This document shows, piece after piece, positions 1 to 64,000 of a DNA stretch of 64,000 nt (the stretch's first letter is position 1; each line of letters begins with the position of its first letter). The DNA is from Siniperca chuatsi (lineage: Eukaryota; Chordata; Actinopteri; Centrarchiformes; Sinipercidae). The notes under the pieces were generated by a model that was given only the letters and a program-made list of their open reading frames with translations, searched no databases and had not been told where the DNA came from. The stretch spans positions 1,067,128 through 1,131,127 of the forward strand of contig NC_058046.1 in assembly GCF_020085105.1 (NCBI RefSeq), in the 5' to 3' direction. Position numbers and translations under genes: made by a program.

Positions 1-209
1 TCAGCCAAAGCCCAGGAACAGTGAAGCGTTGGTCGGTTCTTTGAAGTACTGATGATTTCTGATGAGCCTGGTGTAGAGATTATTAAGCTGAATTTATTGG
101 TTATTAGTTATGATCAAACTAAATGAGGAAAAAAAGAACACTGCAGGGATCTTATATATGTCTTTATTTCAATTCCACCCTTGAATGTTTTTGTATTTTG
201 TGTCTTTAG

Positions 210-3200
210 TCCAGGCCAGACGACAGTCATTAGGCCTCTACCAGACTCTCTCACCACCTGGGAGATCAAGGCCATCGGCATGTTCAAGAACGGTGAGTTT
301 CTTTACATCCTTTATCCTTCTTTAATGTTCAACATGCCTCCCTCTTCCTATTCTCCCTTATTTAATTCCTTAATTTAATCCATCTATTCTCCCATTTGTT
401 CATTTCCATCCATCCTTCCTTCCTGCATCCCCTCATTTCAGTACCTGTATGCCTCTGCAATCCTCATCAGTTTCTTACTTTTCAGCTGCAGGTGTCCGAA
501 CTGTTTGATATAAACTACAGGTGTCTAAATTATTTATACTAATTGGTTTCATCAGGTTTTGTCTCAGTACATGTGCAGAAATAGATCTTGTTACATATGT
601 AGGCGTGTTATAGTGGAGCCAGTTATGTTGTTGACATGTAAACATGGCAGACTAAAGAAAACTTAACTGCAGTGCAGAGCTCAATGGATTAGCAGTCCAT
701 CACCTTAACCACTCGGCCGCCTCGTCTTTGGTATCTGGTTTTTAAGGTGACCACCCAACTTATCATAGACATAGCTTATCATAACAGTATATCATCGGCG
801 TATAGACACATTTTATGCCGTATGGAGGCTCTCAGTACCGGATACCACTAAAATTACCGTTTTATAGAATTTGTGGTTCAATAAAAAGAGCGAGGAGATA
901 GCGAACATCTTTTCCTTGTTCCTTTTCAATGCTGAAAAGGTTGTATGACATGATCATTGAGGATGAAGAGAAGAGAGGCGGAGCCACACCTGCTTAATAA
1001 CGTACAGGGGAATTAACTCAAATCCCAAAAGTGGAAGTTAAAAGACAAAATAACGGAGACGGAGCACTTCCTTGATGCTGAAACACAGAAGGTCAATATT
1101 GAACTGGAGCTGTCCGACCTTTTTAAACTGAACAGTTTGAATTAAACCTCATGTGTTTGAACTATGTCTCTCCTCCAGGTATTTGTGTTGCGGAGCCGGT
1201 TCAGGTGTCGGTCCGTCTGCCAGTCAGTGTGGACGTCCCGCTGCCTTATCAGGTGGTCAGAGGAGAACAGCTGGAGCTCAAAGGCTCAGTGTACAACCAG
1301 CAGCCCGACAGCATCAAGGTATCAACCACGCACCACAGTCTACTACATATCCCATGATTCTCTGCCAGTGGCTCGCTGTCAAGGCCTGCTGGGAGCTGTA
1401 GTTATGGCGTGCTAACACATTAATGGCTGTTTTATCTTTGGTAGATGACATAGTCTTTGAATAATAAATGTGAAGACAGTGCTTATGTTTCTCCCTCCGT
1501 TTCCTCCATCTTGTTTCCTCTTCAGTACTGTGTGACGCTGACAGTCGGCCCGGCACTTTGCCTGCTGCAGTCCCAGCCGGCTGCTGGGGGTCTGCACTCC
1601 ACCGCCTGCACCTTTAACCGCCTGTCTGCAGGGGAGGTGGGGAAAGTGACCTTCACCCTGCTGGGCCTGGAGCCTGGAGAACACACCCTGACCTTTACTC
1701 TGAAGACACGCCAAGGGCGCATAGACATCCTGGAGAAGAAGCTACGAGTGGTGGTCTGTACATGGATGAATAAATGAATGAAGTATGGACTGTAGATATA
1801 AACACACACTGAGCCATTTATGGTCAGTGTGTGTTTATATCTACAGTCTGTAGATGCAGATGTCCTGCTGAAATATTCCCCCCCGATAAACATTGATTTG
1901 GTGATTTGCAGATAACAAAAGACATCTAGACTTTTCCACCACTGCACTACATTTGGTCAAAAAACTGAAAGTTTTTTAGACATCTAGGTTATATGAAAAT
2001 GCACCTTAATATATATATTTTTATATTTCATATATACATGAATAAGATATAACAGGGCACTGACTATAAACCTTAAAGCACTTGGTTGGAGTCTGGTGGG
2101 GGACCTTTGTTGCATCTTTCTCCCCTCATTTCCTTTCACCTCTCTACTTTCAAATCTCTAATACTGGCATGAAAATGCTTTAAAAAATACTTTAAAAAGG
2201 AAAACCATTACCTGCAAAACCCTTAATAATGTTGTTAACTTCATGCTGCCTGCAGAAGTTGGCTCTTTTTTAATTTTCAGTGGGATTGTTGATTAATTTA
2301 GTCCATAAATCTGTTACTAGACACTTTCCTTCTAAGGAGCAGTAACATTACCGGCAGATACATAACATTAGTGAAGTAACACCTGTTGCTTATTAGGGCA
2401 ACAGATCAAACAAGTAAATCAACTTATGAAGAGTTTTAGGCAGTGGTGGATGCGGTTTTTGCAGGGAGAGGTTGTGAGATAGGACCGATGTCGCCATGAC
2501 GACTTGGATCACTCAGAGGGCACAAACATCAAATTTGTCTAAAAAAATCTGAAACAGGTGTTGAACTGCTTTAAATATTTTGTAAATGTACACCAGGAAA
2601 TTTACCTTTTCTGTTGGTTGTGTTTCCAGCCTGAAGGACTGAAGAAGGAGGTGTTTTCTGGAGGGAAACTCGACCCACAGGGAATCTACGGTACATTTAC
2701 TCTGTCTGATCTGCATTACCAGGATCTGTGTGAGGCTGCTCTGCTCTGACAGTAGGTCAGAGTTTGTTGTTGTGTTTGTTGAAGTCACGTCAAGTGTTTT
2801 CATGCTGTTGTAGGTTCAGAGAAGAGAACAGTGGAGATAAAGAACAAACTGCCGGCCAACATCGTTCCCAACACAGCCGTAGAGAGAATGCTGACTATCA
2901 ATGGTAAGACGTGGGAAGGCATGTTGTGGTGCTAAGCTACAGAGCTACCACAGTTAAGCGACAGGAATAACCGGCAGTAACACGTGGATAGGATTTTATG
3001 CTTCCATTTTCTAGTTTAGTGATTAAAACCAGAATTGAGGAGGGGTCATGTGATGCGGACAGTGTAAAAGCTGAGCTCCCAGACAAATTATGATATTTGG
3101 ATATTTCAGAGCCAGGAACTTATTGCTGAAGCAACAGGGCTACATGGTGGCGTGTCTCTGTGATTTATGGCCAAAGACAACAGACGTATTTTATGTATAT

Positions 3201-6200
3201 ATCCAAAATCTGCTAGAGCCAGAACCTTGTGGAGCCAAAATGGCAGATACTGAGGATATTGACAGCTTCAGATCATGTGTAATGTTATTACAGGTAATGC
3301 ATGATGGTCTCTCCAAACATTTCAGAGTTACGTCTTAAAGTCAGTTATTTTTACATCAGTCCCGTTAAAAACAGAGGCATAGTTTCCCACTCTCCATTAA
3401 TACATTGTGCACGACCTCTCAAAACATCAACAAAAGAATAAAAACATATTCAGGAACCCCACTAACACATCTACACATACAATATAACACGCACACCCAA
3501 AGACGCCAACCCAGGTAAGCTCACAGGTAAGTCTACAGTAGTGGTTCTCAAACTTTTTCTGTCACGCCCCCTTCAGAAGCCGAAAACGTTCATGCCCCCA
3601 ACCCCAGCAACTGAATTTAATTTTTATCAATCATTAACAATACGGCGATTTAAATAAATAAAAGATTCAGGTTAGCGAGATCTTCAGCATCAGAGCACTT
3701 TTGTTTGTTTATGTCACCGCATAAATCATATTCATGCAACTTCTGCAAGATCTGCTCAACATCCACATCCATTCAGTTTGATCCCCCAATCCAGGTCTAT
3801 GACTTAAACCTGCTACCATAATAATCAGAATATCTAAACCCACGGGGATGTCTGTGCACCCGGTTAATACACTCTGCTGTGGAGCCTTACACAAGGACAT
3901 GATAACTAGTTGCTAGCTAAACGGGAGCAAACTGATGCACAGTTAAGTGAAGCTATCAACAACAATATAAATATTGCTATTACAATTTAAAGAGTGTCAA
4001 TTTGCGACAAAATGGCGAGGAGAACAAGACTTAAGACTCATTCGAGATCTAAAAATCCTGAATGTCGTAATGAAGAACAACTGGATCTACAGATGCCATG
4101 GTAGCCCTGCACAACCCTAGGCCAAGACTACAAGACAGAAGACCAGAACTGGAAGCCTCTATCTCCCCCTGTGGTTTGTCAGTGTAATTACATATTTGAT
4201 ATGTGTGTTTTATGTACCAGGTGAGGTTCTTGGTGACGTCTTGTCAGTGGTGCTCAGCCCCAAAGGCCTGCAACAGCTCGTCAACCTGCCGGCTGGGTCA
4301 GCAGAGGCAGAGCTTGGTGGACTCCTCCCCCTGGTCCAGATGTATCTGTACCTGGAGACGACGAGGCACTGGGAAGTCCTGGGAGAAAACATCCAGAAGA
4401 GCTCGAAAGATCTGAGACAGAAGATCAGAGAGGGTGAGGAGACACTGATAGTAACCTGAGGAGAGTAATGTACTGTTTACATTACTGTTTATTGACTGTG
4501 TGTGTGTGTGTGCAGGTCTGGTCGGTATCAGTTCATTCAGACGTGGAGACTCCAGCTACAGCATGTGGATGAAGAGAGAATCCAGCACCTGGTCAGAACA
4601 CACACACAGCAATCTTATATCAGACTCCACGATCCTTCTGTCTGTTAACAGTCACTGTGTCAGATTATTATAGAGTCCGAACTTATGGTTTTATTCGTAT
4701 CTCCTAAATAGGACTTTTAGTGTTGCTATTGGTGATTGCAGATCTTCCACAGAATCTTTGTTTTGTGGAGTACCTCAGGGGTCAGTCCTTGGGCCCCTGC
4801 TTTTCTCCATTTACATGTTGCCACATAATCCGCAGACACAATATTAGTTTCCATTTTTACGCAGATGACACACAGCTCTATTTCTCTATCGACCCCACCA
4901 GTAACAACCAATTAATCACTCTCAGGGCAAGCCTAAATGAAGTTCAGATCTCAGTTTTTCCTTTTTAATCAGAATCTCTAAGAACCTATCTATCTCCCAA
5001 GAACCTGGAAATTGTCATTCATGCATTCATCACATCCCGTCTAGACTACTGTAACTCACTCTACTCAGTCTTAAAGCTCCAGTGTGGAACATTTAGGAGG
5101 AGCTATTGGCAGAAATGGAATATAATATTTATAAGTGTATTTTCATTAGTGTATAATCACCTGAAAATAAGAATCGTTGTGTTTTCGTTACCTTAGAAAA
5201 AGCCCTTTGTATCTACAGAGGGAGCGGGTCCCCTTCCACGGAGGCCGCCATGTTGCACCGCCATGTTTCTACAGTAGCCCCGAACGGACAAACCAATCAC
5301 TGGCTCTAGACTGGGCCATCCACGTTTTTCGCGAGTTTTACAGCCACCGTAGTTTCTCCTACACGCCTGGAAGGGGAGGGCGAGGCAAGCAGTATTCAAA
5401 TGGATGCAAACTGCAATTTCACCGCTAGATGCCACTAAATTGTCCACACTGGAGTTTTAAGCAAACACAACCTTTCCAGACTTCAGTTAATTCAAAATGC
5501 TGCTGCCGGACTCCTCACTAATTCTAAAAAAAGAGTAAATATAACCTCAATTTTAACTTCAGTAAATTGGCTTCTAGTGCATTTTAGAATAGATTTTAAG
5601 ATTTTAATTAGAATTTTTAAGGCCCAGATGGGACTGGCCCCTGCGTATATCAATGCATGTTTAATCCCATATGAAAACACACTTTGTCTAAATGTAGTCT
5701 GCGATCCTCCGGCGGGTCCCTTTTAGAGATTCCAAGATCTAGATTGAAAACCAGGAGCGACCGAGCCTTTGCTGTCAGGGCCCCTTCGCTCTGGATTGAT
5801 TTGCCGGGGGAAATCTTTTAAATCTCTTTTAAACACACACTTTTTAAAATGCGCTTTTACTTAAGTAATTCCTGGCTGTGCATGTCTGAAAACCAATTCT
5901 CTTGATATCTTACTCTATATTATTGTTTATTCTTACTTTTATGTTGTGGAACACTTTGTGTTTTGAAAGGTGCTATATAAATAAAATGTATTATTATCAT
6001 TCCTCTTTCACTTCAACGTGTTTGCAGTTGAAGAGCGCTCTGTGCTCCTATTGGTCAACGTCACCGAACACGTGTTGGAATCTGTCGTACTCTGCGAGAG
6101 AAGGCACGAATATTCGGACACGTTCGTCTTTTTGTCGGGACGTCATGAGACGTTTAAAAACGTCAACTGTCACGCCCGACAACTGTCGGGTTGGGTTGAT

Positions 6201-8170
6201 ATCATGTAGTCTGAAACCGGCATTAACCTAAACATTATTCTAACATTAACCCTGAAACCGAGTCTGAACGATCAAACAGCCTTTTGGAGACGTGACGACT
6301 GGACTGGACGTATTATATTAACCATGATGTTGTACTTTTCGGGGAGAATGTCCACAGAAGTGTCTGGGAAGATTCATCCGGGTCCTGGTACATCCAGAAA
6401 TGCTAAGTTTCTGTAGAGTCTTAAATACATTTCATCCAAAAGGGCACTTCAGTTCTGACTGAGTCCCAGTTTTTTTATTTCAGGCTTTTTGCCTTTGTTG
6501 GATAGGAACTGCTGAAGAGAGAGAGAGAGGGGATGACATGCAGCAAAGGGCCCGGGCCGGCATCGAACCTTATTCAGCCTTAGTACAAGGTGCACGCGCT
6601 CTACCAGGTGAGCTACCGGGACGCCCTAACTTCTGTAGGTTCGTTTACACCTCGAGAGTTACATGAGTCCAGGGGTCAGATGTATAAAACTATGTGTAGC
6701 TTCACGACTAAAACGACAGAAATATGCAGACGCATTCTTTTCCTCAGATTTCTAAAGCCATGCTCTGTTTTATAAATCTCAGTCATTGTGCAACTGGACG
6801 CACGAGCGCGAGCGCCTCGTTTCCCCTCCACGGTGAGACAGAAATGGACGTAGAAACGCTCTTGAACGTCCATTTGCATGTCGATGCTTCTGCCTGCTCC
6901 ACCTCTCATCAGGCCCGAGAAGAATTCAAAGGGGGAGAGATATGACAAGCAATGAGTACATAGAAATGTGGACTTTGGTGGGTTTTGGTTTTTGTGTAAA
7001 GAGTGTAAGATAGGTGGACATGACGAAGTGGCCAGAGTCTAAAGGACCTGATGACACTGTTGAAGTTTCAGATGGTGAAAGATAACAGGCGGGTGTACTC
7101 GATAGAGATGAACAGTATTCAAAGAGTTATATGTGCCCTTTTGTTGTTTATGTTCATTGATATTTCACGTACTTCACTGAATACGAAGACACTGAGGTTC
7201 AGCTTGTTTGTTTTTGGCAAACTGTCGTATGTTTTGTCTCGTTTTGTCGTCAGGATTGTGGGTCTTTGTTCTGCCGATGCAGGAAGTGTCGATGAAGTAG
7301 ACTGTATCTGTTGAGGAATCTAAAATAATAAAAGCAGATCAAAGAAGAAGAGCAGTTTCGCCGACTGTGTCGCGGTTCTTCAACAGAACATCTGTCTTTA
7401 CACACAGATGTGACTCATTAAAGCACCCGCATCAGTAATTCTTCACGTACATGTACGTTCATGTACCTCTAAACCATCATCAACTGCGATATCACAATCA
7501 TCATTATTAATCGTCCGATCAGTGATTAAATCATAGGGCTCATATATCATATCATAAGATCATTAAGAGGGAAACCAGGGCTCCCATGTAAATAAAAATA
7601 ACTTTAAAATGCAGCATGTATTGTAGACTGATAAAAATAACAATTCGATCAGTGAAACTGCCAAACAACCTCAGCAATGTTTCTCTATAACGTTACGTCT
7701 CTCATCTTATGTTTAGTCATCTCACCTGCAGATAGAAAACTGTGTGTTCGCTGATCTGAAGTCAGTGTGACGCGACACATTGTTCTTCTATAAATACCAG
7801 TTTCTGTGGGAGATGCAGGTTTTCGTTCATACGTCTGGCCGCTGCTGTGAATGGGAGCTGAACTGGAGAGGGATGTTAGGAAATCCTGTTGAAGATACAT
7901 TTATAATATAGTTCAAACTTGCCCCAGTTCCACTGGCTGCTGCTCTTGTGCAGGGTTTACTTCTAATACTTTGGCGCCATCTGGTGGTCATATTAAGCAC
8001 AACACTGTGGCAGACAGCAACACTGATACCTGTCTCTCTCTGTCTGTCTCTGTCTGTCTCTCTCTCTCTCTGTCTCCGTCTTCCCCTGTGTCTCTCTCTC
8101 TCTGTCTGTCTCTGTCTGTCTGTCTCTCTCTCTGTCTCCGTCTTCCCCTGTGTCTCTCTCTCTCTGTCTG

Positions 8171-8201
<31 letters not shown>

Positions 8202-10034
8202 GTCTGTGTCTGTCTCCCCCTCTGTCTCCCCCTGTCTCTCTCTGTCTGTCTCTGTCTGTCTCCCCCTCTGTCTCCCCCTGTCTCTCTCTGTCTGTCTCTG
8301 TCTGTCTCCCCCTGTCTCCCCTGTCTCCCCCTGTCTCTCTCTCTGTCTCTCTCTCTCTCTGTCTCCGTCTTCCCCTGTGTCTCTCTCTCTCTGTCTGTCT
8401 CTGTCTCCCCCTGTCTCTCTCTCTGTTTGTGTCTGTCTCCCCTCCATCTCCCCTGTCTCTCTCTCTGTCTCCCCTGTCTCCCCCTGTCTCTCTCTCTGTC
8501 TCTGTCTCTCTCTGTCTCCGTCTCCCCCTGTCTCTCTCTCTGTCTGTCTCCCCCTGTGTCTCTCTCTGTCTGTCTCTGTCCCCCCTGTCTCCCCCTGTGT
8601 CTCTCTCTGTCTGTCTCTGTCTCCCCCTGTGTCCCCCTGTGTCTCTCTCTGTCTCTCTCTCTGTCTCTCTCTCTCTCTGTCTCCGTCTTCCCCTGTGTCT
8701 CTCTCTCTCTGTCTGTCTCTGTCTCCCCCTGTCTCTCTCTCTGTTTGTGTCTGTCTCCCCCTCCATCTCCCCTGTCTCTCTCTCTGTCTCCCCCTGTCTC
8801 TCTCTCTGTCTCTGTCTCTCTCTGTCTCCGTCTCCCCCTGTCTCTCTCTCTGTGTCTGTCTCAGGCTGACAGCTCTGGTGGTGAAGACCCTGTCTGCGAT
8901 GGACCCGGTGGTCTCTGTGGACCATCAGGCTCTGTCAGACTCGGTGGCCTGGTTGATCCGCAACGCTCAGCAGCAGGACGGATCCTTCGCAGACAAATCC
9001 TCCTTCAGACCCAACAAAGTCATGGTCAGCAACACGCCTCCTCCTCCTCCTCTTCTTCTACGCCTTTATTTCGTGTTCTCCTCTCAGGGTTTCACTGCAG
9101 TTTGGGTAAAGTTTGATGTCTTGTGATTGGCTGCAGGCTGCGGGGACGGATCCAGTCGACCAATCAGTGTATCTCACGTCCTTCGTCCTGATCGCGTTAC
9201 ACAGAGCGACGAGCATCAAAGACCCAATCCTGCAGCTCCGAGTGAGTACACACCTCCTCCTCTTCCTCCTGTCGTCTCTTCACCCTCCTCTTCCTCGTTC
9301 TATCTTCACCCTCCTCTTCCTCCTTCTATCTTCACCCTCCTCTTCCTCCTGTCGTCTCTTCACCCTCCTCTTCCTCCTGTCATCTCTTCTCCCTCCTCTT
9401 CCTCTTTCTATCTTCACCCTCCTCTTCCTCTTTCTATCTTCACCCTCCTCTTCCTCCTGTCATCTCTTCACCCTCCTCTTCTTCTCGTCCTCTTCCCTCT
9501 CAGTTTCACGATGACAGCATGACGTCAGCAGCGAACTACATTTCCCAGCATGCCCTGGGTGTGAAGAGCGTGTATGTGCGTGCGGTGGCGACCTACGCTC
9601 TGACCCTCCACGACCCCAACAGCATGACGGCCTCTCAGCTGCTCGACACCCTGGAGACCGTGGCTCGGCAGAAAGGTGCGTTTGTTTTATCCGGAGAACA
9701 TCTTCATCACTGTCGGTCATCGTGGTTCGATGTTTGCAGCAAATAAAGCAGCATTTCAAAGAAGAGCTCATGTTCGTGTGAGACAAGATGGATGAAATGG
9801 ATTATATATTATAAATGATTATAAATATCTAATACTGGGTCAGACAACTGAGCTCGTTCTATTTATTTTCTACTTTCCTCTTTTTGGTTTTAGTGATTTA
9901 CGTTCCAATATGTTTATTTATTTACGCACATTTCTGATATTGACATTAAACACATTTGTTCATGTAACTGTTTATATTCATTTATAAAACGTTTCCTTCT
10001 CTCTGCCTTCAAAAGTAGAAAATAAAGCAATGCG

Positions 10035-10073
<39 letters not shown>

Positions 10074-11033
10074 TGCAGGTCACCCCGCTGTGCTCAGGTA
10101 CTGGCAGGAGTCCAGCGTGACAGCTGATTGGCTGAAGCCCGACCAATCCAGCGGCCTGACGGTGGAGACGACGGCGTACGTCCTGCTGACTGTGCTGCTC
10201 AAGGTGCTGCCACTTCCTGTCGATTCTTTAATCCGTCTGTCTGCTGCTTCGTTCGGTCTTTACTGAGCATGAAAACCTGGTTCCCGCTGCCCTCCGGGGG
10301 TTTAACGCCCCACCTGGCTGCAGTGATGTAGAAGTGTACTCCAGGGTGTGTCAGTACGCCGTGACATCACCGTTGGGTTTAAAGGTTTCAGGCAACAGGT
10401 CTTACAGAGTCCAGCACAAGACACCTTTGAAGCTTAATAATTAACAAGCAGAAATTCCAGGAAGTTACTGCTCCCGGCCAAGAACCGGTGCAGCGCCGAC
10501 CCCCCTCAAACGATGAGCTGTCGTATTTATATTTCACTTCTTGTGCAGATTAAACTGTGGTGGAAAGTACTTACTCAGGTATTGTACTTAAGTACAATTT
10601 TGAGGTGCATCACTTTAGTATTTCCATTTTCTGCCACTTCAACTCCACCGCACTTTAGAGGAAAATATTGCACTTTTTACAGCACTACATTTATTTGACA
10701 GCTTTAGTTAGTAGTTACTTTTCATTGCAAGACTTTAGACAAAAAAGCTCATAAAATACAACATAGTTTTAAAGATTAAACCAGTTGTTACCCACATTTT
10801 TGGTTTGTGGCCCTGTACAAAAAAACCCCAGGCTCCTCGTCCTGTTCTGGTCAGCACTGAAGGTGCAGTGGCTGCGTTCGGCCTGTGGGGGCAGTATCAG
10901 TCCCTGATGTTTGTAAATAAGACGTGTTGTTTCGTGTTAAAGGGGAGAATCTCATACGCCAACCCCATCCTGTCCTGGCTGACCCAGGATCAGCACTACG
11001 GAGAGGGTTTCTACTCTATACAGGTACACACAG

Positions 11034-11072
<39 letters not shown>

Positions 11073-14000
11073 TACAGATGTTCATTTCCTCTGGTCTGTT
11101 GGGTGACCTTTGACCTCCAACCTGTCTCTGTCTCTCTGTCTCTGTCTCTCTCTGTCTGTCTGTCTCTCTGTCTCTCTCTCTGTCTCTCTCTGTCTGTCTG
11201 TCTCTCAGGACACGGTCTTGACTCTGGAGGCGGTGACAGAGTACAGCAGGGTCCTCCCTCGAGCCGTCCTCAGTCAGGACATCAACATCCGCTACAGGAA
11301 GAAGGGACCGCTGGGACGAGTCCAGCTCAGCCAGAGCCGACCTGTGGCCACGCCCATCCAGGTGAGAGGGAGCCAGGTGCAGGACAGTGAGACAGAGTCA
11401 GGAGACGGAGACATGTCCCTTCTAAACTACCTGTTTGTCTTCTCTCCAAAGGTGACGACGGATGATGACATCACTGTGTCCACAGGTTATGGGACGGGCG
11501 TGTCCAACGTGAAGGTGGGTGTGGTTTAATGAAGTGTCCCAGTGTTGGAATTGTCCCAGTTCACTTTGAACATTTCCCAGAATGCCCTTTAACGTCCCCT
11601 CGCTGTGTTTCCAGATGAAGACAGTTTACTATGAGACGACCGCGTCCACAGAGAAGTGTAACTTTGACGTCACTATAGAGGTGGCGGGCCCCGACACCTC
11701 CGACAGTAAGTATTCAATTCAACTTTATCGTCATTGTCCTGCCGTGCCAGAATAGGGAACCAAAACATAACTGTTGTATCGATTGTGATCGTTAAAGTTT
11801 ACACTGTAAAAAATACTTTGGAGACGTCAAATCTCTGAAACGCTGTGAGGACGCTGTCAGTCGAGCTGCTGTAGGAGCTGATCTAAGGGCTTCCTCTGCA
11901 GCCTCCTCAAGAGTCCGAGACGTTGCTGCATGTTGTCTGTGTCTACCTGTCTGTCTACCTGTCTGTCTACCTGTCTTTGAACAGAGTCCATTTCTTCTCC
12001 TCCTCCTCAGATCCCAGTATGCATGCTCCTCACCTGGTCGCCTGTGCAAAGTAAGAAAACTGAAACCAGACTCATCATTAATCAAACTTCACGCTTTTAC
12101 CTCAAATATTATTTAACTTAACACACTGACGCGGACGACATTATGTCACTGTAAATATTAAACCATTCATCATTTCACCTTGAGGCCCTTTCACACCTGC
12201 ACTTTATCATGAAATGTCAATGTGATGGCAGTTTGTCTCATGTGTGAATAAACAAACAAGTCACTTTCACATAAAACTCCTGAACACGACTCCAGTCTGA
12301 GCCGAATGCGTCACATTAACATAAAGCCTGCAGCAGGTTACAGACAGATTAATGCGTCTTCTTCGCCCTGAGAGTTCATTAATACATTTATCGCCCATCA
12401 TTTCCTGCGCATAAAGGAAAATAAAAACATTATTCTGTGGTTAGTAAACCACAAAATCATTCTTTCTAAATTCTTCTTATGTCAGATCAGTTTATAAAAA
12501 ATATTTTTCATTCAAAAGGGAAAAAATTGACATTAATCATCTGACCATCAGTGTGATGAAGATTAGATTTAATTTCCATTAAACTTCCCAAATATTCTGT
12601 AGCTGATTTCCAGCAGGAGGTTGTAGATACTGTGTACATGAACTCTGTCTGTGTGTGTGTGTGTGTGTGTGTTACAGGTATAAACCTCCTCCTAACGAGG
12701 TGATCACAGAGTCCAGTCTGACGGTGATGAAGATCCAGCTGCCGACAGGTGTGGAGGCGTACCTGGAGGACCTGAGACAGGTGAACGTTTCTTAGTTCAG
12801 CCTGAGAATCAGAGCACTGATCTAATGCTGCGTCAGTATGAGGACAGACACTAACAGCGGAGATCTGAAGCTGTAATGTGTAAAAAGAGTTTCCTGTCTG
12901 AGGCGTGGAAGCGAAACCAGAACCAGACCGAAGGGCTGAGAGCATCAGCTGTGTGCGGAGCGATGAGGAGGCTGGAGCCTTCCTCACATGAAGCCAACAG
13001 AAGCGTCATGTTTCCATCATGTTTCCATCATGTTTCCATCGTCTGAGCTTTTAATGACGTCGTCTCGCTGCGTCCTCTTCTTCTGCGCTGCTTTAACGGC
13101 GGCTGGAGGATCAGCTCCACCAGCTGTGCACCTGTCGTGTTTTCTTTGGATGGTTTTCTGGAAAATTCTGTTAAAGTTTTCGCTGCATTTCGACGGAAAC
13201 TTGACTAATGTTATTATGCTACTGTTCAACGGTTTAGTATATTTAAGTACAAAGTCTTTCCTCAGGTATAACCGAACTGTTCTTTTGCAGTTCAGAGACA
13301 CGGAGGAGCCGCTCATCTCCCACTATGAACTCCAAGGGAACACTGTGGTCATTCAGATGGACGCTGTGAGTAACACAAACACCAGAAAGAACTAAAACAC
13401 CAGACTGCCGAACCACTGGACCAGAATACCAGCAACCAAACGGACAGTCCCCTGATCTTTAACCTGTTCTGGCTTCGGTGAGCTGCTCGTTAGAGTTGCC
13501 AGCACACTCTCCTTGTTGGTGTGTTCAAGGACACTCCGACATCTGAGAGTTGACTGTCATCTTCCAAAAAAACAAATCATAGAAAAAATCAGAAAAACTA
13601 AACCCAGAAGACATAAAATAAGTAAATACGTGGACGTCATGCAAAGAGTAATGTGAATTTGTTCGATCTAAAAACTGATCGTATGTTTTGGAAAATCAAA
13701 CAATACAAAGGTGATATAATTAAAAGCATTAATATAGTGTTTATGTGATTTGTGACATGTAAATCCAGTAGAATTATCCTTTATTAATGCAGTTTTTGGT
13801 TTGATTTGTCCCTTTTTGTGTTATGATAACTTCCTGTCTGGTTGCTAGGTTCCTTCAGACGTCTTCCTGTGCGTTGGTTTTCGGATCAGGACCAGGTTCA
13901 CGGTGAGCGGGGCCGCCGAGTCCCTGCTTAGCGTCTATGAGCCTCAGGACAAAGGTGAGAGTCGGGACCTGCTGTGAATGCTGGGATTTGTAGTCTTTAT

Positions 14001-17000
14001 CTGGTCTGTTTGTAGTTTTACAGTCAAACACTCAGCAGCTCGTCGGTGTGACTGAAAATAAAACCGAGGGAGGAACTGCGGATTAGTTTAACTCAGTCGG
14101 TCAATGGAAGCTCATTAACACCAGGAAAAGATAAAAACTGATGAAGAGTTAGGAATGATACGGTGTAGTCCCTCATTCGTCCAGGAGTGTTCTTTCGTAG
14201 AAAAGGTTTCAGTCGTAGTCATCTGGACGCTGTTTTCAGAATCAAGACATTTCGGCTCCCATCCGGAAGTCATTCTCAATTGTGAAAATGGTCTGAGAAC
14301 TCAGAAATTTAAGCTACTCTGTGTTGCTTAAGCCCTGCCCTCAGGGAGGAGTCTACCTGAGTGTCTGTTTACCTGCCTAGTTTCACCTGAAACTGACCTA
14401 ATTGTTTCCATGATGGCCCAGTAATCAGTAATCAGGCCTATTGTTCTCTGGCTGCACCTCCCTCATCACTGTTAAGTACCTGATTAGCATGTGATTGGCT
14501 TGACCACGGTGTTAATACACTGTGGTAAACTTTGGGCAGATTGAATCTCAGACCACCATTTCTGTTCAAAGAGGGGTTTTCTTTTTTTACAGAAATGGCT
14601 TCTTTGACGCCCCGTTCAAACCAACTCTTCTCTCTACTTAGAATCTCCACCTCGCTGTCTTCAAATATGTGTCCTTATGTATCTGGACTGTCTGAAAAAC
14701 TACAAAGGATCTTTAGACAGCACGATGTTCCTGTTTTCTTTAAACCAGGCAACACTTTAAGACAGAAACTCGTTCACCCTAAGGACAAGATGCCCACACA
14801 GAAACAGAGCAATGTAGTTTACTCCATTCAGTGCAGTGAGGAAAACTGCAAAGAACGGTACACAGGTGAGACCAAACAGCCACTTCATAAAAGACTTTAT
14901 CAGCACAGACGACACGCTAACTCAGGATTGCAGAGCGCTGTGCGTTTGCATCTAAAAGCTACAAACCGCACATTTGAAGACAGCGAGGTGGAGATTCTAA
15001 GTAGAGAGAAGAGTTGGTTTGAAAGAGGAGTCAAAGAAGCCATTTTTGTGAAAAAAGAAAACCCCTCTTTGAACAGAAATGGTGGTCTGAGATTCAACTT
15101 GCCCAAAGTTTACCACAGTGTATTAACACCGTGGTCAAGCCAATCATATGCTAATCAGGTACTTTACAGTGATGAGGGAGGTGCAGCCAGAAAACAATAG
15201 GCCTGATTACTGGGCCATCATGGAAACAATGAGGTCAGTTTCAGGTGAAACTAGCTAATCAACAGATACTCAGGTAGACTCCTCCCTGAGGGCGGGGCTT
15301 AAGCAACACAGAGTAGCTTAAATTTCTGAGTTCCCAGACCATTTTTTACAATTGAGAATGACTTCCGGATGGGAGCCGAAACGTCTTGATTCTGAAAACA
15401 TTGTCCAGACGACTGCGACTGAAACCTTTTCTACGATAAGTTAGGAATGATTAAAATAAAAAGTATCAAAGCTATGAGATACAAAGTCAAAATTATTAAA
15501 TACTAAGCATTTAATAATTTTGACTAATAATTATGAATAATTTAATTAATAATTTAAGAAAATACGAAGTCAATCAAGGCAATATTTACTGTACTTGTGA
15601 ACCGACCCCCACACATTTGTAACTCTAACTTTAACAGAAAGACCATATAGTGTTATCATTAATGTATAATATAACATGGATCCATGGCTGCACTGTAGCC
15701 AAAAATAAATAGCATTGCAGTCAGCTTGTAAGCAGCAATCCAAACTGTTCAATAAAGATAAATAAAATACAGGAAAGGTTTATCTGTAGTAATGTATTTT
15801 TGCCACAAGGTGTCACTAGTGACTTAGATTAGAAATCCACAAAATCCACTCACTGTCATTCAATGGGGTGATATAGGATGAAAGAGTGCTCTGGTGTGTA
15901 AATAAGTGTACAGAATATTTCAGTCGGTTATGAAAATATTGTCATTGTGGATCTGTTTCATGAAACTCTTCTGTTGTGGTCTGAACATATATTACATATA
16001 ATCAGTATTTATCAGTTCATTCATTAAACTTTGCTCCTTGTATTTGACAGTGACCATACATGACATGTACATTATAACTTCCCTGTTTGAGGTTATTTAT
16101 TTTACACTCACGTTGTGTAAATCCCTCTCTTCCTTTTAATTATTTGATCTTACTGTCGCAGCACTTCTGAAGTCAAGATTCTAACTTTGTAAATCAAGAT
16201 TATGATAATAAGTCAAAACTGTGACGTTCCAAGTTATAATTATTTGACTTTTAATTATTATTTGACTTAAGTCATCTTTTTAAGATGGATTTTGACTTCT
16301 CATGTCATAATTATGACCCAGTAAGTCAAACATTTTAATTATGAGATGATAAGTTACAGCTTTTATTTACAAAAATAAAAATGATGAGATAATAAATCAA
16401 GATTCGGACTTTCTAAGAGACCTACTGAATCAAAAGTGTGAAATAGCAAGTCACATTATTCGACTATCACACGAGTGTTTTTATTTTTGTCATTCCCAGC
16501 ATTGCTGACATACAGTCAGATGAGATGTGTCGAGTACAGAGAGAGGCCCAGGAAGTGTTTAGCCTAGCTTAGCACAAACACTGGAAGCAGGGGGAAACTG
16601 TTAGCCCAGTCCACCTTCCCACAACTCAAAGTCTGTCAGATTAACATAAAATTAAATCCATCTGAAACATCCGACTAGGTCGGATTGTTCCTTTTAAATT
16701 TTGGCAAAATTATTCACATTTTCTCTTGCAGACAGTTACTGCACCAAACAGTTCTCCTACCAGGAGCAGAAGCTGCAGCGCCTCTGTGTGGGCGAACAGT
16801 GTCAGTGTATGACAGGTAAGGTCTTCCTCTGCCTTTTGATTGGCTGAGATCAGCTGTCACTCACATCGCTGCAGCCTCCCTTCATCAGCAGCTGCTGGCT
16901 GATGTCACGTGGCGTCACATGTCGTGTGCTTTTTCTGTTGTATCCGTCATACGTTGAATATATTGTAAAAGTTGAAACTAGAAATGATATGTTGTTGTTG

Positions 17001-19431
17001 TTGTTGTCGTTCAGCTGCCTGCGCTGCCTACAGAGGAAACATCGATTTGACTCTGACAGCAGCCAAACGGACCGATGAGACCTGCAAGCCTCACATCAAA
17101 TACGGTGAGAATGAGATTTAGTATCAGTGAGAGTTCACAGGTAAATTTAACCCACCTGGACAACAACAATGCAGTCACACCGAAACATTTTACAGCCTGA
17201 CACTCAGAGCCTCAGCAGTGCTGCCGAGCAGACCTGCAGGGTTATCTAAAGGGAATCTGTGTGCCCATTGTATTTATATAGCACGTTTTATATGTCTGAG
17301 TAAGTCAAAGAAACAAACTGACACCTTACAGAAAGACAGAAGGCTCGGAGTTTTGTTTGGAAATATGCAGAAGTGCATTTTTGGCGTTTAGGAACCCATG
17401 TAAGACATCACACATACAGACACTAAATAACAACATTCCCCTTCACTGGTTTCTGCTCTGTTTGTCTCCCTGCAGCCTATAAGGTGACGGTGAAGTCTGC
17501 AGCAGCAGAAGGAGACTTTATGACCTACACAGCCACCGTAGTTGAAGTTCTGAAGAACACAGATAAAGGTGAAATAACTCACTCGGGTTTGAAACTGAAT
17601 CATCCTGTCAGTGTGACGCTTTCATGTCGCGCGATGAGTGACGAGAACCAAGACGAACACTTCAGTTTCTCACGCACGTGCCTCACTGATCGGACACCCG
17701 GACGTCACGCAAGCAAAGGAGCTCAAGAAACAAGTTATTTAGCAAAAGTAGAATAAAAAACGACCCGTCGGCCTGGTCGTGAGTTTAACTCCTACGTACG
17801 CGCAGGCTACGTTACCGTACGTTACTGACAGGAGCAATTACTGACGACGTCGTAAAGCTGCGACTGCGGTGGCCTGCAGTCACTCATCACAACAGCATGT
17901 GACAGCTTTGATTTTGGGATGTATTATGTTGTGTGGTATTACACGATGTAATGTCCGTACGGCGGCCCAGTGAGCTCAACGCACTGCAGCTGATGACGAA
18001 ACCCTCCTCACCGCTCTGACAACACGTTCTACAGAAACATCACAACAATACAGAACAGCAGGTTTTCACGAGACACTAAAAGCCGCGCTTACGTGGTTTG
18101 ATTCGATCTCAGCTGATCGGTAACAGTAAATGTCAGATATGTTTGAGATCGTTTAAAAACTGTAAAATGTTCCAAACACTACAGATCTGGATCCTTAGCA
18201 AAAATGTTTGTTGATGATAAAAATGAGCATCAAATGATCATTATTGGGTTTTTTAAAACTCTCAGATATTGATATTGGTCCGTCTGCAAGTTACCCGGTT
18301 ACTGTTTTTAATGCGTCTTGTTACTTCATGTCACATGACCTACTGTTACCTTAATGCACGTCATCACGTCCTGTTACCTCGTGTTTATAATGATAATAAT
18401 AATAATAAAACTTTATTTATAGAGCACTTATCAAAACAAAGTACAAAGTGCTTCACAACAAGAGAAATAAAACACCACAGTGAATGATGAAATAAAAAGC
18501 AATAAAATAAACAGTTCAGGTAAAATCAGGATCTGCTTTCTGATAAAAATGTGTTTTGAGACGAGACTCAAACGAAGACTCTGACTCAGACAGCCTGATG
18601 TCTTCGGGCAGGTTGTTCCAGAGCCTCGGGGTCCTGATGGCCAAAGCTCTGTCCCCCTTAGTTTCCATCCTGGACTCAGGAGCAGACAGAAGGTGAAGGT
18701 TCATAAGGGACTACAAGGTCTAAGATACAGTCTGGAGCCATGAAGAGCCTTAAAAGTCATCAACAAGATCTTAAAGTCGACCCTGAAACCAACAGGGAGC
18801 CGATGTAAAGAGGCTGAACCAGGTGTGATGTGGTCGCACCTCTGGGTCCTGGTTTACAGCCGAGCAGCTGAGTCCTGCACAGTCTGCAGGCGTTTCACAG
18901 TTTTTAGATTAAGACGAGTGAACAGGCTGTTACAGTGATCGAGGCGTGAGGAGATAAAAGCACGAACAACAGTTTCTGCATCACTAAGATTTAGAATAGA
19001 TCGTAAATAACGAGTTACGTTTCACCGTTACATCACCTTGTCTCTTGTAGAGTTTGAAGCGGTGAGTTCAGGTACAGAGGTGGACCTGGTAAAAAAGGTC
19101 ACCTGCAGTGCTGTCGATATCCAGAACAACAAACAGTACCTGGTGATGGGAGCCAGCGGGTCAGAGGTCAAGCTCGGCCATGGCTTCAGGTGAGTGTCTC
19201 TGTTACCTGTAGTTCTTCTTCTTCTTCCAGTATGCCGTGACTCTGACCTGCTGCGTTTCTGTCGTGCTGCTCTGCGTTTTGTCTCGCAGGTATCGTCTTC
19301 CTCTGGACTCGGAGGCGCTGGTGGAGCTGTGGCCGACAGAATGTAGTTCTCCTGAGTGTTCGGACTACGTTTCCCATCTGGAGGACTTCGCTCTGGACCT
19401 GCAGTTAGCCAGCTGCCCTGACTCATCTTAA
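210..19431 (+). CDS. c5: Complement component C5, 3' half (24 exons)
   Basis: C5 is a secreted complement protein; its C5b fragment nucleates the membrane attack complex. Exons read from AG/GT sites: 210-292, 1179-1318, 1526-1753, 2630-2690, 2814-2903, 4221-4433, 4516-4591, 8865-9024, 9137-9241, 9504-9675, 10079-10203, 10943-11023, 11209-11361, 11452-11514, 11615-11705, 12011-12050, 12678-12780, 13291-13365, 13849-13954, 16732-16815, 17015-17104, 17476-17568, 19051-19189, 19290-19431. All phases match, giving 904 codons including the stop, close to the corresponding part of mammalian C5 as I recall it. Domain order is MG7 ([10 protein letters not shown], then [10 protein letters not shown]), CUB, TED/C5d, MG8 and C345C. 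C5 rather than C3 or C4 is indicated by [10 protein letters not shown] where C3 and C4 have the CGEQ thioester. The 5' exons, including the C5a anaphylatoxin, are outside the window. The last residues, CPDSS, extend slightly past the usual C-terminal Cys. Confidence 0.93.
628..1030 (-). pseudogene. Relic of the tRNA-Ser/tRNA-Ala repeat unit in a C5 intron
   Basis: At 669-725 the minus strand carries the 5' half of a tRNA-Ser(GCT): acceptor, D arm and anticodon arm, with the T arm missing. The flank at 630-656 (a ttgttgacatgtaaa.atggcagacta-like string) matches the flank of the complete tRNA-Ser at 31111-31192. At 940-957 there is a gacatgatcat string also found at 30561, and at 1001-1020 a stub of a tRNA-Ala 5' end. 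This is a decayed copy of the unit that forms the tandem array at 30-31.4 kb. It is not expected to be functional. Confidence 0.7.
1788..1848. repeat. Perfect 25-bp inverted repeat (hairpin) in a C5 intron
   Basis: The arms 1788-1812 and 1824-1848 are exact reverse complements, separated by an 11-nt loop that can itself pair for 3 bp. It lies 34 bp downstream of the exon ending at 1753. The RNA would form a stable hairpin of about 60 nt. It could be a short MITE remnant, a microRNA-like hairpin or a chance palindrome; no supporting conservation can be assessed here. The rest of this intron (1849-2629) shows no recognisable element. Confidence 0.8.
3537..3690 (+). mobile_element. hAT-type DNA transposon fragment
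   Basis: The intron 2904-4220 contains a segment starting with the familiar hAT-family terminus (cagtagtggttctcaaactt-like, then tttttctgtcacgcccccttc). The matching 3' terminus was not found, so the element is truncated. The remainder of the intron (2904-3536 and 3691-4220) is AT-rich with no coding signal that I can support. Confidence 0.5.
4221..4433 (+). CDS. c5: C5 exon with the degenerate thioester site
   Basis: This exon opens the C5d (thioester-like) domain. It reads [16 protein letters not shown], then [10 protein letters not shown], then [14 protein letters not shown]. In C3, C4 and A2M the corresponding position holds the Gly-Cys-Gly-Glu-Gln thioester; here it is Gly-Ser-Ala-Glu-Ala. 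That replacement is normal for C5, which does not bind targets covalently, so it identifies the paralogue and is not a defect. The acceptor is at 4219-4220 and the donor at 4434-4435, and the exon ends in phase 1, matching the next exon. Confidence 0.93.
4700..5990 (+). mobile_element. L2-clade LINE 3' fragment, split by a MITE
   Basis: Translation in shifting frames gives reverse-transcriptase blocks of the L2 type: a [10 protein letters not shown]-like block near 4766-4800, then YADDTQLYF (motif C, about 4858-4884), then [10 protein letters not shown] (5040-5067). After the inserted MITE it continues with [15 protein letters not shown] (about 5473-5520) and LAPAYIN (about 5637-5657). The 3' end is the L2 hallmark tgctatataaataaaatgta (5972-5991). 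The element is 5' truncated, has frameshifts and is inactive. Confidence 0.85.
5068..5457. mobile_element. MITE with ~26-bp terminal inverted repeats, nested in the L2
   Basis: It begins cttaaagctccagtgtgga and ends with the near-perfect reverse complement (tccacactggagttttaag). It interrupts the L2 reading frame between [11 protein letters not shown] and the next L2 block, so it inserted after the L2. The interior has no credible ORF. The superfamily was not determined. Confidence 0.75.
6466..6627 (-). mobile_element. tRNA-derived SINE, minus strand
   Basis: On the minus strand it reads a tRNA-like head (gtagctcacctggtagagcg, A box) and B box (ggttcgatgccggcc), then a tail with tgcatgtcatcccctctctc and a caataaag-like end (aacaaaggcaaaaagcc here). 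It belongs to the same general SINE family as the copies embedded in the ISG15 units at 42.1, 47.1, 52.1 and 56.3 kb. Confidence 0.75.
6628..8029. other. Large C5 intron segment without assigned genes
   Basis: This part of the intron 4592-8864 has several short open frames on both strands, but none has a domain, a plausible start context or splice signals that I trust. The stretch 6640-6950 has the mixed look of an old repeat. No known element could be named. Confidence 0.4.
8030..8862 (+). repeat. 830-bp (TCTG/TCTC/CCCC)n pyrimidine-rich tract abutting a C5 acceptor
   Basis: The tract consists of tctctgtctgtctccccctg-like units with internal longer duplications; for example, a block containing cccctccatctcc occurs near 8439 and again near 8757. 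The plus strand contains almost no adenine and no AG dinucleotide until the acceptor at 8863-8864. Long open frames in all three plus frames (Ser/Leu/Cys/Val/Pro-rich) and on the minus strand (Arg/Glu/Asp/Thr-rich) are artefacts of the repeat. Confidence 0.95.
9247..9500 (+). repeat. Pyrimidine-rich minisatellite (~22-bp unit) in a C5 intron
   Basis: Tandem copies of a tcttcaccctcctcttcctc-like unit fill almost the whole intron between the exons ending at 9241 and starting at 9504. As with the 8.0-8.9 kb tract, it directly precedes a splice acceptor and extends its polypyrimidine tract. Apparent Pro/Ser/Leu ORFs here are low-complexity artefacts. Confidence 0.9.
10036..10070 (+). repeat. (GT)n microsatellite before a C5 exon
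   Basis: About 17 GT units end a few bases before the acceptor at 10077-10078. Similar GT runs sit before the exons at 4516 and 12678. Confidence 0.95.
10555..10930. mobile_element. Dispersed 'taagtac' fish repeat, DNA-transposon-like
   Basis: It begins tggtggaaagtacttactca and continues with gtattgtacttaagtacaat and the caactccac/ggaaaatattgcac blocks. A second, independent copy sits at 19745-20255. The family is a common dispersed repeat in fish genomes; I would guess a non-autonomous hAT-like element, but I cannot see both termini here. Confidence 0.5.
11024..11206 (+). repeat. (AC)n and (TCTG)n microsatellites filling a C5 intron
   Basis: An (AC)n run (about 11024-11075) is followed by a (TCTG/TCTC)n run (about 11123-11206) that ends at the acceptor 11207-11208. 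Together they make up most of this short intron. Confidence 0.9.
14160..15438 (+). mobile_element. Truncated Penelope-like element with GIY-YIG nuclease and inverted end copy
   Basis: The plus strand from about 14660 to 15200 encodes the C-terminal part of a Penelope [31 protein letters not shown], then a GIY-YIG-type block [12 protein letters not shown] / [19 protein letters not shown] and a [15 protein letters not shown] tail. The reverse transcriptase is absent. The segment 14190-14668 is an inverted copy of the 3' portion (about 14970-15437), so the element is flanked by head-to-head tails, as known for Penelope insertions. A 13-bp target duplication agttaggaatgat lies at 14147-14159 and 15439-15451. 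It is inserted in a C5 intron and is inactive. Confidence 0.85.
15470..16480. repeat. AT-rich degenerate repeats in a C5 intron
   Basis: Several blocks repeat variants of aagtcataattatgactt (notably 15480-15550 and 16160-16440), a self-complementary motif that recurs in both orientations. No coding signal was found. It resembles a decayed minisatellite of palindromic units. Confidence 0.5.
16732..19431 (+). CDS. c5: C5 C345C (NTR-like) domain exons
   Basis: The last five C5 exons encode the C345C domain, which in C5 contacts C6 and C7 during membrane attack complex assembly. Visible features are the cysteine-rich entry ([10 protein letters not shown], then AACAAYRG), the central strand [14 protein letters not shown], the [10 protein letters not shown] segment, and [10 protein letters not shown] followed by the tail [16 protein letters not shown]. 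The spacing of cysteines resembles C3 and C5 C345C domains. The stop is TAA at 19429-19431. Confidence 0.9.
17569..18374. other. C5 intron sequence, nothing recognised
   Basis: The intron after the exon ending at 17568 reads as unique sequence until the LINE tail at 18375. A short open frame running through the donor is simply exon read-through. Confidence 0.5.
18375..19020 (-). mobile_element. Non-LTR retrotransposon 3' fragment, minus strand
   Basis: At 18516-18704 the minus strand reads [19 protein letters not shown] and [13 protein letters not shown], the C-terminal signature shared by L2/CR1-like LINEs. Its 3' end on the plus strand is the aataataataaaactttatt tail (about 18390). The remainder, to about 19020, has the look of the same element's adjoining sequence. 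It is truncated and inactive, and lies just before the C5 exon at 19051. Confidence 0.65.
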
Positions 19432-19623
19432 CTCAGCAGACCAGATTTTCACTCCACGCTTTCATTTAATACTGAGGAGGAGTTTAAAAAGAGCTGTGAA
19501 GATGAAGACGAGCTTTCTCTGCCCAGAAAGGGTTATCAGTTCGGGAAATGCCGTTGCACAGTTTAAATGTAAATGGATTTTATTTCTCCTTTTCCAAATC
19601 GTGCCATCTTTTCATAATCTGCC

Positions 19624-19629
19624 AATAAA
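19624..19629 (+). terminator. c5: Probable C5 polyadenylation signal
   Basis: An AATAAA lies about 193 bp after the C5 stop codon, followed by another at 19635-19640. No other strong candidate lies closer to the stop. This is inference from position only. Confidence 0.55.
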
Positions 19630-19744
19630 GGTAAAATAAATTCTCTGTGTGTAGCTGATACGTCACACTGACACTGACACACCTGCTTCTGTTTAGTTTC
19701 CACAAGTTTCTCACAAATAGTCTGTCTGCCACACACATATATAC

Positions 19745-19946
19745 TCAATGAGGTAATATTGGTATTTCCATTTTAAGCTGCTTTCTACTTCTACTCCACT
19801 ATATTTACGTAGTAAAATATTGTACTTTTTACTGCACTGCGTTTATCTGACGATGAGCAAACTGGCTTCACTTCAACTAGCTACAACATTAAAATACTAC
19901 AATGCCTACATGGTAGTGCATCGGTAATAATAACCCAACAATAGGC

Positions 19947-20016
<70 letters not shown>

Positions 20017-20255
20017 TAAAGTAAGTAAACTAAGAAGTTCATCACTAAGTCCTTGTGCAATTAAAGATAAAAGCAAAGGCCCCTTTACACTCTGAACGAT
20101 GAAAACTTTTGCTTTGGATACTTTAAGTACATTTTGACGGTGATCTTTAACTTAAGTAGTTAATTCTGAGTGCAGGAAATTACTTGTAATATAGTATTTT
20201 TTTACCTTGTGGTATTACTACTTTTACTTAAGTATTAAGTATTAAGAGTACTTCT
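19745..20255. mobile_element. Second 'taagtac' dispersed repeat with (TA)n insert
   Basis: It carries the same blocks as the repeat at 10.6 kb (ggtatttccatttt, cttctactccactatattta, agtaaaatattgtacttttt) and ends in acttttacttaagtattaag-like sequence. A pure (TA)n run of about 64 bp (19950-20013) sits inside. It lies in the intergenic space between C5 and CNTRL. Confidence 0.6.
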
Positions 20256-21802
20256 TCTACCTGTGAGTGCACTTCGCTTTGAGATAACTCACAGTTACGA
20301 TAAACACATCACATAACAGCAGCATGATGAACTGAACTGAGTCGAAAAGGTGCGTTTCTGTGATTGAGTTGTGACGTCACATAATAAACGCCGCATACCT
20401 ACGCTCATGCTGCCTTTAAGCACTGTCGGAAACATTACAACTGTGTCTGAAAAACTCGACACTTTGCAGGTGCAGTTAAAAACAATGACGGGATGGTTAG
20501 CTATCTGTTCGTCGCGTGATCAATGCGGTGTATAAGTTCTTTACTCGATTATTTATAAGAACCAGCAGGCATCTCGTAGGTATCGCAAGCACAGGATTTG
20601 AAACGGTGAAAGGGGAAGAAAACGAGTTTATGAGGAGACCGTGAAGGCAACATCCACCTGCCGCTCGAGCTCCCGGTAAACGGATTTCTTCTGGAAACGG
20701 CGGATCATTCCTGTTTCGCCGAGCTGAGAAACAAACTCATGTCGTGCTGACAAGTTAAACAAATGTTGTTGTTGGTTTTTCCCGAAGTCAAGTTTCCCGC
20801 GACACAGCTGGCGCTACTTAACCCGCTTTGTGTCAGCGGGTTCCCGTTAACCAGGGAACCCAGGATTAACTAACCCAACCGGGCTAACGGCAGCGGAGGT
20901 GAAGTTACCGGTAACCGTCAGCTTGTCTCGCTCGTCGGGTTCATCGCTTTTCCAGACTGACAGGTGTGTTACCTGAAGGAGCTGTTAGCTAACTGAGGTT
21001 AAAGTCACCGCGTTGCAGCTTTGGCGTTTCTATGGTGACCAGATACTGACACGCTAACCAGGCTAAAGCTAACTATCTGATAACTTTACCAACTAGTTAA
21101 CGCTAAGTTAACAGCGAGGTCAGTCTGTGTGAGTGTAACAGCCCATTCGGCCCAATACGACTGTTTGCTGCTTATTTGTTTTAATTACTGACGTTAACTT
21201 AAGCCGGTTAACACCGTAAAGACTAGTTTATTTTGCTAACTACTAACTAGCGGCTAACCGCAGCTAACTTTTTCTTCTTCGACGGTTTCAGTCTTCTTGA
21301 CAAGTATAGAGGCCCGAGTTGTTCAGATTTAAGTAAGTAATAAGGCATAATTAACTAAATAATCATATGAATAAATACAAAATATATAATAACTTGCGGA
21401 ATAATACATTATTATGAGCTTCTTTTTACAGCAACAAAAGCTCCTGTTGATGTTTTATTTGTTTGTATTTCAGCGGGTTGTGTTTCAAGATGTCCGTCCT
21501 CCAAACTCAGATTCCTGTCCATCTTTTCCCAATTTAAGTTCATAATTTTCATCACAGTCAGTTGTGCCAGCTGTGATTGGCTGTCCACACATTCACATTA
21601 TATACATTATATGTATATATGTCTTATTTATTTAAATAATACTGCAGCTCTCCATAGACAAGATCGCAGTGGGATTAAATTGTGGTTAGTTATCGCAAAG
21701 ATCACTGGTTAGGGTTAAGGTAAGGTTACAGCATAACACCCGTCTTCCCACCGGTCACCCTTCTCGCCACCTGTCTCCCTCTTGTCCCTCCTCTGTCCTC
21801 AG
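20256..21802. other. C5-CNTRL intergenic region, probable CNTRL 5' region
   Basis: No ORF of note. The stretch 20640-21300 is richer in CpG and in short gctaac/gttaac strings than its surroundings, and likely includes the CNTRL promoter and any 5' untranslated exon. No TATA box or first exon could be pinned down. Confidence 0.4.
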
Positions 21803-21811
21803 CCTGTCCCG

Positions 21812-24800
21812 ATGTCTGGTCCAGAGGAGGAGCAGAGGGCGTCAGGAGAAGGTGCAGACCCCCAAGAGAACAGAGGAGGTAGAGGAGGACACCTGCACAC
21901 AAAGCTTTAATACCGCACTACACGCCTTAATCGCTACTCCTCCTCTCCTCTCAGGTATCAGGTATATAACAGAGAAGCTGTTGTTGAAGCTGACTGGTTG
22001 TCAGTCTCTGGCTCTGGTCCGTTCTCTGAATCTGTCGTCCTCAACTGGAGACAAACATATCAAGGTGAGAACAAACTGATACTGCAAGTAGCACAGCGGA
22101 TACACCTGTTACTACTGCTATTACTGCTGCTTCTGCTAGTGGTGACATTATTAATACTGCTGCCACAGGGTCCGCTGAGACCTGCTACCGCTGCTACTGC
22201 TAGTACCACCGCCGTTACTAGTGCTATTATTACTTCTGGTGGAGCTGGGCGTTTATCAGTTTTTTGGTGTGCGTTTCAGTTCATAGAGAACCTTCATGGC
22301 TGTCAGCGTCTGCAGGTTTTAAACTTGAACCACAACGGGATCCAGAGGATGGAGAGACTGAACGCGCTGACACAGCTGAGAGAGCTGCAGCTGGCCCACA
22401 ACAACATCCAGTGAGACTCACTCACACTCACTTTACAGTATACTGCATTACGGGCTTCACCTCCTCAAAAGTGTAACTAACGAACAACTGAGAAAATATC
22501 ATTAACCTTCAGGAACAAAGAGCAGAGGCACTATTTCACGCAGCATTATATTTGGCGTGGCTATTTGTTTAGCCCGTCAAACAAAACTTCATGAGACCAG
22601 ATGCGTCAGGATCTGAGTGGCACACCGCCTCGACAAAACAGTCTCGTGGTGGAAACCCTCCGCAGATCTAACAAACGCATCTCCACTGCAAACTGTCTGC
22701 TTTCTGCAGCGGCCGCTCTTAATCACAGCGAATAAAAGAAGATAAACAGCATTCCTGCAGCTATTAATGACGGCAGGACCGTAGTCTCCTACGATACGGC
22801 CCGCAGTACACCATGAAGCAGAAACGTACACCCAGCTTCAACTGTCAAGGTCACCCTCAGAGTGACGCAAGATTTTACCTCAACGATCGGATGGATTGTC
22901 ATGACACTTGGTTCAGACGTTCGTGGTCTTCAGAGAGGGTGAATGTGGCGATCCTGACGTTTTCTCTCGTGGAACCAAAATGTCCCCTTGCCCAACTCTT
23001 CAGTTCATGCCAGGATACGTCTAAAACTAGGGGCTGAAAAGCCGTGAGCAGCAGTCTTGTTTGTGTTAGTCATGAAATTACAGAAAGAAGCCCCCCCCCG
23101 TCAGGTAAATGTGTAATGTGTAACTTGCTGCCGTTTATGTGTGTGTATGTGTTTGTTTGTAGGAGGATTGAGGGACTGGAGCTCATGTCCAGTCTGCAGC
23201 ATCTGAACTTGTCCTTCAACAGGATCGACCACGTCCCCGTGTGGCTGGGGAAGAAACTGCACTCACTGCGCACGCTCCACCTGCAACACAACCTCATCGC
23301 ATCCGTGAGTGCAGGCTGTGTGTGCGTTTAGCGTTTTGTAAAAACTCAGAAGGCTTTTTGTTTCCTGACACTGTGACGCGCTGCACTGATGATTTACCGT
23401 GAAGTGAGCGTATGATGTGAGCGATCAATCACCTGCTGAGCTGAATTAGACAGATCCTGACGCCTCTCATCTGGTTATCGCTGTAGTTACTAGGTGACGG
23501 TTTGAACAGTCATCCCACTCAATAAATGTGCCCATATCTGTGCGATGTAGCCCCGCTGCTCGCTTAATAAGACTAATATTATATTTCGTAAAACTGTAAT
23601 CATTTCTTCTGATGTTGGTAATTTTGCTTGATAAATGACTTAAACGATTGATTGATGATCAGAAAACAGGGTTTCAGTTATCGCTGTATCCCTGTGTGTG
23701 CGCGCGTGTGCTTGCAGCTGTACGAGGTGTCCAGACTGCGTTCTCTGAGTAGCCTATCAGAGCTTTCCGTGTCAGGAAACCCCGCCTCCTCACTGCAGCA
23801 CTCCCGCCTCTTCCTGCTCTACCACATCAGGACTCTGGACAGGCTGGATGACCTGCCAATCACCCAGGAGGAGAGAGGACACGCCCACCAACGCTTCAAC
23901 GCCGGTACATCATTTCATATCATACAAACACGCAAGAACACTTAAATCTCTGACGTAACAGTGGGACGGTAGTTTGATTTTACAGACACAAACGCTGTTG
24001 TTTTTATTGTTGTTGTTTGCAACCAGAGGAGCTGGAGCGTCTGCAGCAGGAGGTGGACGGCAGCCAATCACAGCTGAGCAGGCTGCGGAGGGAGCAGCTG
24101 GCCGCAGTGACCCGACTCCACCAGCAGGAGGAGACAAACCGAACACTGACGGCTCAGACAGAAACACAACGACACGCACACACACTGCTGGAGCAAGAGC
24201 TGCACATCAAGAGTCAGCTGGTAGGACACACACACACACACACACTGTATATATAACTTGGCTTTGATCCAGTAGTGGGACAGATTGACCTCCTGAGGGA
24301 GAAGGTGTTTGACCTTTGACCTCTAAAGTCCTCCTGTCTGCCTCTCTTCTTCTTCTCTGTCGTTTCCTGCAGCTGTTCTACAGAGCTGTTCTGTTTTCTT
24401 CTTCTCCTTCCGTCGTTTCCTCTCTGCTGAAGGTAGAGGCACAAACACTGCTCACTGTGGAAACATCGCAGGGAGGGACACTCCCATCGATCAGGCACTG
24501 ATATTTATCACAAGTGGCTAATTGATGACGTTTAAATGTACCAGACTGAAAAGACAAAATAATTAGTTTATGTTCCTGCCTGCCTCTGGGTGGCGCTGTT
24601 GATCTTAATCTTTGTGCTGATACAGTCTACTGAACACTGAGGTTCTGTGTTAGTGTGTACATTTTCTAAAGTAAAAGCAGCACTGAGCTAGAGGCAAGTG
24701 ATTTGGATAAAATCCAAGTTTATGTAATTTTCTATTGCAATATCGACATATATATTGTAACATGATACATTTTCTGAAAATTTAACTGAGAGACCATTTA

Positions 24801-27070
24801 CGAATATATCAACCAGATAAGTGTTTTTGGTAGGGCTGGACGATATTTGGTAAAAACATCATATTGCGATATGATTCACGAGTAGTCAGAATGATCATTT
24901 CTGCATCACAATTTTCATTTTCACTGAAAAAAACTATTAAAATCATGATGATGTGACATGCAGCACTACAGGACTTCATTATAATGCTGTTTTGTCACAC
25001 ATTTTACTATTATCATAAAGTTGCAGCTTCTGCGATTTGGATATTGCACTTGGCAATGTTGTGATTTCAATAATATGTGGATTAATTGTGCAGCCCTGGT
25101 TTTTAGTCAGTCCAGCAATTAAATGCCTGACATTCAAGACACATTGATGCAAAAATCCTATAACTCCAGTGTGACCATAAATCAGTCATATAAGTGATTT
25201 GCTAAATTGCCCAGAATGGTCGAATCCAACCAGAGATATTAAAGGGAGAGATACCTTTTGAATAAACAGTATGACAAGATCTCCGAATATAGACAAATGT
25301 ATATTGTATCATGGTTTATATAATCACCCGACCCCAGTGTGAGCCAAAGGGATGGGGAACTTTAACTTTAAAACTTCAGTTTGTCTCCTCGATACAGTAG
25401 TTGTTCTTGTTAAAGACAGAAGTCTGTGCAGCAGAGGTGGAGATATCCTGACTTACTGTCTCCAAAACTGTAAAAAAAAACAACAACACTGCAATCCTAC
25501 AACTATGTTTTTTTTTTTTTTTATTTTTTAATAAATTTCCCTCTCTAGCAGGCCATAGCCTATATTTTAGAAATACTGAGTTCAGGAGTCCACCCTGCCC
25601 CACTGCAAACCCAACCATATAAGAAAGGTTTCATTAAACACTAGAATATATATATATATATGTGTGTATATGTAACTGTTTAGTTATACTTTCTGTAAAT
25701 TTTATCTCCTGACATGAAGGTCTAAAATGTTGTTTCAAAGAATTCTACCCACTGCCAGAACTAAACTTTTGGAGCAGTAATACCAAATCCCTTCGTTTTA
25801 TTTTAACTTTTTTGCCTAAAACCTGTCACATTTAAATATGTCGACTCTGAAGAATATCAGAATCAGACCTTAGAAAACCCAAGATGTGTAATTGTAGAAG
25901 CTCCTCCTCAGGTTGTTAAAAAAGCAGCATCTTTTCCAGTTTAGTGTCCACGGTGAGACTTGTGAAGTGTGTTATCACAGTAATAAAAACTGTACTTGTG
26001 TGAACTCTCGCTGCCACTGCGGCTTCTTGTTCTTCTCTCCATCACCTGGCTCTTTCGCTCTGTACATCTAGCCCCGCCCTCCCGTTTCTTTGCTGGGCGT
26101 GGTCTATCAGGTACTCTGACATCACATTAACATTAAATCTCCCATGATCCCTAGCTCCCTCAGACCCTCAGACTCCTGCTGTGTGATCCCAGGTAGCTTT
26201 ACACTGAGAGTGTGTCAGCCATCTTTAGTGTGTTTTGTCCTGCAGTGTTCAGCATGTCTGCTATAACTTTATCAACTGTGATAACATGCTCACTATTGAA
26301 GTGAATAATGCTTCCAGATATTGAATATGATCTTTATTTGAAACAGACATAACAGAACTGCATTTCTACTATAATTTAGCATCAGTTTGTGGTTGCTGTG
26401 TTTTTTGTAATGTTTCTGCCATTACTACAAACTCAAGACTTCCTGTGACTGCTTCACAGTAAATGCCTTTTCTGTGTGTCTTCAGTTGGAGAGGACAACA
26501 GCTGAGTTGACCAGAGCCTTTCACAGACTGTATGAACTGGAGCAGGAGTTGACTTTCTACAAGATAGATGCCAAACTCAGCCCTCTGCACCTCTGCAGCG
26601 TACAGGCAACAATAACACACACACACACACTTCAGACTGAATGAAAAAACAGCTTTAGTGTCTGTGTGGTCCAATACTGGATTTTTGAAACAGATACAGA
26701 TTTCGATATCTGAGTGAAAAAGTCAGATAACAATATATTGGATGATGTTTATTTTTCATATAAATGTAAAAAACATTTTTATGATACAAGGATATTCAGG
26801 CTGAATACAAAGGCCAAACATCTTAATTAGACTCATGTCAAAGTGTTTACACTAGTCTGTCTCATCAGGAAGTCGACACTGTGGCTGAGAGCCCGTACTT
26901 CGGAAAGGCTCGAGACATCAGGAACACCATCACCTCCACTCCCCAACCTCAAACCTCCTGCTCCTCCTCCTCCTCCTCCTCCCTGCAGACCCAGGAGGGT
27001 TCAGACGTTCACACTGACATGGAGTCGTCACGCCCCCTGCTGGAAGACTGCAGAACAGAGCAGCGTAAAG
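21812..27070 (+). CDS. cntrl: Centriolin, N-terminal exons (leucine-rich repeats and first coiled coil)
   Basis: CNTRL is a large coiled-coil protein of the mother centriole and midbody, needed for cytokinesis. Exons: 21803-21878 (ATG at 21812), 21955-22064, 22280-22410, 23163-23304, 23718-23904, 24027-24220, 26486-26599, 26869-27070; 1,147 coding nt in continuous frame. Signatures: GIRYITEKLLLKLTG, the LRR run FIENLHGCQRLQVLNLNHN / LTQLRELQLAHNNI / MSSLQHLNLSFNRI / VPVWLGKKLHSLRTLHLQHN, a coiled coil with heptads (EELERLQQEVDG), YELEQELTFYKIDAKLSPL and ESPYFGKARDIRNT. These match mammalian CNTRL in the same order. The adjacency to C5 is the same as in human 9q33. The exon at 26486 uses the GT at 26600. 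The reading frame then stops being traceable at the repeat-filled intron and gap. Confidence 0.9.
24829..25103. mobile_element. Non-autonomous DNA transposon in a CNTRL intron
   Basis: It starts gtagggctggacgatatttg and ends attaattgtgcagccctggt, giving partly matching inverted ends (agggctg / cagccct). The interior is AT-rich with no ORF, of the gggctg-cacgatat type common in fish genomes, probably hAT-like. The rest of this intron (25104-26485) contains only AT-rich unique-looking sequence and a short (TA)n near 25648. Confidence 0.55.
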
Positions 27071-27251
27071 GTAAGGACAGAGAGATTTATGCTTTAATGA
27101 TTCCTTTGGTCATCAATGGTGAGAGAAAATATTTCTGCAGAACAGCAGAAATGTAAGTTGATTTGCCAAACACCTTGGAAAAAGGTTAAAAGATTTTACC
27201 TCAGGTGAGGTGGCTTTCTACAATAAACTGTTAACTGAACCACCATTCACA

Positions 27252-27302
27252 GGGGAATTGGCGGGACTCAAATGGTAGAGCTCTCGCTTAGCATTCTCCA
27301 GG
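27252..27302 (+). pseudogene. tRNA-Ala relic
   Basis: It begins ggggaattggcgggactcaa and continues atggtagagctctcgcttag, then jumps directly to the acceptor end cattctcca. It looks like a tRNA-Ala(AGC) with an insertion in the D arm and deletion of the anticodon 3' side and T arm. It belongs to the tRNA repeat family of this intron and is not functional. Confidence 0.75.
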
Positions 27303-27335
27303 AAACTTTTGTGTGTGAAAACTGCAGTATCTCTA

Positions 27336-27545
27336 GAGTAGGGCTGCACCTAACGATTATTTCTTCGATTAATCGATTAACGACTAATTTATCGATTATT
27401 CTAAAGATTATTTTTTTATTACTTGATTAATATGACAATTAATTTACCCAAAATAAATATCAAAAACGTTTTTCATTAATATTTCAATATTTTCTTCAAT
27501 CATTTTCTCTTAAAAACAAACAAATGTAACAAGAAACAAAGTATG
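27336..27545. mobile_element. hAT-like repeat fragment
   Basis: It starts gtagggctgcacctaacgat and runs into attaatcgattaacgacta-type sequence, a widespread vertebrate/fish DNA-transposon derivative. It is truncated on the right by the LINE 3' end. Confidence 0.55.
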
Positions 27546-27554
27546 TACTGCAGG

Positions 27555-29949
27555 GCATTATATATATAACTTCGTCCTTCACCCTCAGCGGGTGGTCTCA
27601 TCCTTCGAGCTCGGGTCCTCTACCAGAGGCCTGGGAGCTTGAGGGTTCTGCGCAGTATCTTTGCTGTTCCCAGTACTGCACTCTTCTGGACCGAGATGTC
27701 TGGTGTTCTTCCAGGGATCTGCTGTAGCCACTCCTCCAGTTTGGGGGTCACTGCCCCGAGTGCTCCGATGACCACGGGTACCACTGTTGCCTTCACCTTC
27801 CAGGCCTTCTCCAGCTCTTCTCTGAGCCCTTGGTACTTCTCTAATTTCTCATGTTCCTTTTTCCTGATGTTGCCATCACTTGGTATCGCCACGTCAACCA
27901 CAACGGCTTTCCTCTGCTGTTTGTCAACCACCACGATGTCAGGCTGGTTCGCCATTACCATTCTGTCAGTCTGGATCTGGCTCGGTCCCACAGGATCTTG
28001 GCTCGGTCATTCTCTACCACCTTTGGAGGTGTTTCCCACTTTGACCTCGGGGTTTCCAGTCCATACTCAGTGCAGATGTTCCTGTACACTATGCCAGCTA
28101 CTTGGTTATGGCGCTCCATGTATGCTTTTCCTGCCAGCATCTTACACCCTGCAGTTATGTGCTGGATTGTCTCAGGGGCCTCTTTGCACAGCCTACACCT
28201 TGGGTCTTGTCTGGTGTGGTAGATCTGGGCCTCTATTGCTCTGGTGCTCAGGGCCTGCTCCTGTGCAGCCATGATGAGTGCCTCTGTGCTGTCCTTCAAT
28301 CCAGCCCATTCTAGCCATTGGTAGGACTTCTTGATATCGGCCACTTCAGTTATGTTCCGGTGGTACATCCCGTGTAGGGGTTTGTCCTCCCATGATGGTC
28401 CTTCCTCCAGCACGTCTTCCTCTGTTCCCCATTGCCTGAGACATTCCCTGAGCACGTCATCTGTTGGGGCCTTATCTTGGATGTACTTGTGGATCTTGGA
28501 TGTTTCATCCTGGATAGTGGCTCTCACACTCACTAGTCCACGGCCGCCTTCCTTACGGCTAGCGTACAATCTCAGGGTGCTGGATTTGGGATGGAACCCT
28601 CCATGCATGGTGAGGAGCTTTCGCGTCTTAACGTCTGTGGTCTGTATCTCTTCCTTTGGCCACCTTATTATTCCCGCAGGGTATCTGATCACTGGCAGGG
28701 CGTAGCTGTTTATTGCCCGGGCCTTGTTTTTGCCATTGAGCGGACTTCTTAGGACTTGCCTTACTCGTTGGAGGTATTTGGCCGTTGCCGTCTTCCTTGT
28801 TGCCTCTTCGAGGTTGCCATTTGCCTGTGGTATTCCAAGGTACTTGTAACCGTCCTCAATGTCTGCTATTGTTCCTTCTGGGAGTGAGACCCCTTCTGTG
28901 TGGACTACCTTCCCTCTCTTTGTCACCATTCGACTGCACTTCTCAAGCCCGAATGACATCCAAATGTCAGAGCTGTAGATCCTGGTGGTGTGGATCAGTG
29001 AGTCGATGTCCCGCTCGCTCTTAGCGTATAGCTTGATGTCATCCATGTAGAGGAGGTGACTGATGGTGGCCCCGTTCCTGAGTCGGTATCCATAGCCATA
29101 GTCTTGTTGATTATTTGGCTGAGGGGGTTCAGTCCTATGCAGAACAGCAGTGGGGACAGAGCGTCTCCTTGGTATATGCCACATTTGATGGATACTTGTG
29201 CAAGTGGCTTGCCATTGGCCTCAAGGGTGGTTTTCCACAGCCTCATCGAGTTCGCAGTGAAGTCTCTTAGAGTCCTGTTGATGTTGTACATCTTTAAGCA
29301 TTCAGTGATCCATGTGTGCGGCATTGAGTCATATGCTTTCTTGTAATCAATCCAGGCAGTGCACAGGTTGGTGTGTCGGGCTCTGCAGTCTTGGGTGACT
29401 GTTCTGTCAACCAGGAGTTGGTGTTTGGCTCCTCTGGTTCCTCTACCAATGCCCTTCTGCGCTTTGCTCATGTATTGATCCATGTGTCCACTTATCTTCG
29501 CCGCGATGATGCCTGACATGAGCTTCCATGTTGTGGAGAGACAGGTTATTGGCCGATAGTTGGATGGGACTGTACCCTTTGCGGGATCCTTCAGGATCAG
29601 GATTGTGCGCCTTCCTTCGGTAAGCCATTCAGGGTGCGTCCCATCTCTTAGCAGCTGGTTCATTTGTGCTGCTAGGCGCTCATGGAGTGCAGTGAGCTTC
29701 TTTAGCCAGTAGGTGTGGATCCTGTCAGGGCCCGGTGCTGTCCAGTTCTTCATACCTGAGACTCTTTCTTGGATGTCTGCCGCTGTGATGGTGACTGGAT
29801 TCTGTTCAGGGAGGTTGCTGTGGTCATCTCTCAGAGCCACCAGCCACTGTGCATCGCTGTTGTGTGATGCCTCCTTTCCCATATACTTTTCCAGTACTGT
29901 TCCGTTTCCAGCCTTGGTGGGTATGCTCTGCTGTTATTACCCTGCCATT
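27555..29949 (-). mobile_element. R4-like (Rex6-type) non-LTR retrotransposon with REL endonuclease, 5' truncated
   Basis: The minus strand, read through three frames, gives reverse-transcriptase motifs: NWTAPGPDRIHTYWLKKL, NYRPITCLSTTWKL, motif A WIDYKKAYDSMPH (about 29330-29370), motif B YQGDALSPLLF (about 29150-29180) and motif C HLLYMDDIKLYAK (about 29025-29060). Downstream is a CX2C-X8-H-X4-C knuckle (CRLC...HITAGC, about 28140-28205), then a PD-(D/E)XK-like endonuclease (PDIVVVD ... VVVDVAIPSD, about 27880-27945). That order is the R2/R4 architecture; YMDD and the overall wording point to the R4/Rex6 clade. Frameshifts fall near 29120 and 27970. The N-terminal part is missing, so it is inactive. 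Confidence 0.85.
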
Positions 29950-30097
29950 GCCACCTCGTCTGTTGTCGCCTGCGGTTTACGGTAAACGTCCGATCCAGGT
30001 CACTTTGCAGGGTGTTTTGCGTAGGCCTGGAAAGTCTGGAAAGGCATGGCGTGGAGGCGGGGGGACTGGGCGCGTTAAGCACTTGTCTTTCTTCACA

Positions 30098-30170
30098 GGG
30101 GAATTAGCTCAAATGGTAGAGCGCTCGCTTAGCATGCGAGAGGTAGCGGGATCGACGCCCGCATTCTCCA
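30098..30170 (+). tRNA. tRNA-Ala(AGC)
   Basis: A 73-nt cloverleaf: acceptor ggggaat/attctcc with one G-T wobble, A box tagctcaaatggtaga, anticodon loop ttagcat (AGC) in a 5-bp stem ctcgc/gcgag, and T arm gcggg-atcgacg-cccgc, with discriminator A. It matches the canonical vertebrate tRNA-Ala(AGC) pattern and looks functional. The downstream plus strand lacks a clear T4 terminator immediately after the gene; the nearest T-run is weak (gtttcgtttg). Confidence 0.9.
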
Positions 30171-30634
30171 GTAGACTTTAGTTTCGTTTGTGTTCAGAGT
30201 AAAAGACGAATGAGTTCAAGACCACAGTGAGACTTCTTCCGCCAGCTGAAGGGAGATCTTCATGGGGACAACCAGTGGGTGCTTCTTCATAGTCTTGTCT
30301 TGTGTCTTTTCCTGGAGAATTCCCACATCACCTCCCAGGATTTTTACATAGACCCCTTATGAAAGCCTGGACGGTAATGAATTCCTCTTCCTTCATTTCA
30401 GTGAGACTTAAATTTCAATGAAAGAGTATCCCCTCGGGGATCAATAAAGTATTTCTGATTCTGATTGACGCAGTGATGCTTTAGGTTTTGTTAGATGCAG
30501 TTTTAGATGTAGTGAACGAAAGTGGCCATCTTTGCATTGTTCCTCTTTAAAGGTTTTACGACATGATCATGATCATGATCTCTGTGTTCTTCACACATTA
30601 TCTCCTCTCATCAACAGAACAGAGGAAAGTCTTG

Positions 30635-30707
30635 TGGAGAATTCAGACATCAATCCCACTACCTCTGGCATGCCAAGTGAGCACTCTACCATTTGAACTA
30701 ACTCCCC
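30635..30707 (-). pseudogene. tRNA-Ala pseudogene, GGC-like anticodon
   Basis: A 73-nt tRNA-Ala-shaped sequence on the minus strand. The acceptor ends remain (ggggagt/attctcca), but the anticodon stem is broken (ctcac against gccag), the loop reads ttggcat, and the T arm is altered. It is probably a decayed copy of the AGC gene. Confidence 0.75.
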
Positions 30708-31110
30708 TGTGAGTTCCCATTGTAAACTGACCTTATTGTTCCAAACAGGGTTAGAGGGCTCTCTTGCGCCACGCTTCGCGTTTTTGTTTTTTTGTTGTTG
30801 CTTGAGCAGCCAGGCGAATCTCTCTGGTGAGTTTAATGCTGATTACTATGCCGATAAATAGGGTAACTTGCTAGTTAGCTGTTGGACTGTGAGAGAGCTA
30901 GGCTCATCAGGCCCATCAGCTGTTTTGGCATTATTGAAGCGGCTGCGCATCTCTGTGTGATCGCACCTCAAGGCATTTGTTTTTTCTCAGTGCATGTGGC
31001 AGTGTTTCAGCGAGGATGAGAACATTTCTGTGGGAGAAACTGACCTTGTCGTAATGGATCACATTATATTGTTGACATGTAAAGATGGCAGACTAAACTA
31101 AACTCTCCTG

Positions 31111-31192
31111 CGACGAGGATGGGATTCGAACCCACGCGTGCAGAGCACAATGGATTAGCAGTCCATCGCCTTAACCACTCGGCCACCTCGTC
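31111..31192 (-). tRNA. tRNA-Ser(GCT)
   Basis: An 82-nt cloverleaf on the minus strand: acceptor gacgagg/cctcgtc, D arm with ggccgagtggttaag, anticodon arm tggactgctaatcca (GCT), long variable arm ttgtgctctgcacg, and T loop gttcgaatc. The discriminator is G, as expected for serine. It looks intact. Confidence 0.92.
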
Positions 31193-31329
31193 TGTTGTCG
31201 CCTGCGGTTTACGGTAAACGTCCGATCCAGGTCACTTTGCAGGGTGTTTTGCGTAGGCCTGGAAAGTCTGGAAAGGCATGGCGTGGAGGCGGGGGGACTG
31301 GGCGCGTTAAGCACTTGTCTTTCTTCACA

Positions 31330-31400
31330 GGGGAATTAGCTCAAATGGTAGAGCGCTCGCTTAGCATGCGAGAGGTAGCGGGATCGACGCCCGCATTCTC
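31330..31400 (+). tRNA. tRNA-Ala(AGC), second copy, cut by the assembly gap
   Basis: It is identical to the copy at 30098 for 71 of 73 nt; the last two bases fall in the run of N. It is part of the 1,232-bp tandem unit. Confidence 0.88.
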
Positions 31401-31500
31401 NNNNNNNNNNNNNNNNNNNNNNNNNNNNNNNNNNNNNNNNNNNNNNNNNNNNNNNNNNNNNNNNNNNNNNNNNNNNNNNNNNNNNNNNNNNNNNNNNNNN
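31401..31500. other. Assembly gap (100 N)
   Basis: Exactly 100 N, the conventional placeholder for a gap of unknown size. It breaks a tandem tRNA array and lies where the central part of CNTRL should be. Confidence 0.99.
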
Positions 31501-32350
31501 TGATTATTTTATGCCTCACATTTACTGTAAAATCGTCTGGGTATAAACTGCATGTAATAAACATATTTAGCTTCAACGGTAACAACACTTTCTGTCCGTT
31601 TAGAAATCAGTTCAGGAACTTCTGGAGCTTCTGACCCTCCCACATACAATGAAACAGGGCCCCAGTTTCTTCATTGCATGTAGTCCAGTTGTCAGGAATA
31701 TTAGGATTAAGATGGTGTCATTAGACAGGTGTAATGTCCTGAGCAGCCATTTATACTGTAACAGTTTGCATCTGGTATTTATAATTTGGGTTTGGGCCAG
31801 AGGACATGTCTCCTGCCAGTCCTCTGCAGAGATGCTGATAGATAAGAAAGGGAGTTTTCTTTAGAACCTGCTAATAATATGTCATAAAACCTGGACAACT
31901 GTAAATGGGTTACTGTGAGTTACAGTTCGGCTTCCAATGAAGTTGTAATTTGTTAGTACTTTAAAAAGTGTTTCCTAGATCATATTTTAAATTGTTATTG
32001 TTGGAACAGGAGTAACAAAGAACCTTGTGAGGTTTTTTCCAACAAAGCCGAACATGAAGTTTTCCATCGTAGCTCACATTAATTCTCCCATTCCTCCTCC
32101 GATATATTCGCGTTTCTCTCCCTTTCTTATTTTTGTTTTCCGTGCGATGAGTTACATTTTGTTTGTTGTAGACCCCTAAAAAGTTTTGAGATGGTTTCAA
32201 TTCAGAACGTATTCCTCTATAAAGACTTTTCGCATAATTGTATCTAAATACTTTAGTTTATTTCCCTTTGTTAATCGCTCAATATAATGCTGTTCTTAAA
32301 GAAATAGACCCCTGATAAATACTTGTGTTTTTGTAATGTGTGATGTGCAG

Positions 32351-34844
32351 GAGGTGCAGGAGGAGCTGCGCAGGAGGAGGGAGGAGAGGAGCAGCCTGCA
32401 GGAGCAGTGTAAACGCCTGGAGGCCCGACGGAGGCACGCTGACCGGTACATACATATATAAACATGTTTATTGTTATATTGTCAAACATGCCGTCTGTAG
32501 AAATGTGCTAAACAAAGTAGAGTTTAATCAGAAGTGGATGTATTTAGATGTAACATTTTGGCCCATTATAAAACAAAACAAGTTTCTCAAGAACAGAAAA
32601 GATCATAAAAACCTGAGACAGTGTGAAAAACTACAGATGGTGTTATCACATGTCGTGCCTTATCAATTACTATCCACTAAATGTAATGTGCTTTAAAGGT
32701 TTGACTGCACGACTTGCGTTGCTGTCTGTGTGTGTGTCAGGAGTCTGTCAGCGATGGAGGTGGAGCTTGCTAAACAGAGGGAGGAGCACAGCCACGCCCA
32801 GCTTCTCAAACAGGAAGTGGTCAGAGATACAGCAGCCACTCAGGAGCAGCTTAACGGTATGACATCATCACTTACGATTCAGATTATCACATAAAGACTA
32901 TAACATATAATTTATGATATACAAACAGTGATACATACAGAATATAATGACATACATCTAGAACATACTAATTAAAACACACAGGCTATTTCATGCAAAG
33001 TATAACGAAAAGATTGTAACATACAAAGTAACACATATTGACTCGGCCGATACTGGAACGTACAGACTATAACTCAGAGTATTATCAGTGCGTTTGAGTC
33101 TCTGCTGGTTTCTGTTTCAGAGAACTCTGAGCTGCTGTCTCTGCTCAGTGAACGGGTGGAGGAGACGAAGAAACACCTGCAGACTCTGCAACAGGTGAAC
33201 ACACACACAGGTTGTCCTCTGTCTGAACTGTGTGAAGTGTTTTTACTGATGAGTGTATTTGTGTCCTGAAGGAGCTGAGCGTGTCCATCCAGCAGCAGCA
33301 GCAGCAGCAGCGAGCAGAACACCTGCAGGAGCTGGACAGACAGGTACAACAGTTCAAATCCTCTCTGATGCACCGAGCCATCACACACTTACACAGAAAC
33401 ATGTCAGTTCTTCACTGTTGACCACTAAAGATAACTTATATATAACTTATATAAAAATAACTTATCATGATCAAATAAACACATTAGGAACAAAATATAT
33501 TCTGTATTCAAATCTGTCAGCACATAAATAAAAACAACACGACTAAGGCTCTGTGTTCTGAAACAGTCAATTAAAATCATTCTAGTTATGCTTAACTTTA
33601 CACTCTTCACAAGTTACTGTGATGGTCGCATCTACTCATGCATCCAGCAGCATTGCAATTATTATTTATTTTTATTCTATCAAAGAAGTACTGTCGCTAA
33701 AACACCTTCTTCCGTTTTGGAAGGTGACGTCTTCAAATTTCATGTTTTGTCCGACCAACAATCCAAATCCCAAAAATATTAATTTACCATCATAAAAGAC
33801 AAAAAGCAGAGACTTGTTGGCATTTTTGCGTAAAAATTACTTAAATGATTAATGGTTTATCAAAATTGTTGCTCGTTAATTTTCTGACGATCTGCTAATC
33901 AACTGATTGACTAATTGTTTCAGCTCTGCCTCGGTATTATACTCAGTGGTGCTCCCTCTCTCTCAGGCGGCCCGTGCTGGATTGGACGATGTTAACGCTG
34001 CAGTGTGTCAGTTGGAGGACAGGGGGCGCCGTCTGACCGAGCAGCAGCTGCAGCTCAACCAGCGCCGTCAGTCAACACTGTCGTCTCTCTAGCAATCATT
34101 TATTCTGCTCCAGATAAATACTTTTAGATATTTTCTTTACATGAGACATAAAAACAAATAATTGTTTGTGTTTGATACCTTGTGACTGTCAGAGGAGGAG
34201 CTGTGGGAGAGAGAGAAACGGCTGCTCCACAAGGAGGAGGGGCTAAAACAGCAAGAGGAGGGGCTAAAACAGCAAGAGGAGGAGCTAAAACAGCAAGAGC
34301 AAGAGGAGGGGCTAAAACAACAGGAGGAGGAGCTAAAACAGCAAGAGGAGGGGCTAAAACAACAGGAGGAGGAGCTAAAACAGCAAGAGGAGGGGCTAAA
34401 ACAACAGGAGGAGAGAGCTAAAACAGCAGGAGGAGGAGCTAAAACAACAGGAGGATTGGTTCGTTCCGACAGACGAGGGGCTACAAAACAAACGTGAGGA
34501 GCTTCGTGTGAAACAGGACGAACCACACATGAGAGAAGAGGAGGTGAAGCATCACAGTGATTCATTCATCAATAACAGATACAGGTTTTTCATTTAGCGG
34601 GAAACCGTCGATGTCAGCGGCTGTAATGTCTGTAGCAAATTAACAGTCAATCAATAAGTGGATCCCAGGATACTAATGTGCATGTAAACCTACTGTTGCT
34701 TCATTTAACCTGCTCTTCACTGTGTGTTTGTGGGAGGAGGAGGAGGAGGAGGAGGCCTTCTACCTGTCTACAGCTGGTCTGAGATCAGCCTTCAGTACTG
34801 AGGTGAGTCAGGAATTCACATCATGATCAGGAGAGAAAACCCAC

Positions 34845-34916
<72 letters not shown>

Positions 34917-35467
34917 CATTATAATCCGTTTGTGTGTGAAACGCAGAACATGGACTGTTTTTAGTGATTGTCCTCAGCTCATTTTTATAAAAAGATGTCA
35001 ATGAATGAATGAATGAATCAATAAATACATACATAAATGGTAAAATAAATTAATGTCAGTAATTAATCTTCGTTTGGATGTTTTTGTGTATTTCGGGGTC
35101 TGTATATTAATGATATGTGTGAACAATAAACCCTGAAATATTAAACATTAATAATGTACAAGAACAGAAATATACAAAAAGATGTTTTGGTCCTGGTTAA
35201 TTATTTATAAATTCATTCATTTACCCATGTAGTCATCTATTCATACATCAGATTATGTTTTCATGCACACATTTATTCATTCATGTATTTATATGTCACA
35301 CTGCATGGCCAAAAGTATGTGGACAGCCCGGTCTGTTTTTTCCTGATTTGGGCCTCTCAGTTCCACTGAAGGGAAATCTTAATGTTACAGGACACAATCA
35401 TGTGTTCTCGTGTTCGTGTCAACAGTTTGGGAAAGATTTCAGGTGTAAAGACAATCATGTAGCGAAC

Positions 35468-35501
<34 letters not shown>

Positions 35502-37166
35502 AGGAGAGGTGGAAGGTGGAGCTGCAGAGGGAAAAACTGAGACAACAAGAGGACCGACTGAAGGTAAACAATATTTTATTATTAACATACACTCACCAGC
35601 CACTTTATAAAGGTACACCTGTTCAACTGCTCTTTAAGAAACTTGCATTATCAGCCAATCACGTGGCAGCAACTCAACGGGCCCCTTCGTACCAACTGAG
35701 CATCGTTTAAACGCCGCAGCCTGCTGCCGCTGACCACGTCCATCCCTTAGTGACCGCAGTGCACCCAGCTTCTGACGGCTACCTCCAGCAGGACAACACG
35801 CCGGGCCACAAAGCTCAGTTAAGGCAGCTGTGGAGGCAAACGGAGGTCCAACGCGGTACTAGCAAGGTGTACCTAATAAAGTGGCCTGTGAGTGTAGAAA
35901 AACACAAAGAGCTGCAGCTAATGAGAAGTCAGAAGAGTCTTGAGTGAATGTTCAGACTGTTTACTGTAAATTCTCAAATATACCTGACGTGCAGAAAGAT
36001 CCAGGCCGTTTCGCTAACCTCTGTTTTATATTTGCCGTTGATTCAAACTCAACACGTCCTCCATGTTTACCTGGTTGTGTCTTGATAAATTTAGTATAAT
36101 GTTCATTTCCACAACATTAATTCATCAGTACAACAGCAGCCATGTTGTACTCACCACTCTGCTGAGAACACTTTCTCTGGTTAACTACAATATTGATTTC
36201 ATTCAATAATAAGTCCAAAAACTTCTACTTTCCTGTTTTTTCAATCGCTGTCAATGAAAATCAACACTTTCGCACAGATGTTGGACATTATCCCTCCTGC
36301 TTCTGGTGGTCTTTTATTGTGAAACATCCGCAGGAAGTGTTGAGTTTCATTGACAGAAACAGTTGGAAGTTATTAAACAGTATTGTTGTCAAACAGAAGT
36401 GGTGACTGCTGCGCTGATGGAAGTAGTGCTGTGGATTTAGCATACGGGCCGCTGTAGTTCAGGTGATCCTCCATGTTTATTAGAAATATAATTGATGGCA
36501 TTCAGTCTGAGCAACAGCCCAAAAACACAAAGAGATGAAAGGCAGCAACAAGAGGAGAAGTTTTTACAGGAGATATGACTGATTATCAAAATTAACTGAT
36601 TCATGTATCACCTAATTGATACATAGATATGTTGGATGTGTTTAGCAATATACTGATTTTATATAAAAATACATAGTTTGGTTTCCATTAATAGTTACCA
36701 GGCGTTTAGACCGCCGCCCTGCGAGAGCGTCAAAGTGACTGGAAGTCGTTCAGCAGCGTTGTGGCCGTCGAGGGAAGTTGAAGTCTGGGCAACTTGGGAA
36801 TTTAGAAGCGCTTGTATTTTGTTACCAAGCATTCGAACGAACTTTGCCACCTATTTCATCTACGTCTTCGAACTTTGAAGCTCTCGCCGGCGGCGGTCTG
36901 AATGCACGGTTATGTTTAATAATTAGTCAGACATATATTTATGCTGAATTAAAATTTAAAGGAACAGTGTGACATTTAGTGAAACACATGAAGTGAGAGA
37001 CTGACAGCTGACTGTTGGTGGTTTTGTCGTTGAGGCTCGTCTGCGCTGCAGTTTGTGGAATCAGCAGGAGAATCTGAAGGTGAGACGACTGGAGACTGAA
37101 GAGAGTTTACTGGGACTGAAACACAGACTGGACCAGCTGGACTCACTGCTCACACACACTCCATAA
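32351..37166 (+). CDS. cntrl: Centriolin, C-terminal exons (coiled coil)
   Basis: Exons: 32351-32445, 32741-32856, 33121-33194, 33272-33343, 33967-34066, 34193-34543, about 34736-34802, 35501-35563, 37035-37166 (TAA 37164-37166). Phases agree throughout if one extra base near 34411-34418 is discounted. The protein is continuous heptad coiled coil (EVQEELRRRREERSSLQEQ; SELLSLLSERVEETKKHL), with a CAG-encoded glutamine run at about 33290-33312. The end (EERWKVELQREKLRQQEDRLK, then ARLRCSLWNQQENLKVRR) aligns in kind with the mammalian CNTRL C-terminus. From N-part to C-part, roughly 1,500 residues of the usual protein of about 2,300 are not found, so this is an incomplete model, not a short isoform I can vouch for. 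The 34736 acceptor is uncertain because of the GAG repeat. Confidence 0.8.
34231..34455 (+). repeat. cntrl: Coding 21-bp minisatellite encoding heptads in CNTRL
   Basis: About ten tandem copies of gaggaggggctaaaacagca-type units lie inside a CNTRL exon. Each 21-bp unit encodes exactly seven residues, EE(G/E)LKQQ, so each DNA repeat equals one coiled-coil heptad. One unit near 34260-34315 carries an extra QE pair. At 34411-34418 one unit has a single extra base (gaggagagagcta) that shifts the frame; removing it restores agreement with the downstream splice phase. Confidence 0.9.
34848..34913 (+). repeat. (AC)n microsatellite in a CNTRL intron
   Basis: About 33 AC units with no interruptions visible. 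Confidence 0.97.
35297..35445. mobile_element. Tc1-like transposon remnant
   Basis: It contains cactgcatggccaaaagtat followed by gtggac and later a gtgtcaacagtttgggaaag block, both typical of fish Tc1-like non-autonomous elements. Only one end is recognisable. Confidence 0.5.
35588..35896. mobile_element. MITE with ~30-bp terminal inverted repeats in a CNTRL intron
   Basis: The left end is tacactcaccagccacttta and the right end is the imperfect reverse complement (taataaagtggcctgtgagt then gta), with a few mismatches. Total about 309 bp. The interior encodes a short QQDNTPGHKAQLRQLW peptide reminiscent of a transposase fragment. The superfamily was not assigned. The rest of this intron to 37034 has no recognised element. 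Confidence 0.65.
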
Positions 37167-37199
37167 CACACACACTAATGTCAGTCCGTACCGTGCGTT

Positions 37200-40100
37200 A
37201 GCAGGTGAAAGTTTTTTCAATTCTTTCACAGTCATTTAATATCCTTACAGAACAGACCCACTTTTACCTTCAACTATTCGTCAACACTCACATCCTTGAC
37301 TTCAACTTATTTAAGGCCACTTCAACTATCTCTGCCTTCCTTTTTAAACCAAACACCTTCAACTTTACCTTCAACTTTCACACTTAATCTCTGACCCTTT
37401 ACAGTAACACATTAACACCCTTTCAACATTAAATTTTTAACAGACAACATTTCAACTATCTCGACCTTCACTATTTAAACGAATTCACTATCCCTTCACT
37501 TTCAGAACCACCACTTCAACTATTTACAAACCTTCAACTATTTCCTCAATTTCACACATTCAACTACTTTCAACTATTCCACTTTTTGACTTCACATTCA
37601 CCACTTCACAATTCTATCACGCTTAAATATCTTACCAACTTTTATTCGATCACTTTCAATATTCTCGCTTCAACTATTTACAGTACAATTTAACTTTTGC
37701 CCTAATTTTACAAACGACCTTCAATTCTCGAACGCTTAACTATCTTCAAGTTCAAATTAACATTACTACTTCACCTTACAATTTCAAACAACTTTAACTA
37801 TTCTCCCTCACTATTTACATACAACATTTAACTATTTTGACGCTTCAACTATTTCATACAATTCACACTTACTTCAACTTTTAGCAAACCCATTAAACAA
37901 CATCTCTCAGCTTAACTATTTACATAACCTCACTTCAACTTTCACCCTTAACTATCTGCTTATGTTAAAAGCAATCAATTCTTACCTAACATTTACAACC
38001 ACATTCACTTCTTACCCTTCCTTTAACAACATACTTACTTACAACTAACATTTTCAACACTCTACCCCTTCCAACTTTATTCCATACTTCATGCCAACCT
38101 CATATCGTCAACTAAGTTTCCGAAACTATTTACCTAGCACAAAACTTTAAGAACCAAATCCTTTACATAACATTCTTGTTAAATTTTGACACTTGGCTAA
38201 AATCACTTTCTACTTGCGCTTCCAGGTCACGTCGGCCTTGTTTTAGCCTGATAATAATTCCTAAACCCTAATTCATTTAAAACTAGCCAAAAAATGTTTT
38301 TAATGACTCCGGTTACAGGAAACGGAAAAACCCTCAAACCAGACCTAATGACGCCCAATTCTACTTGGCTCAACGAACGGGCTTTTAACCTTTTCCTTTC
38401 CACAGAAAAACCCAAACAAATTGGCTTTGTTAAAAAATGGTCTTAGGCCGAATCTCCAATTCAAGAAATGAATTACTGAGGAATTACAGAAAGGTTTTAG
38501 GTCTTTGGTTGACCCACGCTCAACAAACCTGGTTTTGGAACTTGGATTTTCCTTTTAAATTCTTACGGTTCTAATTCCCAATTTCTCAAAAAGAGAAGGC
38601 CAAAAATGTTTTAGGTTAACTTAGGCAACAAAAGAACTTTCCTAACATAACTTTGGACACTGATTACAAAAAATTTTCTCAAAGGGAAAGTTTCACTAAA
38701 ATTCCAAAGTTTAATATACCAGTATTTTCCTATTAATTTTATACAAACATGTTTTTCATTCCCTGTTGCACGTTTTCCTTTGTCTGAATTAAATACTCAA
38801 CTCTGCTTGCAAAAAACTAAATTTTACAATTTAAAAAAGTTAATAAAGTTATAAAAACGAGATGAGTTACCTTGAAACGCTAAGATCACTGGCACTGTTC
38901 CATAACCTGACACAAAGCACATTTATTTTCATCCTCCAAACCTAAATTCTAAATTTTACGTATTATTCAACAAGATTTTGTGTTCAACTATTATATCATC
39001 AGAACAACAGTTACACCACCTGGGGCAACAGCTTTGAACTCAAAATGAACTTTAAACATCCTTCGTACAAGAGCTAATCGCAGGCAAATCAATTTAGCAG
39101 TAAAATTTCAATGAACTTCACAGGAATCGAATCTGGTGGTACAGCGGACCCAGGGTTTAACCCAAAGGAAACATCAACACAAGGGCGCATTGCAGAATAA
39201 CCGGAGAAATGTGAGCCAACTTACTCTGGTCGGGCTCGTTGGTGACCGCGTACGGTCCAAAACGTTACAGGGAGCATCACCACGGGCCTAAAGAAGTTTC
39301 CGGGGAGTTTAATAGAGAAGTTTTTTCCAGTGTTTTCTGTTCAAAAAACCAATTGGTACGTACTCCGATTCAAAAAAGTCTAATTGTTCTTGTCACTGTT
39401 CAACAGACAAATATAATTCATTCATTTTTTTAAAGATTTTAAACATGTTTTAAATTCATGGTTTCTTCTCATGAAAGCACTTAATACACTTAGTAATCAG
39501 GAAACGTTACCTATAAATTATTTAAACCCAATAACGTGTCTAATCATTTACAACACTTTAAAGTTTCTGTTTAAACATATATCTATTTACGAAATTAAAC
39601 TTGGTTCTAAACTATTTAAAAGGCAATCAAAATTTACAGGATTTCCTAATCCTTAATAAAATTATCGCATTAATTTAAGGGAAATGTTAACATTTGGCGT
39701 TAATTTAAGAGGGGAAACATTCTCCTCTGCTTTTAATCTTTAGCCCCAACTTTAGGAGATCCAAAACTGGGCCCTTATAGTTATTAGCAGGGTGTGGAAT
39801 CCCACCTCAGGACTTCAACAAAACGAAGCATTACCCCTGACCTCCAACTTCTATTGACAAACAATAACCAAACCAAAATCAACTACCAAAATTCAAAAAT
39901 ACATGGCGGAGTTAACAGGACCACTTTCGTGCTGCTTACAACATCAAACCATCCTGGCTCTATTACAACACTTTCGAACACACACTCAACCTTACACTCA
40001 ACTTATTTACAGACCACACCACCACTTCTGGCTTCACTATTTACAGAACACACACCTTCAACTATCTCGCCAACTTTATCCTGCCAACTTTTCAAACACA

Positions 40101-40229
40101 CCTTCAACTGTTCCTTTACACCCTTCAACTATTTCTGGAACCCAACTTACTACCTCCATTTCCCACACTTTCCAAACCCCTTCAACTATTCTACCCAACT
40201 ATTTGCAAACCGCACTTACACACATTTCA
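37200..40229 (+). repeat. Unit 1 of the ISG15 array, heavily corrupted
   Basis: Islands matching the clean units occur in the right order: a degraded caactattt satellite (37.2-38.1 kb), the SINE body (38225-38255 against 42185-42215), the post-SINE flank with aaaaaatgtttttaa (38289-38303), the intron end of ISG15 (39098-39125, taaaatttcaatgaacttca against taaaaatgtattgaatgatc), traces of ISG15 coding sequence (39125-39300), the 3' flank (39520-39660) and the pre-satellite block (39780-39930, with acatggcggagttaacagga). Differences are dense and include many indels, equally in genic and repeat parts. No intact ORF survives. Confidence 0.7.
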
Positions 40230-41716
40230 ACTATCTCTAACCCTTTATCTATTTACAGAACGCACGCTTCAACTATCTCTGACGCTTCAACTATTTACAG
40301 TACACACATTTCAACTATCTCTAACCCTTTATCTATTTACAGAACGCACGCTTCAACTGTCTCTGACGCTTCAACTATTTACAGTACACATTTCAACTAT
40401 CTGACCCTTCATCTATTTACAGAACACACACTTCAACTATCTCTGACGCTTCAACTGTTTACAGAACGCACACTTCAACTATCTCTGACCTTTACAACAT
40501 TTCCAACTAACTCTGACCCTTCATACAGTACACATTTCAACTATCTCTGACCCTTCATCTATTTACAGAACACACACTTCAACTATCTCTGACGCTTCAA
40601 CTATTTCCAGTGCACACACTTCAACTATCTCTGACGCTTCAACTGTTTACAGAACGCACACTTCAACTGTCTGACGCTTCAACTATTTACAGCACACACA
40701 CACACTTCAACTATCTGACCCTTCAACTATTTACAGTACACATTTCAACTAACTCTGATGCTTCAACTATTTACAGTACACACATTTCAACTATCTGACG
40801 CTTCAACTGTTTACAGAGCACACACTTCAACTATCTCTGACGCTTCAACTATCTCTGACCATCTATTTACAGAACTCACATTTCAACTATCTCTGACGCT
40901 TCAACTATTTACAGAACTCACATTTCAACTATCTCTGACGCTTCAACTATTTACAGAACTCACATTTCAACTATCTCTGACGCTTCAACTATTTCCAGTG
41001 CACACACTTCAACTATCTCTGACGCTTCAACTATCTCTGACCATCTATTTACAGAACGCACACTTCAACTATCTCTGACCCTTCATCTATTTACATAATA
41101 CACGCTTCAACTATATTTGACGCTTCAACTATTTACAGTGCACACACTTCAACTATCTCTGACGCTTCAACTGTTTCCAGTAAACACATTTCAACTATCT
41201 CTGACCCTTCATCTATTTACAGTACACACACTTCAACTTCATCTATTTACAGACGCTTCAACTGTTTACAGCTTCAACTGTTTACAGAACGCACACTTCA
41301 ACTGTCTAACGCTTCAACTATTTACAGCGCACACACACACTTCAACTATCTCTGACCCTTCATCTATTTACAACGCACACTTCAACTATCTCTGACGCTT
41401 CAACTATTTACAGTACATACATTTCAACTATCTCTGACCCTTCATCTATTTACAGAACACACGCTTCAACTATTTCCAGTGCACACACTTCAACTATCTC
41501 TGATGCTTCAACTGTTTACAGAACGCACACTTCAACTATCTCTGACGCTTCAACTATTTACAGTACACATTTCAACTATCTCTGACCCTTCATCTATTTA
41601 CAGAACATACATTTCAACTATCTCTGACGCTTCAACTATTTACAGAGCACACACTTCAGCTATCTCTGATGCTTCAACTATTTCCAGTGCACACTTCAAC
41701 TTAAACAACTACTTCC
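40230..41716 (+). repeat. 42-bp satellite, block 1
   Basis: Tandem copies of a 42-bp monomer made of two related halves: cttcaactatctctgacg and cttcaactatttacagaaca plus cac. The variable junction after ctatttacag is aacacaca, tacacaca, agcacaca or tgcacaca. Because 42 is divisible by three, the plus strand stays open for long stretches in more than one frame (14-residue repeats such as QLSLTLQLFTEHTL or STISDASTIYRTHT); I treat these as artefacts. Quality is poor before about 40230. Confidence 0.9.
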
Positions 41717-42127
41717 AGCCTCTACACAGCAACTAATTGTAACTTTTCAACTGACACCTCAAATATACCAACTGACACTTCAACTATTTACAGTTCGATT
41801 AAACTATCTTTGGCATTTCAGCTGAAATATCAATGGACTTAAAAAAACTGACATTTTAACTGCTTTCAGCGTTTACACACACGGACAATGCAGCTGCCTA
41901 CAGAGCCTAAAACTAAATGTTTCATTTCAGCTCAATATTAAAAGGTAACTTAACCGTGAAGCCGGCTGAAATCCTTCCAATCCTTTGCAATTGAACACCG
42001 TCGACGAACGTCCACTAAAAGTGCTTGTTTTTGCCGCTGACAGGCTCAGATTGTTATTTTAAGTGTCTGACAACGTCATGGAAAAGATCCTACAGAGACA
42101 GACCTTTTTGTGAAAGAGTAAGATCCT

Positions 42128-42286
42128 GGGGGCCCCGGTGGCTCACCTGGTGGCTCACTTGGTGGAGCAGGGCTGGGTCCTTGTCACAGTGGTCGGGGTT
42201 CGGGTTTAGCCGATGTTATCTCCTCTCTCTCTCTCCCCACATTTCCTATCAAATAAAGACAGAAAGCCCCAAAAAAAAATGTTTTT
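42128..42286 (+). mobile_element. SINE, ISG15 unit 2
   Basis: tRNA-like head (gtggctcacctggtggctca, B-box ggtcggggttcgggttt), body with ctctctctctccccacattt, and an A-rich tail. It is flanked by 15-bp target duplications aaagagtaagatcct at 42113-42127 and 42287-42301. Confidence 0.85.
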
Positions 42287-43015
42287 AAAGAGTAAGATCC
42301 TTTTGTTTAACCAGAAAGACCGCTATAGCGCTCTCCTCAAAGCCACCAGACTCCATTGACAAAAACAATAATTTTACCTCACAGATCATCATACAGAAAC
42401 AAAACAAAACTTACCAAAACCGTCTTGGTTTGTCTTTCCACTGTTCCAACAATCACCAACTCTGGTTTGGTTGAAATAAATCCTTTGGTGAGTTTTATTT
42501 TGTTCCGTCGAGTTTGAATGAAGTGTTACGATGATCTGCGAGGTAAAATTACTGTATTTGTCAATGGAGTCTGGTGGCGATGAGGAGAGCGAGTGGCTGT
42601 TTCTGGTTAACCTTAATGTCTCAATTTCAAAAACAACATGAAAGTTTTCTGCTTTTAAAATTCAAAAATATTTAAAACTTTATTCACTTTCTAATTTAAC
42701 AGTTTGAATGTTTTACATAAAAAAAATGTTAGATATATATAATATTATCTGAGGCAGTAAAGATGCATCATATATTCCTTATTTACAGTAAGTGGTTATC
42801 AGCTGATGATGACAGAGATGACCATTCATCTCTGTTTCGTTTCCAAAGCAAACAAGTTATTACAACTACACAGTCCTGAAAGTCCTCTACATGTCCTCAA
42901 CATCTTTTTACCTGTAATTTATACTAACAGCTGTTTCTGCTCTGCCCCACCTGTCTGACAAAACGTGGTAGTGTCAGTGATAAACGAAACATTACCAACT
43001 CTCATTAGGTTCGGA

Positions 43016-43107
43016 GAAATAGAAACCGAAAGTTATTGAGGCAGGAACGGAAAACGAATCTTAAGCAAAGGGGGCGTGTTGATCAGCTGAGGCATTCTGT
43101 ATATAAA
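43016..43107 (+). promoter_or_regulatory. isg15: ISRE and TATA box, ISG15 copy 2
   Basis: Three spaced GAAA repeats (gaaatagaaaccgaaag, 43016-43032) form an interferon-stimulated response element, with a further ggaacggaaaac at 43043-43054. The TATA box tatataaa is at 43100-43107. Exon 1 ends at 43160 (cacaag/gtagga). Confidence 0.85.
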
Positions 43108-43270
43108 CTCTGACACACCTGCTGCGAGCATCATCTGTTCACCTGTCGCCATCTCACAAGGTAGGAAGTTCTCTTTATCAACGCTGCCATGAAACAAACT
43201 AAGAATTCTTTGAAGGAGTTTAAAGACTTATGTAAAAATGTATTGAATGATCTTTCAGGCCACTTTCATC

Positions 43271-43738
43271 ATGGAGATAACCGTCACGATGCTGGGTGGG
43301 ACGTCCCACACACTGACTGTGTCCCCACAGGACACAGTGGGCTCTTTGAAAACCTCATCCAGAAGAAACTACGAGTTCCCCTTCAGGACCAGAAGCTGGT
43401 CTTTGTCAGCGGCCAGAATACAACTCTCAGCGATGACTCAAAGACTGTCAGCGAATCACGACTTACAGTCTGGCTCCCAGGTGTCTCTGTTGGTGACCCA
43501 GCCGGCTACCATCCAGGTGTTCCTCAAAAACGACAAGGGGACGAGCAGTGTCTATGACATCAAACCCGCGAGACTGTGACAGACTTCACGCAGAAGGTCG
43601 GGTCCAGAGAGAAGGTGCCGGTGAGCCAGCTGTATCTGGTTCCACGAAGGCAAACAGATGACGGAGGGTAAGCTGTCCGACTACGACGTCAAAGCGGGGA
43701 GCACCATCTACATGTGTCTCCGTCTGAGAGGAGGCTGA
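43271..43738 (+). pseudogene. isg15: ISG15 copy 2 with several frameshifts
   Basis: It is homologous along its full length to the intact copy at 48268. Four single-base indels relative to it are visible: one A lost in the A-run near 43350, one base gained at gaatcacgactt (about 43454), one lost at cccgcgagact (about 43567), and one gained at ggttccacgaa (about 43640). The final codons still read LRLRGG then TGA. The second exon begins at 43259. Indels cluster partly in homopolymers, so sequencing error in this repetitive region is as likely as true pseudogenisation. Confidence 0.8.
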
Positions 43739-44696
43739 GGTCACCGTCACATGGTTAATATATAAGAAAGTTAATATACCGTATTTTTATTTAATATAAA
43801 ACGCAGTGTTTTATTTATTTGTATTGTTATTTCCTCCTCCATTGTTGTTTCTTCCTCCCGATTGCAAAAACTAAATTTGTAATAATATTATAATCTGTCA
43901 ACTGTTAGCAAATAAAGTCACTAATGTGAGTTTACATGTGTCTTCGCATTTCCTCTGTGTCCTGAACAGACCACAAACACATTTATTATGTTCTTCTGTT
44001 CTTTCAAACACTCATGTCATCTAAAAATGTCACTGTACAGGATTGTCAATCAGAAGAGCTGCTGTACGTACTAACTATAGTCCAGATCAGGAACAGGTGC
44101 ACAGTCGTTATTTTACACTTCATCCTCTTAAAAGCTTTATAACGTGTTTAATATTGCATTTAATACTAAATACTACGGTAAATGGTTTGAAACATTGAGT
44201 GGCAGTAAATCATATTTAAAAGGGGCAGATTACAGTTTACATGGAGAGTTCTAAATCTAAAAATAAAAACTAATCATAACAGCACAACTGGGTTTAACCA
44301 GGAGGGTGTAATAAACAATGCTATCAAGTTGCATTATGGGAAATGTAGGATCCCCGTATGAGCGGGAAACATCTCGGCCTCTGCTTTTTAAGTCTGTCTC
44401 CTGTGAGTCCCCAACTTTATGGGACAGCATCACCAAATCACTGGGGCCCCTTTAATGAGATGATTAGCAGGGGCGGTGTGTGAGATGACCCACCTCCAGG
44501 ATGCTCGTTACAAAGCAGAAACAAGCCGATCCGGTAGCGGACGTCTGACTCCACAGTCCGGCTCCACACTTCCGTCAGCTCCTGTAACAAACAACTCGAA
44601 ACAGGCAACAAGGCAAAATATCAACTACCAAAACATTCAAAAATACATGGCGGAGTTCAAACAGGGACCACTGTTCTGTCGTTGCTAGTGACAGTC

Positions 44697-46715
44697 ACAC
44701 TTCAACTATCTCTGACGCTTCAACTATTTACAGTACACACACTTCAACTATCTCTAACACTTCAACTATTTGCAGAACACACACTTCAACTGTCTCTGAC
44801 ACTTCAACTATTTACAGAGCACACACTTCAACTATCTCTGATGCTTCAACTATCTCTGCCCATCTATTTACAGAACACACACTTCAACTATCTCTGACGC
44901 TTCAACTATTTACAGTGCACACACTTTAACTATCTCTGACGCTTCAACTATTTACAGAACGCACACTTCAACTATCTCTGACGCTTCAACTATTTACAGT
45001 ACACATTTCAACTATCTGACCCTTCATCTATTTACAGAACACACACTTCAACTATCTCTGACGCTTCAACTATTTACAGTGCACACACTTTAACTATCTC
45101 TGACGCTTCAACTATTTACAGAACGCACACTTCAACTATCTCTGACGCTTCAACTATTTACAGTACACATTTCAACTATCTGACCCTTCATCTATTTACA
45201 GAACACACACTTCAACTATCTCTGACGCTTCAACTGTTTACAGAACGCACACTTCAACTATCTCTGACGCTTCAACTATTTACAGTACACATTTCAACTA
45301 TCTCTGACCCTTCATCTATTTACAGAACACACACTTCAACTATCTCTGACCCTTCATCTATTTACAGAACACACACTTCAACTATCTCTGACGCTTCAAC
45401 TATTTCCAGTGCACACACTTCAACTATCTCTGACCCTTCATCTATTTACAGAACACACACTCAACTATCTGACCCTTCATCTATTTACAGAACACACACT
45501 TCAACTATCTCTGATGCTTCAACTGTTTCCAGTGCACACACTTCAACTATCTCTGACGCTTCAACTGTTTACAGAACACACACACACTTCAACTATCTGA
45601 CCCTTCAACTATTTACAGTACACATTTCAACTAACTCTGATGCTTCAACTATTTACAGTACACACATTTCAACTATCTGACGCTTCAACTGTTTACAGAG
45701 CACACACTTCAACTATCTCTGACGCTTCAACTATCTCTGACCATCTATTTACAGAACTCACATTTCAACTATCTCTGACCTTCAACTATTTACAGAACTC
45801 ACATTTCAACTATCTCTGATGCTTCAACTATTTACAGTACACACATTTCAACTATCTCTGACCCTTCATCTATTTACAGAACACACACTTCAACTATCTC
45901 TGACGCTTCAACTATCTCTGACCATCTATTTACAGAACTCACATTTCAACTATCTCTGACGCTTCAACTATTTACAGTACACATTTCAACTATCTCTGAC
46001 CTTCATCTATCTCTGACCATCTATTTACAGAACACACACTTCAACTATCTCTGACCCTTCATCTATTTACAGTGCACACACTTCAACTATCTCTGCACAC
46101 ACTTCAACTATCTCTGACCATCTATTTACAGTAAACACATTTCAACTATCTCTGACCCTTCATCTATTTACATAATACATTTCAACTATCTCTGACCCTT
46201 CATCTATTTACAGTGCACACACTTCAACTATCTCTGAACGCTTCAACTATTTACAGTACATACATTTCAACTATCTCTGACCCTTCATCTTTTTACAGAA
46301 CACACGCTTCAACTATTTCCAGTGCACACACTTCAACTATCTCTGACGCTTCAACTGTTTCCAGTAAACACATTTCAACTATCTCTGACCTTCAACTATT
46401 TACAGTACACACATTCAACTATTTCCAGTGCAACACACTTCAACTATCTCTGACGCTTCAACTGTTTACAGAACGCACACTTCAACTATCTCTGACGCTT
46501 CAACTATTTACAGTACACATTTCAACTATCTCTGACCCTTCATCTATTTACAGAACATACATTTCAACTATCTCTGACGCTTCAACTATTTACAGAACAT
46601 ACATTTCAACTATCTCTGACGCTTCAACTATTTCCAGTGCACACACTTCAGCTATCTCTGATGCTTCAACTATTTCCAGTGCACACTTCAACTTAAACAA
46701 CTACTTCCAGCCTCT
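44697..46715 (+). repeat. 42-bp satellite, block 2
   Basis: The same monomer as block 1. It starts right after ggagttcaaacagggaccac / gttgctagtgacagtcac and ends with tgcacacttcaacttaaaca. Block length differs between units by loss or gain of monomers. Confidence 0.92.
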
Positions 46716-47119
46716 ACACAGCAACTAATTGTAACTTTTCAACTGACACCTCAAATATACCAACTGACACTTCAACTATTTACAGTTCGATTAAACTATC
46801 TTTGGCATTTCAGCTGAAATATCAATGGACTTAAAAAAACTGACATTTTAACTGCTTTCAGCGTTTACACACACGGACAATGCAGCTGCCTACAGAGCCT
46901 AAAACTAAATGTTTCATTTCAGCTCAATATTAAAAGGTAACTTAACCGTGAAGCCAGCTGAAATCCTTCCAATCCTTTGCAATTGAACACCGTCGACGAA
47001 CGTCCACTAAAAGTGCTTGTTTTTGCCGCTGACAGGCTCAGATTGTTATTTTAAGTGTCTGACAACGTCATGGAAAAGATCCTACAGAGACAGACCTTTT
47101 TGTGAAAGAGTAAGATCCT

Positions 47120-47280
47120 GGGGGCCCCGGTGGCTCACCTGGTGGCTCACTTGGTGGAGCAGGGCTGGGTCCTTGTCACAGCGGTCGGGGTTCGGGTTTA
47201 GCCGATGTTATCTCCTCTCTCTCTCTCCCCCACATTTCCTATCAAATAAAGACAGAAAGCCCCAAAAAAAAAATGTTTTT
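47120..47280 (+). mobile_element. SINE, ISG15 unit 3
   Basis: The same SINE at the same position, with the same 15-bp duplications at 47105-47119 and 47281-47295. It therefore inserted before the units multiplied. Confidence 0.85.
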
Positions 47281-48011
47281 AAAGAGTAAGATCCTTTTTG
47301 TTTAACCAGAAAGACCGCTATAGCGCTCTCCTCAAAGCCACCAGACTCCATTGACAAAAACAATAATTTTACCTCACAGATCATCATACAGAAACAAAAC
47401 AAAACTTACCAAAACCGTCTTGGTTTGTCTTTCCACTGTTCCAACAATCACCAACTCTGGTTTGGTTGAAATAAATCCTTTGGTGAGTTTTATTTTGTTC
47501 CGTCGAGTTTGAATGAAGTGTTACGATGATCTGCGAGGTAAAATTACTGTATTTGTCAATGGAGTCTGGTGGCGATGAGGAGAGCGAGTGGCTGTTTCTG
47601 GTTAACCTTTAATGTCTCAATTTCAAAAACAACATGAAAGTTTTCTGCTTTTAAAATTCAAAAATATTTAAAACTTTATTCACTTTCTAATTTAACAGTT
47701 TGAATGTTTTACATAAAAAAAATGTTAGATATATATAATATTATCTGAGGCAGTAAAGATGCATCATATATTCCTTATTTACAGTAAGTGGTTATCAGCT
47801 GATGATGACAGAGATGACCATTCATCTCTGTTTCGTTTCCAAAGCAAACAAGTTATTACAACTACACAGTCCTGAAAGTCCTCTACATGTCCTCAACATC
47901 TTTTTACCTGTAATTTATACTAACAGCTGTTTCTGCTCTGCCCCACCTGTCTGACAAAACGTGGTAGTGTCAGTGATAAACGAAACATTACCAACTCTCA
48001 TTAGGTTCGGA

Positions 48012-48103
48012 GAAATAGAAACCGAAAGTTATTGAGGCAGGAACGGAAAACGAATCTAAAGCAAAGGGGGCGTGTTGATCAGCTGAGGCATTCTGTATAT
48101 AAA
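48012..48103 (+). promoter_or_regulatory. isg15: ISRE and TATA box, ISG15 copy 3
   Basis: ISRE gaaatagaaaccgaaag at 48012-48028 and TATA box tatataaa at 48096-48103. Exon 1 ends at 48156 and exon 2 starts at 48256. Confidence 0.87.
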
Positions 48104-48267
48104 CTCTGACACACCTGCTGCGAGCATCATCTGTTCACCTGTCGCCATCTCACAAGGTAGGAAGTTCTCTTTATCAACGCTGCCGCGAAACAAACTAAGA
48201 ATTCTTTGAAGGAGTTTAAAGACTTATGTAAAAAATGTATTGAATGATCTTTCAGGCCACTTTCATC

Positions 48268-48735
48268 ATGGAGATAACCGTCACGATGCTGGGTGGGACG
48301 TCCCACACACTGACTGTGTCCCCACAGGACACAGTGGGCTCTTTGAAAAACCTCATCCAGAAGAAACTACGAGTTCCCCTTCAGGACCAGAAGCTGGTCT
48401 TTGTCAGCGGCCAGAATACAACTCTCAGCGATGACTCAAAGACTGTCAGCGAATACGGCTTACAGTCTGGCTCCCAGGTGTCTCTGTTGGTGACCCAGCC
48501 GGCTACCATCCAGGTGTTCCTCAAAAACGACAAGGGGACGAGCAGTGTCTATGACATCAAACCCGACGAGACTGTGACAGACTTCACGCAGAAGGTCGGG
48601 TCCAGAGAGAAGGTGCCGGTGAGCCAGCTGTATCTGGTTCACGAAGGCAAACAGATGACGGAGGGTAAGCTGTCCGACTACGACGTCAAAGCGGGGAGCA
48701 CCATCTACATGTGTCTCCGTCTGAGAGGAGGCTGA
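48268..48735 (+). CDS. isg15: ISG15, intact (copy 3 of 5)
   Basis: Interferon-stimulated ubiquitin-like modifier of 155 residues, conjugated to target proteins through its C-terminal glycine and also active free in antiviral responses. Two ubiquitin-like domains are seen (about residues 3-77, MEITVTMLGGTSHTLTV..., and 80-155, TIQVFLKNDKGTSSVYDI...), ending CLRLRGG followed directly by the stop, so no C-terminal processing is needed. The coding region lies in one exon after a short untranslated exon (ending at 48156) and a 99-bp intron, the usual ISG15 layout. A longer upstream-open frame from 48244 crosses the splice acceptor and is not used. Poly(A) signal AATAAA at 48909-48914. It sits 4,997 bp after the previous copy. 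Confidence 0.93.
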   Translation: MEITVTMLGGTSHTLTVSPQDTVGSLKNLIQKKLRVPLQDQKLVFVSGQNTTLSDDSKTVSEYGLQSGSQVSLLVTQPATIQVFLKNDKGTSSVYDIKPDETVTDFTQKVGSREKVPVSQLYLVHEGKQMTEGKLSDYDVKAGSTIYMCLRLRGG

Positions 48736-49701
48736 GGTCACCGTCACATGGTTAATATATAAGAAAGTTAATATACCGTATTTTTATTTAATATAAAACG
48801 CAGTGTTTTATTTATTTGTATTGTTATTTCCTCCTCCATTGTTGTTTCTTCCTCCCGATTGCAAAAAACTAAATTTGTAATAATATTATAATCTGTCAAC
48901 TGTTAGCAAATAAAGTCACTAATGTGAGTTTACATGTGTCTTCGCATTTCCTCTGTGTCCTGAACAGACCACAAACACATTTATTATGTTCTTCTGTTCT
49001 TTCAAACACTCATGTCATCTAAAAAATGTCACTGTACAGGATTGTCAATCAGAAGAGCTGCTGTACGTACTAACTATAGTCCAGATCAGGAACAGGTGCA
49101 CAGTCGTTATTTTACACTTCATCCTCTTAAAAGCTTTATAACGTGTTTAATATTGCATTTAATACTAAATACTACGGTAAATGGTTTGAAACATTGAGTG
49201 GCAGTAAATCATATTTAAAAGGGGCAGATTACAGTTTTCATGGAGAGTTCTAAATCTAAAAATAAAAAACTAATCATAACAGCACAACTGGGTTTAACCA
49301 GGAGGGTGTAATAAACAATGCTATCAAGTTGCATTATGGGAAATGTAGGATCCCCGTATGAGCGGGAAACATCTCGGCCTCTGCTTTTTTAAGTCTGTCT
49401 CCTGTGAGTCCCCCCAACTTTATGGGACAGCATCACCAAATCACTGGGGGCCCCTTTAATGAGATGATTAGCAGGGGCGGTGTGTGAGATGACCCACCTC
49501 CAGGATGCTCGTTACAAAGCAGAAACAAGCCGATCCGGTAGCGGACGTCTGACTCCACAGTCCGGCTCCACACTTCCGTCAGCTCCTGTAACAAACAACT
49601 CGAAACAGGCAACAAGGCAAAATATCAACTACCAAAACATTCAAAAATTAAAGGGCGGAGTTCAAACAGGGACCACTGTTCGTCGTTTGCTAGTGACAGT
49701 C

Positions 49702-51690
49702 ACACTTCAACTATCTCTGACGCTTCAACTATTTACAGTACACACACTTCCACTATCTCTAACACTTCAACTATTTGCAGAACACACACTTCAACTGTCT
49801 CTGACACTTCAACTATTTACAGAGCACACACTTCAACTATCTCTGATGCTTCAACTATCTCTGCCCATCTATTTACAGAACACACACTTCAACTATCTCT
49901 GACGCTTCAACTATTTACAGTGCACACACTTTAACTATCTCTGACGCTTCAACTATTTACAGAACGCACACTTCAACTATCTCTGACGCTTCAACTATTT
50001 ACAGTACACATTTCAACTATCTGACCCTTCATCTATTTACAGAACACACACTTCAACTATCTCTGACGCTTCAACTATTTACAGTACACATTTCAACTAT
50101 CTCTGACCCTTCATCTATTTACAGAACACACACTTCAACTATCTCTGACCCTTCATCTATTTACAGAACACACACTTCAACTATCTCTGACGCTTCAACT
50201 ATTTCCAGTGCACACACTTCAACTATCTCTGACCCTTCATCTATTTACAGAACACACACTTCAACTATCTGACCCTTCATCTATTTACAGAACACACACT
50301 TCAACTATCTCTGACGCTTCAACTATTTCCAGTGCACACACTTCAACTATCTCTGACGCTTCAACTGTTTACAGAACGCACACACACTTCAACTATCTGA
50401 CCCTTCAACTATTTACAGTACACATTTCAACTAACTCTGATGCTTCAACTATTTACAGTACACACATTTCAACTATCTGACGCTTCAACTGTTTACAGAG
50501 CACACACTTCAACTATCTCTGACGCTTCAACTATCTCTGACCATCTATTTACAGAACTCACATTTCAACTATCTCTGACGCTTCAACTATTTACAGAACT
50601 CACATTTCAACTATCTCTGACGCTTCAACTATTTACAGTACACATTTCAACTATCTCTGACCCTTCATCTATTTACAGAACACACACTTCAACTATCTCT
50701 GACGCTTCAACTATCTCTGACCATCTATTTACAGAACTCACATTTCAACTATCTCTGACGCTTCAACTATTTACAGTACACATTTCAACTATCTCTGACC
50801 CTTCATCTATTTACAGAACACACACTTCAACTATCTCTGACGCTTCAACTATTTCCAGTGCACACACTTCAACTATCTCTGACGCTTCAACTATCTCTGA
50901 CCATCTATTTACAGAACGCACACTTCAACTATCTCTGACCCTTCATCTATTTACATAATACACGCTTCAACTATATTTGACGCTTCAACTATTTACAGTG
51001 CACACACTTCAACTATCTCTGACGCTTCAACTGTTTCCAGTAAACACATTTCAACTATCTCTGACCCTTCATCTATTTACAGAACGCACACTTCAACTAT
51101 CTAACGCTTCAACTGTTTACAGAACGCACACTTCAACTGTCTAACGCTTCAACTATTTACAGCGCACACACACACTTCAACTATCTCTGACCCTTCATCT
51201 ATTTACAACGCACACTTCAACTATCTCTGACGCTTCAACTATTTACAGTACATACATTTCAACTATCTCTGACCCTTCATCTATTTACAGAACACACGCT
51301 TCAACTATTTCCAGTGCACACACTTCAACTATCTCTGACGCTTCAACTGTTTCCAGTAAACACATTTCAACTATCTCTGACGCTTCAACTATTTACAGTA
51401 CGCACACTTCAACTATTTGCAGAACACACTTCAACTATCTCTGACGCTTCAACTGTTTACAGAACGCACACTTCAACTATCTCTGACGCTTCAACTATTT
51501 ACAGTACACATTTCAACTATCTCTGACCCTTCATCTATTTACAGAACATACATTTCAACTATCTCTGACGCTTCAACTATTTACAGAACATACATTTCAA
51601 CTATCTCTGACGCTTCAACTATTTCCAGTGCACACACTTCAGCTATCTCTGATGCTTCAACTATTTCAGTGCACACTTCAACTTAAACAA
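49702..51690 (+). repeat. 42-bp satellite, block 3
   Basis: The same monomer. Many runs of variants occur in the same order as block 2, but with monomers missing or added, as expected from unequal exchange between units. Confidence 0.92.
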
Positions 51691-52109
51691 CTACTTCCAG
51701 CCTCTACACAGCAACTAATTGTAACTTTTCAACTGACACCTCAAATATACCAACTGACACTTCAACTATTTACAGTTCGATTAAACTATCTTTGGCATTT
51801 CAGCTGAAATATCAATGGACTTAAAAACTGACATTTTAACTGCTTTCAGCGTTTACACACACACGGACAATGCAGCTGCCTACAGAGCCTAAAACTAAAT
51901 GTTTCATTTCAGCTCAATATTAAAAGGTAACTTAACCGTGAAGCCGGCTGAAATCCTTCCAATCCTTTGCAATTGAACACCGTCGACGAACGTCCACTAA
52001 AAGTGCTTGTTTTTGCCGCTGACAGGCTCAGATTGTTATTTTAAGTGTCTGACAACGTCATGGAAAAGATCCTACAGAGACAGACCTTTTTGTGAAAGAG
52101 TAAGATCCT

Positions 52110-52266
52110 GGGGCCCCGTGGCTCACCTGGTGGCTCACTTGGTGGAGCAGGGCTGGGTCCTTGTCACAGCGGTCGGGGTTCGGGTTTAGCCGATGTTATC
52201 TCCTCTCTCTCTCTCCCCACATTTCCTATCAAATAAAGACAGAAAGCCCCAAAAAAAAATGTTTTT
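52110..52266 (+). mobile_element. SINE, ISG15 unit 4
   Basis: The same insertion and the same target duplications (52095-52109, 52267-52281). Confidence 0.85.
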
Positions 52267-52997
52267 AAAGAGTAAGATCCTTTTGTTTAACCAGAAAGAC
52301 CGCTATAAGCGCTCTCCTCAAAGCCACCAGACTCCATTGACAAAAACAATAATTTTACCTCACAGATCATCATACAGAAACAAAACAAAACTTACCAAAA
52401 CCGTCTTGGTTTGTCTTTCCACTGTTCCAACAATCACCAACTCTGGTTTGGTTGAAATAAATCCTTTGGTGAGTTTTATTTTGTTCCGTCGAGTTTGAAT
52501 GAAGTGTTACGATGATCTGCGAGGTAAAATTACTGTATTTGTCAATGGAGTCTGGTGGCGATGAGGAGAGCGAGTGGCTGTTTCTGGTTAACCTTTAATG
52601 TCTCAATTTCAAAAACAACATGAAAGTTTTCTGCTTTTAAAATTCAAAAATATTTAAAACTTTATTCACTTTCTAATTTAACAGTTTGAATGTTTTACAT
52701 AAAAAAAATGTTAGATATATATAATATTATCTGAGGCAGTAAAGATGCATCATATATTCCTTATTTACAGTAAGTGGTTATCAGCTGATGATGACAGAGA
52801 TGACCATTCATCTCTGTTTCGTTTCCAAAGCAAACAAGTTATTACAACTACACAGTCCTGAAAGTCCTCTACATGTCCTCAACATCTTTTTACCTGTAAT
52901 TTATACTAACAGCTGTTTCTGCTCTGCCCCACCTGTCTGACAAAACGTGGTAGTGTCAGTGATAAACGAAACATTACCAACTCTCATTAGGTTCGGA

Positions 52998-53089
52998 GAA
53001 ATAGAAACCGAAAGTTATTGAGGCAGGAACGGAAAACGAATCTAAAGCAAAGGGGGCGTGTTGATCAGCTGAGGCATTCTGTATATAAA
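52998..53089 (+). promoter_or_regulatory. isg15: ISRE and TATA box, ISG15 copy 4
   Basis: ISRE at 52998-53014 (gaaatagaaaccgaaag) and TATA box at 53082-53089, identical to copy 3. Confidence 0.87.
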
Positions 53090-53253
53090 CTCTGACACAC
53101 CTGCTGCGAGCATCATCTGTTCACCTGTCGCCATCTCACAAGGTAGGAAGTTCTCTTTATCAACGCTGCCGCGAAACAAACTAAGAATTCTTTGAAGGAG
53201 TTTAAAGACTTATGTAAAAAATGTATTGAATGATCTTTCAGGCCACTTTCATC

Positions 53254-53722
53254 ATGGAGATAACCGTCACGATGCTGGGTGGGACGTCCCACACACTGAC
53301 TGTGGCCCCACAGGACACAGTGGGCTCTTTGAAAAACCTCATCCAGAAGAAACTACGAGTTCCCCTTCAGGACCAGAAGCTGGTCTTTGTCAGCGGCCAG
53401 AATACAACTCTCAGCGATGACTCAAAGACTGTCAGCGAATACGGCTTACAGTCTGGCTCCCAGGTGTCTCTGTTGGTGACCCAGCCGGCTACCATCCAGG
53501 TGTTCCTCAAAAACGACAAGGGGGACGAGCAGTGTCTATGACATCAAACCCGACGAGACTGTGACAGACTTCACGCAGAAGGTCGGGTCCAGAGAGAAGG
53601 TGCCGGTGAGCCAGCTGTATCTGGTTCACGAAGGCAAACAGATGACGGAGGGTAAGCTGTCCGACTACGACGTCAAAGCGGGGAGCACCATCTACATGTG
53701 TCTCCGTCTGAGAGGAGGCTGA
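53254..53722 (+). pseudogene. isg15: ISG15 copy 4 with one extra G
   Basis: It is nearly identical to the copy at 48268. The visible differences are TCC to GCC (Ser18 to Ala) and one additional G in the run at 53520-53524 (gggggacgagc in place of ggggacgagc), which shifts the frame after about residue 89. The downstream sequence, including the LRLRGG codons, is otherwise intact. A single homopolymer indel is a classic consensus error, so this may be a working gene. Confidence 0.8.
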
Positions 53723-54685
53723 GGTCACCGTCCACATGGTTAATATATAAGAAAGTTAATATACCGTATTTTTATTTAATATAAAACGCAGTGTTTTATT
53801 TATTTGTATTGTTATTTCCTCCTCCATTGTTGTTTCTTCCTCCCGATTGCAAAAAACTAAATTTGTAATAATATTATAATCTGTCAACTGTTAGCAAATA
53901 AAGTCACTAATGTGAGTTTACATGTGTCTTCGCATTTCCTCTGTGTCCTGAACAGACCACAAACACATTTATTATGTTCTTCTGTTCTTTCAAACACTCA
54001 TGTCATCTAAAAATGTCACTGTACAGGATTGTCAATCAGAAGAGCTGCTGTACGTACTAACTATAGTCCAGATCAGGAACAGGTGCACAGTCGTTATTTT
54101 ACACTTCATCCTCTTAAAAGCTTTATAACGTGTTTAATATTGCATTTAATACTAAATACTACGGTAAATGGTTTGAAACATTGAGTGGCAGTAAATCATA
54201 TTTAAAAGGGGCAGATTACAGTTTTCATGGAGAGTTCTAAATCTAAAAATAAAAACTAATCATAACAGCACAACTGGGTTTAACCAGGAGGGTGTAATAA
54301 ACAATGCTATCAAGTTGCATTATGGGAAATGTAGGATCCCCATTATGAGCGGGAAACATCTCGGCCTCTCTGCTTTTAAGTCTGTCTCCTGTGAGTCCCC
54401 AACTTTATGGGACAGCATCACCAAATCACTGGGGCCCCTTTAATGAGATGATTAGCAGGGGCGGTGTGTGAGATGACCCACCTCCAGGATGCTCGTTACA
54501 AAGCAGAAACAAGCCGATCCGGTAGCGGACGTCCTGACTCCACAGTCCGGCTCCACACTTCCGTCAGCTCCTGTAACAAACAACTCGAAACAGGCAACAA
54601 GGCAAAATATCAACTACCAAAACATTCAAAAATACATGGCGGAGTTCAAACAGGGACCACTGTTCTGTCGTTGCTAGTGACAGTC

Positions 54686-55872
54686 ACACTTCAACTATCT
54701 CTGACGCTTCAACTATTTACAGTACACACACTTCAACTATCTCTAACACTTCAACTATTTGCAGAACACACACTTCAACTGTCTCTGACACTTCAACTAT
54801 TTACAGAGCACACACTTCAACTATCTCTGATGCTTCAACTATCTCTGCCCATCTATTTACAGAACACACACTTCAACTATCTCTGACGCTTCAACTATTT
54901 ACAGTGCACACACTTTAACTATCTCTGACGCTTCAACTATCTGACGCTTCAACTATTTACAGAACGCACACTTCAACTATCTCTGACGCTTCAACTATTT
55001 ACAGAACACACACTTCACCTATCTCTGACGCTTCAACTATTTACAGAGCACACACTTCAACTATCTCTGATGCTTCAACTATCTCTGCCCATCTATTTAC
55101 AGAACGCACACTTCAACTATCTCTGACGCTTCAACTATTTACAGTACACATTTCAACTATCTGACCCTTCATCTATTTACAGAAGACACACTTCAACTAT
55201 CTCTGACGCTTCAACTATTTACAGTGCACACACTTCAACTATCTCTGACGCTTCAACTATCTCTGACGCTTCAACTATTTACAGAACGCACACTTCAACT
55301 ATCTCTGACGCTTCAACTATTTACAGAACACACACTTCACCTATCTCTGACGCTTCACCTATTTACAGAGCACACACACTTCAACTATCTGACGCTTCAA
55401 CTATCTCTGACGCTTCAACTATTTACAGAACGCACACTTCAACTATCTCTGACGCTTCAACTATTTGCAGAACACACACACTTCACCTATCTCTGACGCT
55501 TCAACTATTTACAGAGCACACACTTCAACTATCTCTGACGCTTCAACTATTTACAGTGCACACACTTCAACTATCTCTGACGCTTCAACTATTTACAGAA
55601 CGCACACTTCAACTATCTCTGACGCTTCAACTATTTACAGAACACACACTTCACCTATCTCTGACGCTTCAACTATTTGACGCTTCAACTATTTACAGAG
55701 CACACATTTCAACTATCTCTGACGCTTCAACTATGTCTGACGCTTCAACTATTTACAGTACATACATTTCAACTATCTCTGACGCTTCAACTATTTACAG
55801 TACATACATTTCAACTATCTCTGACGCTTCAACTATTTCCAGTGCACACTTCAATTTAAACTACTTTCAGCC
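54686..55872 (+). repeat. 42-bp satellite, block 4 (short)
   Basis: The same monomer, with the shortest block (about 1.2 kb). It contains variants not seen in other blocks, such as tcacctatctctgacgc and ctatgtctgacgc. Confidence 0.92.
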
Positions 55873-56273
55873 TCTACACAGCAACTAATTGTAACTTACT
55901 GACAGCTCGAATATACCAACTGACACTTCAACTATTTACAGTTCGATTAAACTATCTTTGGCATTTCAGCTGAAATATCAATGGACTTAAAAAAACTGAC
56001 ATTTTAACTGCTTTCAGCGTTTACACACGGACAATGCAGCTGCCTACAGAGCCTAAAACTAAATGTTTCATTTCAGCTCAATATTAAAAGGTAACTTAAC
56101 TGTGAAGCCGGCTGAAATCCTTCCAATCCTTTGCAATTGAACACCGTCGACGAACGTCCACTAAAAGTGCTTGTTTTTGCCGCTGACAGGCTCAGATTGT
56201 TATTTTAAGTGTCTGACAACGTCATGGAAAGGATCCTACAGAGACAGACCTTTTTGTGAAAGAGTAAGATCCT

Positions 56274-56488
56274 GGGGGCCCCGGTGGCTCACCTGGTGGC
56301 TTACCTGGTGGCTCACCTGGTGGCTCACCTGGTGGCTCACCTGGTGGAGCGGGACTGGGTCCTTGTCACAGTGGTCGGGGTTCGGGTTTAGCCGATGTTA
56401 TCTCCTCTCTCTCTCTCCCACATTTCCTTTCTCTCGTCAGATGTTCCTATCAAATAAAGACAGAAAGCCCCAAAAAAAAAATGTTTTT
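56274..56488 (+). mobile_element. SINE, ISG15 unit 5, with expanded head
   Basis: The same insertion site (15-bp duplications at 56259-56273 and 56489-56503), but the tRNA-like head has three to four extra copies of a 15-bp ggtggctcacct-type motif. The tail also keeps tttctctcgtcagatgttcc, which the other units lack. Confidence 0.85.
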
Positions 56489-56982
56489 AAAGAGTAAGAT
56501 CCTTTTTGTTTAACCAGAAAGATCGCTATAGCGCTCTCCTCAAAGCCACCAGACTCCATTGACAAAAACAATAATTTTACCTCACAGATCATCATACAGA
56601 AACAAAACAAAACTTACCAAAACCGTCTTGGTTTGTCTTTCCACTGTTCCAACAATCACCAACTCTGGTTTGGTTGAAATAAATCCTTTGGTGAGTTTTA
56701 TTTTGTTCCGTCGAGTTTGAATGAAGTGTTACGATGATCTGCGAGGTAAAATTACTGTATTTGTCAATGGAGTCTGGTGGCGATGAGGAGAGCGAGTGGC
56801 TGTTTCTGGTTAACCTTTAACGTCTCAATTTCAAAAGCAACATGAAAGTTTTCTGCTTTTAAAATTCAAAAATATTTAAAACTTTATTCACTTTCTAATT
56901 GAACAGTTTGAATGTTTTACATCAAAAAAATGTTAGTCAATGATATATAATATTATCTGAGGCAGTAAAGATGCATCATATA

Positions 56983-58730
<1,748 letters not shown>

Positions 58731-59039
58731 TATACTGTTTTAAACATGAACATGTTGCATCATATATTCCTTATTTACAGTAAGTGGTTATCAGCTGATG
58801 ATGACAGAGACAATGGTTCATCTCTGTTTCGTTTCCAAAGCAAACAAGTTTAATAAAAAATAAATGACGTGTTTGTCACAGTTCATCTGATGAAATGACT
58901 CTTGCCTTATTACAACTAAACAGTCCTGTTTTAACCTGTAATTTATACTAACAGCTGTTTCTGCTCTGCCCCACCTGTCTGACAAAACGTGGTAGTGTCA
59001 GTGATAAACAAAACATTACAAACTCTCATTAGGTTCGGA

Positions 59040-59131
59040 GAAATAGAAACCAAAAGTTATTGAGGCAGGAAGGGAAAACGAATCTAAAGCAAAGGGGGCG
59101 TGTTGATCAGCTGAGGCATCCTGTATATAAA
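59040..59131 (+). promoter_or_regulatory. isg15: Altered ISRE and TATA box, ISG15 copy 5
   Basis: The element reads gaaatagaaaccaaaag (59040-59056): the third GAAA of the other copies is AAAA. The neighbouring ggaacgg is ggaaggg. The TATA box at 59124-59131 is unchanged. The effect on interferon response is an inference. Confidence 0.8.
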
Positions 59132-59295
59132 CTCTGACACACCTGCTGCGAGCATCATCTGTTCACCTGTCGCCATCTCACAAGGTAGGAAGTTCTCTTT
59201 ATCAACGCTGCCACGAAACAAACTAAGAATTCATTTAAGGAGTTTAAAGACTTATGTAAAAAATGTATTGAATGATCTTTCAGGCCACTTTCATC

Positions 59296-59763
59296 ATGGA
59301 GATAACCGTCACGATTCAGGATGGGACGTCCCACACACTGACTGTGGCCCCACAGGACACAGTGGGCTCTTTGAAAAACCTCATCCAGGAGAAACTACAA
59401 GTTCCCCTTCAGGACCAGAAGCTGGTCTTTGTCAGCGGCCAGAATACAACTCTCAGCGACGACTCAAAGACTGTCAGCGAATACGGCTTACAGTCTGGCT
59501 CCCAGGTGTCTCTGTTGGTGACCCAGCCGGATACCATCCAGGTGTTCTTCAGAAACGACAAGGGGAAGAGCAGTGTCTATGACATCAAACCCGACAAGAC
59601 TGTGACAGACTTCACGCAGAAAGTCGGGTCCAGAGAGAAGGTGCCGGTGAACGAGCTGTATCTGGTTCACAAAGGCAAACAGATGACGGAGGGTAAGCTG
59701 TCCGACTACGACGTCAAAGCGGGGAGCACCATCTACATGTGTCTCCGTCTGAGAGGAGTCTGA
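59296..59763 (+). CDS. isg15: ISG15-like, divergent copy ending in Gly-Val (copy 5 of 5)
   Basis: An intact 155-residue frame with two ubiquitin-like domains. It ends CLRLRGV: the last codon is GTC where other copies have GGC. The terminal glycine is the residue that E1 (UBA7) activates, so conjugation would be expected to fail, leaving only free or secreted roles, unless another activity exists. By eye, 15 replacement and 2 silent changes separate it from copy 3. Replacements include M7I, L8Q, G9D, S18A, K32E and R35Q, several charge changes in domain 2 (for example VSQLYLVHEG to VNELYLVHKG), and G155V. The 3' flank (59764-60130) is practically identical to that of copy 3. AATAAA is at 59937-59942. 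Confidence 0.9.
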   Translation: MEITVTIQDGTSHTLTVAPQDTVGSLKNLIQEKLQVPLQDQKLVFVSGQNTTLSDDSKTVSEYGLQSGSQVSLLVTQPDTIQVFFRNDKGKSSVYDIKPDKTVTDFTQKVGSREKVPVNELYLVHKGKQMTEGKLSDYDVKAGSTIYMCLRLRGV

Positions 59764-60130
59764 GGTCACCGTCACATGGTTAATATATAAGAAAGTTAAT
59801 ATACCGTATTTTTATTTAATATAAAACGCAGTGTTTTATTTATTTGTATTGTTATTTCCTCCTCCATTGTTGTTTCTTCCTCCCGATTGCAAAAAACTAA
59901 ATTTGTAATAATATTATAATCTGTCAACTGTTAGCAAATAAAGTCACTAATGTGAGTTTACATGTGTCTTCGCATTTCCTCTGTGTCCTGAACAGACCAC
60001 AAACACATTTATTATGTTCTTCTGTTCTTTCAAACACTCATGTCATCTAAAAAATGTCACTGTACAGGATTGTCAATCAGAAGAGCTGCTGTACGTACTA
60101 ACTATAGTCCAGATCAGGAACAGGTGCACA

Positions 60131-60425
60131 GGTGGGAACAGGTGCACAGTCGTACAACAAACAGCCTGTTGTTTTATTTCACTTCTCACAAACATCACAA
60201 GGCCGAAAGCTGTTTCCCGCAGCTTCCTCACTGATGGAAGGAAAGAAAATAAAACTCGCAGCTGACGGCAGAAACCGACACAGGAACGCGTTCAGGTGGA
60301 AGAAACGTTACAGGTGTCGTCAGTATGGGACTCGTCATTTGTTCCATGACAGGAGTCCAGTGAAATGCACACCTGGGCAGCTACAAAGGTGACACACTTT
60401 GGCCTCTAAGGATAGTTTAGAGTGA
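60131..60425. other. Unit-5-specific insertion in the ISG15 3' flank
   Basis: Relative to units 2-4, about 300 bp is added between the gaacaggtgcacag string and the attttacacttcatcc string. It begins by duplicating ggaacaggtgcacag. No ORF, terminal repeats or known element recognised. The unit then resumes and stops at about 60995 (ctgttctgtcgttgc), without a following satellite block. Confidence 0.6.
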
Positions 60426-60996
60426 TTCGATATTTACATTTATTTTACACTTCATCCTATTAAAAGCTTTATAACGTGTTTAATATTGCATTTAATACTA
60501 AATACTACGGTAAATGGTTTGAAACATTGAGTGGCAGTAAATCATATTTAAAAGGGGCAGATTACAGTTTACATGGAGAGTTCTAAATCTAAAAATAAAA
60601 AACCAGGAGGGTTTAATGAACGATGCTATCAAGTTGCATTATGGGAAATGTAGGATCCCCGGTATGAGCGGGAAACATCTCGGCCTCTGCTTTTTTAAGT
60701 CTGTCTCCTGTGAGTCCCCCCAACTTTATGGGACAGCATCACCAAATCACTGGGGGCCCCTTTAATGAGATGATTAGCAGGGGCGGTGTGTGAGATGACC
60801 CACCTCCAGGATGCTCGTTACAAAGCAGAAACAAGCCGATCCGGTAGCGGACGTCTGACTCCACAGTCCGGCTCCACACTTCCGTCAGCTCCTGTAACAA
60901 ACAACTCGAAACAGGCAACAAGGCAAAATATCAACTACCAAAACATTCAAAAATACATGGCGGAGTTCAAACAGGGACCACTGTTCTGTCGTTGCA

Positions 60997-61760
60997 CCAT
61001 AGTTATTTAGTATCACACTAACTGGAACACACCACTACAGTCATTTTCTCGTTGTAGATGAGCCACAAAAAGCACGTCGGCCCTCGGTTTTGTTTCTGTG
61101 GAAAGTCTCACCCATAAATATCTCAGCGTGGAGCTCCGGCTGACCGAGGCTGCGAAGACTTCCTGCAGCAAACAGGCAAACAATGGTTCGACTTCGTCAG
61201 TGAGAACTTGTGACTGTTAAGCACCAACAAAGCAAACAGCGAATAACCAAAGCTACCGACCTGGGGACAGGTTCAGCAAGAACCAGATCCTGCTGTAGGA
61301 AACGGGATGAATGGATGCATCCCGGAGCGGCAGGCTCTCCACAGACACTCCAAACATTTCCACTGCAACTCTGTTTGTTGTTGTAATACTCGTTTCCACC
61401 ACAGGAGGCGGCAGCGCGCCACATGTCCTAAAAGCATTCAGGTGAAGCGCCGATTGAAATACATTTCAATAGTAGACAGTGATGTTACATAACTTGCTAA
61501 CACACAGTGTACCTTGTGTTTAGAGTGCACGGAGGAATTAAAACTTACCTGGAAGAAAACATGAATGCTTTCAGCCCTGTTTAGAAGATGGGGTCGTGGT
61601 GTGCTGCAGCCTCCTGTGGCCGAACTGAGTATTACAACAACAAACACAGCAATTATCCTGACAAAAAAAAAAATTTCACCTGTTTTTAAGTCATAAACAC
61701 AAGAGAGAATACTATTTAGAGCAGAATTTTTATTTCTCACTTGCCTCCCAGAGCGACAAC
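60997..61760. repeat. Unassigned flank with an inverted repeat
   Basis: Sequence beyond the array. A segment at 61368-61425 (gtttgttgttgtaatactcg ... ccaccacaggaggcggcagc) recurs inverted at 61600-61650 (gctgcagcctcctgtggccg ... tattacaacaacaaac). This could be the ends of a DNA transposon or two copies of one repeat. No gene identified. Confidence 0.45.
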
Positions 61761-61845
61761 ACAAACCGCCAACAAAGATTTGAATTTTTTTATTGAACGT
61801 TTATCACTTACAGAAACCATTTACTGTATCAGAAGCAGTTTAAAC

Positions 61846-61925
61846 TCGTCGAACAGCACAGTGAAGAGGAAACTGATGAAGTCCAGAGTGAGCGCAGACA
61901 GAAACAACACGACTGTTGTCACAAA
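61846..61925 (-). CDS. Possible last exon of an unknown minus-strand gene
   Basis: The minus strand reads an acceptor-like ttattttgtgacaacag, then a hydrophobic open segment ending FDEFKLLLIQ and a TAA, followed about 30 nt later by an AATAAA. This is suggestive of a 3' terminal exon but rests on a short stretch. The protein was not recognised, and it may or may not belong with the exon at 63307. Confidence 0.25.
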
Positions 61926-62139
61926 ATAAAGAAACGTCCTTTCAAAATGTTAAAAACAGCCCAAAATACTGAGAAATATACAAACATAACCGGGACAGAA
62001 CATGGCAGCTGGGAAACAGCCCCTCACACATTTACAGACAGTGAAAGCAGAGATGTTTCTATTGATCACATCTGGAAATCGTCCCACCGACAGATGAAAA
62101 ACACCATCAACGCAGCACTTTAGTCGGACCTCCACATTA

Positions 62140-63030
62140 CATGGAAAGGTTCAGGTTTTCAGACATGAAGATTATATAACCGCTGATCTAAAGGACATAT
62201 TTAGTAGAAATGGACGTCTGGTTAACTTTCCCACCTCTGACAAACAGCGGTAAATGACGCTGCATTCAAGTCCAATGGGAAAAAAAGATGACCACGACAG
62301 CAGAGCTGGTCGTATGAGAGTTGAACTGATAATATATCACTATAAAACATTATATTTGGGTTTAATTACCTTCAGCATCAGACTGAAGCAACGTGTTTAT
62401 GTTTGTTATTTTAACATTTCTGTATTATTTAGTCAGAAATATCATAACTGAGACTTGGAAGTTGAAGTGAACGCTGTTTTTTTTTTTTTTAATACGTCAG
62501 AAACTGGAGATTACAATAACTCCCACATGACCTGAATGCAGCATTAGCATTAGCATTAGCATTACTGTTTGTCTCACTATGACTGAACGTATGATGATAT
62601 TTATCTTTGAATGAAAGTCTTTCTGACTCAAACACATTAATGCTGCAACACACCAGCAGTTGGTTTATTTCACTTTAAATGATAATCTATATTTTCTTCT
62701 TGTCCGCAAACCAACAATAATCATATTAACAGCGAGCAGCTGTTTGAGGAAATCACAGCCTTTTTAAAACAGGAAACTATTTATCTGCGAGGTGTTTTTA
62801 AAGATTTACGTCTTCAGCAGGAACCAATGGGCTCGCAGCTGAGAGCCGCAGACAGGAAGTCAGACGGTTGTTGACTATGAGAAAAATATAGAATAACAGC
62901 AAACTTATACTTAAAAAAAATTATTTCCAACTTCCTCAAACATCTGCCGACAAAAAAAAAACGTCAACAGGAAGTCCGACCCGGTAAGCGTCCACTCTCA
63001 CGCCCTCAGTTCTGTCTGTCAGGAAACAGC
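62140..63030. other. Non-coding stretch, nothing recognised
   Basis: AT-rich unique-looking sequence with a small (GCATTA)4 repeat at 62541-62566 and poly-A/T runs. No ORF with supporting features. Confidence 0.4.
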
Positions 63031-63306
63031 TGCTCTGCACTCGCTGCGTCTGTTCCAGGTGTGCGGCATCACCTCTCTGTCGTCATAGTTACTGTCGCCA
63101 GGCAACCGAGCACCTCAGAGCTGCAGCAGCTGCTGTCGACCTGCTGGAGGAGAGGCTGACAGACAGACAGGCAGGCAGGCAGGCAGGCAGACAGGTGAGG
63201 GTCTTCAGAGATGATGTATAAAAGCAGCAGCCGAACAAAGTGATGATGCAAAGAGCTCTGACAGACTAACAGCGGTCCAGGTGAGACCGCCGGCAGGTAA
63301 ACACAC

Positions 63307-63466
63307 CTGGAGCGTTCCCTGTGAGCAGCCGTCCAGCAGTTTGACGCAGAGAGACGTTTGATTCATCAGCTTCTGTCTGACTGAATCACTGAGCTGAGAG
63401 TCTGAAGAGACGTCGAGCAGCAATTTCAACAAGCAACGCAGCAACACGTCAACACGAGACGCCATC
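63307..63466 (-). CDS. Possible first coding exon of an unknown minus-strand gene
   Basis: On the minus strand an acceptor (gtctgtctctcag) is followed by G and ATG (63463-63465). There are then 53 codons (MASRVDVLLRCLLKLLLDV..., ...QTSLCVKLLDGCSQGTLQ) and a donor cag/gtgtgt at 63302-63306. The helical, leucine-rich content and phase-0 end look exon-like. A compatible second exon may lie at about 63069-63140 (VDSSCCSSEVLGCLATV). I do not recognise the protein. The long upstream pyrimidine repeat could create a spurious acceptor. Confidence 0.35.
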
Positions 63467-63467
63467 C

Positions 63468-63913
63468 TGAGAGACAGACGGGCAGAGAGAGAGAGACAGG
63501 CAGAGAGAGAGAGACAGAGAGAGAGAGAGACGGGCAGAGAGAGAGACAGGCAGAGAGAGAGAGAGAGAGAGACAGGCAGAGAGAGAGAGACAGACGGGCA
63601 GAGAGAGAGAGACAGGCAGAGAGAGACAGACAGACAGAGACAGGCAGAGACAGAGAGAGAGACAGACAGGCAGAGAGAGAGACAGAGAGACACACGGGCA
63701 GAGACAGAGAGACAGGCAGAGAGAGAGAGACAGAGAGAGAGAGAGACAGGCAGAGAGAGACAGACAGGCAGAGAGAGAGAGAGACAGGCAGAGAGAGAGA
63801 GAGACAGACAGGCAGAGAGAGAGAGAGACAGGCAGAGAGAGAGAGAGACAGACAGGCAGAGAGAGAGACAGGCAGAGAGAGAGACAGACAGACAGACAGA
63901 GAGACAGACAGAC

Positions 63914-63952
<39 letters not shown>

Positions 63953-64000
63953 GAGACAGGCAGAGAGAGAGAGAGACAGACAGACAGAGAGACAGACAGA
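63468..64000 (-). repeat. (AGAC/AGAG/GGCAG)n polypurine microsatellite, open at the window end
   Basis: Plus strand: gagagacaggcagagagaga-type units for more than 530 bp. On the minus strand it is a (TCTG/TCTC/TGCC)n pyrimidine tract ending at a potential acceptor, the same arrangement as at 8.0-8.9 kb in C5. Ser/Leu/Cys-rich ORFs here are artefacts. Confidence 0.95.

What the first reader, a model, noticed from the sequence alone, without database searches (positions are those of the whole stretch)
59296..59763. ISG15 copy with a Gly-Val C-terminus: a natural non-conjugating ISG15?
The sequence shows LRLRGV followed by the stop, while the other traceable copies keep LRLRGG. Established knowledge: ubiquitin-like proteins need the C-terminal Gly-Gly for E1 (UBA7) adenylation and isopeptide linkage. 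The frame is otherwise intact and the promoter is retained. Inference: the gene makes a free ISG15-like protein, perhaps cytokine-like or a competitor, beside conjugatable paralogues.
Basis: partly seen in the sequence, partly recalled or inferred. Interest (0 to 1): 0.88.

Follow-up and report, generated by a model that had tools for sequence, protein, structure and literature searches.

The report
Mandarin-fish ISG15 duplicate ending in Gly-Val
One copy in a cluster of duplicated antiviral genes of a perch-like fish has lost the final glycine it would need to be attached to other proteins, and the copy looks more like an ageing spare than a purpose-built free form.

Summary
The sequence fact holds. 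The fourth ISG15 copy (c4, 59296-59763) is an open 155-codon frame ending LRLRGV (GTC). The three other window copies have GGC there, but only c2 keeps it in an open frame; c1 and c3 are frameshifted as assembled, probably by indel errors. The window lies on contig C5 of a 719-Mb genome, almost certainly Siniperca chuatsi; C5 also carries three identical canonical ISG15 genes, all GG. With these as outgroup, valine is derived. The c4 side has 8 nonsynonymous and 1 synonymous change (c2 side 4 and 1), including E101K and Q120E at otherwise conserved sites, and two derived changes in the promoter's conserved interferon-response block. Relaxed constraint on a young tandem duplicate is the best reading; a dedicated free ISG15 or competitor is possible, not shown. 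'Non-conjugating' is probable, not certain: ubiquitin G76A is still conjugated, slowly, and then resists removal. Loss of the final Gly-Gly is rare but recurrent: 5 of 156 listed ISG15-like entries with an uncut end (GV, AG twice, GS, GD), five changes on a quick tree. The two AG-ended proteins show no departure at 54 other conserved sites and are better candidates for a functional non-GG ISG15.

The parts
59296..59763 (+). c4: ISG15-like CDS, 155 aa, two ubiquitin-like domains, ends LRLRGV
   Evidence: genome place C5:1126423-1126887 without the stop
59758..59760 (+). last codon GTC (Val155); GGC in c1-c3 and in all three canonical copies
59040..59051 (+). remaining ISRE-like GAAATAGAAACC of c4
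59046..59056 (+). second, overlapping ISRE-like site, broken in c4 by a derived G-to-A at 59052; GAAANNGAAAG intact in c1-c3 and in the canonical promoter
59068..59082 (+). second conserved block (GGAACGGAAAACGAA in c1-c3 and canonical); c4-derived C-to-G at 59072
59122..59132 (+). TATA box region, kept
59185..59283 (+). intron in the 5' UTR (GT donor after CACAAG, AG acceptor before GCCAC), inferred from the sites
   Evidence: motif places only; no transcript
59937..59945 (+). polyadenylation signal AATAAAGTC
48268..48735 (+). c2: intact sister copy, LRLRGG
   Evidence: C5:1115395-1115856
43271..43738 (+). c1: frameshifted copy as assembled; last codons GGA GGC TGA
53254..53722 (+). c3: copy with one extra G as assembled; last codons GGA GGC TGA
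56979..58734 (+). Tc1/Sleeping-Beauty-type transposon with inverted ends, in unit 4 only, about 0.3 kb upstream of the c4 ISRE-like site

Best explanation
c4 is a young tandem duplicate of ISG15 in a secondary array of Siniperca chuatsi. After it split from its sisters it escaped most ISG15 constraint. The final Gly became Val, other conserved residues changed, and part of the interferon-response block in the promoter was damaged. If made, the protein should keep the two-domain fold and Arg-Leu-Arg-Gly, but enter the UBA7-UBE2L6 cascade poorly or not at all, because the residue that is adenylated now has a beta-branched side chain. Shown: the sequence, its polarity, and the derived protein and promoter changes. 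Inferred: expression, fold, failure of conjugation, and decay as the reason.
For: Valine is derived: GGC in c1-c3 and in three canonical genes of the same contig. Nonsynonymous changes on the c4 side are 8 against 1 synonymous, on the c2 side 4 against 1, with 3 nonsynonymous unresolved. Protein branch length is 0.089 for c4 and 0.012 for c2 on a quick tree. c4 has E at a site that is Q in 150 of 150 other entries and K at one that is E in 144 of 150. c4's changes are as harsh as random nonsynonymous ones (mean log-odds -4.1 against -3.6 and -3.5), c2's are milder (-0.5) (polarity there was set mainly from the same frequencies, which biases both towards harsh). Of five c4-derived noncoding changes, two fall in the conserved promoter block. 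In UBA7 the adenylated residue is Gly157, and the Gly-Gly backbone is pinned in the active site (PMC10409785, passages).
Against: The c4 frame is intact. By plain count the excess of changes on the c4 side is not significant (10 against 5 by frequency polarity, p 0.30; 8 against 4 by the canonical outgroup). Nonsynonymous change between c2 and c4 exceeds the noncoding flanks (15 of about 355 sites against 34 of 2126, Fisher p 0.003), which plain decay would not give; against the 2 synonymous changes the excess is not significant (p 0.12). TATA box, intron sites, poly-A signal and one ISRE-like site are kept. c2 itself is not tightly constrained: it departs at 5 of 54 conserved sites, and c2-canonical dN is 0.23, dS 0.33.
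Confidence: 0.58

Rival explanations
1. c4 is a functional free ISG15-like protein, acting as a competitor or decoy. It docks on UBA7, USP18 or viral de-ISGylases through a kept surface but cannot be passed on.
For: Open frame, R151-L152-R153-G154 and an ISRE-like site are kept. Protein change is faster than in the flanks. Precedent: mammalian OASL has tandem ubiquitin-like domains without LRLRGG (PMC8764230, passages).
Against: Changes fall at highly conserved ISG15 sites and in the conserved promoter block. No transcript evidence. No other entry ending in GV among 159 listed.
Confidence: 0.2
2. c4 is a slow but irreversible ISG15 modifier: poorly loaded by UBA7, but once attached resistant to USP18.
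For: [quoted passage not shown] The G76A isopeptide is more DUB-resistant (PMC5298413, passages).
Against: Those data are for Ala, on ubiquitin. Val is bulkier and beta-branched; deletion of both glycines blocks conjugation of ubiquitin and of ISG15 (PMC6898720, PMC12221285, passages).
Confidence: 0.08
3. Cytokine-like free ISG15.
For: Tongue-sole ISG15 is released and acts unconjugated (PMC3445607, passages).
Against: In the same study LRGG to LAAG removed the respiratory-burst effect and much reduced the NO effect. That mutant also changes the Arg, which c4 keeps.
Confidence: 0.08
4. Assembly or base-calling error at the last codon.
For: Neighbouring copies show many indel differences that look like consensus errors. 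How this assembly was made is not known to me: the two S. chuatsi assemblies whose sizes I saw (753,983,610 bases from SMRT reads and a linkage map, PMC7247394; 750.13 Mbp from PacBio, PMC12119445) differ from its 718,788,923 bases.
Against: It is a substitution, not an indel; no other copy has T there; c4 has no indel in the CDS against c2.
Confidence: 0.06

Closest known systems
Canonical fish ISG15, here the three identical genes at C5:18.43-18.44 Mb (66% identity)
   Same: Two ubiquitin-like domains, 155 aa, alignable promoter with ISRE block, whole CDS in one open frame
   Different: Ends RLRGG; c4 ends RLRGV and lacks the canonical GAAANNGAAAG site
Tandem ISG15 duplicates in teleosts (Lates ISG15A/B; Atlantic salmon two on chr. 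20 and four on chr. 24, only one per region induced by virus)
   Same: Closely linked, unequally diverged copies (PMC9680060, PMC12234341, passages)
   Different: Both Lates copies keep LRLRGG; the salmon passages seen do not give the C-termini
Mammalian OASL tandem ubiquitin-like domain
   Same: Tandem ubiquitin-like domains without the LRLRGG motif (PMC8764230, passages)
   Different: Fused to an OAS domain
Engineered non-conjugatable ISG15 (LRLRAA, deltaGG) and ubiquitin G76A
   Same: Change in the last two glycines (passages)
   Different: Laboratory mutants; Val was not tested in the passages read
USP41, a recent duplicate of USP18 without deISGylating activity, debated as a pseudogene
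   Same: Young duplicate in the same pathway that lacks the activity (PMC12221285, passages)
   Different: A protease, in man

Membership tests
ISG15 | Two tandem ubiquitin-like domains in a protein of about 155 aa | tested here: met
   Pfam ubiquitin PF00240, 2 stretches, 100.1 bits
ISG15 | Closest relatives are ISG15 | tested here: met
   Best named hits are fish proteins of about 155 aa called ISG15 or 'polyubiquitin-like'; pairs with c2 in the tree, SH-aLRT 99
ISG15 | C-terminal LRLRGG | tested here: not met
   LRLRGV
ISG15 | Interferon-inducible promoter with ISRE | tested here: inconclusive
   One of two overlapping GAAANNGAAA sites kept; the one shared with the canonical promoter is broken; induction not testable
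ISG15 | Activation by UBA7 and conjugation | not testable with these tools
   Needs biochemistry
Pseudogene | Disabled frame | tested here: not met
   Open 155-codon frame
Pseudogene | Loss of purifying selection | tested here: inconclusive
   15 nonsynonymous, 2 synonymous between c2 and c4; dN 0.043, dS 0.019; consistent with relaxation or with selection for change

The most novel reading that the evidence does not exclude
Fish repeatedly evolve ISG15 paralogues that act without normal Gly-Gly chemistry, as competitors or as modifiers that cannot be removed. c4 of Siniperca (GV) and the AG-ended copy of Mugil, each with GG-ended paralogues on the same chromosome, and the AG-ended copy of Zoarces would be natural examples.
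Probability: 0.17. Interest if true: 0.75.

Novelty: new variant of a known kind. Interest (0 to 1): 0.36.

Why it matters
ISG15 has a conjugated and a free role that are hard to separate in animals. A natural paralogue that has lost the conjugation end beside intact copies would let the free role be tested without mutants. Even as a decaying duplicate it suggests that the Gly-Gly end can be lost once an array gives redundancy, and it points to two AG-ended ISG15s that look better preserved.

Tried and rejected
Rejected: that c1 and c3 are shown to be pseudogenes. Gap events outnumber substitutions between c1-c3 (26 against 17), so assembly error is the likelier cause.

Rejected: that positive selection on c4 is shown. 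The excess over the flanks is significant, the excess over synonymous change is not, and the resolved noncoding changes near the gene are also biased to c4 (5 against 1, 3 unresolved; two of the five lie where the canonical sequence aligns poorly).

Down-weighted: Q120E as a second block to conjugation. It matches ubiquitin Gln40 by the alignment, but NEDD8 Q40E is still conjugated (PMC4686759, passages), and human ISG15 does not have Gln there (its sequence recalled, not fetched).

Led nowhere: a third protein search with the Chanos sequence P0109 listed mostly polyubiquitins; none was used. The E1_UFD family search gave two adjacent stretches that do not show which E1 it is. NCBIfam gave only a weak Rad23 match below its cut-off. 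A structure model could not be made (eight busy answers), and a whole-genome DNA search with the c4 unit did not complete, so further DNA copies elsewhere are not excluded.

Limits: the protein database is clustered at 90% identity. One search listed 107 proteins; one search matched 345, of which 120 were listed. The 159 are therefore a part, and 5 of 156 is not a census. All entries that carry an organism name are fish; the unnamed ones were not identified.

Full report
What is there. The window carries four tandem units of about 5 kb (the fourth longer, by a transposon and an insertion), each with a minisatellite, sites for a 5'-UTR exon and intron, and a single coding exon. The coding exons start at 43271 (c1), 48268 (c2), 53254 (c3) and 59296 (c4). 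c4 is an open frame of 155 codons with two ubiquitin-like domains, ending LRLRGV-stop; the last codon is GTC. c1-c3 all have GGC at that place, but only c2 has it in frame. c1 stops after 102 codons and c3 after 95 as assembled. c1-c3 show 26 gap events (22 of one base, two at the cut ends) and 17 substitutions over 3,096 columns, which looks like consensus error rather than decay.

Where it is from. A six-frame search of the window's own genome was answered once. The window is G000:C5:1067128-1131127 in a genome of 718,788,923 bases; contig C5 has 33,325,937 bases. A protein named 'polyubiquitin-like [Siniperca chuatsi]' (P0003) is recorded with a longest contig of exactly that length, and three genes that encode it lie on C5 at 18,434,758, 18,438,892 and 18,443,025, with identical CDS. 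So the species is almost certainly the mandarin fish. All three of these canonical genes end RLRGG. The genome search gave 17 matches, of the best candidates only. The 8 best are the two ISG15 arrays (two of the 8 are parts of c3), one is a second partial match in c1, and the other 8, at 34% identity on C14 and C18, lie in long frames and are probably polyubiquitin.

Polarity and rate. c2 and c4 differ at 17 CDS positions, 15 nonsynonymous and 2 synonymous; NG86 gives dN 0.043 and dS 0.019. With the canonical CDS as outgroup, 8 nonsynonymous and 1 synonymous change fall on the c4 side, 4 and 1 on the c2 side, and 3 nonsynonymous are unresolved. The valine is a c4 change. By plain count this asymmetry is not significant (10 against 5 by residue frequencies, p 0.30). 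What sets c4 apart is which sites changed. In a quick tree of 152 sequences (7 of 159 listed proteins left out: 3 cut, 1 near-duplicate, 1 isoform and 2 over 230 aa), the c4 branch is 0.089 and the c2 branch 0.012. At 54 sites conserved in at least 90% of rows, not counting the last two residues, c4 departs at 7 and ranks 3rd of 152; c2 departs at 5 and ranks 7th; the median is 1. Five of the seven are shared with c2, so the whole array has drifted from the canonical gene (c2-canonical dN 0.23, dS 0.33), and c4 adds E101K and Q120E.

Against flanks. Noncoding stretches of unit 4 and unit 2 differ at 34 of 2126 aligned sites (1.6%); nonsynonymous sites differ at 15 of about 355 (4.2%); Fisher p 0.003. 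Left out of the flanks were the transposon, 58735-58927 (where a block at about 58811-58928 is not alike) and 60135-60444 (mostly an insertion in unit 4). Taken alone this suggests selection for change. But nonsynonymous against synonymous change is not significant (p 0.12), and where the canonical gene was aligned, c4 also has more derived noncoding changes than c2 (5 against 1, 3 unresolved). I therefore do not claim positive selection.

Promoter. The block GTTCGGAGAAATAGAAACCGAAAGTTATTGAGGCAGGAACGGAAAACGAAT is shared, with few differences, by c1-c3 and the canonical promoter. c4 has two derived changes in it: 59052 G to A, which breaks the GAAANNGAAAG site kept in the canonical gene, and 59072 C to G. 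One overlapping ISRE-like site and the TATA box remain. A Tc1-type transposon sits upstream in unit 4 only.

How common is loss of Gly-Gly? Two searches listed 159 proteins between them. Three are cut. Of the other 156, 151 have Gly-Gly, 13 of these with a tail behind LRGG, and 5 do not: c4 (GV), P0075 Zoarces viviparus (AG), P0142 Mugil cephalus (AG), P0103 Semicossyphus pulcher (GS) and P0105 Cottoperca gobio (GD). On the quick tree this needs 5 changes. P0105 and P0103 also depart at 4 of the 54 conserved sites each; P0075 and P0142 at none. In three of the five cases (c4, Mugil, Cottoperca) a GG-ended paralogue is listed on a contig of the same length.

What it would do. In UBA7 the C-terminal Gly157 of ISG15 is adenylated, and the backbones of both glycines are held in the active site (PMC10409785, passages). 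An ISG15 without both glycines is not conjugated (PMC12221285, passages). Ubiquitin G76A, though, is conjugated less efficiently and then cannot be removed (PMC6898720, passages). Val is larger than Ala, so failure of loading is likely but untested. As a cytokine the c4 protein would be suspect: LRGG to LAAG in tongue-sole ISG15 left no apparent respiratory-burst effect and a much reduced NO effect (PMC3445607, passages).

Literature. Searches for fish ISG15 with LRLRGG, for mandarin fish and LRGG, for unconjugated fish ISG15, for paralogues or pseudogenes, for ISG15 lacking LRGG, and for S. chuatsi ISG15 showed, in the titles and abstract starts listed, no report of a natural ISG15 gene without Gly-Gly. 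Searches matched more papers than they listed (15 of 99, 25 of 134, 15 of 87), only open-licence PMC papers are held, and of the hits I opened I read passages only. [quoted passage not shown] Seven copies on one contig here (four in the window as assembled, three canonical) is more than that.

Verdict. A real sequence variant, a new variant of a known kind, most simply read as a young duplicate losing ISG15 constraint. A functional free or irreversible ISG15 remains possible and can be tested directly.

Noticed in passing
L009, L010 (G000:C5:18431500-18448000): Three canonical ISG15 genes with identical CDS in tandem about 4.13 kb apart, 17 Mb from the window array on the same contig; the unit stretches compared are 99.4% or more identical, so a recent array or an assembly repeat.
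   Followed up: partly
P0075 (Zoarces viviparus), P0142 (Mugil cephalus): ISG15-like proteins ending LRAG with no departure at 54 other conserved sites: better candidates than c4 for a kept non-GG ISG15.
   Followed up: partly
window 56979-58734: Tc1/Sleeping-Beauty-type element with inverted ends, flanked by TA; transposase split over two overlapping frames (HTH and DDE parts).
   Followed up: partly
window 58811-58928: Block just upstream of the c4 promoter whose sequence differs from unit 3 although both sides match closely.
   Followed up: no
window 31401-31500: Run of 100 N; the 219 bases before it (31182-31400) repeat 29950-30168 at 100%, so the gap may hide a repeat or a mis-join.
   Followed up: no
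window 40166-41681 and the matching parts of the other units: Minisatellite, often with a 42-base step, in every unit, giving long chance frames.
   Followed up: no
window 11110-11526; 23044-23328: A frame matching the complement C5 CUB domain, and a frame with leucine-rich repeats: neighbouring genes that may help with synteny.
   Followed up: no
window 14426-15212: Frame with a GIY-YIG domain whose ends lie in 244-base inverted arms, 95% complementary.
   Followed up: no
window 27955-29882, minus strand: Reverse-transcriptase fragments of a retroelement in two overlapping frames.
   Followed up: no
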